Below are positions 1-49,586 of a stretch of DNA of 49,586 nt, piece after piece. The DNA is from an uncultured Chitinophagales bacterium (lineage in GTDB: Bacteria; Bacteroidota; Bacteroidia; Chitinophagales; JAHDHT01). A program made the position numbers and the translations under genes. Location of the stretch: the NCBI GenBank assembly GCA_938023075.1, contig CALHDG010000046.1:1-49586 (forward strand). Direction: 5' to 3'. Below the pieces are notes generated by a model that made no database searches, was not told the origin of the DNA, and saw only the letters and a program-made list of their open reading frames with translations. Each line of letters starts with the position of its first letter. Positions within the stretch are counted from its first letter, which is position 1.

Positions 1-158
1 TTATGCCAATTGGTATTGTTGGTCCAATTATCCCCATTGGTACTTTCGTATAGCGCTTTTAATGCTGTCCAATCGTCAATGTGGCATTGAGCTTTACAAA
101 ATTTGTCTTGAAAAAAAATAGAAATGATAAAAATGGAAAATAAGGTAAGTTTGTTCAT
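1..158 (-). CDS. Leucine-rich-repeat secreted protein, N-terminal fragment
   Basis: The reverse strand opens with an ATG at 158-156 and stays open to the window edge, giving 52 codons. Residues 1-24 look like a signal peptide (hydrophobic LFSIFIISIFF, then KAQ). The mature start reads DWTALKALYESTNGDNWTNN. This is the characteristic N-terminal cap of Bacteroidota leucine-rich-repeat proteins, in which ALxxLYxxTNGxxW precedes the first repeat. The repeats themselves lie outside the window. The product is probably exported and used in surface recognition or adhesion, but that is inferred from the family only. Confidence 0.75.
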   Translation of the reverse strand, partial: MNKLTLFSIFIISIFFQDKFCKAQCHIDDWTALKALYESTNGDNWTNNTNWH

Positions 159-370
159 AATGCAATTGAATTGATACATGTTAAAAGTACAAAGCTTGTT
201 CCAAATTGCCAAATACCACCTTCTTTTTAAAAACCCAAACCCAATCTTTGGCTTAGTAGCAATTTTTTAAAACCAAACAGCGTGGTTATCTAAACTAGTT
301 TAATACAAAAATATCAACTGCATTATGAGTTTGAAATGCTTGTCTTATTTACTGAAAAATTGATCACACA

Positions 371-1642
371 TCAATCCAAAACCGCAAAGCCCGTATACCC
401 CTGCAAAGCTTCTGGTATTTTTATGCCTGCTGGCGTTTGATTATTTTCAAGTAAGGAAGCCACAATACGTGGCAAGGCAATAGCACTGCCGTTTAAGGTA
501 TGCGCCAAATGTTTTTTCTTATTGGCATCGCTGTAGCGCAATTTCATCCGGTTAGATTGAAAGGTTTCGAAGTTAGAAACCGAACTGACTTCTAACCAAC
601 GTTTTTGTGCGGCACTCCATACTTCCAAATCAAAAGTGAGTGCAGAGGCAAAGGTTAAATCACCACCACACAAATTTAAAATACGATACGGCAATTCTAA
701 TTTTTGCAACAGCGTTTCTACATAAGCCACCATTTCTTGATGCGTTTCATACGATTTTTCTGGATGCGTAATTTGAACAATCTCTACTTTATCAAACTGA
801 TGCAAGCGGTTTAAGCCCCTAACGTGTGCACCATAGGAGCCGGCTTCACGTCTAAAACAAGGCGTATAGCCACACATCTTAATCGGGAAATCGGCTTCTT
901 TTAAAATCACATCTCTATACAAATTGGTAATGGGCACTTCGGCGGTAGGTATCAAATACAAATCATCTGCCGGCACATAATACATTTGTCCTTCCTTATC
1001 TGGTAAAGAGCCCGTTCCCCTGCCCGATGCTTCATTGATCATAATGGGTGAAGTGATTTCTTCATACCCGGCTTTGATGCCTTCTTCTAAAAAAAAGTTG
1101 ATTAAAGCGCGTTGCAATTTGGCACCTTTCCCTCTAAATACCGGAAAGCCTGCACCGGTGACTTTTACCCCTAACTCCAAATCGAAAATGTTGTATTTTT
1201 TAGCTAACTCCCAATGGGGCAAAGTACCTTCAGGTAAAACCGGTTTTTCACCCACTTCTTTTTCTATCTTATTATCCTCTTCGCTTACTCCCTTAGGTAC
1301 AGAGCTATGTGGCACATTGGGGATGGTTAACAACAGTTCGCGCATCTCCTTTTCAGCGGTTTGTAATTGCTCGTTTAGTTGTTTGGCTTTTTCTTTTAAC
1401 ACCGCTGTTTTTGCTTTGGCTTCGTTAGCTGCTTCGGTTTGCCCACTCGAAAACAACTTGCCGATCTCTTTAGAAATGCTATTCATTTCCGCCGCTGCAT
1501 TGTCCGATTCTTGTTGAATACTTCTTCGTTTTTCATCAGCACTCATTACCTGATTAATTAAATCAGCAGCCGGTATCCCTCTTTTAGTTAAACGTTCAAT
1601 TACTTCAGTTGTATTTTCTTTTATATGTGGTATCGCTAACAT
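371..1642 (-). CDS. serS: Seryl-tRNA synthetase
   Basis: Class II aminoacyl-tRNA synthetase of 423 residues, a normal length for SerRS, which charges tRNA-Ser with serine in the cytoplasm. Residues about 30-105 are a long, charged, heptad-like region matching the tRNA-binding coiled-coil arm. The catalytic core shows motif 2 (CFRREAGSYGAHVRGLNR) and motif 3 (NGSAIALPRIVASLLEN, near residues 385-400). The start MLAIPHIKENT is supported by a TAnnTTTG box 18 bp upstream. The gene is monocistronic here; bshA follows on the same strand across a 585-bp gap that holds repeats. Nothing is missing from the family pattern. Confidence 0.97.
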   Translation of the reverse strand: MLAIPHIKENTTEVIERLTKRGIPAADLINQVMSADEKRRSIQQESDNAAAEMNSISKEIGKLFSSGQTEAANEAKAKTAVLKEKAKQLNEQLQTAEKEMRELLLTIPNVPHSSVPKGVSEEDNKIEKEVGEKPVLPEGTLPHWELAKKYNIFDLELGVKVTGAGFPVFRGKGAKLQRALINFFLEEGIKAGYEEITSPIMINEASGRGTGSLPDKEGQMYYVPADDLYLIPTAEVPITNLYRDVILKEADFPIKMCGYTPCFRREAGSYGAHVRGLNRLHQFDKVEIVQITHPEKSYETHQEMVAYVETLLQKLELPYRILNLCGGDLTFASALTFDLEVWSAAQKRWLEVSSVSNFETFQSNRMKLRYSDANKKKHLAHTLNGSAIALPRIVASLLENNQTPAGIKIPEALQGYTGFAVLD

Positions 1643-1660
1643 GTTTAATATTTAAGCCTG

Positions 1661-1668
1661 CAAAGATA
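1661..1668 (-). promoter_or_regulatory. Promoter -7 box for serS
   Basis: On the reverse strand this reads TATCTTTG, an exact match to the Bacteroidota -7 consensus TAnnTTTG. It ends 18 bp before the serS ATG. No clear TTTG -33 box was found at the usual spacing. Confidence 0.6.
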
Positions 1669-1737
1669 GGGAGAATATTAATTGAAATGCCATTTTCGAT
1701 CTATACAAATTGAGCCAGCAAATTGAAAAGAATAAGT

Positions 1738-1922
1738 TATACCAATTTGACGGTAAAATGTGACACAACAATTTTACAATTTTATCAAAATAGTCAGTCA
1801 AGCTCATACAGTCGGATAATTTGGGAAATTTAGAACGATTACTTCGTTGGAGAACAAAGCTAAGACTATGCCTGATAACCTCCGCATCGTACTCCTCCAA
1901 ATTTTACTCAAATTTATCCGAC
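1738..1922. repeat. R3-type inverted repeat element (degenerate copy)
   Basis: The left end (1738-1766) carries CCAATTTGAC, then TAAAATGTGACAC. These match both inverted ends of the element at 37881-38059. Inside it, GTCGGATAA at 1811-1819 is inverted at 1914-1922 (TTATCCGAC), with further imperfect pairing toward the centre, so 1811-1922 can fold as a long hairpin. The segment 1791-1828 recurs inverted at 29531-29567. An 82-codon frame across it is not coding. It is probably a non-autonomous mobile or extragenic palindromic element. Confidence 0.6.
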
Positions 1923-2227
1923 ACCATAAAGTAGTAGACATTTTTTTGAAGCGAAACCTCAGCTAAGTTGTCTTGTACCTTTTTGGTCATTATATTTAGT
2001 AGCTAAGTTCCTGAATCAAGTTCAGAACAGGCGTTTACATCACTAGTGGTTTAAGCACTAAGTTTAACTTGTCATTATTCAATGTGAATCTACTGTACAA
2101 AGGTAATCGCAGAGGGATTATCCTTTAGCAAATTTAAAGGCAAAAACAGGGTATAATAATTTACAAACTAACTTGCCGAAAGTATTGATTGATGGGTAAG
2201 GCTTAGGAATTTTGAGTTTATGATGGA
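1923..2227. other. Intergenic region without a gene
   Basis: No supported gene. Positions 1941-1957 hold the T-run plus GAAGCGAAACC head of repeat family R1, but no R1 core follows, so it is a truncated remnant. The rest shows no tRNA, terminator or coding signal. Confidence 0.5.
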
Positions 2228-3367
2228 TTACACCAAGGCACTATTTCCCTCTAATATACTTTCGTAAAATTGTTCATATTTCGGCAGAATGGCATTAATG
2301 TCAAACTGATGCGCTTGTTTCAAAGCATTTTTATTAAACTGTTGTTTTAGGGTTTTATCTTTTAAAAGAGTTAAGGCATTTTTTGCCATATCATCAACAT
2401 CGCCTACATTACTTAAAAAGCCGGTTTCCCCATGAATATTAATTTCAGGTATACCACCGGCATTAGAAGAAATTACCGGCACCTCACAAGCCATCGCTTC
2501 TAAAGCAGCTAAACCAAAACTTTCGCTTTCTGAAGGTAAGATGAATAAATCTGCTACTGCCAACAATTCACCAACGGCATCTTGCTTACCCAAAAAACGA
2601 ATGCTTTCACAGTTTTCTAATTTTCGGCACAATCGCTCAGCATTTTTACGTTCTGGTCCATCGCCAATTAAAAGCAGTTTTGCAGGCATTTCACTCACAA
2701 TATTTTTGAACACTAAAATCACATCCTCTACCCGTTTTACTTTTCTAAAATTAGAGGTATGAATGATAATCGGCTCTCCATTTGGGGCAATAGCTTTTTT
2801 AAAATGGCTTTTATCGTGCTTTTGAAAAGCTTCTAAATCAATAAAATTCGGAATCACTTCAATAGACTTGTCGATATTGAAATTATTGTAGGTATCTTGC
2901 TTTAGACTTTCAGAAACAGCTGTAACCCCATCGGACTGCATAATGGAAAAAGTTACTACCGGAGTATAGGTGCTATCTTTTCCAACTAAGGTAATATCTG
3001 TACCATGCAAAGTAGTGATTACCGGTAAGTGAATGCCATGGGTTTTTAATATACTTTTAGCCAAAAAAGCCGAAGTAGCATGTGGAATAGCATAATGCAC
3101 ATGCACCAAATCTAAATTACTAAACTTTGCAGTATCCACAATTTTACTGGCAAGTGCCGTTTCGTAAGGAGGAAACTCAAATAACGGATAATTGGTAAAA
3201 CTCACATCGTGAAACGTAATATTTTCATGAAATTGATTGAGCCTTGCCGGTTGTTTGTACGATATAAAATGTATTTGATGTCCTTTATCAGCCAGTGCTT
3301 TTCCCAACTCAGTTGCCACCACTCCGCTACCGCCAAAGGTGGGGTAGCAAACAATACCTATTCGCAT
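2228..3367 (-). CDS. bshA: N-acetyl-alpha-D-glucosaminyl L-malate synthase (bacillithiol synthesis)
   Basis: GT4-family glycosyltransferase of 379 residues. It joins UDP-GlcNAc to L-malate, the first step of bacillithiol synthesis. The N-terminus MRIGIVCYPTFGGSGVVATE is the BshA signature (glycine-rich nucleotide-sugar loop). Other family landmarks are HVHYAIPHATSAFLAK, TLHGTDITLVG and the C-terminal ESFGLAALEAMACEVPVI sugar-nucleotide motif. The open frame extends to 3406, but a TATCTTTG promoter box at 3394-3401 would put the transcript start inside that extension, and MRIGIV is the conserved family start. BshB and BshC are not in the window. Confidence 0.93.
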   Translation of the reverse strand: MRIGIVCYPTFGGSGVVATELGKALADKGHQIHFISYKQPARLNQFHENITFHDVSFTNYPLFEFPPYETALASKIVDTAKFSNLDLVHVHYAIPHATSAFLAKSILKTHGIHLPVITTLHGTDITLVGKDSTYTPVVTFSIMQSDGVTAVSESLKQDTYNNFNIDKSIEVIPNFIDLEAFQKHDKSHFKKAIAPNGEPIIIHTSNFRKVKRVEDVILVFKNIVSEMPAKLLLIGDGPERKNAERLCRKLENCESIRFLGKQDAVGELLAVADLFILPSESESFGLAALEAMACEVPVISSNAGGIPEINIHGETGFLSNVGDVDDMAKNALTLLKDKTLKQQFNKNALKQAHQFDINAILPKYEQFYESILEGNSALV

Positions 3368-3393
3368 AAATGTATCTTCAATTTTTATAAATT

Positions 3394-3401
3394 CAAAGAT
3401 A
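3394..3401 (-). promoter_or_regulatory. Promoter -7 box for bshA
   Basis: The reverse strand reads TATCTTTG, matching TAnnTTTG, 26 bp before the chosen bshA ATG. It rules against the upstream in-frame ATG at 3406. Confidence 0.6.
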
Positions 3402-3494
3402 GGCATTTGTTTCGTCTATCGTAAAACATATCCTCCAAACAATTAAAAAGTTGGTTTTTTTTAAACAAAACAACAGTTCAACATGTATAGGAAA

Positions 3495-3524
3495 TTGATA
3501 ATTCAACATTACTTATTATATTTG
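3495..3524 (+). promoter_or_regulatory. Promoter of the di-heme cytochrome gene
   Basis: TTG at 3495-3497 and TATATTTG at 3517-3524 are spaced as in Bacteroidota -33/-7 promoters. The -7 box ends 20 bp before the ATG at 3545. Confidence 0.5.
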
Positions 3525-3544
3525 ATAAACCAAAAGAAAAGGGT

Positions 3545-4969
3545 ATGCATAAAAGGTTTTTATTTGTTGGAGTCAGTATATTATTTTTAGGTGTTTTTTT
3601 ATACAGCTGCGAATCAGATTTGACTATGCCCGAAGCCCTTGAAACCGCCAGTATAGCAGGCACTACTTTTATGCCGGCATCTCCTCAACGGGAAGGCGAC
3701 CCTGAAAAAGGGAAAGATATTTTATTAAACGGAAACTACATTGGCAGTGGCATCCCTATAGAAATTTATAAAGCGGTTTATGGCGATCATACCGAAAACG
3801 CACTCAACCGGTCTGGCGAAAACGCCAATATTGCTCCAGACTTTACTGCTTTCACTCATCAAAACGGCGCACACGTTGTTAGTGCCAACTGCCTTCAATG
3901 TCATGGCAGTTATTTAAATGGCGAATACATTATCGGTTTAGGTAATATTAATATCGATTTTACGGTTAGTCAAAATGCTACTGTAAAAGTGGTAGATGTT
4001 ATTATAGAAAACAAACACGGTAAAGATTCTGCCGAATGGGAAGCCTACGAACCGTTTAGTAAAGCCTCTACAGCAATTTCTAATTGGATATTAACCAAAA
4101 CCGTTGGTGCCAACCCTGCCGATAGAATTTTTGGTGTATTAGCGGCTTACAGAGATAAAAACACTTTAGAGTGGAATGATCAATTAAGCTTTAATGAGAT
4201 TAGTGATTATACCGAATTTACGGATGTGCCACCCTGGTGGGTTTTAAAAAAGAAACATGCGCCTTTGTATACCGGCACGGGTGGTGGCGATTGGGCAAAG
4301 TTGTTTATGGCTGCCAGTACCTTAACGCTCAAAAATTCAGAAGAAGCTAATGCGATAGATGAAGATTTTGTACACGTGATGGCTTATCTAAAAACTATTG
4401 AAGCTCCAAAATATCCGTACCAAATTAATGAGGAACTTGTTCAAATGGGGCAGCATATTTTTAAGGCGAATTGTGCAGGTTGCCACGGCACCTATGGAGA
4501 AAACGAAAGTTACCCCAATTTACTGGTTGACTTGTCTGTAGTGGATACCGACCCCGAACAATCTAAAGCAGTTACTAACGAATCTACACAAGGTCGATTT
4601 ATTGAATGGTTTAACAGCAGTTGGTTTGCCAATGATGAGCCCGCTGGAGAGCTTCTAAAAACTAGCGGTTATATAGCTCAACCCTTAGATGGTATTTGGG
4701 CATCGGCACCGTATTTGCATAATGGGTCTGTTCCAACTTTATACGAATTGCTAAAGTCGAGTGAACGCCAAACTTACTGGAGAAGAACAGCAGAGCATGT
4801 TTACGACGAAGTAAACGTAGGCTGGACTTACAACGAAGAAACCGGTTATACCGATCGATTTACTTATGACACCACGCAAAAAGGTTACGGAAACGGAGGA
4901 CACACTTTTGGTGATGGATTAAATGAAGCCGATAGAATAGCTTTGATTGAGTATTTGAAAACGTTGTAA
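3545..4969 (+). CDS. Di-heme c-type cytochrome lipoprotein (RoxA/MauG-like)
   Basis: 474 residues. A lipoprotein signal peptide ends in LYSC (Cys22), so the protein should be anchored in the envelope. There are two c-type haem sites, CLQCH at 116-120 and CAGCH at 310-314. The segment GIWASAPYLHNGSVPTLYEL near residue 390 is the motif found in di-heme peroxidase/MauG relatives, closest in wording to rubber-oxygenase (RoxA-type) cytochromes. This points to a periplasmic redox enzyme, perhaps an oxygenase or peroxidase; the substrate cannot be told. It appears monocistronic. Confidence 0.8.
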   Translation: MHKRFLFVGVSILFLGVFLYSCESDLTMPEALETASIAGTTFMPASPQREGDPEKGKDILLNGNYIGSGIPIEIYKAVYGDHTENALNRSGENANIAPDFTAFTHQNGAHVVSANCLQCHGSYLNGEYIIGLGNINIDFTVSQNATVKVVDVIIENKHGKDSAEWEAYEPFSKASTAISNWILTKTVGANPADRIFGVLAAYRDKNTLEWNDQLSFNEISDYTEFTDVPPWWVLKKKHAPLYTGTGGGDWAKLFMAASTLTLKNSEEANAIDEDFVHVMAYLKTIEAPKYPYQINEELVQMGQHIFKANCAGCHGTYGENESYPNLLVDLSVVDTDPEQSKAVTNESTQGRFIEWFNSSWFANDEPAGELLKTSGYIAQPLDGIWASAPYLHNGSVPTLYELLKSSERQTYWRRTAEHVYDEVNVGWTYNEETGYTDRFTYDTTQKGYGNGGHTFGDGLNEADRIALIEYLKTL

Positions 4970-5487
4970 GCATCTAAAAAAGTTATCTTCATTTATTTTG
5001 ATAGTTTTTATAGGAATTATTGTAAAGTAATGCTACATAAATAAATCTACATTTCGGTCTGGAGCATCAAAATTGAAAGTGATGAAAACCCTATTTAATA
5101 GTTTAGTTATTGTAGAAATCAGGTATTTTAATTTAATTGAAGTTTATGCTGCTATACGCTATCGTCCTGTTTTAAAAAGGAATCGAGTAGACGGCTTCGA
5201 TCCTAAATTAGGAACGGAGTGCGCCCAATTACGAAATCTACTATGCGGTAAGGCAACAGAGCCAATTACTCAATAAAACAAAATCAATTTTGACAATGCA
5301 CTTCGAAACAATCATTTAACTAGCACTTCATTTTATGAGGAGTTTGGCATTCTGAAAATTAAATTCAAAACATATTGCAATTACTATTAAATTTAAACAA
5401 AAAAAATATTATATTTTAGTGAATACTCAATTTCACGATTATTTGCATGGATAATTGCTTAAATTTGAATCTTCAATAATCTATTTT
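4970..5487. other. Intergenic region without a supported gene
   Basis: 518 bp between the cytochrome and the FG-GAP protein. A 67-codon frame at 5073-5276 has no recognisable protein features and was not accepted. No tRNA, terminator or repeat copy was recognised. The last 100 bp are very AT-rich and probably contain the promoter of the next gene. Confidence 0.4.
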
Positions 5488-7692
5488 ATGAATTCAATAT
5501 TCAGAACAAGTATAACAATAATTTCGCTATTAATTGCTACAAATGTGTTAGCTCAACCTTTTATTCGTTCTGGCGAAATTGAGGTGAGGCAAAATGACAC
5601 CGCTCTTAAGTATGCTTGGGCAGGTGGCTTAAACAATCCGCAATTTTCTAATGCTGATTTAAATAATGACGGAATAGATGATTTAGTGATTTTTGACCGG
5701 AAGGATAATCAGTTCCTTACCTTTCTTTCAAACGGCACTTCAGGTGAGATAGATTTTGACTATGCGCCTGATTACGAATATAATTTTCCATTGGTAGAAA
5801 ATTGGGCATTGCTGGTAGATTTTAATTGCGATGGAGTAAAAGATTTATTTTGTAGCCAGAAAAATTTTAACCACGCCAGCGTATACAAGGGTTTTTATAA
5901 AGATGATGAACTAAACTTTGAAATATTTGCAGATACGTTGTTCTACAATAATTCAGATGGAACGGAAGACTCCATTTACATCCCTTTATTTGATGTGCCG
6001 GGCATACAAGATATTGACGATGATGGCGATATTGATATATTAACTTTTAACATTGCCGGTGGTTATTTAGAATATTATAAAAATCTTTCGGCTGAAAATA
6101 ATAACGAATGCGAGGCATTGGAATTTATATTAGAAGATGACTGTTGGGGTAAATTTTATGAATCGGGCATTAGACCACCGGTTACCTTAAGTGAATACGC
6201 TGATTCTTGTGCAAAAGTAACCGGAAAACGCGATCCACGTCATCCTGGTTCAACTATTTTGGCTATTGACATTGATGAAGATGCCGATAAAGAAGTGTTT
6301 TTAGGTGATATCTCTTTCGATAATCTAAATATGTTGGTTAATCACGGTGATTTAAATCATGCTTATATGGCAGAACAAGATACGATGTTTCCAATGTATA
6401 ATGTGCCGGCTTTCTTTAACTATTTTCCCGGTTCGTATTATGTGGATGTAAACAACGATAACGTTCGAGACTTTATCGCTTCGCCAAACGGCTTAAATAA
6501 TGCCATTAATTTTAATTGCAGTTGGCTTTATTTAAATGAAGGAGCAGATAATAAATTAGTTGCTAGTTTTGAGCAAGATAATTTTTTAGTTGGTCAGATG
6601 ATTGATGTTGGCGAACGCTCGAGACCGGTTTTGTTTGATTATAATGCCGATGGTTTGATGGATCTTCTAATAGCTAATGCAGGTTACCATACGGTAGTTG
6701 GTGTAGCAGACCAATTAAAAAGCACCTTAACCTTGTATGAAAATGTTGGTAGTGTAAACAAACCAGTTTTTAAATTGGTGGATAGAGATTATCTTAAACT
6801 TAATGAAACTTTTGGTTTTAAAGATATGCAACCCGCCTTTGGTGATTTAGATAATGATGGAGATCAAGATATGTTGTTAGGCGATTCCGATGGTTTTGTA
6901 CACTATTTTAAAAACGATGCATCTTCTGGTCAGGTTGCTAACTTTAGTTTATACAAACCTAAATTAAATGGTATAGATGCCAACCAACAAGCTCGTCCAT
7001 TTTTGTATGATGTAACCGGTAATGGTTTATTAGATTTGGTGATTGGCACACGCACTGGTTTTTTATATTTTTATGAAAATGTAGGCACCTTAGAAGAAGC
7101 CACCTATGAACAAGTTTCAACCAATTGGGGAAAAGTAGATGTAAAAGAAATTGGTGAAGTAACTGCTTATAGTTTTCCTATTCTATTAAAATTAGGAGAG
7201 ACTAATGAATTGACCTTATTAGTTGGGGCAGAAAGTGGAAAAATACACGCCTATAATAACATAACCGAAAATATAGATACAGGTGCCTTTAATTTAATTA
7301 CTGATAACTTTTTGAATGAAACAACCGGTTTATATAGTGCTTTAGCTATAGGTAATATAGATGGGGATGCAGAATTGGAAATGATTGTGGGTAATAATAG
7401 AGGGGGTTTATCTCTATATAATGAAGATATTGGAATAGCTGTACAAGAAACCATAGCCTATGATACTTATCAAATATTTCCTAATCCGGTAAAAGATTAT
7501 GTATTAATTAAAAGCCACCAAGCAGATGCCGTTCAACTTCAATTGATTAATGCCACCGGTCAATTAATTTACGAAAACACCTTTTCTAAGCAAACTACCT
7601 TATCAACAAAATGGTATCCTAACGGCATCTATTTTGTTAAAATCAAGCAAAAAAATGTCGTAAATACAGCAAAACTCATTATTCAAAAATAA
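5488..7692 (+). CDS. Secreted FG-GAP/VCBS repeat protein with T9SS sorting domain
   Basis: 734 residues from the ATG at 5488, which gives a clean signal peptide (MNSIFRTSITIISLLIATNVLAQ); the frame opens 33 bp earlier. The body has repeated calcium-loop motifs of the type DxNxDGxxD, for example DLNNDGIDDL, DIDDDGDIDIL, DLDNDGDQDML and DVTGNGLLDLV. This is the pattern of FG-GAP/VCBS beta-propeller repeats. The last 80 residues (YQIFPNPVKDYVLIKS to the terminal KLIIQK) form a type A T9SS sorting domain, so the protein is expected outside the cell. Its ligand or partner is unknown. An arylsulfotransferase-like T9SS cargo gene follows after 62 bp. Confidence 0.85.
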   Translation: MNSIFRTSITIISLLIATNVLAQPFIRSGEIEVRQNDTALKYAWAGGLNNPQFSNADLNNDGIDDLVIFDRKDNQFLTFLSNGTSGEIDFDYAPDYEYNFPLVENWALLVDFNCDGVKDLFCSQKNFNHASVYKGFYKDDELNFEIFADTLFYNNSDGTEDSIYIPLFDVPGIQDIDDDGDIDILTFNIAGGYLEYYKNLSAENNNECEALEFILEDDCWGKFYESGIRPPVTLSEYADSCAKVTGKRDPRHPGSTILAIDIDEDADKEVFLGDISFDNLNMLVNHGDLNHAYMAEQDTMFPMYNVPAFFNYFPGSYYVDVNNDNVRDFIASPNGLNNAINFNCSWLYLNEGADNKLVASFEQDNFLVGQMIDVGERSRPVLFDYNADGLMDLLIANAGYHTVVGVADQLKSTLTLYENVGSVNKPVFKLVDRDYLKLNETFGFKDMQPAFGDLDNDGDQDMLLGDSDGFVHYFKNDASSGQVANFSLYKPKLNGIDANQQARPFLYDVTGNGLLDLVIGTRTGFLYFYENVGTLEEATYEQVSTNWGKVDVKEIGEVTAYSFPILLKLGETNELTLLVGAESGKIHAYNNITENIDTGAFNLITDNFLNETTGLYSALAIGNIDGDAELEMIVGNNRGGLSLYNEDIGIAVQETIAYDTYQIFPNPVKDYVLIKSHQADAVQLQLINATGQLIYENTFSKQTTLSTKWYPNGIYFVKIKQKNVVNTAKLIIQK

Positions 7693-7708
7693 TACTAAAA
7701 ATCATTAC

Positions 7709-7716
7709 TACTTTTG
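7709..7716 (+). promoter_or_regulatory. Promoter -7 box for the arylsulfotransferase-like gene
   Basis: TACTTTTG matches TAnnTTTG, 38 bp upstream of the ATG at 7755. No -33 TTTG is evident. Confidence 0.5.
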
Positions 7717-7754
7717 TAGAGATATGATTATCAAATACTTATAAAAAACAAATT

Positions 7755-9665
7755 ATGAATTTAAAAAATAAACTTTTAATTACCATCTGTGTTATGGTTG
7801 GTTTAACCATTATACACAGTAATGCTCAACCCACTGTTGGTTTAAAACTAAATACCGCAAATGCCTATGATGGCTATACCTTATTTACGCCCTATTATTC
7901 TGATTATACTTACTTAATTGATAATTGTGGTGAAATCATTAATCAATGGGAAAGCCTTGCACGCCCTTATTATACTGCTTATTTATTAGATGATGGAAGC
8001 ATTGTACGATTAACCGGATTAGGCAATAGCAATGCCGATTACATTGAAGTTAGAGATTGGAATGACAATTTAGTTTGGCAATGGAATCCATTAGGAACCG
8101 ATTTTGATTTTATGCATTCTGATGTAGCTATTTTACCCAACGGTAATTTTTTAGTAATTGTAGAAGACCGGTTAACTCCAACTGAATGGATTAACTTAGG
8201 TGGAGACCCCGGCAACATAAGCAACAGTTACTCTGCCTTAGAAAGCATTATCGAAATTCAACCGGTAGGCACAAACGGCGCAAATGTTGTTTGGGAGTGG
8301 AAGATGGCAGATCATATTATCCAAGATATTGACCCAACCAAAGCAACCTATGGAGTAGTGGCAGACAATCCTCAATTGTGGGACATCAACAACTTAAATT
8401 GGATTGGGCAAGCACGCGATCAACAACATTTTAATGGTATGGATTATCATCCTGGCAAAGATCAAATTGTGGTGTCTTGTTGGTCATGCTCAGAAATGTT
8501 AATCATCGATCACTCTACTACAACAGCTCAGGCAGCAGGTCATACCGGCGGCAATTCTGGCAAAGGCGGCGATATTTTATATCGTTATGGCAACCCGATC
8601 AATTACGATCACGGAACTATGGCTGATCGAGTTTTCTTCGGACAGCATAATACCGATTGGATTGACCCTGCTTTACCACATGGCGATAAAATATCTTTAT
8701 TTGAAAATGGAAATGGCAGACCGGGTGGCGCTTATTCAAGAGTGGTAATCTTAGATCCACCAACCGATGCTGCTGGAAATTATTTAACCGATGCCAGCGG
8801 CACTTATTTACCAACTTCGTTTGATTATGTTTGGCCTCCACTCGGAAGCAGTGCCCCAACTTTTGATGGTACTACTTTTTACAGCCAATATATGAGCGGT
8901 ATAAATATGCAACCTAATGGCAATGTGGTTATCTGTGAAGCCATGACAGGACGGTTTTTTGAAGTTGATCCAACCGGAAATATCGTTTGGCATTACCAAA
9001 ATCCTGATAGAGGCACAGTTTACGCGCAAGGCACTGCCCCAAATAGTGCATGGAGTTACCGGGCTGAACGATATCAACCCAGCCATCCCGCATTTGTTGG
9101 GAAAGATATGTCTCAAAAAGGAACTATAGAAGATTCAAATACAGTAACAGACAACTGTACAACGTTTTGTAACGGAACAATTATTAGCTTTAGCGGACTT
9201 CCTGCTGTAACCTCTTCAAACTCACCAGTTAATTTAACTGGTTCTCCGGCTGGTGGCACGTTTAGCGGTCCCGGTGTAATTTTTAGTGCATTCAATCCAT
9301 CACTTTCCGGTCCTGGTACTCATACCATAACCTATACTTATACCGATGGAAATAATTGTACTTCTTCCATTTCTCAAAATATTTTAGTGTTTACTATTTC
9401 TTTTAACTTTGTTAATTATAACTTGGGTACAATAAGTCCTAAAATAATTAATGAATTAGAAATTGATATGGATGTTATGGAAGCAGGTGAGTATCAGTTC
9501 GAAATATTCTCTATTGATGGAAAAACCATTCATCAACAACAATTAAATTTATCAGAAGGTCATCAAAATTATCGTTTTGCCTTCAATCAACCTGTTAATA
9601 ATGGTATACTTTTAATGAAAGTAAATAATGGAAAGCATCAAGTTATTCAAAAATTCACTCAATAA
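7755..9665 (+). CDS. Arylsulfotransferase (ASST)-family secreted protein with T9SS tail
   Basis: 636 residues. There is a signal peptide (cleavage near SNAQ, residue 25), followed by about 430 residues matching ASST-family propellers: the opening YDGYTLFTPYYSDYTYLID, WQWNPLGTDFDFMHSDVAIL, QHFNGMDYHPGKDQIV, and FFGQHNTDWIDPALPHGDKI. Residues about 475-545 resemble an Ig/PKD-like domain common in Bacteroidota (GGTFSGPGVIFSAFNPSLSG). The final 70 residues are a type A T9SS sorting domain. The family transfers sulfate between phenols in periplasmic enzymes, but many Bacteroidota homologues are uncharacterised, so activity is uncertain. The gene ends at a strong terminator. Confidence 0.8.
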   Translation: MNLKNKLLITICVMVGLTIIHSNAQPTVGLKLNTANAYDGYTLFTPYYSDYTYLIDNCGEIINQWESLARPYYTAYLLDDGSIVRLTGLGNSNADYIEVRDWNDNLVWQWNPLGTDFDFMHSDVAILPNGNFLVIVEDRLTPTEWINLGGDPGNISNSYSALESIIEIQPVGTNGANVVWEWKMADHIIQDIDPTKATYGVVADNPQLWDINNLNWIGQARDQQHFNGMDYHPGKDQIVVSCWSCSEMLIIDHSTTTAQAAGHTGGNSGKGGDILYRYGNPINYDHGTMADRVFFGQHNTDWIDPALPHGDKISLFENGNGRPGGAYSRVVILDPPTDAAGNYLTDASGTYLPTSFDYVWPPLGSSAPTFDGTTFYSQYMSGINMQPNGNVVICEAMTGRFFEVDPTGNIVWHYQNPDRGTVYAQGTAPNSAWSYRAERYQPSHPAFVGKDMSQKGTIEDSNTVTDNCTTFCNGTIISFSGLPAVTSSNSPVNLTGSPAGGTFSGPGVIFSAFNPSLSGPGTHTITYTYTDGNNCTSSISQNILVFTISFNFVNYNLGTISPKIINELEIDMDVMEAGEYQFEIFSIDGKTIHQQQLNLSEGHQNYRFAFNQPVNNGILLMKVNNGKHQVIQKFTQ

Positions 9666-9683
9666 AAAGAATTAATTTTAATG

Positions 9684-9715
9684 AAAAGGTCGCTATTTGA
9701 TGGCGGCTTTTTTTT
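9684..9715 (+). terminator. Rho-independent terminator after the arylsulfotransferase-like gene
   Basis: GTCGC and GCGGC pair around a 9-base loop (one G-T wobble). The stem is extended by AAAAG against the following T-run, which has eight T residues. It starts 18 bp after the stop codon. Confidence 0.75.
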
Positions 9716-9824
9716 GTACAGTGAGCCTTATTGAAATAATTTGCACAAATCAGGATCAAAGTGGTAAATACGCTCGCCACAACTGTAATAACCATAAAGT
9801 AGTTTCCACTTTTGCATTAATTTT

Positions 9825-9939
9825 TTTTTTGAATCGAAATGATTAAGTTTATAATGTAGGGCAGTCCCGCTTTCCGTTCAAATGCCATTTGCCTGCGCTT
9901 CAAAGCCCCCTCAAAATGGCATAACCGCTGCAATCGGAC
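9825..9939 (+). repeat. R1 structured repeat, copy 1
   Basis: The T-rich head ends in GAATCGAAAT (G at 9831). The core starts exactly 35 bp later at CCCG (9866) and ends near 9938. The inner stem ATGCCATTT (9882-9890) pairs with AAATGGCAT (9914-9922), which differs from the ATGCTGC/GCAGCAT stem of copies 2, 3 and 5 yet remains complementary. The outer pairing is one base short (CGGA instead of CGGG), suggesting slight decay. Confidence 0.7.
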
Positions 9940-10025
9940 ATGCGTCAGGTTTGTATAATATTAATTCATAAATTGTTGTTTATCATTATTTTATTTCGTA
10001 ATTTCATACCAACTATTATATAGTT

Positions 10026-10271
10026 ATGGTGAAAATGATTATTTCTGTTGAAAACCAATACACCTAAGAAGAGCTCTCACTAATAGATTGGCTCAATATT
10101 GAACAATTGGCTAAATGTACAGGCTACTACAAACGTGGTCCAAAAAAAAAATACAGCTACTAATTTGTTTAAAGTTTTTTGCTGATGAAAAAATCGGGTC
10201 GAAACAGTTTAAGAGTTTGGGCTACTGAATTAGGAAAATTGATTAAAGGCACCATTAACAAAGAGGGTTAA
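10026..10271 (+). pseudogene. Decayed IS4-type transposase N-terminal fragment
   Basis: From the ATG at 10026 the frame reads MVKMIISVENQYT, stop, then LIDWLNIEQLAKCTGYYKRG, and stops again. A shifted frame continues with SLRVWATELGKLIKGTINKE to a stop at 10269-10271. The order (leader, LAKxTGxxKR, then SLxxWAxELGxLIKGTxxK) resembles the N-terminal region of IS4-family transposases. It carries at least one in-frame stop and one frameshift, with no catalytic DDE part. Its 3' end touches the stop of the convergent ABC transporter gene. Confidence 0.5.
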
Positions 10272-12055
10272 ACCTCCCCAGTCTGCACCCGCCAAAGCCC
10301 GGCATAAACCCCATCCAAGCCAAGCAACTCCTCATGCGTTCCCTGCTCCGCAACCGCACCCTTATCCAAAATAAAAATACAATCTGCCTGACGAATGGTT
10401 GACAGCCGGTGAGCAATCACAATGGCCGTCCGGTTTTTGGTAAACTGGTGAATGTTTTTTTGAATCGCCCGTTCGGTTTCGGTATCAACGGCACTGGTGG
10501 CTTCATCTAAAATTAAGACGGGCGCATCTTTCAAAATGGCGCGCGCCAAACTCAGCCGCTGTCGCTGACCACCAGAAAGTTTAATGCCTCGTTCTCCTAC
10601 AAGTGTATCATAACCATTGGGCAGCCCAACAATAAACTGGTGGAGTTCTGCCTTCTTTGCTGCCGCTTCAATTTGGGCATCGCTCACCGCTTCTAAACTG
10701 TAAGCAATATTTTCTTTAATAGTTCCATGAAAAAGATAAACCTCTTGGCTTACCAAAGCGATATTTTGCCGAAGCGTCCGTTTCGGCAATTGGCGAATAT
10801 CAACACCATCTATAGTAATGACACCTCCGGTAACATCGTACAAACGAAGCAGCAATTTAATAAGCGTTGTTTTACCCGCACCCGTTGTGCCGGCAAAGCC
10901 AATCGTTTTGCCTGCCTTTATATTAAACGATAAATTGTTGAGAATTGGCACTTCCGGTTGGTAATGAAAGGACACTTGGTTAAACGAAATATTGCCCTGC
11001 ACCTGCTTCGGCTCAACCGGCTGTTCTACTTCGGTAATGCGATTGGGTGCATCCATTAAACCAAAAATACGCCGCGCACTTGCCCTTGCCCGCTCAAAAG
11101 AATCGAAGACCTGCCCCAAGCGCGTGATTGGCCAAAGCATCCGTTGTACCATCATCGCAAAGAAGGTTAACTCGCCCACCGTTAATTTGCCCGAGCCGTT
11201 TAAAATCCAATACGAACCCAGCAGCATCGCCCCCGCCATACCCAAGGCAATCAGCATCCGGATAAGCGGAATAAAAACCGCACTCAATTTAATCGCCCCA
11301 AAGTTCACCTGCTTGTAGTGGTTAGAGGCTTGCTCTACCCGCTCGGCTTCAAACCGCTCTGCCGTAAAACTTTTGATGACCAAAATGCCCGAAATATTAT
11401 TTTCGAGCCGGTTACTTAAACTGCCCACCGCCTGCCGAACCCTAAGGTAGTGTGGCGCAATTTTTCGCTGGTAATAAAACACACCTACCAACATCAAAGG
11501 GATAGGCAAAATGCTAATCACCGCCATCTCCCACGACACCATCCATATAGTAATGCCGGCAAAGATAAACAGCACCGTCAGTTGAATTAAATCGTTAAAG
11601 CCTGTGTTTAAAAACCGTTCTAACTGGTTAATATCGTCGTTCATCATCGACATTAAGTTGCCCGTTCGCTCCTCTTCAAAGTAGGCAATTTCGCGCTGCT
11701 GTAGTTGCCGGTAAGTGTCTACCCGAAGGTCGTGTTGCACCCGTTGCGCCAATTGCATAAACCGCAGTTGGTACAACCATTGAAAAAAACTTTCCGCCCC
11801 AAAAATGACAATGATGAGCATGGCACAAAATATCGCTATCGTCCAACTGTCGGATGTTCCGGTTAAGGATTGAATCCATTGCGGCGGGTTTCGGCTTACG
11901 GTATCCACAATCCACCCGACCATAATTGGCGGCATCAAATCAAAAACTTTATTGACGATGCTCGACACCGAAGCAAAACTCAAGGCTTTATAATACGGTT
12001 TCAAATACCGGAAAAGCCGAGCCATGGGTTGTTGCGGTTCGTGGTTAAGCGACAT
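10268..12055 (-). CDS. ABC exporter, fused permease and ATPase
   Basis: 595 residues, the usual length for an MsbA/YheH-type half exporter that acts as a dimer in the inner membrane. Residues 1-330 hold the six-helix transmembrane domain (hydrophobic segments near 25-50, 72-95, 155-190 and 265-300). The nucleotide-binding domain has Walker A GTTGAGKTT (389-397), signature LSGGQ (493-497) and Walker B VLILDE (513-518). The substrate cannot be inferred; lipid or drug export is typical. The gene is visibly GC-richer and uses more G/C-ending codons than its neighbours, and gene remnants lie on both sides, which suggests horizontal acquisition. Confidence 0.93.
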   Translation of the reverse strand: MSLNHEPQQPMARLFRYLKPYYKALSFASVSSIVNKVFDLMPPIMVGWIVDTVSRNPPQWIQSLTGTSDSWTIAIFCAMLIIVIFGAESFFQWLYQLRFMQLAQRVQHDLRVDTYRQLQQREIAYFEEERTGNLMSMMNDDINQLERFLNTGFNDLIQLTVLFIFAGITIWMVSWEMAVISILPIPLMLVGVFYYQRKIAPHYLRVRQAVGSLSNRLENNISGILVIKSFTAERFEAERVEQASNHYKQVNFGAIKLSAVFIPLIRMLIALGMAGAMLLGSYWILNGSGKLTVGELTFFAMMVQRMLWPITRLGQVFDSFERARASARRIFGLMDAPNRITEVEQPVEPKQVQGNISFNQVSFHYQPEVPILNNLSFNIKAGKTIGFAGTTGAGKTTLIKLLLRLYDVTGGVITIDGVDIRQLPKRTLRQNIALVSQEVYLFHGTIKENIAYSLEAVSDAQIEAAAKKAELHQFIVGLPNGYDTLVGERGIKLSGGQRQRLSLARAILKDAPVLILDEATSAVDTETERAIQKNIHQFTKNRTAIVIAHRLSTIRQADCIFILDKGAVAEQGTHEELLGLDGVYAGLWRVQTGEV

Positions 12056-12159
12056 TTTACAATAGTACGCAAAAGCGGGGTGTTTTTATACTCGTACCAC
12101 GACTTGTTAGCCCAAAACACCCAAACTTTCAATCGTGGCATGAGTGTTACAGCCTTTAG

Positions 12160-12225
12160 TTTTTTAATTTTTAGAAACGAGGGCAACTAATCAACTGCGG
12201 TTCCGCTTTCCGTTCCAAAGCCTGT
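12160..12225 (+). repeat. Degenerate partial copy of repeat R1
   Basis: A T-rich stretch with GAAACGA (G at 12174) is followed 28 bp later by TCCGCTTTCCGTTCC, which resembles the R1 head and 5' half-core. The 3' half-core is absent, and the linker is 7 bp shorter than in intact copies. Confidence 0.35.
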
Positions 12226-12234
12226 TCCGTATAA

Positions 12235-12531
12235 AACGGAATCTTTAGTTTAGGTGTAGAAGGAGATTATCTGTACGCCAAATACAAAACCCTTGTTTAC
12301 ATGGTGCCTTATTTAAAAAGTTTGAGACTAACTTTCGCTTTATCTTATAAATATAATAACATTATTTTTGAAGTGAGTTATTTAAAGGGATTATCTACTA
12401 TTAACGGAAGGAAAGAATTAGAAAATACACTCTATTTAAAACCATTTGATCTAGCACAATTTAGTATCGCTTATCATTTTAAAACTAAGCTACTTCGAAG
12501 CGAAAAAGGGTTAGATTGTCCAAGTTTTTAA
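12235..12531 (+). pseudogene. C-terminal fragment of an outer-membrane beta-barrel protein
   Basis: The frame is open from 12235 (after a TAA at 12232) to a stop at 12529-12531. It reads as alternating polar/hydrophobic strands typical of a barrel: FSLGVEGDYLYAKY, LRLTFALSYKYNN, IIFEVSYLKG, and the closing strand FSIAYHF, followed by a short extra tail. There is an ATG at 12301, but the barrel-like pattern continues upstream of it without a signal peptide. I read it as a truncated remnant of a larger porin-like gene, probably broken in the same event that brought in the neighbouring ABC exporter. Confidence 0.45.
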
Positions 12532-12628
12532 ATACAGTACCTTGTTGTAGAAACGATTGAATAGACAAAACCACCATCTACTAAATTAAAAGATAACTTA
12601 TCTTCTCAAAAATAATTATATTAGCATT

Positions 12629-13480
12629 GTGAAAATTATAGCAACACTTATCGCTTTTAGTTTAATGCATTTTGCGGCATTAGCACAATTCGATTTTGGC
12701 TTAACTGCCGCCAAAACTCAAGCACTTGGTGGTGTGCAATCTGTTCAGCAACATGCCTTTTCTGCTATTGAAAATCAAGCTGGTTTAGCCACTTTAAATT
12801 CAATTTCAATTGGAGTAACCGGACAGAACCAATATTTATTAGAAGGCTTAAACAACTTTGCTTTGGCTGCTGCTTTACCTACCAACAGTGGCACTTTTGG
12901 TGTGGGCATACAATATCAAGGCTTAAAAACTTATACTGAAATGAAAGCCGGCATTGCCTATGGCAGGCAATTGTTAGATAACTTAAGCATTGGCGCGCAA
13001 ATACACGCTTACCATATAAATATTAGCAACTACGGTTCCCGAACATTAGTTAATTTCGATTTGGGTATACAAGCAGAACTAACCAAGCAATTGTTGATTG
13101 GTGCGCACATCAAAAATCCTATAAAAATAAATGTTACCGAAGATGAGCAATTACCCATACCAACTACCCTAACTGCAGGTTTGCAATACACAGCATCTAC
13201 CAAAGCAAAAGTAATGGTAGAAGCCGAGAAGACAGTAAACAGAACCGTGTTGTTTAAAGCCGGTTTAGCCTATCAATTAAATGAGGCATTTGGTTTGCTA
13301 TTGGGTGTCACTACCGATCCGGCAGTTTTTTCAATGGGTGTTAGTTGGCAGGTACAATCTTTAGCCATTGTGTTGGGTTCTACCTACCATACCGTGTTGG
13401 GTTACTCACCGGTTTTAAGTATCGGCTTTGCCCCGAAGGCTTCAAATTCTAATGTGTCAATTCCAAATGCTAATAATTAA
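12629..13480 (+). CDS. PorV/PorQ-like outer-membrane beta-barrel protein
   Basis: 283 residues from a GTG start. The signal peptide ends at LAQ (about residue 19). The mature start FDFGLTAAKTQALGGVQSV, followed by FSAIENQAGLATL, is the glycine-rich opening seen in the PorV/PorQ-type barrel families of Bacteroidota. The rest alternates short beta strands through to VLSIGF. PorV-type proteins help T9SS cargo; this one is shorter and more divergent, so the role is only inferred. The next gene starts 31 bp after its stop, so the two probably form an operon. Confidence 0.6.
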   Translation: MKIIATLIAFSLMHFAALAQFDFGLTAAKTQALGGVQSVQQHAFSAIENQAGLATLNSISIGVTGQNQYLLEGLNNFALAAALPTNSGTFGVGIQYQGLKTYTEMKAGIAYGRQLLDNLSIGAQIHAYHINISNYGSRTLVNFDLGIQAELTKQLLIGAHIKNPIKINVTEDEQLPIPTTLTAGLQYTASTKAKVMVEAEKTVNRTVLFKAGLAYQLNEAFGLLLGVTTDPAVFSMGVSWQVQSLAIVLGSTYHTVLGYSPVLSIGFAPKASNSNVSIPNANN

Positions 13481-13511
13481 TATTGTTTATATGATAAGTT
13501 GGCGTTTTTAT

Positions 13512-15596
13512 ATGAAATGGTGTTTTTGTGGTTGCTTGATGATGTTGTTTAGTGTTGGGCTTTATGCGCAACAAGAAGATCAGATTAATAACTTAATACA
13601 ACAAATTGTGGAAAGTTATGCCGATGATGAAGATGATGATATTGATGTAGAATTGCTAACCCAAAACTTAACCTTCTATTATCAAAGCCCCCTAAATTTA
13701 AATAAAGCCACCTTTACAGAGCTGAGCGAATTGCAGTTATTAAATCCTCCTCAAATAGATGCTCTATTGAATCACCGCAAAAGAGCTGGCGATTTATTAA
13801 ATATTTACGAGTTACAAAGCATCAAATATTTTGATTTAGCGACTATTGAACGGTTGTTGCCTTTTGTAGAAGTAAAGGGAGCCATTGATGATGTTAATAT
13901 ACCAATTGGTAAGTTATTAAGTAAAGGAAAGCACTTTATTTTGGCACGTTATGCTCAAACTTTAGAAGACCGGGCAGGTTATTTAAATGAAAAGTTCTTA
14001 GGTAGTCCGCAAAAACTGTATGCACGGTATCAATATCAGTATGGTAAAAATTTTAGTTATGGCTTTACTGCAGAAAAAGATGCTGGTGAACCTTTTGGTG
14101 GAGAATACAACCCCTATGGTTTTGATTTTTATTCTTTTCATGTTTATCTAAAAGATTATGGACCATTTAAATACCTCGCCCTTGGGGATTATCGATTAGA
14201 TTTTGGTCAGGGATTAATTGTCTCTTCTAGTTTTAATTCGGATAAAAGTGATGAGGTTTTAAGTGTGATGCAAAATGCTTATACCGTAAAGCAATATACC
14301 TCGGCTATTGAAGCCTTATTTAACAGAGGAATAGCGGCTACCGTTCAAGTGGGCAATTTTGAGCTAACTGCTTTTGGTTCTTATAAACCCATTGATGCGC
14401 GACTAATTGACCTAGACGATATCGATGACTTTCCAGATATTGGCACTTTTCAAATTGCCGGACTTCATCAAACCGAGAGTAATTTTAGAAGCAAAAACAC
14501 CGTTAAAGAAACTTTTGCAGGCACCCATTTATCTTACGATCATAAAAATTTTGAAATTGGTTTAACCGGCACTATCAATAAATTTAGTGCCTTTTTAACC
14601 AAGCGCAATCAAGTGTATAACAACTTCCGGTTTAGAGGCGATTTGTTATTGAACTCCAGTTTAAACTACCGGGTGCTATTTAATAATTTTCATTTTTTTG
14701 GCGAGTGGGCAATTAGTACTGATGCCGACAACAGCAATAAAAACGAATTAGGTATTGCCACATTAAATGGTGTGTTGGTTTCTATTGATCCTAAAATAAG
14801 TTTTACTTTAGTTCACCGGCATTACAATAAATTTTACGAAGCACGCTATGAAAGAGCTTTTTCTGAAAGCACCATAGCCAATAATGAAAGCAGTTTATAT
14901 CTTGGCACTTCTGTTAAACCGAACACCCGTTGGAAAATTGATGCCTATGCTGATTTTTATCGGCATCGTTGGTTACGCTTTTTGATTGATGCCCCTTCGC
15001 AAGGCTTTGATTACAGGACATTAGTTACCTATAAACCGTCGCGAAAAGTTACGCTTTTTGTACGCTATAAAAATGAAAACAAACAAAGAAATTTAGGTGA
15101 GAATGAAACCCGAACGGATTATTTGGTACAAGAACAAAAATCAACCTTAAGGGCAGATGTAACGTATAAACTAAGCAAAGCCCTGCGTTTTAAAACCCGC
15201 ATTGAACGATCAACCTATCAAGAAGGTAACCGCCCTAAAGAAGAAGGTTTTTTGGCTTTTCAAGACGTTAATGTCCAACCGATTGAATCTCGCTATTCTT
15301 TTAATGCCCGTTTTACTTTATTCGATACTGATTCATACGACACGCGTATTTATGTATACGAGAATACCCCACTTTATGCGTATGGTAGAAATTTTTTCTA
15401 CCAAACCGGTTATCGTTATTATTTTAATGTGAAATGGGAGCCGCTCAGAATGTTAGATTTATGGGCAAAAGTTGAACAAACCAAATTTTTAAATGTGGAC
15501 AACCTAACCCAGTTTGAAGGCATTAGCAGTGGCAATAATTTTATTGATGATGATCAAATAACGAATATTACGCTTCAGGCTAGGTTGAAGTTTTAG
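13512..15596 (+). CDS. Envelope protein with helix-hairpin-helix domain and C-terminal beta-barrel
   Basis: 694 residues from the ATG at 13512, which gives a signal peptide (MKWCFCGCLMMLFSVGLYAQ); the frame itself opens at 13428 inside the preceding gene. Residues about 30-115 contain a ComEA-like helix-hairpin-helix region (NLNKATFTELSELQLL, NHRKRAGDLLNIYEL). The remaining 570 residues have alternating aromatic beta strands typical of an outer-membrane barrel and end in ITLQARLKF. Such HHH-plus-barrel proteins are common and unexplained in Bacteroidota. HHH domains usually contact DNA, so a role in DNA handling at the outer membrane is possible but unproven. Confidence 0.65.
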   Translation: MKWCFCGCLMMLFSVGLYAQQEDQINNLIQQIVESYADDEDDDIDVELLTQNLTFYYQSPLNLNKATFTELSELQLLNPPQIDALLNHRKRAGDLLNIYELQSIKYFDLATIERLLPFVEVKGAIDDVNIPIGKLLSKGKHFILARYAQTLEDRAGYLNEKFLGSPQKLYARYQYQYGKNFSYGFTAEKDAGEPFGGEYNPYGFDFYSFHVYLKDYGPFKYLALGDYRLDFGQGLIVSSSFNSDKSDEVLSVMQNAYTVKQYTSAIEALFNRGIAATVQVGNFELTAFGSYKPIDARLIDLDDIDDFPDIGTFQIAGLHQTESNFRSKNTVKETFAGTHLSYDHKNFEIGLTGTINKFSAFLTKRNQVYNNFRFRGDLLLNSSLNYRVLFNNFHFFGEWAISTDADNSNKNELGIATLNGVLVSIDPKISFTLVHRHYNKFYEARYERAFSESTIANNESSLYLGTSVKPNTRWKIDAYADFYRHRWLRFLIDAPSQGFDYRTLVTYKPSRKVTLFVRYKNENKQRNLGENETRTDYLVQEQKSTLRADVTYKLSKALRFKTRIERSTYQEGNRPKEEGFLAFQDVNVQPIESRYSFNARFTLFDTDSYDTRIYVYENTPLYAYGRNFFYQTGYRYYFNVKWEPLRMLDLWAKVEQTKFLNVDNLTQFEGISSGNNFIDDDQITNITLQARLKF

Positions 15597-15643
15597 TGAT
15601 TGGTAAGTTTTTTATTAAAATATTAAGCCACAAAAAACAGTAC

Positions 15644-15673
15644 TTGAACTTTATCTTGAAATCCTTATCTTTG
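15644..15673 (+). promoter_or_regulatory. Promoter of the OmpA-family gene
   Basis: TTG at 15644 and TATCTTTG at 15666-15673 match the Bacteroidota -33/TAnnTTTG layout with 19 bp between them. The ATG follows at 15752, leaving a leader of about 70 nt. Confidence 0.65.
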
Positions 15674-15751
15674 CAGTCATTTTAAGAAAAATTAAAATTT
15701 ATTAGAGCATTATTTTATACCATAAATATAGGTTAAAAACGTTTTGAAAAA

Positions 15752-16708
15752 ATGAATAATACAATACAACAAACCATGAAGCCCGTTTTATTTTGCATCG
15801 TCCTCTTGTTTTCTTTAGGTGCTTGTACAAGTAGCAAAAAGTTTAACACTATGCAAGATAGTTTAAAGAATGATTTAGCCTTGGCTAACAAGCAGTTAGG
15901 AGAGTGCGGCGAAGAGTTAAGCGATTACTTAAATAAATTATCGGCATGTGAGCAAGAAAAAGCCGAGTTGCTTTCGGAAATTACGGCTTTAGAAAAAACA
16001 GAAGCCGTAAGAGCCGAGCAGATTAATAGTATGCAAACTCAAATTGAAGATTTTAGAGCCCAACGCGACAAACAAATGGATCAGGTTGGTGATTTAACCG
16101 TATTATCAAAATCGGCTAATGATAATATTAAAGAAACGCTTGCCCAAATGGAAAAGAAAGATGCTTACATACAATTATTGAATGCAGCTAAAGACAAAGC
16201 CGATTCAATTAATTTGGCACTTGCCGTTAATTTAAAAACCGTGTTGCAAGATGGTATTTTAGATTCGGACATTGAAGTAAAAGTGGATAAGACGGTGGTG
16301 TTTATTAACCTGTCTGATAAAATGTTGTATCAAAGCGGAAGTTCTATCATCAGACCAAAAGCACAAGAGGTATTAGGCAAAATTGCTAAAATATTAGAAG
16401 GCAGAGATGATTTAGAAGTTATGGTAGAAGGCTACACAGATAATATTCCGATTAAAAATGATTGTATGCAAGACAATTGGGATTTGAGTGTAAAAAGAGC
16501 TACTGCGGTAGTGCGTGCCTTACAAAAACGTTTTGGTGTAAACCCCAACAAATTAATAGCTGCCGGTAGAGGTGAATACAATACGCTTACTTCAAACGAT
16601 ACATACGAAGGTCGTCAAATGAACCGAAGAACGCGTGTGATTATTCTTCCTAAAATTGATCAGTTTTATGATTTGTTAGATCCGAATTCTGCGGATAATA
16701 ATCAATAA
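15752..16708 (+). CDS. OmpA-family peptidoglycan-binding lipoprotein
   Basis: 318 residues. The lipoprotein signal ends in LGAC (Cys25 from the first ATG). The second ATG (MKPVLFC) would give a shorter, equally good signal. Residues about 30-155 are charged and heptad-like, consistent with a coiled-coil stalk. The C-terminal 130 residues are an OmpA/MotB domain (VEGYTDNIPIKND, NWDLSVKRATAVVRAL, NRRTRVIILP) that binds peptidoglycan. It likely links the outer membrane to the cell wall. The unit is monocistronic, with its own promoter and terminator. Confidence 0.88.
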   Translation: MNNTIQQTMKPVLFCIVLLFSLGACTSSKKFNTMQDSLKNDLALANKQLGECGEELSDYLNKLSACEQEKAELLSEITALEKTEAVRAEQINSMQTQIEDFRAQRDKQMDQVGDLTVLSKSANDNIKETLAQMEKKDAYIQLLNAAKDKADSINLALAVNLKTVLQDGILDSDIEVKVDKTVVFINLSDKMLYQSGSSIIRPKAQEVLGKIAKILEGRDDLEVMVEGYTDNIPIKNDCMQDNWDLSVKRATAVVRALQKRFGVNPNKLIAAGRGEYNTLTSNDTYEGRQMNRRTRVIILPKIDQFYDLLDPNSADNNQ

Positions 16709-16719
16709 AAATATGTTGT

Positions 16720-16756
16720 AACAAGCATCTTTTATATGAAGATGCTTGTTCTTTTT
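16720..16756 (+). terminator. Rho-independent terminator after the OmpA-family gene
   Basis: Perfect stem AACAAGCATCTT / AAGATGCTTGTT around a short loop, followed by CTTTTT. It begins 12 bp after the stop codon. Confidence 0.85.
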
Positions 16757-16828
16757 CCTTATAGATATCCATCAATAAATAAAAACACTTGGAAATGATT
16801 TCCGTTTCAAATCAGAGCCATAATAGTC

Positions 16829-19501
16829 TTATCTTCGTATTGCTTTATACAGAAATGAAACTCCTATAAATATTAATATTAATACCCCAAGATATATTAA
16901 GTGAGATATATCTCCTCCACTTTCAATAGCTTGAGTATTGCCAATAACTGCCAAATTCGCCCAATAGAATGGATGCGCATCATCACAATTTTTTAAGTAG
17001 GTCAACTTGGCTTGTTGTAATGCTTCATCTTTACATGCCCCTTTTTTCAAGTTTTGATAAAATTCAACTATAATTTTTTTGGTGGATAAATCATTGGCTT
17101 GCCATAAAGTTGCCACTAAGCTAGGGCAGCCGGCATAGGCAAAAGCACGCGACAAACTCATTACCCCCTCACCACCTTCATATTTACCAAGGTTGGTTTC
17201 ACAGGCAGAAAGCACGGTTAGGTTGGCATGGATGTTTTGTTTATACAATTCATCTAACAATAAGCTATCATCATATAATTTAATTTGAGCTTGTTGCCGG
17301 TCATCTGCATTAACAATGGCGTGGGTTGAAAAATGCAGTACATTGTATTTTCCCATACTATCTAAAACATTGGCTTTGCTGGCGTGATCTTTAATTAAAG
17401 TATCCGTTTGAAAAATGTTGGCGATAGCTCTTATTTCAGCTAAACTTCCAGGCAATTCTATTAGTGAAGTATCTTTAAAGCTAACCGGCGCGATCCCTAA
17501 AATTTTTTGGTATTTCGGTTGTTGTACTTGCTGTTGCTGCATCGCAAATATAGTTGCCGAATATTGATAGCTGATACTGTGTGTTTTTAAAAGATAAGCT
17601 TGCTCTTTAAAATTTTTATTAGAAGACTCGGTAACCAATGCCTCAAAAGGCAAAAAATTTAATTGCCCATCAGGTATGATGATGATTTTTTTATTGGGTT
17701 CGATGGATAGCGGTTCAATAATTTTTTGATATACTCCATATGCCAAAGCATGGTAAGTTTGGTAGTTTGTTTCAGTAGAACTTATAGTGCTAATTAACTC
17801 GCTCAACTGTTTTGCATCAAGTTTGAGTTTATACAAATCAGGCACTTTATTTTGCTCAATTTTAAAAACGTATAACAGACTGTCTGCTTGAAAATATTCG
17901 AGTACTATATCATTTTTGTTTAGATGGGTTTTTAAATCTGCAAGGCTTATTGGTTGATCAAACTTGGCTTTTTCTTCAGCGAAGAGGCTATCTGCATTAT
18001 CGGTTTGTTTAAGCAATTGGTTTTGGGCAATACCTTCTAACAAAACTAATGCCCGGCTACTTTCCGCAATTTTGTACGCTCTTTGAATATACTGCGCCTC
18101 ATTGGTTTTATCATACAATTGCCAGGCAACGTTTATCGCTTTGCTATTCACCTCTTTCGCTTTTTGTTGTAGATACAGTTTGGAGCTTTCAAAATCATAT
18201 ATACTGCGCAGTTTCAATTTTACATAAAAAGCCAATTCGTAAGCTTGCAAAGCTAAGTCTAAACTATCTTGCCGGGTAAATACTTCGGCTAAACCTTCTA
18301 AGTTTTCGAAGATGGCGTTTTCGTTGAAGAATAAAGAAGTGTCCGGTAGCGAGTTTTGTTTGGGGTTAAACTTAGGTAAAATGGTTTGGAGCCCGAGGTA
18401 GAAGTGGTGTTTGGCGGAGTCGGGTTGATTTAGATTTAAATATGAATTGCCGACGTAGCCATAGTTTTTGGCAATTTCTCTTGAATTAGGTTGATAAATA
18501 TTCTTTGAAAGCTCTAAGCGTTTTTTGAACCAATATTTTACCGCTTGCATATTAGGCGGATTTTCAAAGCTTTTGAGCTGTGCCATTATGTAAGCATATT
18601 CTGCTATCTGCTCAATATTTGCTTCTTTTAAAACAGGTACTACAATGGACACTACTTGATTAAGCGAATCTAAATACCGAGAGGTTAATGTTATCTCATT
18701 TGTTTTCATAGCATATAAATCTTTAATTTTTTCTGTAATAACTTCAAGTTTTAAAAGTATTAAATCAGCATAAAGAGACGAAGATATTTTTTTACTCAGT
18801 CCTCTATTTATCCATACAAGCGCACTGTTATACTTTGCATAATTATTGTAAGCTCTTGCAAGGTTACGATAATGATCTACTTCTTGATCTATGTCATATG
18901 GTTCATTTTCATTTAAAATGTTGTAGGAATTGATGAGTTTCAAAGCATTTTGGGTAGCAACAATTGCGCGTTTATTGTCACCCAACCGTATATAAACAGC
19001 ACTTAAACTTTTGTAGCAATACTCTGCCAAATCAAAATCGCTTGTTAATAATTGATGTTTCTTAAAAACGCGTTCAATTTGTTCAAGATGAGTTTTAACA
19101 ACATTGTATTCACTTAATTGGTAATGAAACCAGGCTTTTTTGCCGTAAGCTTTACATATTTTAACTGCTTCATCTTTAGTTAAGCTATTTTTTTTGAGTT
19201 GTTCATTAAAAAAAGGAGATTCAATAATTTTATTAAGTTCATATATATGCCAAGAATAATCATCCAATTGAAAGTAATTGTCAGCATAATCTAATTTGTA
19301 AGAAAGCCAGCAATAAAAGTTATTGCCAGCTTTAAATTGATTAACTTTTGTATGGAGGTGCTCTACTAGTTTAACCGAGTCACCAACTGAGTGGTCTTCA
19401 TTTAAATATAGTTTCAGCGTATTATCAACACAAATTGGTTTTGCTGTACTAATTGAACAAACAGTAATTGTAAATACTGATAGAAGAATATATCTGTTCA
19501 C
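16829..19501 (-). CDS. Exported TPR-CHAT protease with C-terminal membrane anchor
   Basis: 890 residues. An N-terminal signal peptide (MNRYILLSVFTITVCSISTA) is followed by about 450 residues of helical TPR-like repeats. The C-terminal CHAT (caspase-like) domain, about 560-855, has the catalytic pair His727 (HFSTHA) and Cys767 (LSACET), then GVMSLSRAFAYAGCPSLVAT. Residues 868-887 are a transmembrane helix. CHAT proteases cleave partner proteins on sensing a signal. Here the signal peptide and terminal helix predict that the protease faces the periplasm, unlike cytosolic CHAT defence proteins. A secreted DUF11-like protein is encoded 12 bp upstream in the same direction and may be its partner. 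Confidence 0.85.
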   Translation of the reverse strand: MNRYILLSVFTITVCSISTAKPICVDNTLKLYLNEDHSVGDSVKLVEHLHTKVNQFKAGNNFYCWLSYKLDYADNYFQLDDYSWHIYELNKIIESPFFNEQLKKNSLTKDEAVKICKAYGKKAWFHYQLSEYNVVKTHLEQIERVFKKHQLLTSDFDLAEYCYKSLSAVYIRLGDNKRAIVATQNALKLINSYNILNENEPYDIDQEVDHYRNLARAYNNYAKYNSALVWINRGLSKKISSSLYADLILLKLEVITEKIKDLYAMKTNEITLTSRYLDSLNQVVSIVVPVLKEANIEQIAEYAYIMAQLKSFENPPNMQAVKYWFKKRLELSKNIYQPNSREIAKNYGYVGNSYLNLNQPDSAKHHFYLGLQTILPKFNPKQNSLPDTSLFFNENAIFENLEGLAEVFTRQDSLDLALQAYELAFYVKLKLRSIYDFESSKLYLQQKAKEVNSKAINVAWQLYDKTNEAQYIQRAYKIAESSRALVLLEGIAQNQLLKQTDNADSLFAEEKAKFDQPISLADLKTHLNKNDIVLEYFQADSLLYVFKIEQNKVPDLYKLKLDAKQLSELISTISSTETNYQTYHALAYGVYQKIIEPLSIEPNKKIIIIPDGQLNFLPFEALVTESSNKNFKEQAYLLKTHSISYQYSATIFAMQQQQVQQPKYQKILGIAPVSFKDTSLIELPGSLAEIRAIANIFQTDTLIKDHASKANVLDSMGKYNVLHFSTHAIVNADDRQQAQIKLYDDSLLLDELYKQNIHANLTVLSACETNLGKYEGGEGVMSLSRAFAYAGCPSLVATLWQANDLSTKKIIVEFYQNLKKGACKDEALQQAKLTYLKNCDDAHPFYWANLAVIGNTQAIESGGDISHLIYLGVLILIFIGVSFLYKAIRR

Positions 19502-19513
19502 ATTTTTTTATAA

Positions 19514-20992
19514 TTAATTTCCTGTTTTGCTTAATCTCGATTTATACTTATCATAAAGACTTTGAATTTTTCCATAATACTTTTCTGCTTTTTTATCATC
19601 ACAGGCTTCTTCCTTAGGTTTTTCATAAAAGCACTTTGCGCATATGCTGGTAGTTGCATCATTTGTTCTTACAGCTTCTATAGGTGGAGATATGCCAATT
19701 ATTTGATTTTCTCCTTCAAATACAATATTGGCAAAGGCACTAAACTGATTACCCTTAATACTAGAAGTTGTTTTTGCCTTTAATTTAAAGCTAGCCATGG
19801 TTTCTTTTTTAAGAGGCATGCTCGGATCGCCAATACCAATTAACTCAATATTTTTAATTGTATACAAGTAGGTATTCAACCCAATTTTATTAGAACTTAC
19901 CACTGCGCTGTTAAAATTTTTGGTGTCAAACGGGTTTGTATTAGTTATAAGCACACCATCCGGAAAAACAACTTCTATATAAACATTTACGGCATTTGCA
20001 TTTCCTTCATTTTCAAAATGAACGGTATAGATGAGCTCTTGCCCATTCAATTGATCTGGTGTTAAACAGTTTTGGTCTACTTCAATAGCATTTGGATCTT
20101 TTGCCTCTCCAGTACCTGCTTGACTAACATCTAAAGAAAGCATGGCTTTGTAAGTTCTCCCATCACAATTTAAAACTGCACTAACATTTAGAACATCTAT
20201 ATTTAATTCATTATGTGTAATATCTGTTGTTTTTACTTCAATAAAGATCAATCTGGCTCCGTCACCATTAAAGTTGCATTCATATCTAATATTACCACCG
20301 TCAAGTTGATTAAAATTCTCTGCATTATAATCTCTAAGTTCAATTGCTTGTAAAACCTCTCTTCTGGTGTTTGAATTCAAATCAACTTCTAAACTACACG
20401 CGTCATTGCACGAAGGTATTTGTATGATAATTACGTGTTCATCGTTAATTTGAAAGAGGTCATCTTTAGGGTTACTAAAGTCCATACTTAGCCTCTCATT
20501 GTTAGTTGGTAGTTTGTTGGTTTTGCTTAAGTTTGCAATCTCTTCATCATTTGCCTTAGCCACATTTAAGCCATTATATCCCCTTCTTAACATAGCATCG
20601 TCTGCATCTCCATTTATCACCTTTGGTTTATCACCACTAGCATATCTGTAATTTACTTTAATGTGATTAGGACTTTCTTCGGTACTAAATAAATCTTGCT
20701 TACTAATTGAATAAGAGCCGTCAGGGAATTCGTAATACAATGAAGGAGATTCTGCATTTCTTTTATTGTAATCTAAAATACGAAAGTAGGCATCTGAAAA
20801 GTTTACTGAATGTACTTGCTTACTACAATTTAGATAATCATCATCTGTGTCAAAATCGCAAGGTTGTTGCGATGAAGCTGAAAAGGAATCCAATAAAATA
20901 ATGGTACTGAATAAGAATTTAAATAAATTCTTATTTACTAAATCGCTGTAGATCATAAAGTCGTTCATTAAGGTTAAGTAATTTTCACTCAT
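19514..20992 (-). CDS. Secreted DUF11-like repeat-domain protein, partner of the CHAT gene
   Basis: 492 residues from the ATG at 20992; an ATG at 20956 would put the signal peptide (FKFLFSTIILLDSFSASSQ) nearer the N-terminus. The frame opens at 21034, but a terminator of the upstream gene overlaps that point. Residues about 310-400 (GQELIYTVHFENEGNANAV, YIEVVFPDG) match the DUF11 'conserved repeat' beta-sandwich of surface proteins. The C-terminus has a CAKC pair and a lysine-rich helix. It has no T9SS domain. It lies 12 bp ahead of the CHAT protease gene, so the two are co-transcribed. The function is unknown; it could be a substrate or sensor for the protease. Confidence 0.6.
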   Translation of the reverse strand: MSENYLTLMNDFMIYSDLVNKNLFKFLFSTIILLDSFSASSQQPCDFDTDDDYLNCSKQVHSVNFSDAYFRILDYNKRNAESPSLYYEFPDGSYSISKQDLFSTEESPNHIKVNYRYASGDKPKVINGDADDAMLRRGYNGLNVAKANDEEIANLSKTNKLPTNNERLSMDFSNPKDDLFQINDEHVIIIQIPSCNDACSLEVDLNSNTRREVLQAIELRDYNAENFNQLDGGNIRYECNFNGDGARLIFIEVKTTDITHNELNIDVLNVSAVLNCDGRTYKAMLSLDVSQAGTGEAKDPNAIEVDQNCLTPDQLNGQELIYTVHFENEGNANAVNVYIEVVFPDGVLITNTNPFDTKNFNSAVVSSNKIGLNTYLYTIKNIELIGIGDPSMPLKKETMASFKLKAKTTSSIKGNQFSAFANIVFEGENQIIGISPPIEAVRTNDATTSICAKCFYEKPKEEACDDKKAEKYYGKIQSLYDKYKSRLSKTGN

Positions 20993-21021
20993 AAATTTAA
21001 TATTTAAAATTCGAAAAGTCA

Positions 21022-21065
21022 AATAAAAAATCAACCGGTAATTAACAATCAGGCTTACCGGTTGA
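21022..21065 (-). terminator. Terminator of the TQNIEDA-repeat lipoprotein gene
   Basis: On the reverse strand TCAACCGGTAA pairs with TTACCGGTTGA, followed by a run of six T. It lies 50 bp past the stop at 21115 and separates this gene from the DUF11/CHAT pair downstream. Confidence 0.8.
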
Positions 21066-21114
21066 TGTTAGTCGTTTAATAGTTACATTGGATGTTTGAC
21101 TATTTTTGGGTCGT

Positions 21115-22500
21115 TTAGAATTTATCAATACTTAAAGTCAAAGTCTTTAAGCTCGGCTTAGTAGCATTGAGCAAAGCAATGTTCAATTGATTGCTAACCT
21201 GGTTTTCGTAATTCTTCAAATAGTTAATCGTAGTTGGATTAAGTGTTGCGGCAGAGGCTTGTATGTTATACTTTTTGGGCAAGGTTTTAATTTGTTTGGT
21301 TTTAAACGCCTCTTTCAAAATGCTCGCTTTAAACTTAGTCCGGTTAGAAAAAAACCATGGGTGAATAGACGGTCTTCTGCCGGGTGTGGTATTGTTGTTG
21401 CAATCCGCAAAATCAATATCGTTGTTTTCAGGTGGCGGCGGTGGAAACAAAATGGCTTCAATACTTTCTGCCAAACGCTGTTTATCTTTAATTACATTTT
21501 CATCAGGATTGCCGTAACTACAATGGTTCATCAAATCAATGGCATCTAAACCGGCAGCCATATAAGCCGTATTGTTATCTGGGTTAGTATTGTAAACCGC
21601 CAGAAAATCAGCATAAGCTATATTCGTATCTGAACAATATTGTTGATAGTCGGTGTTTTTGGCAACAACCGCATAACCCAAAGTAGTCCACAAAACGGCG
21701 GGTATAAAAAACAAGCTTAAACAAACGGCACCCAATAGTCCTGATAAAGAAGGTCCAATAATCTTTTTAAACACATTGGCACTTTTTGTCATCTTGAACA
21801 TAAACAAGAAAACCGGAACCGCAAAAAAGACGAGTGCGGCAATCAACAATAAAACATTAACGCCGGTATAAGTTGTTCTGCTCACCAACAGCGATACTTC
21901 GGTACCAGCAACCTGAATGGTTTCCTGCGTTTCATCGGCTACCGTTTTAATGGTTTCATTCACCAATACATTAAACCGGTCAATAATTTCTAATGAAGCA
22001 TCCGTTAACTGAGCAATGCGTTTGGCGGTGGCTTCATCTAAACATTTAATGCTGTTGGTAACAAGGTGGTTGGTTTCACGCAACAAAGTTTGACCTGATT
22101 TGGTTAAGGAGCCAATTACCCGAATCGCACTTTTTTCAGATTGTTTAATAATGTTCAACGTGCCATCTTCCACTGTTTCAATTACGGAGTTGGCTGACGC
22201 GGCAAATTCGGCAATCACTTCCTGCAGCTCGTCACCGGCAACGCCTACCAAATTAGCAGAAGAAGCTTCTAACTGAGCAATGGTGTTTTTGAGTTCTTTC
22301 ACTGCATCCTCAATATTTTGAGTGCCATCTTCAATGTTTTGGGTAGCATCTTCAATATTTTGAGCGGCATCTTCAACATTTTGGGTTGCTGGAATAATGT
22401 TCTCAGTGGCTTTCTTTAAAGCATTTTTACCAATGTTGGCACAAGAGCTGAAAAGCAAAACCATACAGCATAAAGTCGTAATTTTTAATTCGATTTTCAT
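21115..22500 (-). CDS. Repeat-bearing membrane lipoprotein, function unknown
   Basis: 461 residues. The signal ends in LFSSC (lipobox, Cys20). Residues about 38-68 are four seven-residue repeats of the type TQNIEDA, leading into a long helical, heptad-like region to about 210. Two hydrophobic segments follow (VLLLIAALVFFAVPVFLFMF and LLGAVCLSLFFIPAVLW). The C-terminal third is soluble, with a proline run (PPPPPEN) and an Asn/Thr-rich stretch. I do not recognise the family. The coiled-coil plus membrane layout recalls methyl-accepting or tether proteins, but no signalling motif is visible. It is transcribed alone, ending at the terminator at 21022-21065. Confidence 0.6.
   Translation of the reverse strand: MKIELKITTLCCMVLLFSSCANIGKNALKKATENIIPATQNVEDAAQNIEDATQNIEDGTQNIEDAVKELKNTIAQLEASSANLVGVAGDELQEVIAEFAASANSVIETVEDGTLNIIKQSEKSAIRVIGSLTKSGQTLLRETNHLVTNSIKCLDEATAKRIAQLTDASLEIIDRFNVLVNETIKTVADETQETIQVAGTEVSLLVSRTTYTGVNVLLLIAALVFFAVPVFLFMFKMTKSANVFKKIIGPSLSGLLGAVCLSLFFIPAVLWTTLGYAVVAKNTDYQQYCSDTNIAYADFLAVYNTNPDNNTAYMAAGLDAIDLMNHCSYGNPDENVIKDKQRLAESIEAILFPPPPPENNDIDFADCNNNTTPGRRPSIHPWFFSNRTKFKASILKEAFKTKQIKTLPKKYNIQASAATLNPTTINYLKNYENQVSNQLNIALLNATKPSLKTLTLSIDKF
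22303..22387 (-). repeat. Four 21-bp coding repeats
   Basis: Four tandem units of 21 bp within the lipoprotein gene, each encoding a variant of TQNIEDA. They differ by a few bases per unit, so they are old enough to have diverged but remain in frame. Confidence 0.7.
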
Positions 22501-22668
22501 TTAGTTATTTTTTTTGTTCACCTTTATATCCGTATTCACATCAAAACATTACTGTATTTGCTCTATTTATTTAGATGAGCCACTTGTTTCGCAGTGCTTT
22601 AGGATGTTAATTTTGCCAATTCTTAAAATAAGGTTTATATTTATCAATAAATTTTAATCTGGAGAAAG

Positions 22669-23262
22669 GTGTACATCAACGAAAATACTTGTGTAATAAA
22701 AGGAAAGCTGTTAGCAGCCATGTCAGCAAATGATTTTTTTGAGTTTTGCCAAGCAAACCAAGAACTTAATTTCGAACGGGATGAAAAAGGAAATATCGTA
22801 TTAATGGCACCAATCGGCAGTCAATCTAGTATCTATAATGGAGATTTGTTTTATCAGGTTAAAAACTGGAATGTAAAACATCAACTGGGTAAAGTGTTTG
22901 ATAGCAATGGAGGTTTTACATTACCCGATGGCTCGCAAAGAGCAGCAGATGTTGCCTGGATTTCTAACACAAAATGGAACGCTTTAACTGAAACAGAAAA
23001 GGAAAAATTTGCCCCAATATGCCCGGAATTTATTATTGAACTAAAATCAAAAAGTGACAACCTTTCCTTTTTACAAGCCAAGATGGAACGTTGGATGATC
23101 AATGGTGCTTTATTAGGCTGGCTAATTGACCCCTATGAAGAACAAGCATTTATTTATCAACCAGAAAAGCCACAAACTATTATCCAATCTTTCCAACAAA
23201 AAATAAGTGGCAAAGCAGTGTTACCTGGTTTTTGGATGGATTTAACCGTATTGAGCAAATGA
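22669..23262 (+). CDS. Uma2-family (DUF820) PD-(D/E)XK endonuclease-like protein
   Basis: 197 residues from a GTG start, immediately after a purine-rich GGAGAAAG. The family pattern is clear: PIGSQSSIYNGDLFYQVKNW, then FDSNGGFTLPDGSQRAADVAW, then PEFIIELKSKSDNLSFLQAKM, where the Asp of AADVAW and the E-L-K of IELKSKS form the PD-(D/E)XK metal site. The C-terminal LLGWLIDPYEEQAFIYQP is also typical. Uma2 proteins are abundant in cyanobacteria and some Bacteroidota and are linked to DNA cleavage or mobile DNA, but their biological role is open. It stands alone here. Confidence 0.85.
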   Translation: MYINENTCVIKGKLLAAMSANDFFEFCQANQELNFERDEKGNIVLMAPIGSQSSIYNGDLFYQVKNWNVKHQLGKVFDSNGGFTLPDGSQRAADVAWISNTKWNALTETEKEKFAPICPEFIIELKSKSDNLSFLQAKMERWMINGALLGWLIDPYEEQAFIYQPEKPQTIIQSFQQKISGKAVLPGFWMDLTVLSK

Positions 23263-23302
23263 TTAAACGGCTTTTTCAAAACAATGAGTGAACAGTAACC
23301 AT

Positions 23303-23515
23303 ATGTACCAAACCATCTCTCGAATTATCGTAGTGCTGTATATCGGCGGCACCTTGTTTATACGGTTTTTGTTAGAGCCACAATTACAAGGTCGCTTTGT
23401 TTATTCAATCGCTTTAGGCTTGTTTGCCCTGTTGTTTTTGTATGCCTTAATCAAGAGTAGACTGTTACGTCCCAACTGGTTTGGCTTCGAGCAAAAGGGC
23501 AACTCAGAGTTATAA
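23303..23515 (+). CDS. Small two-helix membrane protein
   Basis: 70 residues from the ATG at 23303 (a GTG at 23288 would add five residues). Two hydrophobic stretches, IIVVLYIGGTLFIRFLL and FVYSIALGLFALLFLYALI, predict a helical hairpin in the inner membrane, with a basic loop (KSRLLRPNW) after the second. No family is recognised. It lies 40 bp after the Uma2-like gene on the same strand. An R1 repeat follows about 75 bp downstream. Confidence 0.5.
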   Translation: MYQTISRIIVVLYIGGTLFIRFLLEPQLQGRFVYSIALGLFALLFLYALIKSRLLRPNWFGFEQKGNSEL

Positions 23516-23590
23516 TAATTCAACAGAATCTTACGCATCACTTAAAGCAAAATTGATTGAAAGTAAATTTCGACTATCTATCATATTCAT

Positions 23591-23707
23591 TTTTTTTGAA
23601 ACGAAACATGTAGCTTATCTAAAAACGCGCAGCCTGCTATCCACTCAAATGCTGCGGCTGCGCTTCAAAAGCAAACGCTTCAGGCAGCATAACCGCTCCT
23701 ATCAGGG
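23591..23707 (+). repeat. R1 structured repeat, copy 2
   Basis: The head TTTTTTTGAAACGAAAC (G at 23598) is followed 35 bp later by the core. The outer stem is CCTG (23633-23636) with CAGG (23703-23706), a compensated change from the CCCG/CGGG of copies 3 and 4. The inner stem is ATGCTGC/GCAGCAT. It sits 53 bp before an R2 element. Confidence 0.75.
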
Positions 23708-23760
23708 TTAAACTGCTAACTGCGCAGCACTTTAATAACCTTCTTAACAAACAACATCTT

Positions 23761-23920
23761 AGGAATGAAAAAAAAAATAAATTTACATTCTGACTTTGCA
23801 ATTTTTCGATATACTTCGTTGAAAAGCCTCGTCTTAGCCCCACTAAGACTACGTTTTTCGCCTCATCTATCAAAAAATTGCTTTATCATAGATGGTAAAT
23901 TTACTTTCTCATCATTCCTT
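23761..23920. repeat. R2 near-palindromic element, copy 1
   Basis: 160 bp bounded by AGGAATGA and TCATTCCT. Almost the whole unit folds back on itself: GTAAATTTA near the right end against TAAATTTAC on the left, TGCAATTTTTCGATA against TATCAAAAAATTGC, and GTCTTAG against CTAAGAC at the centre. A second copy lies at 42227-42386. Small reading frames across it are not genes. It lies just upstream of the rpmB promoter. Confidence 0.75.
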
Positions 23921-23941
23921 ATAAAAATCAGCAAAATATTA

Positions 23942-23973
23942 TTTGATTAATCCAACAAATATGTGCATCTTTG
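23942..23973 (+). promoter_or_regulatory. Promoter of rpmB-rpmG-DUF4295
   Basis: TTTG at 23942-23945 and CATCTTTG at 23966-23973 (one mismatch to TAnnTTTG) are 20 bp apart. The upstream in-frame ATG at 23971 falls inside the -7 box, so translation must start at 24004. Confidence 0.6.
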
Positions 23974-24003
23974 CCCTTCGCAATAAAAAGAAGATATACA
24001 ATA

Positions 24004-24246
24004 ATGTCAAGAATTTGTGAATTAACGGGTAAAAGACCAATAAGCGGTAACAACGTTTCTAAGTCAAACAACAAAACAAAGCGCCGGTTTTTACCAAATC
24101 TGCAAACCAAAAAGTTTTACATACCTGAAACAGGTAAATGGATTCGGTTAAAGGTATCTACCTCCGCTATGAGAACCATCGACAAAAAAGGGATTTACCA
24201 ATTTTTAAAAGAAGTAGAAAAGAAACAAGGTAAAAAGTTTCTATAA
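24004..24246 (+). CDS. rpmB: 50S ribosomal protein L28
   Basis: 80 residues. MSRICELTGKRPISGNNVSKSNNKTKRRF is the conserved L28 opening (quoted by its pieces MSRICELTGKRP and GNNVSKSNNKT), followed by LPNLQTKKFYIPETGKW and VSTSAMRTIDKKGI. It is a structural protein of the large ribosomal subunit. The ATG at 24004 is chosen because the longer frame starts within the promoter box and MSRICELTG is the family start. L33 follows 13 bp later. Confidence 0.96.
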   Translation: MSRICELTGKRPISGNNVSKSNNKTKRRFLPNLQTKKFYIPETGKWIRLKVSTSAMRTIDKKGIYQFLKEVEKKQGKKFL

Positions 24247-24259
24247 AAAAATTTGACTA

Positions 24260-24448
24260 ATGGCAAAGAAGAGTAAAGACGCACGTCAGCAAATTATTTT
24301 AGAATGTACCGAGCACAAAGAATCGGGCTTGCCCGGTACATCACGCTATGTAACGCAAAAAAATCGTAGAAATACGCCAGATAGAATTGAGTTGAAAAAA
24401 TTTAACCCAATTTTAAAACGTTACACCATTCATAAAGAAATAAAATAA
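24260..24448 (+). CDS. rpmG: 50S ribosomal protein L33
   Basis: 62 residues. [40 protein letters not shown] and [14 protein letters not shown] are the L33 pattern. Only a single cysteine is present, so this is the zinc-independent form without CxxC pairs. It is the second gene of the rpmB operon; the DUF4295 gene starts 6 bp after its stop. In Bacteroidota this trio usually precedes ftsY, as here. Confidence 0.95.
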
Positions 24449-24454
24449 CTAACT

Positions 24455-24628
24455 ATGGGTAAAGTAAGTAAAAACTCAAGAACCGACAGGGGTTTAAATT
24501 CGGGCGGTAAAGACCACGTTAAACTCGTTATTTCAGAGAAAAACGAAAAGGGTGGTTACGTATTTAAAGAAATTATGGTACACAAAGATAAGGTAGATGA
24601 AGTGCTTAAAGCACAATCTCAGTCTTAA
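24455..24628 (+). CDS. DUF4295-family small protein
   Basis: 57 residues: MGKVSKNSRTDRGLNSGGKD, then KLVISEKNEKGGYVFKEIMV and a closing helix DKVDEVLKAQ. Position (between rpmG and ftsY), size, basic N-terminus and the GxYxFxExM-then-VDExLK layout match DUF4295, a Bacteroidota-specific family usually found in this ribosomal operon. Its function is unknown; a ribosome-associated role is inferred from its constant neighbours. The N-terminus is more divergent than usual. Confidence 0.8.
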   Translation: MGKVSKNSRTDRGLNSGGKDHVKLVISEKNEKGGYVFKEIMVHKDKVDEVLKAQSQS

Positions 24629-24653
24629 TCTGATGTAAAAAAAATAAGTATTT

Positions 24654-24684
24654 GGCTTCTTTTGCATAGCGAAAGAAGCCTTTT
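24654..24684 (+). terminator. Terminator or attenuator between DUF4295 and ftsY
   Basis: GGCTTCTTT pairs with AAAGAAGCC around a 9-base loop, followed by TTTTG. The short T-run and the position 27 bp before the ftsY ATG suggest partial read-through. No independent promoter for ftsY was recognised. Confidence 0.7.
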
Positions 24685-24710
24685 GTATTTTATAAATCAT
24701 ACTAAACAAA

Positions 24711-25832
24711 ATGAGTGATCAACAAAAAAGTGCGGCAGAGCTTTGGAAAGAACAATTTGGCTTAACCGACACCGAAAAAGAAAACAAACAACCTGAAGTA
24801 GAAGCGACCCAAACCAATGAAACGAATGAGGTAGATGCCGTTACTGCATGGAAAGAACAGTTTGGTATTATAGATGAAGCTGAAATAGATGAAACCTTAG
24901 TTGAAGCGGAACAAAAAGAACATTTAGATAAAGGACTTGCCCAAACCAAAAAGAGCTTTTTTCAAAAAATAACGCATGCGGTAGCCGGCAAATCTGCCGT
25001 AGATGAAAATGCTTTGGACGATATTGAAGAAGCCCTTATTTCTGCCGATGTAAGTTTAGATACCACCATTAAAATTATTGATCGCTTAGAAGCTCGTGTT
25101 GCCAAAGACAAATATTTTGGGTCGGGCGAATTAATGAAAATCTTAAAAACCGAAATAGTTGATTTACTCTCAGAAAACAACAGCCCCGATTACGAAGACT
25201 ACTACATTCCAGAAGGTACACGTCCACATGTGGTGATGGTAGTTGGCGTAAATGGTGCTGGAAAAACCACTACCATTGGTAAATTGGCTTACCATTTTAA
25301 ATCGAAAGGCGTTAAAGTAGTCATTGGTGCAGCCGATACTTTTAGAGCAGCTGCGGTAGATCAAATTTCGGTTTGGGCAGAACGCATTGGTGTAGATATT
25401 GTAAAAAAACCGATGGGTAGCGATCCTTCGTCAGTAGTGTTTGATACCTTAGCTTCTGCCAAAGCCAAAGGTGCAGATTTGGTGTTAATTGATACCGCCG
25501 GTCGCTTACATAACAAAAAAGGTTTAATGGAAGAATTAGCCAAAATTAAACGGGTCATGAGCAAACAAATACCCGATGCCCCGCACGATGTAATGTTGGT
25601 ATTAGATGGTTCAACCGGACAAAATGCTTTAGAGCAAGCCAAGTCATTTTCTGAATTTACACAAGTTAGTTCCATAGCTATTACCAAATTAGATGGCACT
25701 GCTAAAGGCGGTGTAGTTATTGCCATTGCCGATCAAATGAAAATTCCGATTCGCTATATTGGGGTTGGTGAAAAAGCACAACAACTACAGGTATTTAACA
25801 AAATGAAGTTTGTGAATACCTTGTTTGATTAG
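24711..25832 (+). CDS. ftsY: Signal recognition particle receptor FtsY
   Basis: 373 residues. This GTPase docks SRP-bound ribosomes at the inner membrane. NG-domain motifs: G1 GVNGAGKTT (179-187), DTFRAAA (209-215), DTAGR (261-265), TKLD (325-328) and the closing GVGEKAQQLQVFN. The N-terminal acidic region (1-80) is short and carries a duplicated WKEQFG element: AELWKEQFGL at 9-18 and VTAWKEQFGI at 44-53. The Met start precedes that acidic region by only a few residues, so no membrane segment is missing at the front. It follows the ribosomal genes across a weak terminator. Confidence 0.96.
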   Translation: MSDQQKSAAELWKEQFGLTDTEKENKQPEVEATQTNETNEVDAVTAWKEQFGIIDEAEIDETLVEAEQKEHLDKGLAQTKKSFFQKITHAVAGKSAVDENALDDIEEALISADVSLDTTIKIIDRLEARVAKDKYFGSGELMKILKTEIVDLLSENNSPDYEDYYIPEGTRPHVVMVVGVNGAGKTTTIGKLAYHFKSKGVKVVIGAADTFRAAAVDQISVWAERIGVDIVKKPMGSDPSSVVFDTLASAKAKGADLVLIDTAGRLHNKKGLMEELAKIKRVMSKQIPDAPHDVMLVLDGSTGQNALEQAKSFSEFTQVSSIAITKLDGTAKGGVVIAIADQMKIPIRYIGVGEKAQQLQVFNKMKFVNTLFD

Positions 25833-25902
25833 AAAATTTACATTTGTAGTTAGTTCAATGGTGTTTTGGATAAACCCTCTACTAGTTATAAATATTGTAC
25901 AA

Positions 25903-25930
25903 CAACCAATTATTACTGGTTGGTTTTTTT
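25903..25930 (+). terminator. Rho-independent terminator after ftsY
   Basis: CAACCA pairs with TGGTTG around an eight-base loop, then GTTTTTTT. It lies 70 bp after the ftsY stop. Confidence 0.7.
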
Positions 25931-26022
25931 GAGTCTGTCTAAAAGTTTGGCTATTGGTTGTTGAAAAAGATTCCGCCCAAAATCAAACCAGCAATTCAAA
26001 AATTGTACCTTTATCCATTCAG

Positions 26023-28308
26023 ATGCAAACCATCAATTTACAAGAAGAATTAAACGAAATACAGGCACAAGCTGTTCAACACATTGACGGACCGGTGATG
26101 GTGATTGCCGGACCGGGTTCAGGCAAAACACGGGTGCTCACCTTCCGCATTGCTTATATGATTGAGCAAGGGATAGATGCCTTTAGCATTCTAGCGCTCA
26201 CTTTTACCAACAAAGCAGCGGCAGAAATGCGTAACCGTATTCAAAACCTAATTGGCAACGATGCCCGTAATGTGTGGATGGGTACTTTCCATTCGGTTTT
26301 TGCTCGTATTTTACGTATTGAATGTCAACGCTTGGGCTACCCTTCTAACTTTAGTATTTATGATACAACTGATAGCAAAAATCTGATTAAAAGAATTGTA
26401 AAAGAAGAAGGTTTAAACGACAAAATATATAAACCCAACATTGTATACAACCGCATTTCGAGTGCCAAAAATAGTTTAATTACTTCGGTAGATTATAACC
26501 AGGATTTCAATTTAACCGCAGAAGACGAAGCCAATCGCAGACCAAAATTAGGAGCCTTGTACCGCACCTACACCAAGCGTTTGTTTGAAGCCGGTGCTAT
26601 GGATTTTGATGATCTGATCATGAACATGTATTTGCTCTTATCGCAACATCCCGATGTGTTGTATAAGTACCAGCATAAGTTTAAATACATTATGGTTGAT
26701 GAGTATCAAGATACCAACTATGCGCAATATTTAATTATTAAGTTGTTGTGTGATGTGTTTCAAAACATAGCCGTAGTGGGTGATGATGCACAAAGTATTT
26801 ATGCTTTTCGCGGAGCCAACATTCAAAATATTTTAAACTTTGAAAAAGATTATCCTGAAGTAGCAACCTTTAAGTTAGAGCAGAATTATCGATCTACCAA
26901 AAACATTGTAAAGATTGCAAATCAGATCATCACCAAAAATAAACTACAATTACCTAAAGAAATTTGGACAGACAACAGCGATGGCAATAAAGTAAAACTA
27001 ATACGTGCCGCAAGCGATAACGATGAAGGCAGAATTGTTGCCGACATTATACAAGAAATGAAGTTGCGCAATCATTACAAAAATAACGATTTTGCAATTC
27101 TATATCGAACCAATGCCCAATCGCGTTCTTTTGAAGAAGCCTTGCGCCGGCAAAATATTCCGTATAAAATTTATGGCGGTTTATCCTTTTATCAGCGAAA
27201 GGAAATTAAAGATTTTATGGCGTACTTGCGCCTAACTGTTAATCATAACGACGAGGAGGCTTTGCGCCGGGTCATCAATTATCCGCGAAGAGGTATTGGG
27301 GATACGTCTATGAATAAAATTACCTTAATTGCCAACGAAACGGGCAGACCAATTTGGGAAGTCATCAGTAATCCTGCGTTATATAAATTAACGGCAAGGG
27401 TAGCTACTGCCTTAGATGCCTTTGCAACGATGATCAAAAGTTTCCGCTCGTTAATGACTAAAAAAGATGCCTACGATTTGGCGCATCATATCGGCAAAGC
27501 CACCAAAATGTTTAAAGAGTTGCACAATGATAAATCGGTTGAAGGCTTAAGCCGTTACGAAAATTTGCAGGAACTATTGAATAGTATCAACGAGTTTAGA
27601 GATACCAATTCGGAAGAAAAACTTGCCGGTGAAGTAAGCGATCAAAATAACTTGGGTGCTTATTTACAACAAGTGAGTTTGCTAACCGACACCGGTAAAG
27701 ATGATGAAAATGCCGATACCATTAAATTAATGACTATTCACTCGGCAAAAGGGTTGGAGTTTAAATTGGTGTTTGTAGTGGGTTTAGAAGAAAACCTGTT
27801 TCCAAGTATGCTCTCGATGAACAGCCGGGAAGATTTGGAAGAAGAACGCCGCTTGTTTTATGTAGCCTGTACCCGCGCCGAAGAACATTTGATGGTTTCT
27901 TATGCCAATATGCGATACCGGTATGGCAATTTGCAATATTGCGAACCCAGTCGTTTTATTGATGAAATCTCTCCCTTTGATATGGAAGCATATGGAGGCA
28001 GTACCCAAAAAACCAACGTGAAAACCAGTTGGGAAAGCCCGATGAAACAACGCTTCAATTTCTCTAAACAATTTAAACCCAAACAAGCCGCCGGCAACTT
28101 ACCGGCTATTGATATAACTGATTTTAAACCCGATAACCCCGCCACCTTAGAAGCGGGAATGAAAGTAGTGCACCAACGCTTCGGTAAAGGCAATATTCAA
28201 CACATTGAGGGCGAAGGTCCGGCACGCATGGCAACCATTCAATTTAATCAGTTTGGGCAAAAACGCATTTTGTTGAAGTATGCTAAGCTGCAGATAATGC
28301 AGGGCTAA
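26023..28308 (+). CDS. pcrA: ATP-dependent DNA helicase, PcrA/UvrD family
   Basis: 761 residues from the ATG at 26023; the frame extends upstream to a TTG at 25954, but that part begins only 24 bp past the ftsY terminator and lacks family features. All superfamily 1A motifs are present: GPGSGKT (30-36), LTFTNKAAAEM, VDEYQDTNYAQ, GDDAQSIYAFRGA, LEQNYRS, LMTIHSAKGLEF and RRLFYVACTRAEEHL. The C-terminal 50 residues (GMKVVHQRFGKGNIQHIEG) are the Tudor-like domain of PcrA. It unwinds DNA 3'-5' in repair and replication. A scrap of its 3' end is repeated at 28691-28757. Confidence 0.93.
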   Translation: MQTINLQEELNEIQAQAVQHIDGPVMVIAGPGSGKTRVLTFRIAYMIEQGIDAFSILALTFTNKAAAEMRNRIQNLIGNDARNVWMGTFHSVFARILRIECQRLGYPSNFSIYDTTDSKNLIKRIVKEEGLNDKIYKPNIVYNRISSAKNSLITSVDYNQDFNLTAEDEANRRPKLGALYRTYTKRLFEAGAMDFDDLIMNMYLLLSQHPDVLYKYQHKFKYIMVDEYQDTNYAQYLIIKLLCDVFQNIAVVGDDAQSIYAFRGANIQNILNFEKDYPEVATFKLEQNYRSTKNIVKIANQIITKNKLQLPKEIWTDNSDGNKVKLIRAASDNDEGRIVADIIQEMKLRNHYKNNDFAILYRTNAQSRSFEEALRRQNIPYKIYGGLSFYQRKEIKDFMAYLRLTVNHNDEEALRRVINYPRRGIGDTSMNKITLIANETGRPIWEVISNPALYKLTARVATALDAFATMIKSFRSLMTKKDAYDLAHHIGKATKMFKELHNDKSVEGLSRYENLQELLNSINEFRDTNSEEKLAGEVSDQNNLGAYLQQVSLLTDTGKDDENADTIKLMTIHSAKGLEFKLVFVVGLEENLFPSMLSMNSREDLEEERRLFYVACTRAEEHLMVSYANMRYRYGNLQYCEPSRFIDEISPFDMEAYGGSTQKTNVKTSWESPMKQRFNFSKQFKPKQAAGNLPAIDITDFKPDNPATLEAGMKVVHQRFGKGNIQHIEGEGPARMATIQFNQFGQKRILLKYAKLQIMQG

Positions 28309-28341
28309 GTTTTTGGCATCAGAGTCCTCTGCGAGAGACTT

Positions 28342-28422
28342 TTATTGGGAAGGGAAGTGAAGAGATTCTGATGGAGTTGACATGTCAATCAATGCAAGTT
28401 CTGTCCAAATTATTTTGACCAT
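28342..28422 (-). pseudogene. Truncated ParE/RelE-type toxin
   Basis: On the reverse strand an ATG at 28422 overlaps the end of the antitoxin gene by 13 bp, the classic toxin-antitoxin arrangement. The first residues MVKIIWTELALIDM match the opening of ParE/RelE toxins. After that the sequence becomes unrelated (STPSESLHFPSQ) and stops at 28342. The toxin body of about 80 residues is missing, so this is a remnant. Confidence 0.6.
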
Positions 28423-28592
28423 ATTTCTATCATCAATTGTACATCTCTGTTTGAAACAACTTTGCCTTCTTCGGATTGCTTTATTCCTTCCTCTACTTTT
28501 TTTATAAATATTAAACGATCAATCAATTCATCAATAGTAAATGATTCGGGCAGGTTTTCAATTGACTTTTGAACTTTATCTTTTGTAAGCAT
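28410..28592 (-). CDS. Antitoxin of a ParE-type toxin-antitoxin pair (orphaned)
   Basis: 60 residues: MLTKDKVQKSIENLPESFTI, then DELIDRLIFIKKVEEGIKQS and a VVSNRDVQLMIEIWSK tail. This matches the small antitoxins that precede ParE/RelE toxins in Bacteroidota: a helical N-terminal (I)DxLPxxFxxxELIDRLIFIxKVEEGxxQS and a C-terminal toxin-binding helix. The overlapping toxin gene is truncated after about 14 residues, so the antitoxin is orphaned. It may still act as a repressor or neutralise related toxins elsewhere. Confidence 0.7.
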   Translation of the reverse strand: MLTKDKVQKSIENLPESFTIDELIDRLIFIKKVEEGIKQSEEGKVVSNRDVQLMIEIWSK

Positions 28593-28690
28593 TTTGATAT
28601 TTTTGTAAAGATAACTAATTTGTGAAGGAGGTAAATGTAATTTACTCTATCAGCATTTTGCTAAAGACGAATCAATACATTGAATACGAA

Positions 28691-28757
28691 TATTCGGCAC
28701 GAATGAAAACCAACCAGTTTAGGCAAAAACGCATTTTGTTGAAGTATGCGAAATATA
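28691..28757 (+). repeat. Partial duplication of the helicase 3' end
   Basis: CAGTTTAGGCAAAAACGCAT and the following TTTGTTGAAGTATGC repeat the end of the PcrA/UvrD gene (28248-28282) with one mismatch. Upstream, TTCGGCACGAATG echoes the gene's TCCGGCACGCATG with an internal deletion before the match resumes. The toxin-antitoxin remnant lies between original and copy. Confidence 0.7.
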
Positions 28758-28902
28758 GATTGTGGTGATGATATTAAATAATGGTTCGCTAAGATCAACA
28801 AATACATTTAGAACCTTCTTCAAGAGACTCTGAAAGTGTAATCAAGCAAATTTTGCATTGATGAACTTTTTGTTTACTTTTAATAAGTTAAAATGTCTAA
28901 TT

Positions 28903-29418
28903 ATGCTTAAAAGAGATCACTGCGCTTTATGCGACAATCACCAATTTTCAATAGAAAAGGGAATTTATTGTAATTTAACCAACGAGCCACCTGCCTTCAA
29001 CAACAAATGTAGTTCTATAGTTTTTAATGAAGACGCCAAAAAAGCCATAGAGCAAATTGATTCTGCTTACAGCTTGTTGGAAAAACAACATACTTTACAA
29101 AAAGCTTCATTTGCAGCCTATTCAGTGGTTGGTTTTGCGGTACTTGCTCTTATTTATTATTTGACTATGTATTTATTAGAGATTGGGTGGGTAAGTATCA
29201 TTACTATTGCCGGTGCTTTTTTCGGATTAGCCATTATTGCCGCTGCCACTCAAAATTTAGGAAAACATAAAAGTAAATACAAAGACGCATTAGAAAGAAA
29301 AGAAAATATGGATGCCGTTTTTGATCATTATAATATCCAATACGAAACCAATGTAAAAATAGAGAAAGTGCACGGTGAATATGAATTTGATTATGATATT
29401 ACTTTTATTGGTAACTAA
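28903..29418 (+). CDS. Membrane protein with cysteine-rich N-terminus, function unknown
   Basis: 171 residues from the ATG at 28903 (the frame opens at 28858, just after a probable AAATTTTG promoter box at 28848-28855). The N-terminus MLKRDHCALCDNHQFSIEKG, then a third and fourth cysteine in YCNL and NKCSS, looks like a small zinc-binding knuckle (C-x2-C, C, C). Two transmembrane helices follow (SVVGFAVLALIYYLTMYLL and VSIITIAGAFFGLAIIAA), then a charged cytosolic tail. No family is recognised. It is not obviously linked to its neighbours. Confidence 0.6.
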   Translation: MLKRDHCALCDNHQFSIEKGIYCNLTNEPPAFNNKCSSIVFNEDAKKAIEQIDSAYSLLEKQHTLQKASFAAYSVVGFAVLALIYYLTMYLLEIGWVSIITIAGAFFGLAIIAAATQNLGKHKSKYKDALERKENMDAVFDHYNIQYETNVKIEKVHGEYEFDYDITFIGN

Positions 29419-29480
29419 CTCCAAGTTGATTATAAGATGTTGATGTCTCATAAAATACGTTGATAGATTTTTTGTTGATA

Positions 29481-29567
29481 ACCTCGTTCAAAAGTGTAGT
29501 AAATATCTAACGAGGTAATCATTCTAATTTTGCCAAATTAACCGACAGTATGAGCTTGACTGACTAC
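29481..29567. repeat. Hairpin and shared segment related to repeat R3
   Basis: ACCTCGTT (29481-29488) pairs with AACGAGGT (29509-29516). Directly after, 29531-29567 matches 1791-1828 in inverted orientation (GACAGTATGAGCTTGACTGA here). It is a fragment of the dispersed palindromic elements and lies just past the stop of the ATPase gene. Confidence 0.55.
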
Positions 29568-29624
29568 TTAGTACGATAGGCAAAATGCATATACCATACC
29601 ACTCTTTAAAAAAAGGGCTTTCCC

Positions 29625-31052
29625 CTAATCAAACAAAGCCTCCATAGTTAGTGAATCTTTTACATAATTAACAGCGTATTGATTTTCTTTTAAACCATAA
29701 GTTGAAATCATGGTTAACAATAAGGTTTTTTTAGTTCGGGTTTCTTCTTTAAAAGTCATCAACTTATGCTTGAGCTTTTCCGCATAAGCTTTGGTAAGGG
29801 CAAATTTCGTTTCGGAAAATTTAATTTCACAAATATTGATCATGCGATCGTTTCTATCAAAAATTAAATCAATTTGTGCACCTCCTGATTGTTGTTTGCT
29901 ACGCCAGGTTGAAACTTCTGTATAAACAGAGCTAATACCAAGGTGTTTTTTTATTGAGTTGCTATGATATTGGCAGATTTGCTCAAAAGCATAACCACTC
30001 CAAGCCCGCCACTTAGGGTTGCCTATGCGCGATAGCCAGGCATCTGCTCCTTTTGCTTTTGAATTGTGTATAAAGGTAAGATAAAACAAGGTATAGGAAT
30101 CACTCAAATAGTAAAGCGCATCTCTGTTAGACTTTCCAAAGGGGAAATACTTTTTTATAAACCCAGAATGTTCTAACTCGTTCAATATTACTGATAAGTT
30201 GCCTCCTTCTGATATACCTGATTTTTGAACGATCTCTTTTCTGGATAAGCCCTTTGCTTTATTTGCCAATACTTCTACAATAGCAATATGCCTATCGTAG
30301 TTTTTAAATAAAGAGCGATATAAATCAAAATATTCACGATGTAATAAACCACCGGTTGTAAAATAAAGCCGGTCAATATTTTGAGCAACACTTCTGTTTA
30401 CTTCCATGTTTTCTAAATAGAAAGGAATACCACCCATTGCCATATATAATTCAATTAGTTGATAGCGATCATAATTACCCCCTTTTAATTGTAAAAACTC
30501 TTCTGTTTCTTTTAGAGTAAATGGTTCTAACAAAATACGAGCAGTTATCCGGTTGTGTAAACCTCCTTTATCGCGTATCAGTTTTTTAATCATCCAACTT
30601 GCGGCAGAGCCACTGCAAATCAATAAAATATCTGTCCGGTAGCTTGCCCAACCATTCCAAAAGTGTTCTAATCCCTTCAAAAAATTAGAACCATGTGTAT
30701 CTAACCATGGTAACTCATCAAAAAAAACAACTTTCCGTTTGGCTTTATGTTTTGATAAAAATTGTATTAATAAATGAAAGGCATCTAACCAATCTTCAGG
30801 AATGGAATGTTGAGATGCCTTTGAATTAAACATAGCAAAATAGTGTTGGAAATTTTGCAATTGCTCTATAGCCGTTGCATTAGCTAAAGCAGTCATTCTA
30901 AAGGTAAATTGCTTTTCAAATTTTCTTGAAATAAGATAAGTTTTGCCAACTCGCCGTCTGCCATAAACTATAGCAAACTCTGATTTTTTACTTTTATATA
31001 GTCGTTCCAATTGTTTTATTTCCTGTTGTCTGCCAACAATGATTTCATTCAT
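29625..31052 (-). CDS. AAA ATPase with DUF234 nuclease-like C-terminus
   Basis: 475 residues. The N-terminal ATPase has Walker A GRRRVGKT (31-38), Walker B VVFFDE (108-113) and a sensor-like CSGSAASWM, matching the archaeal-type ATPase family. Residues about 255-302 form a winged helix (LSRKEIVQKSGISEGGNLSV). The C-terminal DUF234 part has the layout of a PD-(D/E)XK nuclease: Glu357, Asp395 (GAQIDLIFDR), and Glu409/Lys411 (CEIKFS). No biological role is established for the family. The ATG at 31050-31052 lies only 9 bp from a tandem array of five hairpins, which may be its operator, its DNA substrate, or both. The gene is monocistronic. Confidence 0.88.
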   Translation of the reverse strand: MNEIIVGRQQEIKQLERLYKSKKSEFAIVYGRRRVGKTYLISRKFEKQFTFRMTALANATAIEQLQNFQHYFAMFNSKASQHSIPEDWLDAFHLLIQFLSKHKAKRKVVFFDELPWLDTHGSNFLKGLEHFWNGWASYRTDILLICSGSAASWMIKKLIRDKGGLHNRITARILLEPFTLKETEEFLQLKGGNYDRYQLIELYMAMGGIPFYLENMEVNRSVAQNIDRLYFTTGGLLHREYFDLYRSLFKNYDRHIAIVEVLANKAKGLSRKEIVQKSGISEGGNLSVILNELEHSGFIKKYFPFGKSNRDALYYLSDSYTLFYLTFIHNSKAKGADAWLSRIGNPKWRAWSGYAFEQICQYHSNSIKKHLGISSVYTEVSTWRSKQQSGGAQIDLIFDRNDRMINICEIKFSETKFALTKAYAEKLKHKLMTFKEETRTKKTLLLTMISTYGLKENQYAVNYVKDSLTMEALFD

Positions 31053-31061
31053 ACTATCTTT

Positions 31062-31313
31062 ATTTTCGGCGATAACTCACTTTTAAAACCTACTTATCGC
31101 CCAAATTTAGTTCATTTTCGGCGATAACTCACTACAAAAACACACTTATCGCCGAAATCAATACATTTTCGGCGATAACTCATTATAAAAACACACTTAT
31201 CGCCCGAAATCAATCCATTTTCGGCGATAACTCACTTTTAAAACCTACTTATCGCCCGAAATCATCTCATTTTCGGCGATAACTCACTATAAAAACACAC
31301 TTATCGCCCGAAT
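31062..31313. repeat. R4: tandem array of five hairpin units
   Basis: Five units start at 31062, 31114, 31165, 31217 and 31269, with a period of 51-52 bp. Each has TTTTCGGCGATAA on the left and an inverted TTATCGCC(C)GAAA on the right, leaving a loop of about 18 nt. Two loop types occur: TTTTAAAACCTAC (units 1 and 4) and TAYAAAAACACAC (units 2, 3 and 5), giving the order A-B-B-A-B. Spacers between hairpins are short and similar (AAATCAATCCA type). The array abuts the start of the DUF234 ATPase gene and ends 86 bp from the acetyltransferase gene. Confidence 0.9.
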
Positions 31314-31398
31314 TTTATTTTAATAGCTGCTTAGCCTTAAAGTGATTTCAATAAGAGTTTGTTGAAAAGAAATAGAATTGACTGTTATGTGAGAAGAA

Positions 31399-31872
31399 TC
31401 ACAAAACCAATTCCATCTGAATATCACTACGAGCATAAGGACTTTGTCTACCGGTAATTTCTACAAAGCCTAATTTTTTATACAAATTAATGGCAGGCTT
31501 TAAAATGCGATTACTTTCCAAGTATATATTTTTTGCACCCGTTAATTTGGCTTTAGCAATAGTAGCTTCACCTAACATTTTACCAATGCCTTTTCCATGA
31601 TAGGTTGGAATCACGCCCATTTTCGCCAACTCATAATCATAATGTAAATCATCCATTTTAATTAAAGCACAGGTGCCAACCGGAGTATTGCCGGCAAGTG
31701 CAAAAATAATGTAGCCGCCTTTATCCAAAATATAGCTCTGCGGATTATCTAAGGCTTTATAATCAGCGGCTTCCATTTTAAAATAAGCACTTATCCAAGC
31801 TTCATTGATAAACCGGAAATAGGGGGCAAACTGCGGTTGGTAGTCCACTATACGAATTTGTTCCCTTGTCAT
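31399..31872 (-). CDS. GNAT-family N-acetyltransferase
   Basis: 157 residues. The acetyl-CoA site is visible as MGVIPTYHGKGIGKMLGEAT (Q/RxxGxG/A loop, about residues 86-105), followed by AKLTGAKNIYLESNRIL and the typical YKKLGFVEI strand. It transfers an acetyl group to an unknown small molecule or protein. The N-terminus (IRIVDYQPQFAPYFRFINEA) is common to a Bacteroidota subgroup. It has its own promoter; the hairpin array lies beyond its 3' end. Confidence 0.88.
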   Translation of the reverse strand: MTREQIRIVDYQPQFAPYFRFINEAWISAYFKMEAADYKALDNPQSYILDKGGYIIFALAGNTPVGTCALIKMDDLHYDYELAKMGVIPTYHGKGIGKMLGEATIAKAKLTGAKNIYLESNRILKPAINLYKKLGFVEITGRQSPYARSDIQMELVL

Positions 31873-31883
31873 TTGGCTTTTTT

Positions 31884-31912
31884 CAAAGATAATATTTTAT
31901 CCATTTAACAAA
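31884..31912 (-). promoter_or_regulatory. Promoter of the GNAT acetyltransferase gene
   Basis: The reverse strand shows TTTG (31912-31909), 17 bp, then TATCTTTG (31891-31884), an exact Bacteroidota -33/-7 arrangement 12 bp before the ATG. Confidence 0.7.
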
Positions 31913-31961
31913 ATTTGGCATCAATCCGCAAAACTATTACCCAAAATACAAACGTTCATGT

Positions 31962-31969
31962 TATTTTTG
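31962..31969 (+). promoter_or_regulatory. Promoter -7 box of the Bat operon
   Basis: TATTTTTG matches TAnnTTTG, 27 bp before the MoxR ATG at 31997. Confidence 0.5.
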
Positions 31970-31996
31970 CAATCGTTTTTTTAAAAAGAGAACTCA

Positions 31997-33010
31997 ATGG
32001 ATATAGCAACCACCAATACTGCCGGTAGCGACATACTGGCTTTAAATGAAAAAATACAAGTAGAAAGTCAATTTGTAAGTGTGTTAACTGATGAGATCGG
32101 CAAAGTAATCATAGGGCAACAATATATGGTTGAACGATTATTGATCGGCTTATTGTCAAGCGGACATATTTTATTAGAAGGGGTACCGGGCTTGGCAAAA
32201 ACCTTAGCCATCAACACCTTATCCGCTGCGGTTAATGCAAAATTTAGTCGTATTCAATTTACTCCAGATTTACTGCCGGCTGATTTAATTGGAACCATGA
32301 TCTACAATCAGGCAAAAAACGATTTTGCCGTAAAGAAAGGTCCCATTTTCGCCAACTTCATTTTAGCCGATGAAATTAACCGGGCTCCGGCAAAAGTGCA
32401 AAGTGCCTTGTTAGAAGCCATGCAAGAACGTCAGGTAACCATTGGAGAAGAAACCCATAAATTAGAAGAACCGTTTTTAGTATTGGCAACCCAAAATCCG
32501 GTAGAACAAGAAGGAACCTACCCTTTGCCCGAAGCACAGTTAGACCGTTTTATGCTAAAGGTAGTTATCGGCTACCCAAACAAAGAAGAGGAAAAGCAAA
32601 TTATGCGCATTAACGTGTTGCAGCAGTTTCCTAAAGTAGAAGAAGTAGTTAAACCAAAGGTAATTTTAAGAGCCAGAGAAGTAGTGCGTGAAGTGTATAT
32701 GGACGAAAAAATTGAAAACTACATTTTAGATATTGTATTTGCAACGCGCGATCCGAAACAATATGGCATTAGCAGTTTAGAGCATTTAATAAATTACGGT
32801 GGCTCACCAAGGGCAAGTATTAACTTAGCCCTCGCCGCCAAAGCCTATGCTTTTATTAAACGCAGAGGCTACGTAATTCCAGAAGATGTGCGCGCCGTTT
32901 GCGAAGATGTGATGCGCCACAGAATTGGCATTACCTACGAAGCCGAAGCCGAAAACATCACACAAGAAAACATTATTTCAGATATTTTAAATAAGGTAGA
33001 AGTGCCATAG
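31997..33010 (+). CDS. moxR: MoxR-family AAA+ ATPase
   Basis: 337 residues. Walker A GVPGLAKT (62-69), Walker B FILADE (121-126), NRAPAKVQSALLEAMQERQV and LATQNPVEQEGTYPLPEAQL are diagnostic of MoxR ATPases. They act as chaperones that insert cofactors or assemble complexes together with von Willebrand factor A (VWA) domain proteins. It is the first gene of a Bat-type cluster: MoxR, DUF58, a BatD-like protein and a BatA-like VWA protein. A 160-bp repeat-rich gap separates it from the DUF58 gene. Confidence 0.95.
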   Translation: MDIATTNTAGSDILALNEKIQVESQFVSVLTDEIGKVIIGQQYMVERLLIGLLSSGHILLEGVPGLAKTLAINTLSAAVNAKFSRIQFTPDLLPADLIGTMIYNQAKNDFAVKKGPIFANFILADEINRAPAKVQSALLEAMQERQVTIGEETHKLEEPFLVLATQNPVEQEGTYPLPEAQLDRFMLKVVIGYPNKEEEKQIMRINVLQQFPKVEEVVKPKVILRAREVVREVYMDEKIENYILDIVFATRDPKQYGISSLEHLINYGGSPRASINLALAAKAYAFIKRRGYVIPEDVRAVCEDVMRHRIGITYEAEAENITQENIISDILNKVEVP

Positions 33011-33150
33011 AGAGAGAGAGAGAGGTTACAAGAGCCGAGAAGCGAGATGTCAGAAGCGAGAGAAAGAGCTTATAAATATCTTGTATCTGGCATCTCGCAT
33101 TTTTGCTCTCAGTTCCGATAACTGACTACTCGGTTCTGGCATCTCACATC
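33011..33150. repeat. GA microsatellite and inverted GAGATGYCAGAAGCGAG repeats
   Basis: A run of GA dinucleotides directly follows the moxR stop. GCGAGATGTCAGAAGCGAG at 33042-33060 recurs inverted at 33127-33147 (as CTACTCGGTTCTGGCATCTC) and partly at 33085-33100 (ATCTGGCATCTCGCAT). This type of degenerate repeat fills the gap between the first two bat genes. No promoter or terminator is clear. Confidence 0.6.
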
Positions 33151-33170
33151 TAAATAAAACTAACGCAACA

Positions 33171-34049
33171 GTGGAAACATCAGAACTGTTAAAAAAGGTA
33201 CGAAAAATTGAAATACGCACCAAAGGTTTGAGTAATCAGATCTTTTCGGGCGAATACCATTCTGCATTTAAAGGCAGAGGAATGTCTTTCAGTGAAGTAC
33301 GGGAATACCAATTTGGCGATGACATTAGAGCCATCGATTGGAATGTAACGGCACGGTTAAATACGCCTTACATTAAAGTTTTTGAAGAAGAAAGAGAACT
33401 AACTGTAATGCTAATTGTTGATGTTAGTCGCTCCAGCTTTTTCGGCACGGTTAACCAAATGAAAAATCATTTAATTGCTGAAATTAGTGCGGTGTTGGCA
33501 TTTTCGGCAAGTAATAATAATGATAAAGTGGGCTTGGTGATGTTTAGTGGAGAAGTCAATAAATACATTCCGCCTAAAAAAGGGCGTTCGCATATTTTGC
33601 GTATTATCAGAGAGTTGTTAGATGCCGATAGTTTGCAAACCACCTCAACCGATATTGGAGAAGCCCTTCGCTTTTTTAACAATGTGATGAAAAAGAAAAG
33701 CATCAGCTTTTTAATTTCGGACTTTATGGATGAACATGCTTATAAAGAAGCCTTAAACATTGCGGCAAAACGGCACGATTTGGTGGGTGTTCATATTTCT
33801 GACCCACGCGAACGAACTTTGCCCAACGTTGGTCTACTGCACGCCACCGATGCCGAAACGGGCAAAAAAATATGGATCAACACCGGTTCAAAAAAAGTAC
33901 GGCAAGATTATGAAAAACAGTTCACCGCAAATTTAGATCAATGTGTTGATATTTTTAAAAGAAGCGGTTCCGATTTAATGCAAATATCTACCGATCAAAA
34001 ATATATAAAAGCCTTAATGAGTTTTTTCAAAAGGAGGGGCGCACGTTAA
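33171..34049 (+). CDS. DUF58 (VWA-like) protein of the Bat cluster
   Basis: 292 residues from a GTG start. EYHSAFKGRGMSFSEVREYQ with FGDDIRAIDWNVTARLNTPY is the DUF58 signature, followed by a VWA-like fold with DVSRSS (metal-ion-dependent adhesion motif) and KVGLVMFSGEV. DUF58 proteins are the usual cytoplasmic partner of MoxR ATPases. The next frame opens 1 bp after its stop, but an R1 repeat intervenes before the true coding part of the BatD-like gene. Confidence 0.93.
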   Translation: METSELLKKVRKIEIRTKGLSNQIFSGEYHSAFKGRGMSFSEVREYQFGDDIRAIDWNVTARLNTPYIKVFEEERELTVMLIVDVSRSSFFGTVNQMKNHLIAEISAVLAFSASNNNDKVGLVMFSGEVNKYIPPKKGRSHILRIIRELLDADSLQTTSTDIGEALRFFNNVMKKKSISFLISDFMDEHAYKEALNIAAKRHDLVGVHISDPRERTLPNVGLLHATDAETGKKIWINTGSKKVRQDYEKQFTANLDQCVDIFKRSGSDLMQISTDQKYIKALMSFFKRRGAR

Positions 34050-34137
34050 CATGATTAGGTCTATCCAATTATTGATGGCGCGTTACAAACGCCCTTCTCA
34101 TACATTCTCGTTACAAACGAGAACGATATTCAATTGC

Positions 34138-34252
34138 TTTTTTGAAGCGAAACAGTTTATCACGTGTTTACTTTGGGTCCCGCTTTACGTTCAAATGCTG
34201 CGCCTGCGCACAAAGGCAAACGCTTCAAGCAGCATAACCACTGCAATCGGGG
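34138..34252 (+). repeat. R1 structured repeat, copy 3
   Basis: Head TTTTTTGAAGCGAAAC (G at 34144). The core starts 35 bp later; outer stem CCCG (34179-34182) with CGGG (34248-34251), inner stem ATGCTGC/GCAGCAT. It lies between the DUF58 and BatD-like genes, followed by low-complexity AATTCCAAATTCCAAAT sequence. The batD frame happens to be open through it. Confidence 0.8.
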
Positions 34253-34383
34253 CTATGCTTCCAAGTTCGCTCCCTCGTGTTAAATTTCCAAATTACAAAA
34301 CTCAAATTCCAAATTCCAAATCTAAAACTCAAAATTCAAGTTTAAAAACCCGACAGTCAAAATTTACACTTAATTATTCATAT

Positions 34384-35316
34384 ATTAAAATACTAATAAC
34401 CATATTATCAGTTATCTTAATAACCCAAATTACAAAAGCTCAACACGTAAAAGTAACTGCTAGTTTAGAAGACACCATTTATATGATCGGGCAACACATC
34501 CCGGTAAACCTAAGTGTAGAGCGCAATGCTGATGTAGAAGTTACGTGGCCCTTTTTGGTAGATAGCCTTGGTTCATTTGAAGTACTTAAATCCGGTAAAA
34601 TTGACACCACAATTGTAGATAATAAATCCATAGAAAAACAACAAATTTTCGTAACCCATTTCGATTCGGGTTATCACGTTATTCCACCGGTAGAATTTAC
34701 CTACAAAGAAAAACGCCGGACTAAAACTGCCAAAACCGAACCTTTTTTAATTAGGATGAATACCGTTGAAGTGGATACAACGGCAGCCATTATGCCCATT
34801 AAAAACGTGATAAAAATGCCACTTACGTTTAAAGAAAAATTGAAGCGTGCCTTAATTATTGCAGCAGTGGTACTCACCATTTTGGCTATACCGGCATTTT
34901 TATATTTCTATTTCAAACGAAGAAAAAAAGAAGCCTACGTTCCGCCACCCTTACCGCCATACGAATTAGCCATGAAACGTTTGCGTGAGCTAAAAGAAAA
35001 GAAATTATGGCAAGAAGGAAACATAAAAACATACTACAGCGAATTAACTGATATTTTAAGAGGCTATATTGAAGGTAGATTTGAATTGCCCGCATTAGAA
35101 ATGACCACCGATGAAATTTCGCCCTTATTAAAAAAGAAAAAGGAAGTAAGCAAAGGTTTATTTAGAAATGTAATTGACCTGTTAACCATTTCAGATTTTG
35201 TGAAATTTGCCAAAGCCCGTCCATCTACTAAATATCATACCGATGCTTTTGATCAAGTTAAAGATTTTGTAAGAAGTACTAAACCCATTATAATTGAAGA
35301 GGAGGTAAAAGCATAA
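34384..35316 (+). CDS. batD: BatD-like membrane protein with uncertain start
   Basis: 310 residues if translation begins at the ATT at 34384, which gives a good signal peptide (KILITILSVILITQITKAQ). The frame is open back to an ATG at 34051, but that extension is the R1 repeat plus low-complexity intergenic sequence and no ATG, GTG, TTG or CTG lies between. The mature part has a BatD-type beta domain (HVKVTASLEDTIYMIGQHIP), a transmembrane helix (ALIIAAVVLTILAIPAFLYF) and a cytosolic helical domain. It overlaps neither neighbour; BatA starts directly after its stop. The start codon was probably lost or replaced when the repeat arrived. Confidence 0.8.
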   Translation: MKILITILSVILITQITKAQHVKVTASLEDTIYMIGQHIPVNLSVERNADVEVTWPFLVDSLGSFEVLKSGKIDTTIVDNKSIEKQQIFVTHFDSGYHVIPPVEFTYKEKRRTKTAKTEPFLIRMNTVEVDTTAAIMPIKNVIKMPLTFKEKLKRALIIAAVVLTILAIPAFLYFYFKRRKKEAYVPPPLPPYELAMKRLRELKEKKLWQEGNIKTYYSELTDILRGYIEGRFELPALEMTTDEISPLLKKKKEVSKGLFRNVIDLLTISDFVKFAKARPSTKYHTDAFDQVKDFVRSTKPIIIEEEVKA

Positions 35317-36312
35317 ATGAGACTTTGGCACAACATTATATTAGAAGATCCGTGGTTTTTACTGCTGCTTTTGCTTCTACCCTTTTTTATTTATTGGCGT
35401 TACTTTAGAAAAAAAGGGGCTTTATCTACCATAAAAATGAACAACCTTGGCAGCTTAAAAAGTGCCGGTTGGTTGGCGCGCATTCGGCATTTTTTGTTTT
35501 TTCTACAGTTGGCGGCATTCACTTTATTAACCTTGGCAATGACGCGCCCGCAAAAAGCCTTGCAAGATGAAACCATTAACTCCGAAGGGATTGATATTGT
35601 AATTGCCATGGATGTTTCGGGCAGTATGTTAGCGCGCGATTTTAATCCCGATCGTTTAGAGGCTTCCAAATTTTTGGGCAAACAGTTTATTGACAAACGC
35701 CCCTTTGATAGAATTGGCTTAGTCGTTTTTGCCGCTGAAAGTTTTACGCAATGTCCCATCACTTCTGATCATGAAGTACTTAAAAAACTGTTTACCGATG
35801 TTAGAAATGGCTATTTAGAAGATGGTACTGCCATTGGTATGGGTTTGGCAACATCCGTGAGCCGTTTAAAAGAAAGTAAAGCTGCCAGTAAAGTAGTAGT
35901 TTTAATGACGGACGGGGTAAACAACTCCGGTTTTATCGATCCTTCTACCGCAGCAGAAACCGCTAAACAGTTTGGTATAAAAGTTTATACCATTGGGGTT
36001 GGCACGGAAGGCACTGCACCATATCCCGTTAAAAACTTTTTTGGTAGTAGCTTGCGTAATATTAAAGTAGAGATTGACGAAGAGTTGCTCAAAGACATTG
36101 CCGACCAAACCGGTGGAAAATATTTTAGAGCGAAAGACAACAAAGGCTTACAACAAATCTACAATGAAATTGACCGTTTAGAAAAAACTGAAATAGAAGT
36201 AACCCGCATCAAACGTTACAGCGAAATGTTTCATAACTTAGCGATTTGGGCATTGATATGTGGCATTACCTATTTACTGCTCAACTTTACGGTGATGCGC
36301 CGAATTGGTTAG
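35317..36312 (+). CDS. batA: BatA-like VWA-domain membrane protein
   Basis: 331 residues. Transmembrane helices lie at about 13-30 and 58-76 and at the C-terminus (about 307-327). The VWA domain between them has the metal site Asp99-x-Ser101-x-Ser103 (IVIAMDVSGSML), then DRIGLVVFAAESFTQCPIT and VVVLMTDGVNNSG. BatA-type proteins work with MoxR ATPases and have been tied to stress or oxygen tolerance in Bacteroides. Its ATG follows the BatD stop with no gap, so the two are translationally coupled. An inverted R1 repeat closes the operon. Confidence 0.93.
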   Translation: MRLWHNIILEDPWFLLLLLLLPFFIYWRYFRKKGALSTIKMNNLGSLKSAGWLARIRHFLFFLQLAAFTLLTLAMTRPQKALQDETINSEGIDIVIAMDVSGSMLARDFNPDRLEASKFLGKQFIDKRPFDRIGLVVFAAESFTQCPITSDHEVLKKLFTDVRNGYLEDGTAIGMGLATSVSRLKESKAASKVVVLMTDGVNNSGFIDPSTAAETAKQFGIKVYTIGVGTEGTAPYPVKNFFGSSLRNIKVEIDEELLKDIADQTGGKYFRAKDNKGLQQIYNEIDRLEKTEIEVTRIKRYSEMFHNLAIWALICGITYLLLNFTVMRRIG

Positions 36313-36387
36313 AGATTTTACACATTCGCTCATTAAGTTAATTTGGATTTATGGATTAATTACGAAGAACCGAAGCATGAAAACTAG

Positions 36388-36506
36388 CCCCGATTGCAGC
36401 GGTTATGCTATTTTGCAGCCTGGCATATGCAGCAAAGCAATAGCATTTGAGCGGAAAGCGGGACTAATTTTTTTTAGAAGCCCTAACCGGTTCGCTTCAA
36501 AAAATT
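36388..36506 (-). repeat. R1 structured repeat, copy 4 (reverse orientation)
   Basis: On the reverse strand the head TTTTTTGAAGCGAA starts at 36504, with G at 36498; the core begins 36 bp on. Outer stem CCCG (36462-36459) with CGGG (36392-36389). The inner stem is ATGCTATT/AATAGCAT, again a compensated variant. Together with copy 3 it brackets the batD-batA pair as an inverted repeat. Confidence 0.8.
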
Positions 36507-36527
36507 AATACTCAATTTTTCAATATA

Positions 36528-37673
36528 CTAAACTTGTGCTAACGCCTGTTCTAAATCGCCCATTAAGTCTTCTGCATCTTCAATACCTACACTTAAACGA
36601 ATTAGTGAATCTAACACACCTGTTTTTTGCCGTTCTTCTAAAGGGATGGACGCGTGTGTCATAGTTGCCGGGTGACCGATTAAAGATTCTACACCGCCCA
36701 ATGATTCTGCCAGTAAAAAATAATTGGTTTTTTGCATTACTTTAAAAGCGGCTTCAATTGAATCGTCTTTTAAAGAAAAGGATAACATACCACCGGCATG
36801 TTTCATTTGCCGCAAGGCTAAATTGTGCCCTTCGTGGTGTTGCAAACCAGGATAATATACTTTGCCAACTTTAGTATGATTGGTTAAAAATTCAGCTATT
36901 TGCCGGGCATTTTCACAATGCCGCTCCATTCTAACCGCTAAGGTTTTAATACCGCGCAAACACAAAAAACAATCTTGCGGACCGGGCACTGCCCCGCATG
37001 CATTTTGTATAAATTTTAGCTGCTCATAAACAGCTTCATCATTTAAACAGATGATACCCAACACCACATCACTATGCCCACCTATATATTTGGTTGCCGA
37101 GTGAATCACTATATCTGCACCTAAACTGATGGGTTGCTGCAGATAAGGCGAGGCAAAGGTATTGTCTACCACCGTTAATATATTTTTGTCGGTAGTTAGT
37201 TCAACAATTCCTTCTATATCCACAATGTTAATCATGGGGTTGGTCGGCGTTTCTACCCAAATTAATTTGGTCTTTTCATTGACTGCGGCTTCTACTTCAT
37301 CCACATTACGCATATCAACAAAATGAAACCGGATGCCATAATGAGCAAACACTTGTTGAAAAATACGATAGGTTCCACCATATAAATCGTTGGTTGAAAT
37401 TACTTCATCGCCAGGTTTTAATAGCTTGGCTATGGCATCAGTTGCCGCCATGCCACTACCAAAAGCTACACCGAATTTGGCATTTTCTAAAGCTGCCATT
37501 TGTGCTTGCAATACATCGCGTGTGGGGTTTTGTGTACGAGCATATTCATAACCCTTATGATCGCCGGGTTTTGCTTGTACATAAGTGGAGGTTTGATAGA
37601 TTGGGGTCATTACAGCACCTGTTTGATCATCGGGCTGAACCCCGGCATGAATTACTTTTGTGTTAAATTTCAT
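36528..37673 (-). CDS. Cystathionine gamma-synthase/lyase-family PLP enzyme
   Basis: 381 residues, a normal length for the Cys/Met metabolism PLP family. TPIYQTSTYVQ, YEYARTQNPTRD and FGSGMAATDA lead to the PLP lysine Lys195 in HSATKYIGGHSDVV. Near the C-terminus SLGGVESLIGHPATMTH is present. Gamma-synthase and gamma-lyase cannot be told apart by eye, so I give no symbol. The protein handles the transsulfuration step between homoserine esters or cystathionine and cysteine. It has its own promoter and no operon partners. Confidence 0.9.
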   Translation of the reverse strand: MKFNTKVIHAGVQPDDQTGAVMTPIYQTSTYVQAKPGDHKGYEYARTQNPTRDVLQAQMAALENAKFGVAFGSGMAATDAIAKLLKPGDEVISTNDLYGGTYRIFQQVFAHYGIRFHFVDMRNVDEVEAAVNEKTKLIWVETPTNPMINIVDIEGIVELTTDKNILTVVDNTFASPYLQQPISLGADIVIHSATKYIGGHSDVVLGIICLNDEAVYEQLKFIQNACGAVPGPQDCFLCLRGIKTLAVRMERHCENARQIAEFLTNHTKVGKVYYPGLQHHEGHNLALRQMKHAGGMLSFSLKDDSIEAAFKVMQKTNYFLLAESLGGVESLIGHPATMTHASIPLEERQKTGVLDSLIRLSVGIEDAEDLMGDLEQALAQV

Positions 37674-37715
37674 ATTGCTTTAAAAAGGAAATTGTTTAAC
37701 CAATATTTTACGGCG

Positions 37716-37723
37716 CAAAGATA
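37716..37723 (-). promoter_or_regulatory. Promoter -7 box of the PLP gamma-synthase/lyase gene
   Basis: The reverse strand reads TATCTTTG (exact TAnnTTTG), 42 bp before the ATG. Confidence 0.6.
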
Positions 37724-37880
37724 ACTTAAAAAATGAGTGGATTGCTTTAAATGAAAATTTCTTGTAAATAGCATTGTCCTATTTATACTTGACTAGGATA
37801 AATTTTAAACTACCAATTAAAAAACTGTCATCTTAATGAAAGAAGGTGGACTTATAATAAAATTGAAATAGCTTACTTTG

Positions 37881-38059
37881 TACCAAATTGACCATAAAAT
37901 GTACCACAAATTTCGGTTTAATATGGGAGTTATTGAATAAAGTTCAGCACAAGCTCTTCGTTAAAAATACTCACCTTAGCCGCTGGCTATATCTGCGTTT
38001 GGAGCTCACCAAATTAATTCCAAAATTCTCGTGTCACTTTTTACAGTCAAATTGATATA
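37881..38059. repeat. R3 inverted-repeat element, complete copy
   Basis: 179 bp. The left end TACCAAATTGACCATAAAAT plus GTACCAC is mirrored by the right end, whose reverse complement reads TATCAATTTGACTGTAAAAA then GTGACAC. The middle carries CTTCGTTAAAAAT and CTTAGCC, which resemble the centre of R2. No frame in it looks coding. The same end sequence starts the copy at 1738. It occupies most of the 406-bp gap between two minus-strand genes. Confidence 0.7.
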
Positions 38060-38079
38060 CACATAAGTTTTGAGAAACT

Positions 38080-39177
38080 TTAATTACAAAATCCTTCAAT
38101 TGTTGCTTCGAAATTTACGTTTTTGGCTGCCTCGAAATTATTATTTAAACTAATGCTGTTACCAGCCATATAATGTACATTCAAATTAATTTTTGTGTTT
38201 GAACTGATGGTTGATTTAGCAATTTTCGGGCAATTAGATAATAGCGGGCTATTGAGTGTTAAATGAAGATTGCAATAATTAATTTTATAAAAATCTAAAC
38301 CGAAAAAAGTAGTTTCTGCCGTTTTGCTAGCATCAATAGTTTTCAATGTTGTAAAAAAGTTAATAACGCCTCCACCAATTCCATCAATCACATCACCCGT
38401 TGAAACTTTATTGTTTGAAAATACTCCATAAATTTTACCTTCATCATCAAAATCAATACCGGTTAATTTTTGTATGGGGCTTACTTTAAATTCTTCTGCA
38501 GGATTTTGACTGTTGATATTTTTATAGCTGGTTATACCATGCAATGTGCTAAAATAATTGTGCATAATATGTAATACATCGTTTTCATTATCGTACGATA
38601 AATCTAAAAATTTATACGATGTATAAATGCTTCCAAAATAAAAGGTTCGTATTTCAATCAATTTGTAGTCTACCAATAAGCCTGCATCATTTCTCATACT
38701 GTTTTTAATAATCTTTCCATTTAAAGGATTGATTTGAAGCAGTTCATCAATACCATTGTAATTTCTATTGGTAGCGTACAATATTTGACGGTTGGCATCA
38801 AAGGCAAGTCCATGAATATTATCAAATGTTTGCATACCATTTTCTCCATTGCCTGAACCTATAGTACCAATAGCAGTAAATTGCGCTGTAATTGGATTAA
38901 GCGTTCCTAAAGTACCTCCATCAACTGCATAAATTAACTCGTTGTTTGCATGAACGGCAATTGATTTGATATTACTTCGCCCTGTATTACCTACCCTTGA
39001 CCACTGGCTGTTTAGCGAGCTGAAATGATACAATTCAACATTTTGGTTAGGGCTTTGTGCTAAAAGATAACCGGGTAGTGAATATTGTGCCTTAGCTTGG
39101 TGTGTACCTAAAATTAGTGTTAACAATAATGTACTGAATAAACCCCAATAGGATTTATTAAATGGAATAGTGCCCAT
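38080..39177 (-). CDS. Secreted beta-propeller-like protein with C-terminal stacked-strand domain
   Basis: 365 residues. The signal peptide ends near HQAKAQ. The body has repeated short phrases of the kind found in propellers (SIAVHANNELIYAVDG, TLNPITAQFTAIG, GLAFDANRQILYATN). The last 45 residues, NTKINLNVHYMAGNSISLNN then FEAAKNVNFEATIEGFC, match the short C-terminal domain of many Bacteroidota secreted proteins in which GxSIxLxxxFEAxxxxxF repeats stack. The metalloprotease at 44005 ends with a related segment. Its function is unknown, probably extracellular. Confidence 0.65.
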   Translation of the reverse strand: MGTIPFNKSYWGLFSTLLLTLILGTHQAKAQYSLPGYLLAQSPNQNVELYHFSSLNSQWSRVGNTGRSNIKSIAVHANNELIYAVDGGTLGTLNPITAQFTAIGTIGSGNGENGMQTFDNIHGLAFDANRQILYATNRNYNGIDELLQINPLNGKIIKNSMRNDAGLLVDYKLIEIRTFYFGSIYTSYKFLDLSYDNENDVLHIMHNYFSTLHGITSYKNINSQNPAEEFKVSPIQKLTGIDFDDEGKIYGVFSNNKVSTGDVIDGIGGGVINFFTTLKTIDASKTAETTFFGLDFYKINYCNLHLTLNSPLLSNCPKIAKSTISSNTKINLNVHYMAGNSISLNNNFEAAKNVNFEATIEGFCN

Positions 39178-39247
39178 AAAACTTTTAGTAAGAAATACGG
39201 CAGCAAATTAAAAAAGTTGTGTATGTATAATTATATATTTTTTAATA

Positions 39248-39955
39248 CTATAGCGGTTCTACCCCAACTAAATTGCCTACCATTACATTAACTAAAGCAT
39301 CGGGCGACCGGTGTAAACCAGTAATAATAGGAGTGTCTAGCAAGGTATAATCTCTGGCTACGGTTGAGCGTAAATCTCTAACTAAATTAGAAAATAAGGC
39401 TAAATCTTCCATTTCGTAGGCTACAATAAATTCTTGATCTTGTATACCATAAGAGTATAATAACAGTTGTTTTATTTCACGAAACTGCTTACCAATTTTT
39501 ATATGGTGGTTCATCATTTCCTGTCGTTCTTCTCTGCTTTTTAAATACCAAGCAGTAGTTTTACTAAAAGGATAAATAACAAAATAAGTAGTCCGTTCAT
39601 CTTCAAAAGGTTCAATTTCTTGTTTTGATTTTGCTCTGGAATAGACTGAAGGATTAGTTAAACCGGTTAAAATATACGGTACGTTAAAATATTGCCGGTA
39701 CGGGTTTATTGCCATAGCCAATTGCTCGTAAAATGCATTTGGTGAGTTGGTATCTGTATATATATCAGTTAGCCAAGTAAAAAAATCAAATTCGGTTCTG
39801 GTAGGAAAAACCTGATAGTGGCTGGTCATTTCAGACAAAGGTTTCAAATTATCTAACAGCCCCTTCATAATTTCGCTGCGCTCTGCTGCCGATGCTTCCC
39901 AAAAATTATCTTTTGCTTTAAAAGCCGTGTAACTTACTATTATTCTATTTTCCAT
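39248..39955 (-). CDS. hemQ: Chlorite dismutase-family haem protein, HemQ-like
   Basis: 235 residues. FVIYPFSKTTAWYLKSREER then MMNHHIKIGKQF is the core of the HemQ/chlorite dismutase family: a Tyr in the YPxSK strand, a WY pair and the HxxxGxxF helix. The C-terminal part (EFIVAYEMEDLALFSNLVRD) is also conserved. HemQ decarboxylates coproheme to haem in the coproporphyrin-dependent route. It lies 13 bp downstream of hemC and after hemA, so a role in tetrapyrrole synthesis is very likely, though the exact step is inferred. Confidence 0.82.
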   Translation of the reverse strand: MENRIIVSYTAFKAKDNFWEASAAERSEIMKGLLDNLKPLSEMTSHYQVFPTRTEFDFFTWLTDIYTDTNSPNAFYEQLAMAINPYRQYFNVPYILTGLTNPSVYSRAKSKQEIEPFEDERTTYFVIYPFSKTTAWYLKSREERQEMMNHHIKIGKQFREIKQLLLYSYGIQDQEFIVAYEMEDLALFSNLVRDLRSTVARDYTLLDTPIITGLHRSPDALVNVMVGNLVGVEPL

Positions 39956-39968
39956 ATCGTTAATCTAA

Positions 39969-40847
39969 TTATATTATTGTTTGTTTAGTGAGTTGTTCAA
40001 TAGCTTGAGCACTCATGATTTCAATATCTTTTAAAGGATGCTTTTGTTGTAGCAAATTTAACTGATTATTTTCTAACATTCCAAACAAAGCATGCAAGGT
40101 AAAATATTCATTGTTAATTTGAACTAGGGCTCCAATTGGTAATTGGCACCCACCACCAATGCCACTTAATATTTTTCGTTCCATTTGAACTGATAAAGCA
40201 GTTTGTTTACAATTAATTTGTTGGCAAAGTTCCAAAGTTCCTTTATCACTAGTTCGGCATTGAATAGCTAGTGCACCTTGCGCCGGTGCGGGTACCATCG
40301 TTTCAACCGGTAAAAATTCGGTAATTCGATCTTGCCATGCCATTCTAATTAAACCGGCAGCCGCCAATATAATGGCATCATAATCTTCATTCTTTAATTT
40401 TTGAATGCGTGTATCAATATTACCATTAATAAATTTAATATTCCAAGCAGGATTTATGGCTTGTAATTGTGCTTTTCTTCTGGGGCTGCCCGTGCCGATA
40501 ACTGAACCATTGGGTAATTCATTTAAACTGTTAAACTGTTCGCTAATAAAAACGTCTCGGGCATCTGCTCGTTTGGGTACAGCGGCAATACATAAATCCT
40601 GATGAAATTGAGTGGGTAAATCTTTAAATGAATGTATGGCTATATCTGCTTTTTGTTCAACTAGTGCTTGTTCAATTGCATTAGTAAACGCACCACTCAC
40701 CGATAAATCGCCTCTATCGCCATGTGTTTTTATTTCAACAATCTCGAATGTAACTTGCGGATTTAATTGAGCTAACGCATCAATAACCTGTTGGCTTTGG
40801 GTTAAAGCTAAGCGGCTTCCCCGGCTGGCAACTTTTATGGTTGGCAT
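39969..40847 (-). CDS. hemC: Porphobilinogen deaminase (hydroxymethylbilane synthase)
   Basis: 292 residues. It polymerises four porphobilinogens into hydroxymethylbilane. Diagnostic stretches are ASRGSRLALTQSQQV, IHSFKDLPTQ (catalytic Asp76), GTGSPRRKAQL, NGNIDTRIQKL and GIGGGCQLPIG, with Cys234 as the attachment point of the dipyrromethane cofactor. The C-terminal domain is slightly short. Its ATG begins 2 bp after the hemA stop, and the HemQ-like gene follows after 13 bp, so the three form one operon. Confidence 0.95.
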   Translation of the reverse strand: MPTIKVASRGSRLALTQSQQVIDALAQLNPQVTFEIVEIKTHGDRGDLSVSGAFTNAIEQALVEQKADIAIHSFKDLPTQFHQDLCIAAVPKRADARDVFISEQFNSLNELPNGSVIGTGSPRRKAQLQAINPAWNIKFINGNIDTRIQKLKNEDYDAIILAAAGLIRMAWQDRITEFLPVETMVPAPAQGALAIQCRTSDKGTLELCQQINCKQTALSVQMERKILSGIGGGCQLPIGALVQINNEYFTLHALFGMLENNQLNLLQQKHPLKDIEIMSAQAIEQLTKQTII

Positions 40848-40849
40848 AC

Positions 40850-42025
40850 TTACAAATCAAAAATTTCTTTAAAGGTATTAATATTCGATTCGGTATGCTC
40901 CTGTTGTGCAAAATCTTTAATTTTAGCTACCGGTCTGCTGGTTAAACGACTAACCAAGCGATTCATCAATTTTTGCAAAACCGCTTCTTGGGCTTCACTC
41001 AGTTCACCTAAACGAGTTTTTGCCCAATCCCATTCTTCTTGTTTAATATCTTCGGCTTTTTGCCTAAAGTCTTTTATTAAAGGCACCACTTTGCGGCTAC
41101 GCAACCAAAATTCCAGCACTTTCATTTCTTGTTTAATAATTTCGTGTGCCTTACCAAGGGCAGCTCTTTTTGTTTGGTTTTTCGCTTCTTGCAACTTTTT
41201 AACTGCACTCATGCAATAGTAATTGCCTTTGCCACTATGTTTAATATTAGATGGCATACCAAAATCTACAATAATTTGATGAGCACTAGATTCAATTTCA
41301 ATTTTGCTTAAATTGTTGGAGGCTGCTAAAATTATATCATATTCGTTGAACTGATTTTTCTCAATATCGTGAACTTTTGCATTTTTTCCTATACAAAAAT
41401 CAACCGCTCTGTTTTTGTTAGCACTACTAATACAAAGAGGCTTAGCAGTTTTTTTAGAAAAATAGTTATACAACTGTTCTGCCAAAGCCCCTGTACCTAA
41501 AATTAAAACTTGCTGTTGTTGTATATTATCGGTATGTTTTTTTACTAACTGCGCAGCTACTGAACTATAGGCACTTGAGGTATTGCCTAAATCGGTTTCT
41601 GTTCTTATTTTTTTTCCTGTAAAAAGAGCTGTTTTTAAAATTTGTTGTAAATGCGGACCTAAGGCAACTTTCTGGTGAGCATTTTCAAAACTACTTTTAA
41701 ATTGAGCCATAATTTCGCCTTCGCCTAAAAATGGAGAATCTAAACCTCCGGCAATAATAAACAACCGCTCTATTGCTTCGGCATCGCTTAAAATTTGAAC
41801 GCCATCGTGAATTTGTAGCTTCTCTAAAACCCCATCTAAGGTTAATTTACAAATATTGCGGCTAAATATTAAAAACCGGAAACAAGTTTTTAGGATAAAA
41901 ATTTCATTGTCAGGTGCGTATAAAGCATCATATAAGCTATCAATAGTAGTATTATCCGGTATTATTTCTTGTAGTTTTTCTAAACTTACAGTTTGATGAT
42001 TAATTTCTGCACAGAGGTAATTCAT
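40850..42025 (-). CDS. hemA: Glutamyl-tRNA reductase (divergent)
   Basis: 391 residues. It reduces Glu-tRNA to glutamate-1-semialdehyde, the first step of tetrapyrrole synthesis. Family features: ILKTCFR with catalytic Cys48, AGGLDSPFLGEGEIMAQFK, the nucleotide loop LILGTGALAEQL, and the C-terminal helical dimer domain with RxVPLIKDFR. The usual TCNR motif here reads TCFR, and the AGGLxS segment replaces ASGLDS, so the sequence is divergent; key residues remain. It heads the hemA-hemC-hemQ operon with gaps of 2 and 13 bp. Confidence 0.9.
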   Translation of the reverse strand: MNYLCAEINHQTVSLEKLQEIIPDNTTIDSLYDALYAPDNEIFILKTCFRFLIFSRNICKLTLDGVLEKLQIHDGVQILSDAEAIERLFIIAGGLDSPFLGEGEIMAQFKSSFENAHQKVALGPHLQQILKTALFTGKKIRTETDLGNTSSAYSSVAAQLVKKHTDNIQQQQVLILGTGALAEQLYNYFSKKTAKPLCISSANKNRAVDFCIGKNAKVHDIEKNQFNEYDIILAASNNLSKIEIESSAHQIIVDFGMPSNIKHSGKGNYYCMSAVKKLQEAKNQTKRAALGKAHEIIKQEMKVLEFWLRSRKVVPLIKDFRQKAEDIKQEEWDWAKTRLGELSEAQEAVLQKLMNRLVSRLTSRPVAKIKDFAQQEHTESNINTFKEIFDL

Positions 42026-42043
42026 AAAAAATTATTACAATTG

Positions 42044-42051
42044 CAAATATG
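42044..42051 (-). promoter_or_regulatory. Possible -7 box of the hem operon
   Basis: The reverse strand reads CATATTTG, one mismatch from TAnnTTTG, 18 bp before the hemA ATG. No clear -33 box was found. Confidence 0.4.
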
Positions 42052-42226
42052 ATTTTTATAACCTTTAGAATAAAGCCTAAATACGCATAACATAATTTTA
42101 TGACGAAAGCATGACAAAAAAGCTTGGTTTAATAAATTCAAATTATTAAACACTATTTTTAGTGGTTAAGTTCAATAAGTTATTGAACTTCAATAATTAA
42201 GATGTAACGTGATTATTTTATTCCTT

Positions 42227-42386
42227 AGGAACGATAAAAAAATAAATTTACCATCTGACTTTGCCATTTTTCGATATACTTCCTTAAAAAGCCTCGTCTA
42301 AGCTCCACTAAGCCTACGTTTTTCAACTCGTCTATCAAAACATGACTTTATCAGAGTTGATAAATTTATTTTCTCATCGTTCCTTA
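42227..42386. repeat. R2 near-palindromic element, copy 2
   Basis: Bounded by AGGAACGA and TCGTTCCT, with long complementary flanks (ATAAATTTA on the left, TAAATTTATT on the right). The interior matches 23761-23920 closely (TTCGATATACTTC, AAAGCCTCGTCT, ACTAAGCCTACGTTTTTC). The terminal bases differ between copies but stay complementary within each (AATG/CATT against AACG/CGTT), so the fold is kept. It lies between the hem operon promoter and the end of a convergent gene. Confidence 0.75.
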
Positions 42387-42407
42387 TTACAAAAATGACT
42401 AATTACT

Positions 42408-42914
42408 TTAATCAATCCAAATATCTTTATCAGATAAGATTTCGGATAAAATGCGCAGTACGGTTTCGCTATCTAATTGCCTTAATTGTTCTACTAATAG
42501 TTGAGCATCTTTATGTTCAGCAACATAATTTTTTAAGTGACCAATTTGAGAACCGGTTAAATGATTTTGCATCGCTTGTTTAATGGTTGTTACGGTATCG
42601 GCTTTTAAGTTTTTAACTGATTTAAAGCTTTTATCATCTAACAACTCAAATTGTTGTATTAAACCGTTTACTATTTGAACAGCTTTGCCGGCGGTGGCTT
42701 CTACATCATTTATTTTTTTCGGATACAATTCTTCCAAACTATTTTTTTGCAGATATTGTAAACCGGCTACTTGTTTATAATAATAACTTTGATCGCCAAA
42801 ATTTAACTTTAATATATTACCAACCGATGATTTAAATATATCCAAATCGAAAGTCTCTACCTTAATATTGGTTAGTTGACTTTGCAAAAACTCCAGGATA
42901 GCCGTTTTATTCAT
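42408..42914 (-). CDS. Small helical cytosolic protein, function unknown
   Basis: 168 residues with no signal peptide or transmembrane helix. The N-terminal third contains a possible beta-strand region (FKSSVGNILKLNFGDQSYYY). The remainder is predicted to be all helical and highly charged (NDVEATAGKAVQIVNGLIQQ, HLKNYVAEHKDAQLLVEQLR). I do not recognise the family. The gene stands alone, and the neighbouring lipoprotein on the same strand is 56 bp upstream, so they may be co-transcribed. Confidence 0.6.
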   Translation of the reverse strand: MNKTAILEFLQSQLTNIKVETFDLDIFKSSVGNILKLNFGDQSYYYKQVAGLQYLQKNSLEELYPKKINDVEATAGKAVQIVNGLIQQFELLDDKSFKSVKNLKADTVTTIKQAMQNHLTGSQIGHLKNYVAEHKDAQLLVEQLRQLDSETVLRILSEILSDKDIWID

Positions 42915-42970
42915 AAAATAAAATCTTATTTAAAAATGACATATTTAGAATTTTATATGCATAATATAGT

Positions 42971-43495
42971 TTAATTTTCAGGATAGCCAGCATCTTTCCA
43001 ACACCTAAATACCTCTAACTGTTCATCGGTTAAACTTCTCGGTTTATCTTCAGGCGCATATGCTGGTGGCATCGGTTGTTCAGCATTTGGATCTAACACC
43101 TTTGCTTCAAATCTACCACTTTCTATTCTTACTTTAAGGCTATCATAAACCATGTAAATAGGATGGCACCCATCATAAGAACAAGCAAGGTTTAAAATAT
43201 TTAACACCTCACCTTCGTAGGTAGCATTTAAACTTTCACAAAAATCTTCTGTTAAGCCAGCACAATTACAATTGACATCGTAAACATCATTTACGGTATC
43301 GGCATTTCCATCATCGCAAGCATTGCCTATAGTAACTGAACCATTGCAAGTACCTTCACAATCTTCAACAGCTAAGCCTCCACAAACGCCGGCACAATCT
43401 AAATTTGCTGTACAGTCATCATCTTTACAAGATGAAAAATAGAACAATGCCACTACGGTTGCAGTGAACAAGAAAATTAATTTTAAGTTATTCAT
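42971..43495 (-). CDS. Lipoprotein with CX4CH motif and Cys-rich DCAGVCGG segment
   Basis: 174 residues. The lipobox is YFSSC (Cys23). Residues about 26-50 carry DCAGVCGGLAVEDCEGTCNG, a short cysteine-rich linker common in marine Bacteroidota. The C-terminal part (LNLACSYDGCHPIYMVYD, then MPPAYAPEDKPRSLTDEQLE and VFRCWKDAGYPEN) matches the small cytochrome-like domains in which MPP, LTDxQ and CWxDxGxP recur. The cysteines before the His are five apart (CSYDGCH, CX4CH) instead of CXXCH. Haem binding is therefore uncertain. Confidence 0.65.
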   Translation of the reverse strand: MNNLKLIFLFTATVVALFYFSSCKDDDCTANLDCAGVCGGLAVEDCEGTCNGSVTIGNACDDGNADTVNDVYDVNCNCAGLTEDFCESLNATYEGEVLNILNLACSYDGCHPIYMVYDSLKVRIESGRFEAKVLDPNAEQPMPPAYAPEDKPRSLTDEQLEVFRCWKDAGYPEN

Positions 43496-44004
43496 ACATG
43501 TTTATTTCTATTGTTGTGTAAATATACAGGTTTCTTTCTTAAGCCAAAAAGTATAGAGAAAATTCTATGGGATGGATTGAGGCTGCAAACTGACTTTTAT
43601 AAGCATAATAAACACATTAAAAAACATTTCTATTCATTTCAATGCCTTATGCCAAACTTAAAAAATGTTAACAACAAGGTTAATTAGTTTTTATTTTAAT
43701 TTGAAAATAATTGGAATATAATGTTTTATGAAATTTAATTATAGTCTTCAATGTTAAAATTAATATTTCACACTATTTTTAGAGCAACATTATTTTTTAT
43801 GTTATACATTCGAGGCATTCTTAAACTAAAAACACAAACGCATTCTTATCGTGAAAATACCATTAGCATAAGCTCTTCTAATTTCAGCAATTTGAAGTAA
43901 TGAAGGGATATTTGGCTCTATGGAATTTTTTCAAGCTCAAAATTATTAATTTTTCAAACGACTTTTTTTATATGAAAATTTTATTAACTAAAAAATTTTA
44001 CAAC
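43496..44004. other. AT-rich intergenic region without a gene
   Basis: About 500 bp between divergent genes. It probably holds both promoters but no box convincing enough to list. The metalloprotease frame is open from 43900; its upstream ATGs (43900, 43972) lack a signal peptide at the right distance. Confidence 0.4.
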
Positions 44005-47000
44005 ATGAAACACTTAAGTAATTGCCTTAATTTTGGCATTATTGTTTTAACTAATCTATTCTTATTTATAAGTGCAGTTAACGCTAAAGATTTAATAGAA
44101 GTAGTATTAGATGACAATTTGGATTTTGCAACAAACAATTACAATATTCCGGCTACAGCAATCTATAATGACTTTAGTATGTCGGTCAATTTTACCCAAA
44201 TCAATATTTTTGAGCCAGCTTCTAACGAAGAATTTCCTGTAAATATTGATGGATTTTTTGAAGAAGGTAGCTCGCACGTTAAACTACAACTTAACCAAAG
44301 CAGTTTTGCTAGCCTAAAGCAAAGCAAACCCCAAAACCTGTTAGTTGAAATACCTGTTGCTAGTGGTAAAAAATTTACCTTAGCCTTAAAAAAGGGGAAT
44401 CCTATAAGTGATGATTTTCAATTTAAAAATGTTGATGGAAACGCGATTGCTTTTAACGAAGGCATCCATTATCAAGGTATTATAAAAGATCATGCTACCT
44501 CTTGGGCTGCCATTAGTATTTTTGAAGATTATGTAAGAGCCTTGTTTATTGATTATGAAGGCATTTACGTATTAAGTGCTATCAATCATTTCGACGATCA
44601 CTACCTATTGTACAATGATAAAAAATTGGCAGTTCCATACTATTCAAATTTATCTTGTGGAGTAGATGAATTAGAGGTTTTTGGCGAACATGGAATGGCT
44701 AAACAAGCTACAGGCAGTAGCCGAAGCTCAAAAAAACTGCAAGACAGGCCACTTAGAATTTCTATTGAAACGGATTATGCCATGTTTGAACATCAGCAAA
44801 ATTTTCAACACGTGTATAATTATGTAACGGCTACACTCAATGAAGCTGCCATGTTTTTCAGAAATGAATCCATTGATATTGAATTGTCGGAAATAGTGGC
44901 TTGGGATACGGAAGACACTTATGACAAAAACTCTGCCTCTACCGCTTTGCAAGAATTTGGTGAAAGAAGAAGGGATGCGTTTAATGGAGACCTATTACAC
45001 TTGTTTACTTCAGAATATAGAGATATAGGCGGTATTGCGAATGTTGATGCATTAGGGCAATGTTATTTATTTTACCCTCAATATGATATTAATTACGGAC
45101 CCTATGGGCTTAGTGTAGTAGATTTTTGGCCTTGCGCTTTTGGCTTATATCATTATGATGTTTGGACTTTTGTACATGAAATTGGGCATAATCTTGGCTC
45201 CAGACATACACATTTTCCTGTTTGGGAAGTAAACGATATGCCAAACCAAACCTTAGACAATGCCGAAGTTTGTCACGACCCTGCCATAAACTGTTTTGAT
45301 CACGAAACTACCCTGCAAGCTTTACAAAAAACAGGAGGCTCAATTATGAGTTACTATGTAGCAACGGAATATGGAGCTAGCTTTTATAGAGGGTATGGCA
45401 CTCAACCAGGAAATTTAATTAGAGATAACATTAATGAATTTTTCGATTTAGGTTGTATGGATGTTTTAGCTTGTAACTATAACCCAAATGCAAGTGTAGA
45501 AGATGGCTCATGCATATTTGGAAACCGTACCAACAACACTTTCATTTTTGAAGAAATACCTTGGCTTAATGGTCAAATAAATAAAATTAATTGCAGTAAT
45601 GAATCGATAATAGTATATACCAATCCAGGAGAAAATTTTAAAAATGTATTAATAAATAATGATGGATGCATTACAAATTATAATTGTAGTGGAGATATTG
45701 CCTATGGCATTGTACCAGATTTTAATACCATTAATATAGTTAGTTCATGGACCTGCAAAGACTGTAACGGCAATAGGAAAGGTTGTACAGATCCTAACGC
45801 TTGCAACTACAATGCTACCGCTAATTTTAACGATGGCACTTGCAACTATGGCAATACAACATGTACGGATAATTGCAACACTAACTGCACATGTTTAAAC
45901 ATATCTACTACCGCAAATACTAGTAACGATATTTTTGCACAATATCCTTGGTTGGCTAATGCTATTGGTTATAATGGGTTGTGCAACTTCGAAAAAATTA
46001 CAGAATATGATTTCTCAACTCATCAATTTATTAATATTGAATTTAATGATGGAACAGCACAACTTTACAGAGGAGACGGAACCTTTTATTGTACAACCAA
46101 TTTATGTTATGATTGTTTTGATCAACACATACCTAATCCTAATCTTGCAACCATTACTTGCTGGACATGCCCGGAAAACTGCGATGCACTCGGTGTAGTA
46201 ACTTACCAAATTTGCGATGGAGGACAATGGTATTATACCATTGAAACCACTGATGGTGAAACTATTGACCCTTACAACGATTTGTACAATATCAATTTCA
46301 GTTACCCAAATGGGGCAGTAGTTAACTTTAGTTATGTGGAAGAGTTTCCTTCTAACTGCGAATACGTAGAGAAAGGTGTTCAAATTAACTGTATTGAAGA
46401 AGTTGAGTTTCCGTGTAACTTTTCACATACCGGAACTGTTTTTTACGAAACGTGTGATGATGGTTTGGAATACTATTTAATTGAAATGGATAATGGTCAA
46501 ATTTTAGATCCCTACAATAGTTCTACCGTTAATTTTAATTTTGTAGATGGAGATATAGTTGAATTTGAATATTTACCCTATAACCAAACCTACTGTAATT
46601 TGTCAGATGTAGCCGGAATGATTTTATGTATTCGTTCAATTGGCTGCAACAATACCGGTATTGTGTTTGCCGAAAATTGTAACAACTCCAATTACTTAAT
46701 TAGAGCAACTGACGGATCAATAATTTACCCATATGATCTTTCTGGAAGTGGTTATGTTTTCCAAAACGGTGATATTGTAAAATTTGACTATTCAAGTACG
46801 TTTGCAAGTCCGTGCAGCGAAGCAACTTACGGTGTTTATTTAACTTGTATAGAAAAAATTGAATTGCCTTGTACACATACTGGTACAGTTATAAATGAAT
46901 TTTGCGATGGAACCAATTACAAGCTAATTGATATGGGTGACGCCGGAATTTTAGATCCTTACTTAAGCCCCATTGTAAACTTTGAGTTTGAAGAAGGTGC

Positions 47001-47286
47001 CACGGTTGAATTTGCATATCTGCCAATACCTTTTTCGCCTTGTGTAGCAGCAGGCGAATCTGGCATTTTAACATGTGTTCAAAATGTATGTCGTAACAAT
47101 ATTCGAACCATCAATTCAGTTCCCATTCCTGATGGCATGCACGGCAATGCAAAGCACATCATCACTTGGGGAGAAGTGCACCAATCTTCAAACGTAACCC
47201 TAAGAGCCAATAGAATTACCATGCCAGTAGGTTTTAAAGTAGAAGCCGGTGCCCGCTTTAAAACAATTAGTGACGGTTGCCAATGA
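44005..47286 (+). CDS. Secreted reprolysin-like zinc metalloprotease with C-terminal repeats
   Basis: 1093 residues from the ATG at 44005 (signal peptide to VNAK). The zinc site is HEIGHNLGSRH (His391, Glu392, His395, His401), with a Met-turn at Met448 (SIMSYY), as in metzincins of the reprolysin/M12 type. Two short GCxDxxACNYNxxAxxxDGxC modules follow. Residues about 726-1030 are four 75-residue repeats with the pattern TGxVxxExCDxGxxYYLI, DPY, FxxGxxVEFxYxP and C at the end. The last 60 residues resemble the terminal domain of the protein at 38080. It is likely an exported protease with adhesive repeats. Confidence 0.85.
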   Translation: MKHLSNCLNFGIIVLTNLFLFISAVNAKDLIEVVLDDNLDFATNNYNIPATAIYNDFSMSVNFTQINIFEPASNEEFPVNIDGFFEEGSSHVKLQLNQSSFASLKQSKPQNLLVEIPVASGKKFTLALKKGNPISDDFQFKNVDGNAIAFNEGIHYQGIIKDHATSWAAISIFEDYVRALFIDYEGIYVLSAINHFDDHYLLYNDKKLAVPYYSNLSCGVDELEVFGEHGMAKQATGSSRSSKKLQDRPLRISIETDYAMFEHQQNFQHVYNYVTATLNEAAMFFRNESIDIELSEIVAWDTEDTYDKNSASTALQEFGERRRDAFNGDLLHLFTSEYRDIGGIANVDALGQCYLFYPQYDINYGPYGLSVVDFWPCAFGLYHYDVWTFVHEIGHNLGSRHTHFPVWEVNDMPNQTLDNAEVCHDPAINCFDHETTLQALQKTGGSIMSYYVATEYGASFYRGYGTQPGNLIRDNINEFFDLGCMDVLACNYNPNASVEDGSCIFGNRTNNTFIFEEIPWLNGQINKINCSNESIIVYTNPGENFKNVLINNDGCITNYNCSGDIAYGIVPDFNTINIVSSWTCKDCNGNRKGCTDPNACNYNATANFNDGTCNYGNTTCTDNCNTNCTCLNISTTANTSNDIFAQYPWLANAIGYNGLCNFEKITEYDFSTHQFINIEFNDGTAQLYRGDGTFYCTTNLCYDCFDQHIPNPNLATITCWTCPENCDALGVVTYQICDGGQWYYTIETTDGETIDPYNDLYNINFSYPNGAVVNFSYVEEFPSNCEYVEKGVQINCIEEVEFPCNFSHTGTVFYETCDDGLEYYLIEMDNGQILDPYNSSTVNFNFVDGDIVEFEYLPYNQTYCNLSDVAGMILCIRSIGCNNTGIVFAENCNNSNYLIRATDGSIIYPYDLSGSGYVFQNGDIVKFDYSSTFASPCSEATYGVYLTCIEKIELPCTHTGTVINEFCDGTNYKLIDMGDAGILDPYLSPIVNFEFEEGATVEFAYLPIPFSPCVAAGESGILTCVQNVCRNNIRTINSVPIPDGMHGNAKHIITWGEVHQSSNVTLRANRITMPVGFKVEAGARFKTISDGCQ

Positions 47287-47314
47287 AATAGCCTGTTTCA
47301 ATAAAACGAATAAT

Positions 47315-47773
47315 ATGAACTACGCGACAAATTTTAACGACCATTATAAAAACGCTGTTGAATCAAATTATTGGTACAGCGTTGCCAAGCAAAGTAAACA
47401 ACAAAGGCACGAAACCAATGCACGCCATCTCAATTCTAACTCCAATAGTAATGGTATTCAACTAAAAATAGATAAACAAAAACAATGGGTTGGCTTTGAT
47501 GAGGTGATTCGCTTAGAAGCAGAATCGAGCTACACCAAAGTATTTGTACAACATAATACACAACCGGTTTTAGTATGCAAACCACTCAAATATTTTGACG
47601 ATAAATTGAATATGCAAAATTTTATACGGACACATCGTTCACACTTAGTAAACAAACGTTTTGTTCAATCTTTTAATAGATTTAATAAACCTAAATTACT
47701 ACTAAGTGATGGAAGTACCGTTGAAGTTTCGCACCGCCGGTTAAAGGGTGTAAAAGTGTTTTTTCATACCTAA
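47315..47773 (+). CDS. LytTR-domain DNA-binding regulator without receiver domain
   Basis: 152 residues from the ATG at 47315; the frame opens at 47249 inside the protease gene. Residues about 50-150 form a LytTR domain: DEVIRLEAESSYTKVFVQ, then FIRTHRSHLVNKRFVQSFNR and LLLSDGSTVEVSHRRL. The N-terminal 50 residues are polar and low in complexity (HLNSNSNSNG) in place of the usual phosphoreceiver domain, so it is not a two-component regulator. It starts 28 bp after the protease gene and is probably co-transcribed with it, ending at the terminator at 47804. Confidence 0.88.
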   Translation: MNYATNFNDHYKNAVESNYWYSVAKQSKQQRHETNARHLNSNSNSNGIQLKIDKQKQWVGFDEVIRLEAESSYTKVFVQHNTQPVLVCKPLKYFDDKLNMQNFIRTHRSHLVNKRFVQSFNRFNKPKLLLSDGSTVEVSHRRLKGVKVFFHT

Positions 47774-47803
47774 CATAAATTTTTACTTATTGATAATTTC
47801 TAA

Positions 47804-47842
47804 TAAGGAGGCTTGAGCTTATTCAAGTCTCCTTAATTTTTT
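47804..47842 (+). terminator. Rho-independent terminator after the LytTR gene
   Basis: TAAGGAG, a mismatch and CTTGA pair with TCAAG and CTCCTTA, followed by ATTTTTT. It lies 30 bp after the stop codon and likely ends the protease-LytTR transcript. Confidence 0.85.
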
Positions 47843-47873
47843 AGTGATAATCCTAAAGTGAAAAATATCAGTT

Positions 47874-47989
47874 CTTTTTGAAGCGAAAGCTGAGGAATAC
47901 TTTCATAGGCGCAGCTCGCTTTCCGTTCAAATGCTGCGCCAACGCCACAAGAGCCAATGCTTCAGGCAGCATAACCACTGCAATCGAGG
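47874..47989 (+). repeat. R1 structured repeat, copy 5
   Basis: Head CTTTTTGAAGCGAAAG (G at 47880). The core starts 35 bp later. The outer stem is CTCG (47915-47918) with CGAG (47985-47988), a third compensated version of this stem. The inner stem is ATGCTGC/GCAGCAT. It follows the terminator of the LytTR gene. Confidence 0.75.
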
Positions 47990-48056
47990 CTAAACTTTTA
48001 ACTTCGCCCGGGTTCAATAACAACGCAATTCATTAGCTTCCAAATCAATAATTTTC

Positions 48057-48064
48057 TACTTTTG
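48057..48064 (+). promoter_or_regulatory. Promoter -7 box of the final gene
   Basis: TACTTTTG matches TAnnTTTG, 68 bp before the ATG at 48133. Confidence 0.5.
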
Positions 48065-48132
48065 CCCCAACAACTAAAGTAAAAAACTACTTTTATCTAA
48101 ATACTAAACACCTTTAAAAATTTTCATTAAAC

Positions 48133-49254
48133 ATGATGTGGCTTAAAACCAATTGTATTTTTGCAGTATTCATATTTGTAACACACTTATTTAATAGTGC
48201 AACTGTGTTGGGGCAACAACAAAACAATGTTTCCATTAATAGTACGATAAGCCAAAAAACCGGAATCTCCCTTACAAAAGTTGAGCAATCTACCAATATC
48301 GTTAATCGTTATAATGCCTTAATTGAAAATCTTAAAAACAATAAAAAATATACCCTTAAAGAAAAACGCAAACAAATTAATGCGTTAAAACAAGCCATGA
48401 AAGTGGAATTAGAAACGATATTAACTGCTAACGAATTACTCGATTTTCAAAAAGCCCATGCTGTAGTAAAGCAAAAAGAAAATAACTTGTTGACTGATGA
48501 AAAACGAAAAGCGATGTACGCTGAAGTACAAACTTATTTAAAAGAAGCCTACTTTCCGTTTGTAAAAGGGGAACGCTTATTGTTAGAAGAACAATTTGAT
48601 AAAACTATCCAGCAAAAAATAAGGAACTATAAAACTGACGTACTCAAAAGACAAACTACACTAAAAGAAAAGCAACAAGCCTGTAAATCACTCAAAAAAA
48701 TGGAACAGCGAAGATGTATTAAAACACTTAAAGCGTTAAAAAAAGAAAATCAAACTCAAAACAAAATTTGTAAAGATTGGCTGTTGACAAATCAAAATTT
48801 TTCAAGCAGTTTACAAAATATTAATCAACAAAAAGTAATCTGGAAAAATTCTATAACTGAAATTTTAAGTAAATATTATGTCAATATAGATACTGCAGAT
48901 TTCCCCTTAAAACCGGATTATTTTCTAAAACATGCTTCACTACTTAATTTTGCTTTTTTAGATGTAGAGAAATTAGCCTGGCTAGATGAAGATTTTTCAA
49001 CTTATGGAAAGATTGACTTTGCCTATAGTTTAAATGGACAACCTTTTGTAAGCTATCAACTAGAAAATACCGTTAACGTTACTATTCATGTAATTAGTCA
49101 TCAAATGGTATTAGAGCAAAATATTAACGAATCCACTTTAGAAGCCGGCTTTTACAAAAACGAATTATCTTCCAACCTAATGCCGGGTTTATACTTTATT
49201 CGTTTAATACTTAACGGTACGCTTGCTGATGTGAAAAAATTAGTCATTCTTTAG
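48133..49254 (+). CDS. Secreted helical protein with T9SS-type C-terminus
   Basis: 373 residues. The signal peptide ends near ATVLGQ (residue 28). Residues about 40-235 are lysine-rich, strongly charged helices (NLKNNKKYTLKEKRKQINAL, KTDVLKRQTTLKEKQQ) and look like coiled coil. The last 80 residues switch to beta strands and end in LEAGFYKNELSSNLMPGLYF then IRLILNGTLADVKKLVIL, the pattern of a type A T9SS sorting domain, so it should be exported to the surface. No function is recognised. The transcript ends at 49395-49420. Confidence 0.65.
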   Translation: MMWLKTNCIFAVFIFVTHLFNSATVLGQQQNNVSINSTISQKTGISLTKVEQSTNIVNRYNALIENLKNNKKYTLKEKRKQINALKQAMKVELETILTANELLDFQKAHAVVKQKENNLLTDEKRKAMYAEVQTYLKEAYFPFVKGERLLLEEQFDKTIQQKIRNYKTDVLKRQTTLKEKQQACKSLKKMEQRRCIKTLKALKKENQTQNKICKDWLLTNQNFSSSLQNINQQKVIWKNSITEILSKYYVNIDTADFPLKPDYFLKHASLLNFAFLDVEKLAWLDEDFSTYGKIDFAYSLNGQPFVSYQLENTVNVTIHVISHQMVLEQNINESTLEAGFYKNELSSNLMPGLYFIRLILNGTLADVKKLVIL

Positions 49255-49586
49255 TTTATACCAAATTGGTATTGTAAAGGCTCCAATCATCTCCACTTTA
49301 GCAACAATCGTTTTACTTTATTGCCGAAAATAAATGTTTAGTACTTTTCAATTTTATAATTACTTCAACAAATAAGTTCAATTTACTGACTAAGAGGCTA
49401 AAAACTTTATAGCCTTTTTTACGGAATCGATATTCGTTATTCATTAAATAGGGTCTCCTCAAAAAATCAAAATTGATTTTCCAAATGTTAAAATTGCTAT
49501 TTTAACTCAGAAATCAGTTGTAAGATTTCATAAAGTCTAAAAAAAATCTTATCTTAATATAATTCATAATATCTTTTAATCTGTTA
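49255..49586. other. Intergenic region without a gene
   Basis: No gene to the window edge. TACCAAATTGGTA at 49259-49271 is a short perfect palindrome resembling the outer end of R3 elements, but no further R3 sequence follows. A terminator lies at 49395-49420. Confidence 0.4.
49395..49420 (+). terminator. Rho-independent terminator of the last gene
   Basis: AGGCTA pairs with TAGCCT around a nine-base loop, followed by five more T, about 140 bp after the stop at 49254. Confidence 0.65.

Follow-up and report, generated by a model that had tools for sequence, protein, structure and literature searches.

Known CHAT systems

DdvA is a single polypeptide that combines an anti-σ part, a transmembrane (TM) segment and a TPR-CHAT part, the last of which probably lies outside the cytoplasm. 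CHAT proteases are otherwise known mainly as intracellular enzymes: Csx29 is cytosolic, and the related separase is eukaryotic and intracellular. The title of PDB entry 8rot describes DdvA as a transmembrane anti-σ factor, and the protein carries the TPR-CHAT; its cognate σ factor, DdvS, controls an antiphage island (excerpts of PMC12288465). Csx29 acts with Cas7-11, is activated by RNA, and cleaves Csx30 of its own locus (excerpts of PMC10028731). The premise of the initial annotation of the DNA analysed here, that CHAT systems with known partners act in the cytosol, does not hold in general, since DdvA and HetF are, and a Bacteroides fragilis CHAT appears to be, membrane-linked (for the latter two, excerpts of PMC8406250 and PMC11854122). 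An exported CHAT accompanied by σ and anti-σ was not found described in the titles or abstract openings of the papers listed in searches of the open literature. Only 6% of Bacteroidetes ECF σ factors have a class I anti-σ gene nearby (excerpts of PMC7406223).

The CHAT protein and its partner

The window (the whole stretch of DNA analysed, a contig of 49,586 nucleotides from an uncultured Chitinophagales bacterium) encodes a predicted exported TPR-CHAT protease of 890 aa at 16829..19501 (GTG start; all features lie on the minus strand except where noted). The PF12770 match (E=1.2e-54; 186.1 bits against a Pfam cut-off of 24) covers residues 590-855 (16937..17734), and the search for CHATs in the window's own genome, which gives 16 matches when cytosolic copies and fragments are counted, finds the domain in the same place. 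His727 (codon 17321..17323) and Cys767 (17201..17203), the putative catalytic residues by position and homologue alignment, are where the initial annotation had put them, and 186/186 aligned CHATs keep both. The N-terminus contains the hydrophobic stretch MNRYILLSVFTITVCSISTA, which suggests a signal peptide at residues 1-20 (19442..19501). At the other end a predicted TM helix of residues 865-883 (16853..16909; a helix at 865-889 in the AlphaFold2 model) is directly followed by a positive tail, KAIRR. The proposed export of the protein is in this sense supported as a prediction. Helix pairs in the model (pLDDT 84.3, pTM 0.82) form a TPR-like superhelix at residues 39-481 (18059..19387), and the model and its fold matches, Csx29 and TPR structures among them, together give the TPR-CHAT layout, helical repeats and then CHAT; in Pfam, TPR_12 (E 0.0086) and PF03568 (separase, Peptidase C50) fall below their cut-offs.

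The partner gene (19514..20992; ATG at 20992, with TTG at 21034 also possible) lies directly upstream on the same strand and, as first reported, 12 bp away. It encodes a predicted secreted PKD-like/Ig/DUF7619 protein of 492 aa, so classified by Pfam and by alignment to the partners of other CHATs. Its original description as a secreted DUF11-like protein survives in its first half: a signal peptide region is predicted at about residues 9-41 (20870..20968) from the sequence and from the strict rule described below, applied to homologues. DUF11 (PF01345), at 20 bits, is below its cut-off of 24.6; DUF7619 (PF24595; residues 299-432, 19697..20098) is above its own instead, at 36.2 bits against 27. 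A degenerate PKD-like stretch at about residues 84-125 (20618..20743) emerges from alignment A7, in which D91 and G92 of the partner are invariant and whose profile matches collagenase PKD domains; the flavobacterial homologue L256 has PKD_4. The AlphaFold2 model of the partner is poor (pLDDT 45.6) and usable at about 299-443. The protein ends in a charged helix, and neither a TM segment nor PF18962 was found there as a surface or membrane anchor. Judged by their tails, the 36 other partners beside a CHAT comprise 26 with barrel-like ends, 6 with T9SS-like ends, 3 with a TM segment and 1 that is unclear; Pfam confirms PF18962 in L127, L131 and L175, and DUF7849 in L256.

Between the partner and the gene upstream of it is a terminator-like 12-bp hairpin followed by a T-run (21030..21066; fold z -4.41), which is absent from the terminator pattern scan because its loop is too long for the pattern. 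That scan places a terminator-like hairpin (16720..16750, plus strand) between the CHAT gene and a convergent OmpA gene, and it finds 2 such sites against 4.0 expected in shuffles. The neighbour at 21115..22500 encodes, by Pfam and sequence, a lipoprotein-like coiled-coil membrane protein, whose mention here does not imply membership in the module. The 49.6-kb window contig has no σ or anti-σ match, and no promoter motif common to the σ genes and the window rises above shuffles. Cas proteins, and with them a CRISPR/Cas7-11 association of the Csx29 type, are absent from the 20 larger window ORFs, those scanned with Pfam.

Recurrence of the pair in Bacteroidota

An alignment-based scan of genome contigs (best 80 matches taken) did find relatives, where a single-protein scan found none. 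For the partner, too, a single sequence returns only weak domain matches (12/198 and 10/395 genomes, own genome included); a profile was needed for finding homologues, and it found them in 298 genomes. When the next-best 20 of these loci are fetched, CHAT playing no part in their selection, a TPR-CHAT is the next gene downstream in 10/20. In named Bacteroidota genomes the partner is directly upstream of 22/85 CHAT genes, in 21 cases within 300 bp (8 short or 5'-incomplete CHAT ORFs are omitted from the 85). The initial annotation had made its proposal depend on conservation of the pair across Bacteroidota; the pairing recurs, and the objection that it is not conserved therefore fails.

The window pair follows the family pattern of a PKD/Ig/DUF7619 gene directly upstream on the same strand (alignments A3 and A7), and the partner slot travels with the CHAT on the tree (10 label changes against 34.2 in shuffles). 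The nearest CHAT in the tree is L178, whose locus has both the partner and the σ pair; the window CHAT has a long end branch (1.11) and falls in no starred set. Upstream of other CHATs lie genes for unrelated products such as LRR proteins, subtilase and further T9SS cargo. A T9SS sorting domain is found in 12/55 upstream neighbours (55/55 scanned, 2 CHATs among them) and in 3/35 downstream neighbours (35 of 37 used, the other 2 being CHATs).

Export is a predicted property of most of the family. By a strict signal-peptide rule of our own, 145/186 CHATs and 41/51 partner homologues score positive, compared with 1/111 σ factors and 5/112 anti-σ-like proteins as controls. (A laxer earlier rule, replaced for the main counts, fired on 80/85 named CHATs but was too permissive, firing also on 212/348 control ORFs.) A C-terminal TM segment is predicted in 137/186 CHATs and in 0 σ factors, and in 129/137 of these CHATs more positive charge lies in the tail than on the side preceding the segment.

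σ and anti-σ-like genes beside relatives

About half of the relatives' loci add an ECF σ gene and a gene for a TPR-bearing anti-σ-like protein with a single membrane pass. Both lie within 6 kb of 51/85 CHATs in the named genomes, and 41/93 CHAT-selected loci of the order have both; the σ pair is not in view at 52/93 and 34/85 CHAT loci. The partner, σ and anti-σ profiles derive from the loci collected in this analysis, and the latter two were rebuilt from their own matches, which makes these counts partly circular; the partner-selected loci above and the genome-wide proximity of anti-σ-like genes and CHATs are less circular tests. In six relatives' genomes 17/31 anti-σ-like genes have a CHAT no more than 8 kb away, against 0.59 expected; looser sets give 17/34 (frames up to 400) and 17/44 against 0.81 (all rows). 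(The background uses CHAT matches of ~3e-27 or better and omits G000, the Poisson expectation assumes even placement, and two entries in A5 come from the genomes under test: L231 (G181), which is not CHAT-linked, and L174 (G043), which is.) Genomes G186 and G161 have no CHAT near any anti-σ. In the window's own genome a divergent σ/anti-σ pair is upstream, on the same contig, for 7/9 export-marked CHATs whose upstream side can be judged.

The TM-TPR protein beside σ is a candidate anti-σ factor by its position, topology and TPRs; with regard to a class I anti-σ domain (ASDI), the Pfam anti-σ models have no match at E 0.01 in the 7 anti-σ-like proteins tested. Its topology follows that of the CHAT. 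Predicted exported CHATs (n=56) have anti-σ-like proteins of which 51 carry a TM segment, 4 a weak one and 1 none, and 2/3 predicted cytosolic CHATs have TM-less ones. This comparison sets aside 11 ambiguous CHATs (whose anti-σ proteins are 9 TM, 1 weak and 1 without) and counts two doubtful cases, L156, whose 'anti-σ' has a lipoprotein-like start, and L146, whose start is probably wrong. The anti-σ N-domain (A4) has no match at E 1 in the 186 full-length CHATs (110/124 controls matched), and no fused anti-σ-CHAT was found.

A split envelope signalling system?

The σ/anti-σ genes beside many family members suggest a function in signalling. The pair is quite possibly, if not yet probably, a member of a Bacteroidota envelope signalling family that amounts to a split, exported DdvA-like system composed of surface protein, periplasmic TPR-CHAT protease, anti-σ and σ. 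The partner, in the outer envelope, would be sensor or cargo, and would hold or trigger the periplasmic protease through the TPR superhelix. Active CHAT might then cut the periplasmic TPR domain of the anti-σ-like protein, or the partner itself; cutting of the anti-σ-like protein would free the σ factor, and the operon would be transcribed. The working would resemble that of DdvS-DdvA, but with anti-σ and TPR-CHAT on separate proteins. The window contig is without a σ pair; the target in this case would be either a paralogous σ pair encoded at another genomic site or the partner alone.

A broader form of this proposal is offered more tentatively: the exported TPR-CHAT may be the regulated site-1 protease of Bacteroidota ECF σ factors, activated by the surface Ig protein and cutting the TPR-bearing TM anti-σ, as a split DdvA with several paralogous modules per genome. 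This could explain part of the ECF factors that have no class I anti-σ gene nearby. The TM-TPR proteins beside CHATs are candidates for another anti-σ class. A CHAT branch that is exported and anchored, retains the dyad, recurs within genomes and is tied to σ would bring this protease class into cell-surface signalling.

Alternatively, the pair might be the protease and substrate that the initial annotation envisaged: CHAT would cleave the DUF7619 protein in the periplasm, either to mature it or to release it, and σ would control expression only. Such a relationship needs no local σ pair, as in the window, suits a partner that is directly upstream and inherited with CHAT (the 10 against 34.2 label changes), and has a precedent in the cleavage of Csx30 by Csx29 (excerpts of PMC10028731); we nevertheless think it somewhat unlikely, as the genes upstream of other CHATs (LRR, subtilase, T9SS cargo) are unrelated and a sensor or cargo slot fits equally. 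The T9SS sorting domains of neighbours (12/55 upstream, 3/35 downstream) would also be accommodated if CHAT were a housekeeping envelope protease whose co-transcription with cargo of the T9SS or the outer membrane, driven by an ECF σ, is fortuitous. The specific clustering with one anti-σ type and the match of topologies make that improbable.

The presence of TPR-CHAT inside an anti-σ factor, DdvA, raises the further idea of a mainly non-catalytic scaffold that stabilises the anti-σ or the surface protein, which we hold to be quite improbable; retention of His and Cys by every one of the 186 members argues for catalysis. Least credible, and very unlikely in our estimate, is a surface module serving immunity, competition or conflict. 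Both other TPR-CHAT/σ systems known to us (Csx29; DdvS) touch CRISPR, PADLOC TPR models recognise flavobacterial CHATs and that of L178 (E 8.2e-7 and 1.7e-4), and CHATs beside the Bacteroides T6SS have been proposed as immunity proteins (excerpts of PMC11854122); on the other side, neither the window CHAT nor the partner matches a PADLOC model at E 0.01.

Comparison with known systems

In PorA/PorXY-SigP, which regulates T9SS in Porphyromonas, a sorted surface protein likewise influences an ECF σ, but acts via a two-component system, and no CHAT is described in the excerpts of PMC7712824. The CHAT of the B. fragilis T6SS V2 region is, like the window CHAT, from Bacteroidota and apparently transmembrane; it differs in its T6SS context, and the excerpts of PMC11854122 propose immunity proteins and describe no σ, DUF7619 or protease role. 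HetF, of the cyanobacterial divisome, shares CHAT, TPR and one TM segment, but its CHAT is on the N-terminal side (aa 1-555), and the word 'periplasm' is absent from the text of PMC8406250. Separase (Peptidase C50) shares a related protease fold and a helical N-terminus, with Z up to 27.2 against the window model (Z and rmsd values here come from a re-ranking of Foldseek matches only).

The best Foldseek match to the window model is Csx29 (Z 31.0, rmsd 11.1, 538 aligned). The Csx29-Csx30-CASP-σ system (type III-E CRISPR, Craspase) shares the TPR-CHAT protease, an ECF σ and a σ inhibitor; unlike Csx29, the window CHAT is predicted to be exported and membrane-anchored, and has no Cas protein among the 20 ORFs around it (Pfam). 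DdvS-DdvA (Myxococcus xanthus ECF σ and transmembrane anti-σ; PDB 8rot, 8rw5) shares a TPR-CHAT tied to an ECF σ. Among solved proteins DdvA stands closest, ahead of the Csx29 system: the CHAT-domain profile matches it best (E 1.8e-7), His and Cys are present in the alignment, and it matches residues 103-854 of the window model (Z 21.7, rmsd 10.6-11.3, 556-567 aligned). Two DdvA-type features, an anti-σ domain in the same protein and a σ gene alongside, are absent from the window CHAT, which, unlike DdvA, is a separate, predicted exported protein with a TM segment of its own.

The CHAT protein and its partner in the window

The CHAT ORF (16829-19501, minus strand; 890 aa) and the ORF directly upstream (19514-20992, minus strand), which ends 12 bp before it, lie where the initial annotation had placed them. 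The CHAT domain (PF12770, E 1.2e-54) spans residues 590-855 and the dyad previously assigned to the protein, His727 and Cys767, is intact. The N-terminus reads MNRYILLSVFTITVCSISTAKP and the C-terminus is a TM helix (865-883) followed by KAIRR. The partner had been described as secreted and DUF11-like; the first attribute stands as a prediction, while DUF11 falls below cut-off and DUF7619 above it. Its C-terminus is a charged helix with no anchor. Between the pair and the gene upstream of it is a terminator-like hairpin (z -4.41). With this hairpin, a partner that has no terminal anchor, and no sigma genes on its contig, the window copy is an odd member of its family.

The window also encodes a coiled-coil, lipoprotein-like protein whose middle part has hydrophobic stretches (21115-22500) and whose weak ZorA-type match (PADLOC E 9.7e-9) is probably coiled-coil similarity, a MoxR ATPase adjoining a DUF58/vWA protein (31997-34049), and a reprolysin-like metalloprotease of 1128 aa (43900-47286).

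Conservation of the pair

The window copy, its paralogues and the copies of relatives within the order make up a set of 93 full-length CHAT genes; in 55 of them a same-strand gene lies within 300 bp upstream. Domains found in these upstream neighbours are PF18962 (12), DUF7619 (7) and subtilase (5); among 35 downstream neighbours PF18962 occurs in 3, and DUF7619 is absent from the 25 families listed for them. (Before some CHAT genes a T9SS-sorted subtilase replaces the DUF7619 partner, placing two proteases in a row: L153:9809-11920 and L161:2041-4971.) The window partner can be aligned from signal peptide through PKD-like and Ig-like parts to DUF7619, at 17-22% identity, with proteins of five fetched loci: L014 (own genome), L127 (two copies), L131, L175 and L178.

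A profile of this alignment, run on 298 genomes of the order, yielded further long matches; 20 loci were fetched around the next-best ones, with partner score rather than CHAT as the criterion. In 9 the next gene downstream, in the same orientation, encodes a CHAT protein (across an N run in L241); a tenth, L225, breaks off at the contig end within the N-terminal part of a TPR-CHAT. No CHAT is next downstream in L223, L226, L227, L229-L232, L234, L235 and L237. At 1e-8 the profile matches in 194 of the 298 genomes, and a DUF7619-type match by itself is frequent among large secreted proteins; the pairing claim is therefore restricted to the long form of the partner.

An alignment scan of GTDB contigs, of which the best 80 loci were used (Saprospiraceae, Flavobacterium, Algibacter, Aquimarina, Winogradskyella, Runella and others), gave 85 CHAT ORFs in named genomes; 80 pass a lax signal-peptide rule and 74 have a C-terminal TM. 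A partner lies within 300 bp upstream of 21 (22 with L257, at 334 bp). These 22, together with the 10 of 20 partner-selected loci (L225 included), uphold the conservation that the initial annotation had proposed as a check: the pairing is recurrent. The gene order in the flavobacterial loci L255, L256, L301 and L311 is anti-sigma, sigma and, divergently, small genes (mostly secreted or lipoprotein-like), a partner of ~650 aa, CHAT and a further small gene, which in both cases tested is a retropepsin-like aspartyl protease. The retropepsin-like gene (PF13650) overlaps the CHAT gene end (L256:10405-10875; L255:10339-10824). The L256 partner carries PKD, DUF7619 and DUF7849 domains, and its aromatic C-terminal residues would resemble those of an outer-membrane barrel.

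In a tree of 186 CHATs, weakly supported around the window's long end branch, the nearest row is that of L178, with DUF7619 partner and sigma pair. Partner presence changes 10 times on this tree, vs 34.2 in shuffles.

Sigma and anti-sigma-like neighbours

An ECF sigma gene and an anti-sigma-like gene (encoding a single-TM, TPR-bearing protein) are both found in the fetched stretch of 41/93 CHAT-selected loci (46/101 with partner-selected loci), and within 6 kb of 51 of the 85 CHATs from the best 80 named-genome loci. Pfam finds Sigma70 regions in 4 of 5 sigma proteins tested (2 above cut-off) and TPRs in the anti-sigma-like proteins; its anti-sigma models match none of 7 tested. The latter proteins share a conserved helical N-terminal part of ~80 aa, with the TPR part beyond the TM, which lies at positions 55-150 in 93 of 112. 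The neighbourhood is not random: genome-wide in six relatives, a CHAT gene lies within 8 kb of 17 of 31 anti-sigma-like genes, vs 0.59 expected (17 of 44 vs 0.81 with no row dropped), and 18 of 41 CHATs have an anti-sigma-like gene within that distance. In relatives G186 and G161 no CHAT is within 8 kb of one.

The window's own genome (6.1 Mb, 288 contigs) has 16 CHAT matches, which include cytosolic copies and fragments at contig ends. Among the exported ones, several (L014, L015, L020, L022, L025) are directly 3' of a secreted-protein gene, whose product often has a T9SS-like tail or leucine-rich repeats. Nine CHATs bear a sign of export, either a signal peptide by the lax rule or a C-terminal TM, and have a judgeable upstream region; in seven (contigs C56, C186, C144, C249, C8, C211 and C283, the C249 CHAT having a broken frame and that of C283 being cut by the contig end) sigma and anti-sigma genes are divergent upstream. 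They were not found upstream in the window or, by profile search, in C193; C191 begins too near the partner to be counted.

The same genome holds a TPR-CHAT with neither signal peptide nor TM (L024:5775-9309, C212); its gene is followed after 13 bp by an ECF-like sigma gene in the same orientation, and the two may be a cytosolic CHAT-sigma pair. Two very similar CHAT ends of 129 aa at contig ends (L027:2-391, C40; L028:6564-6953, C169) suggest recent duplicates broken by assembly. Large secreted proteins of this genome with CHIDDW directly after the signal peptide and a T9SS-like tail (L015:255-5741, L246:13196-17056, L249:10168-14439) are encoded next to CHAT genes or sigma/anti-sigma pairs.

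Export and topology

The export of both proteins, proposed at the outset, is borne out as a prediction under a strict signal-peptide rule, positive in 145/186 CHAT and 41/51 partner homologues (controls: 1/111 sigma factors, 5/112 anti-sigma-like proteins). A C-terminal TM is present in 137 of the 186 CHATs vs 0 sigma factors, and in 129 of these 137 the tail is more positively charged than the pre-TM side. The CHAT protein fits a predicted type I layout: signal peptide removed, TPR and CHAT periplasmic, short tail inside.

An anti-sigma-like gene lies no more than 3 kb from 56 exported CHATs; the TM of its product is clear in 51, weak in 4 and absent in one (L156, a doubtful match). Three CHATs are classed as cytosolic: the neighbour lacks a TM in two (L092, L152) and has one in L146, whose start is probably misplaced; eleven further CHATs are ambiguous. 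On these small numbers, CHAT and the anti-sigma TPR part appear to share one compartment, as contact between them would require.

Mechanism and relation to known systems

The partner might sense or occupy the outer envelope and gate CHAT, which would cut the anti-sigma-like protein or the partner itself. The window pair may be an orphan signalling to a paralogous sigma pair, or may retain only the protease-partner step.

The good structure model of the window CHAT (pLDDT 84.3, pTM 0.82) best matches structures of Csx29 (Z ~31), the Craspase protease of type III-E CRISPR, then separases and DdvA (Z 21.7), a Myxococcus transmembrane anti-sigma factor with TPR-CHAT; a CHAT-domain sequence profile ranks DdvA first among solved structures (E 1.8e-7), then Csx29 (~1e-3). 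DdvA is described as the anti-sigma of ECF factor DdvS (PMC4374960), which is reported to control an antiphage island (PMC12288465), and Csx30, cleaved by Csx29, as an inhibitor of CASP-sigma (PMC10028731). Going by these accounts, TPR-CHAT and ECF sigma co-occur in at least three settings, since DdvS/DdvA, Csx29/Csx30/CASP-sigma and the Bacteroidota loci all combine them. A CHAT protein of Bacteroides fragilis, reported as apparently transmembrane (PMC11854122), is a further precedent. The protease-partner family is real and conserved and, because DdvA and Csx29 are precedents, not categorically new; compared with these two, the Bacteroidota TPR-CHAT version is split and predicted to be exported.
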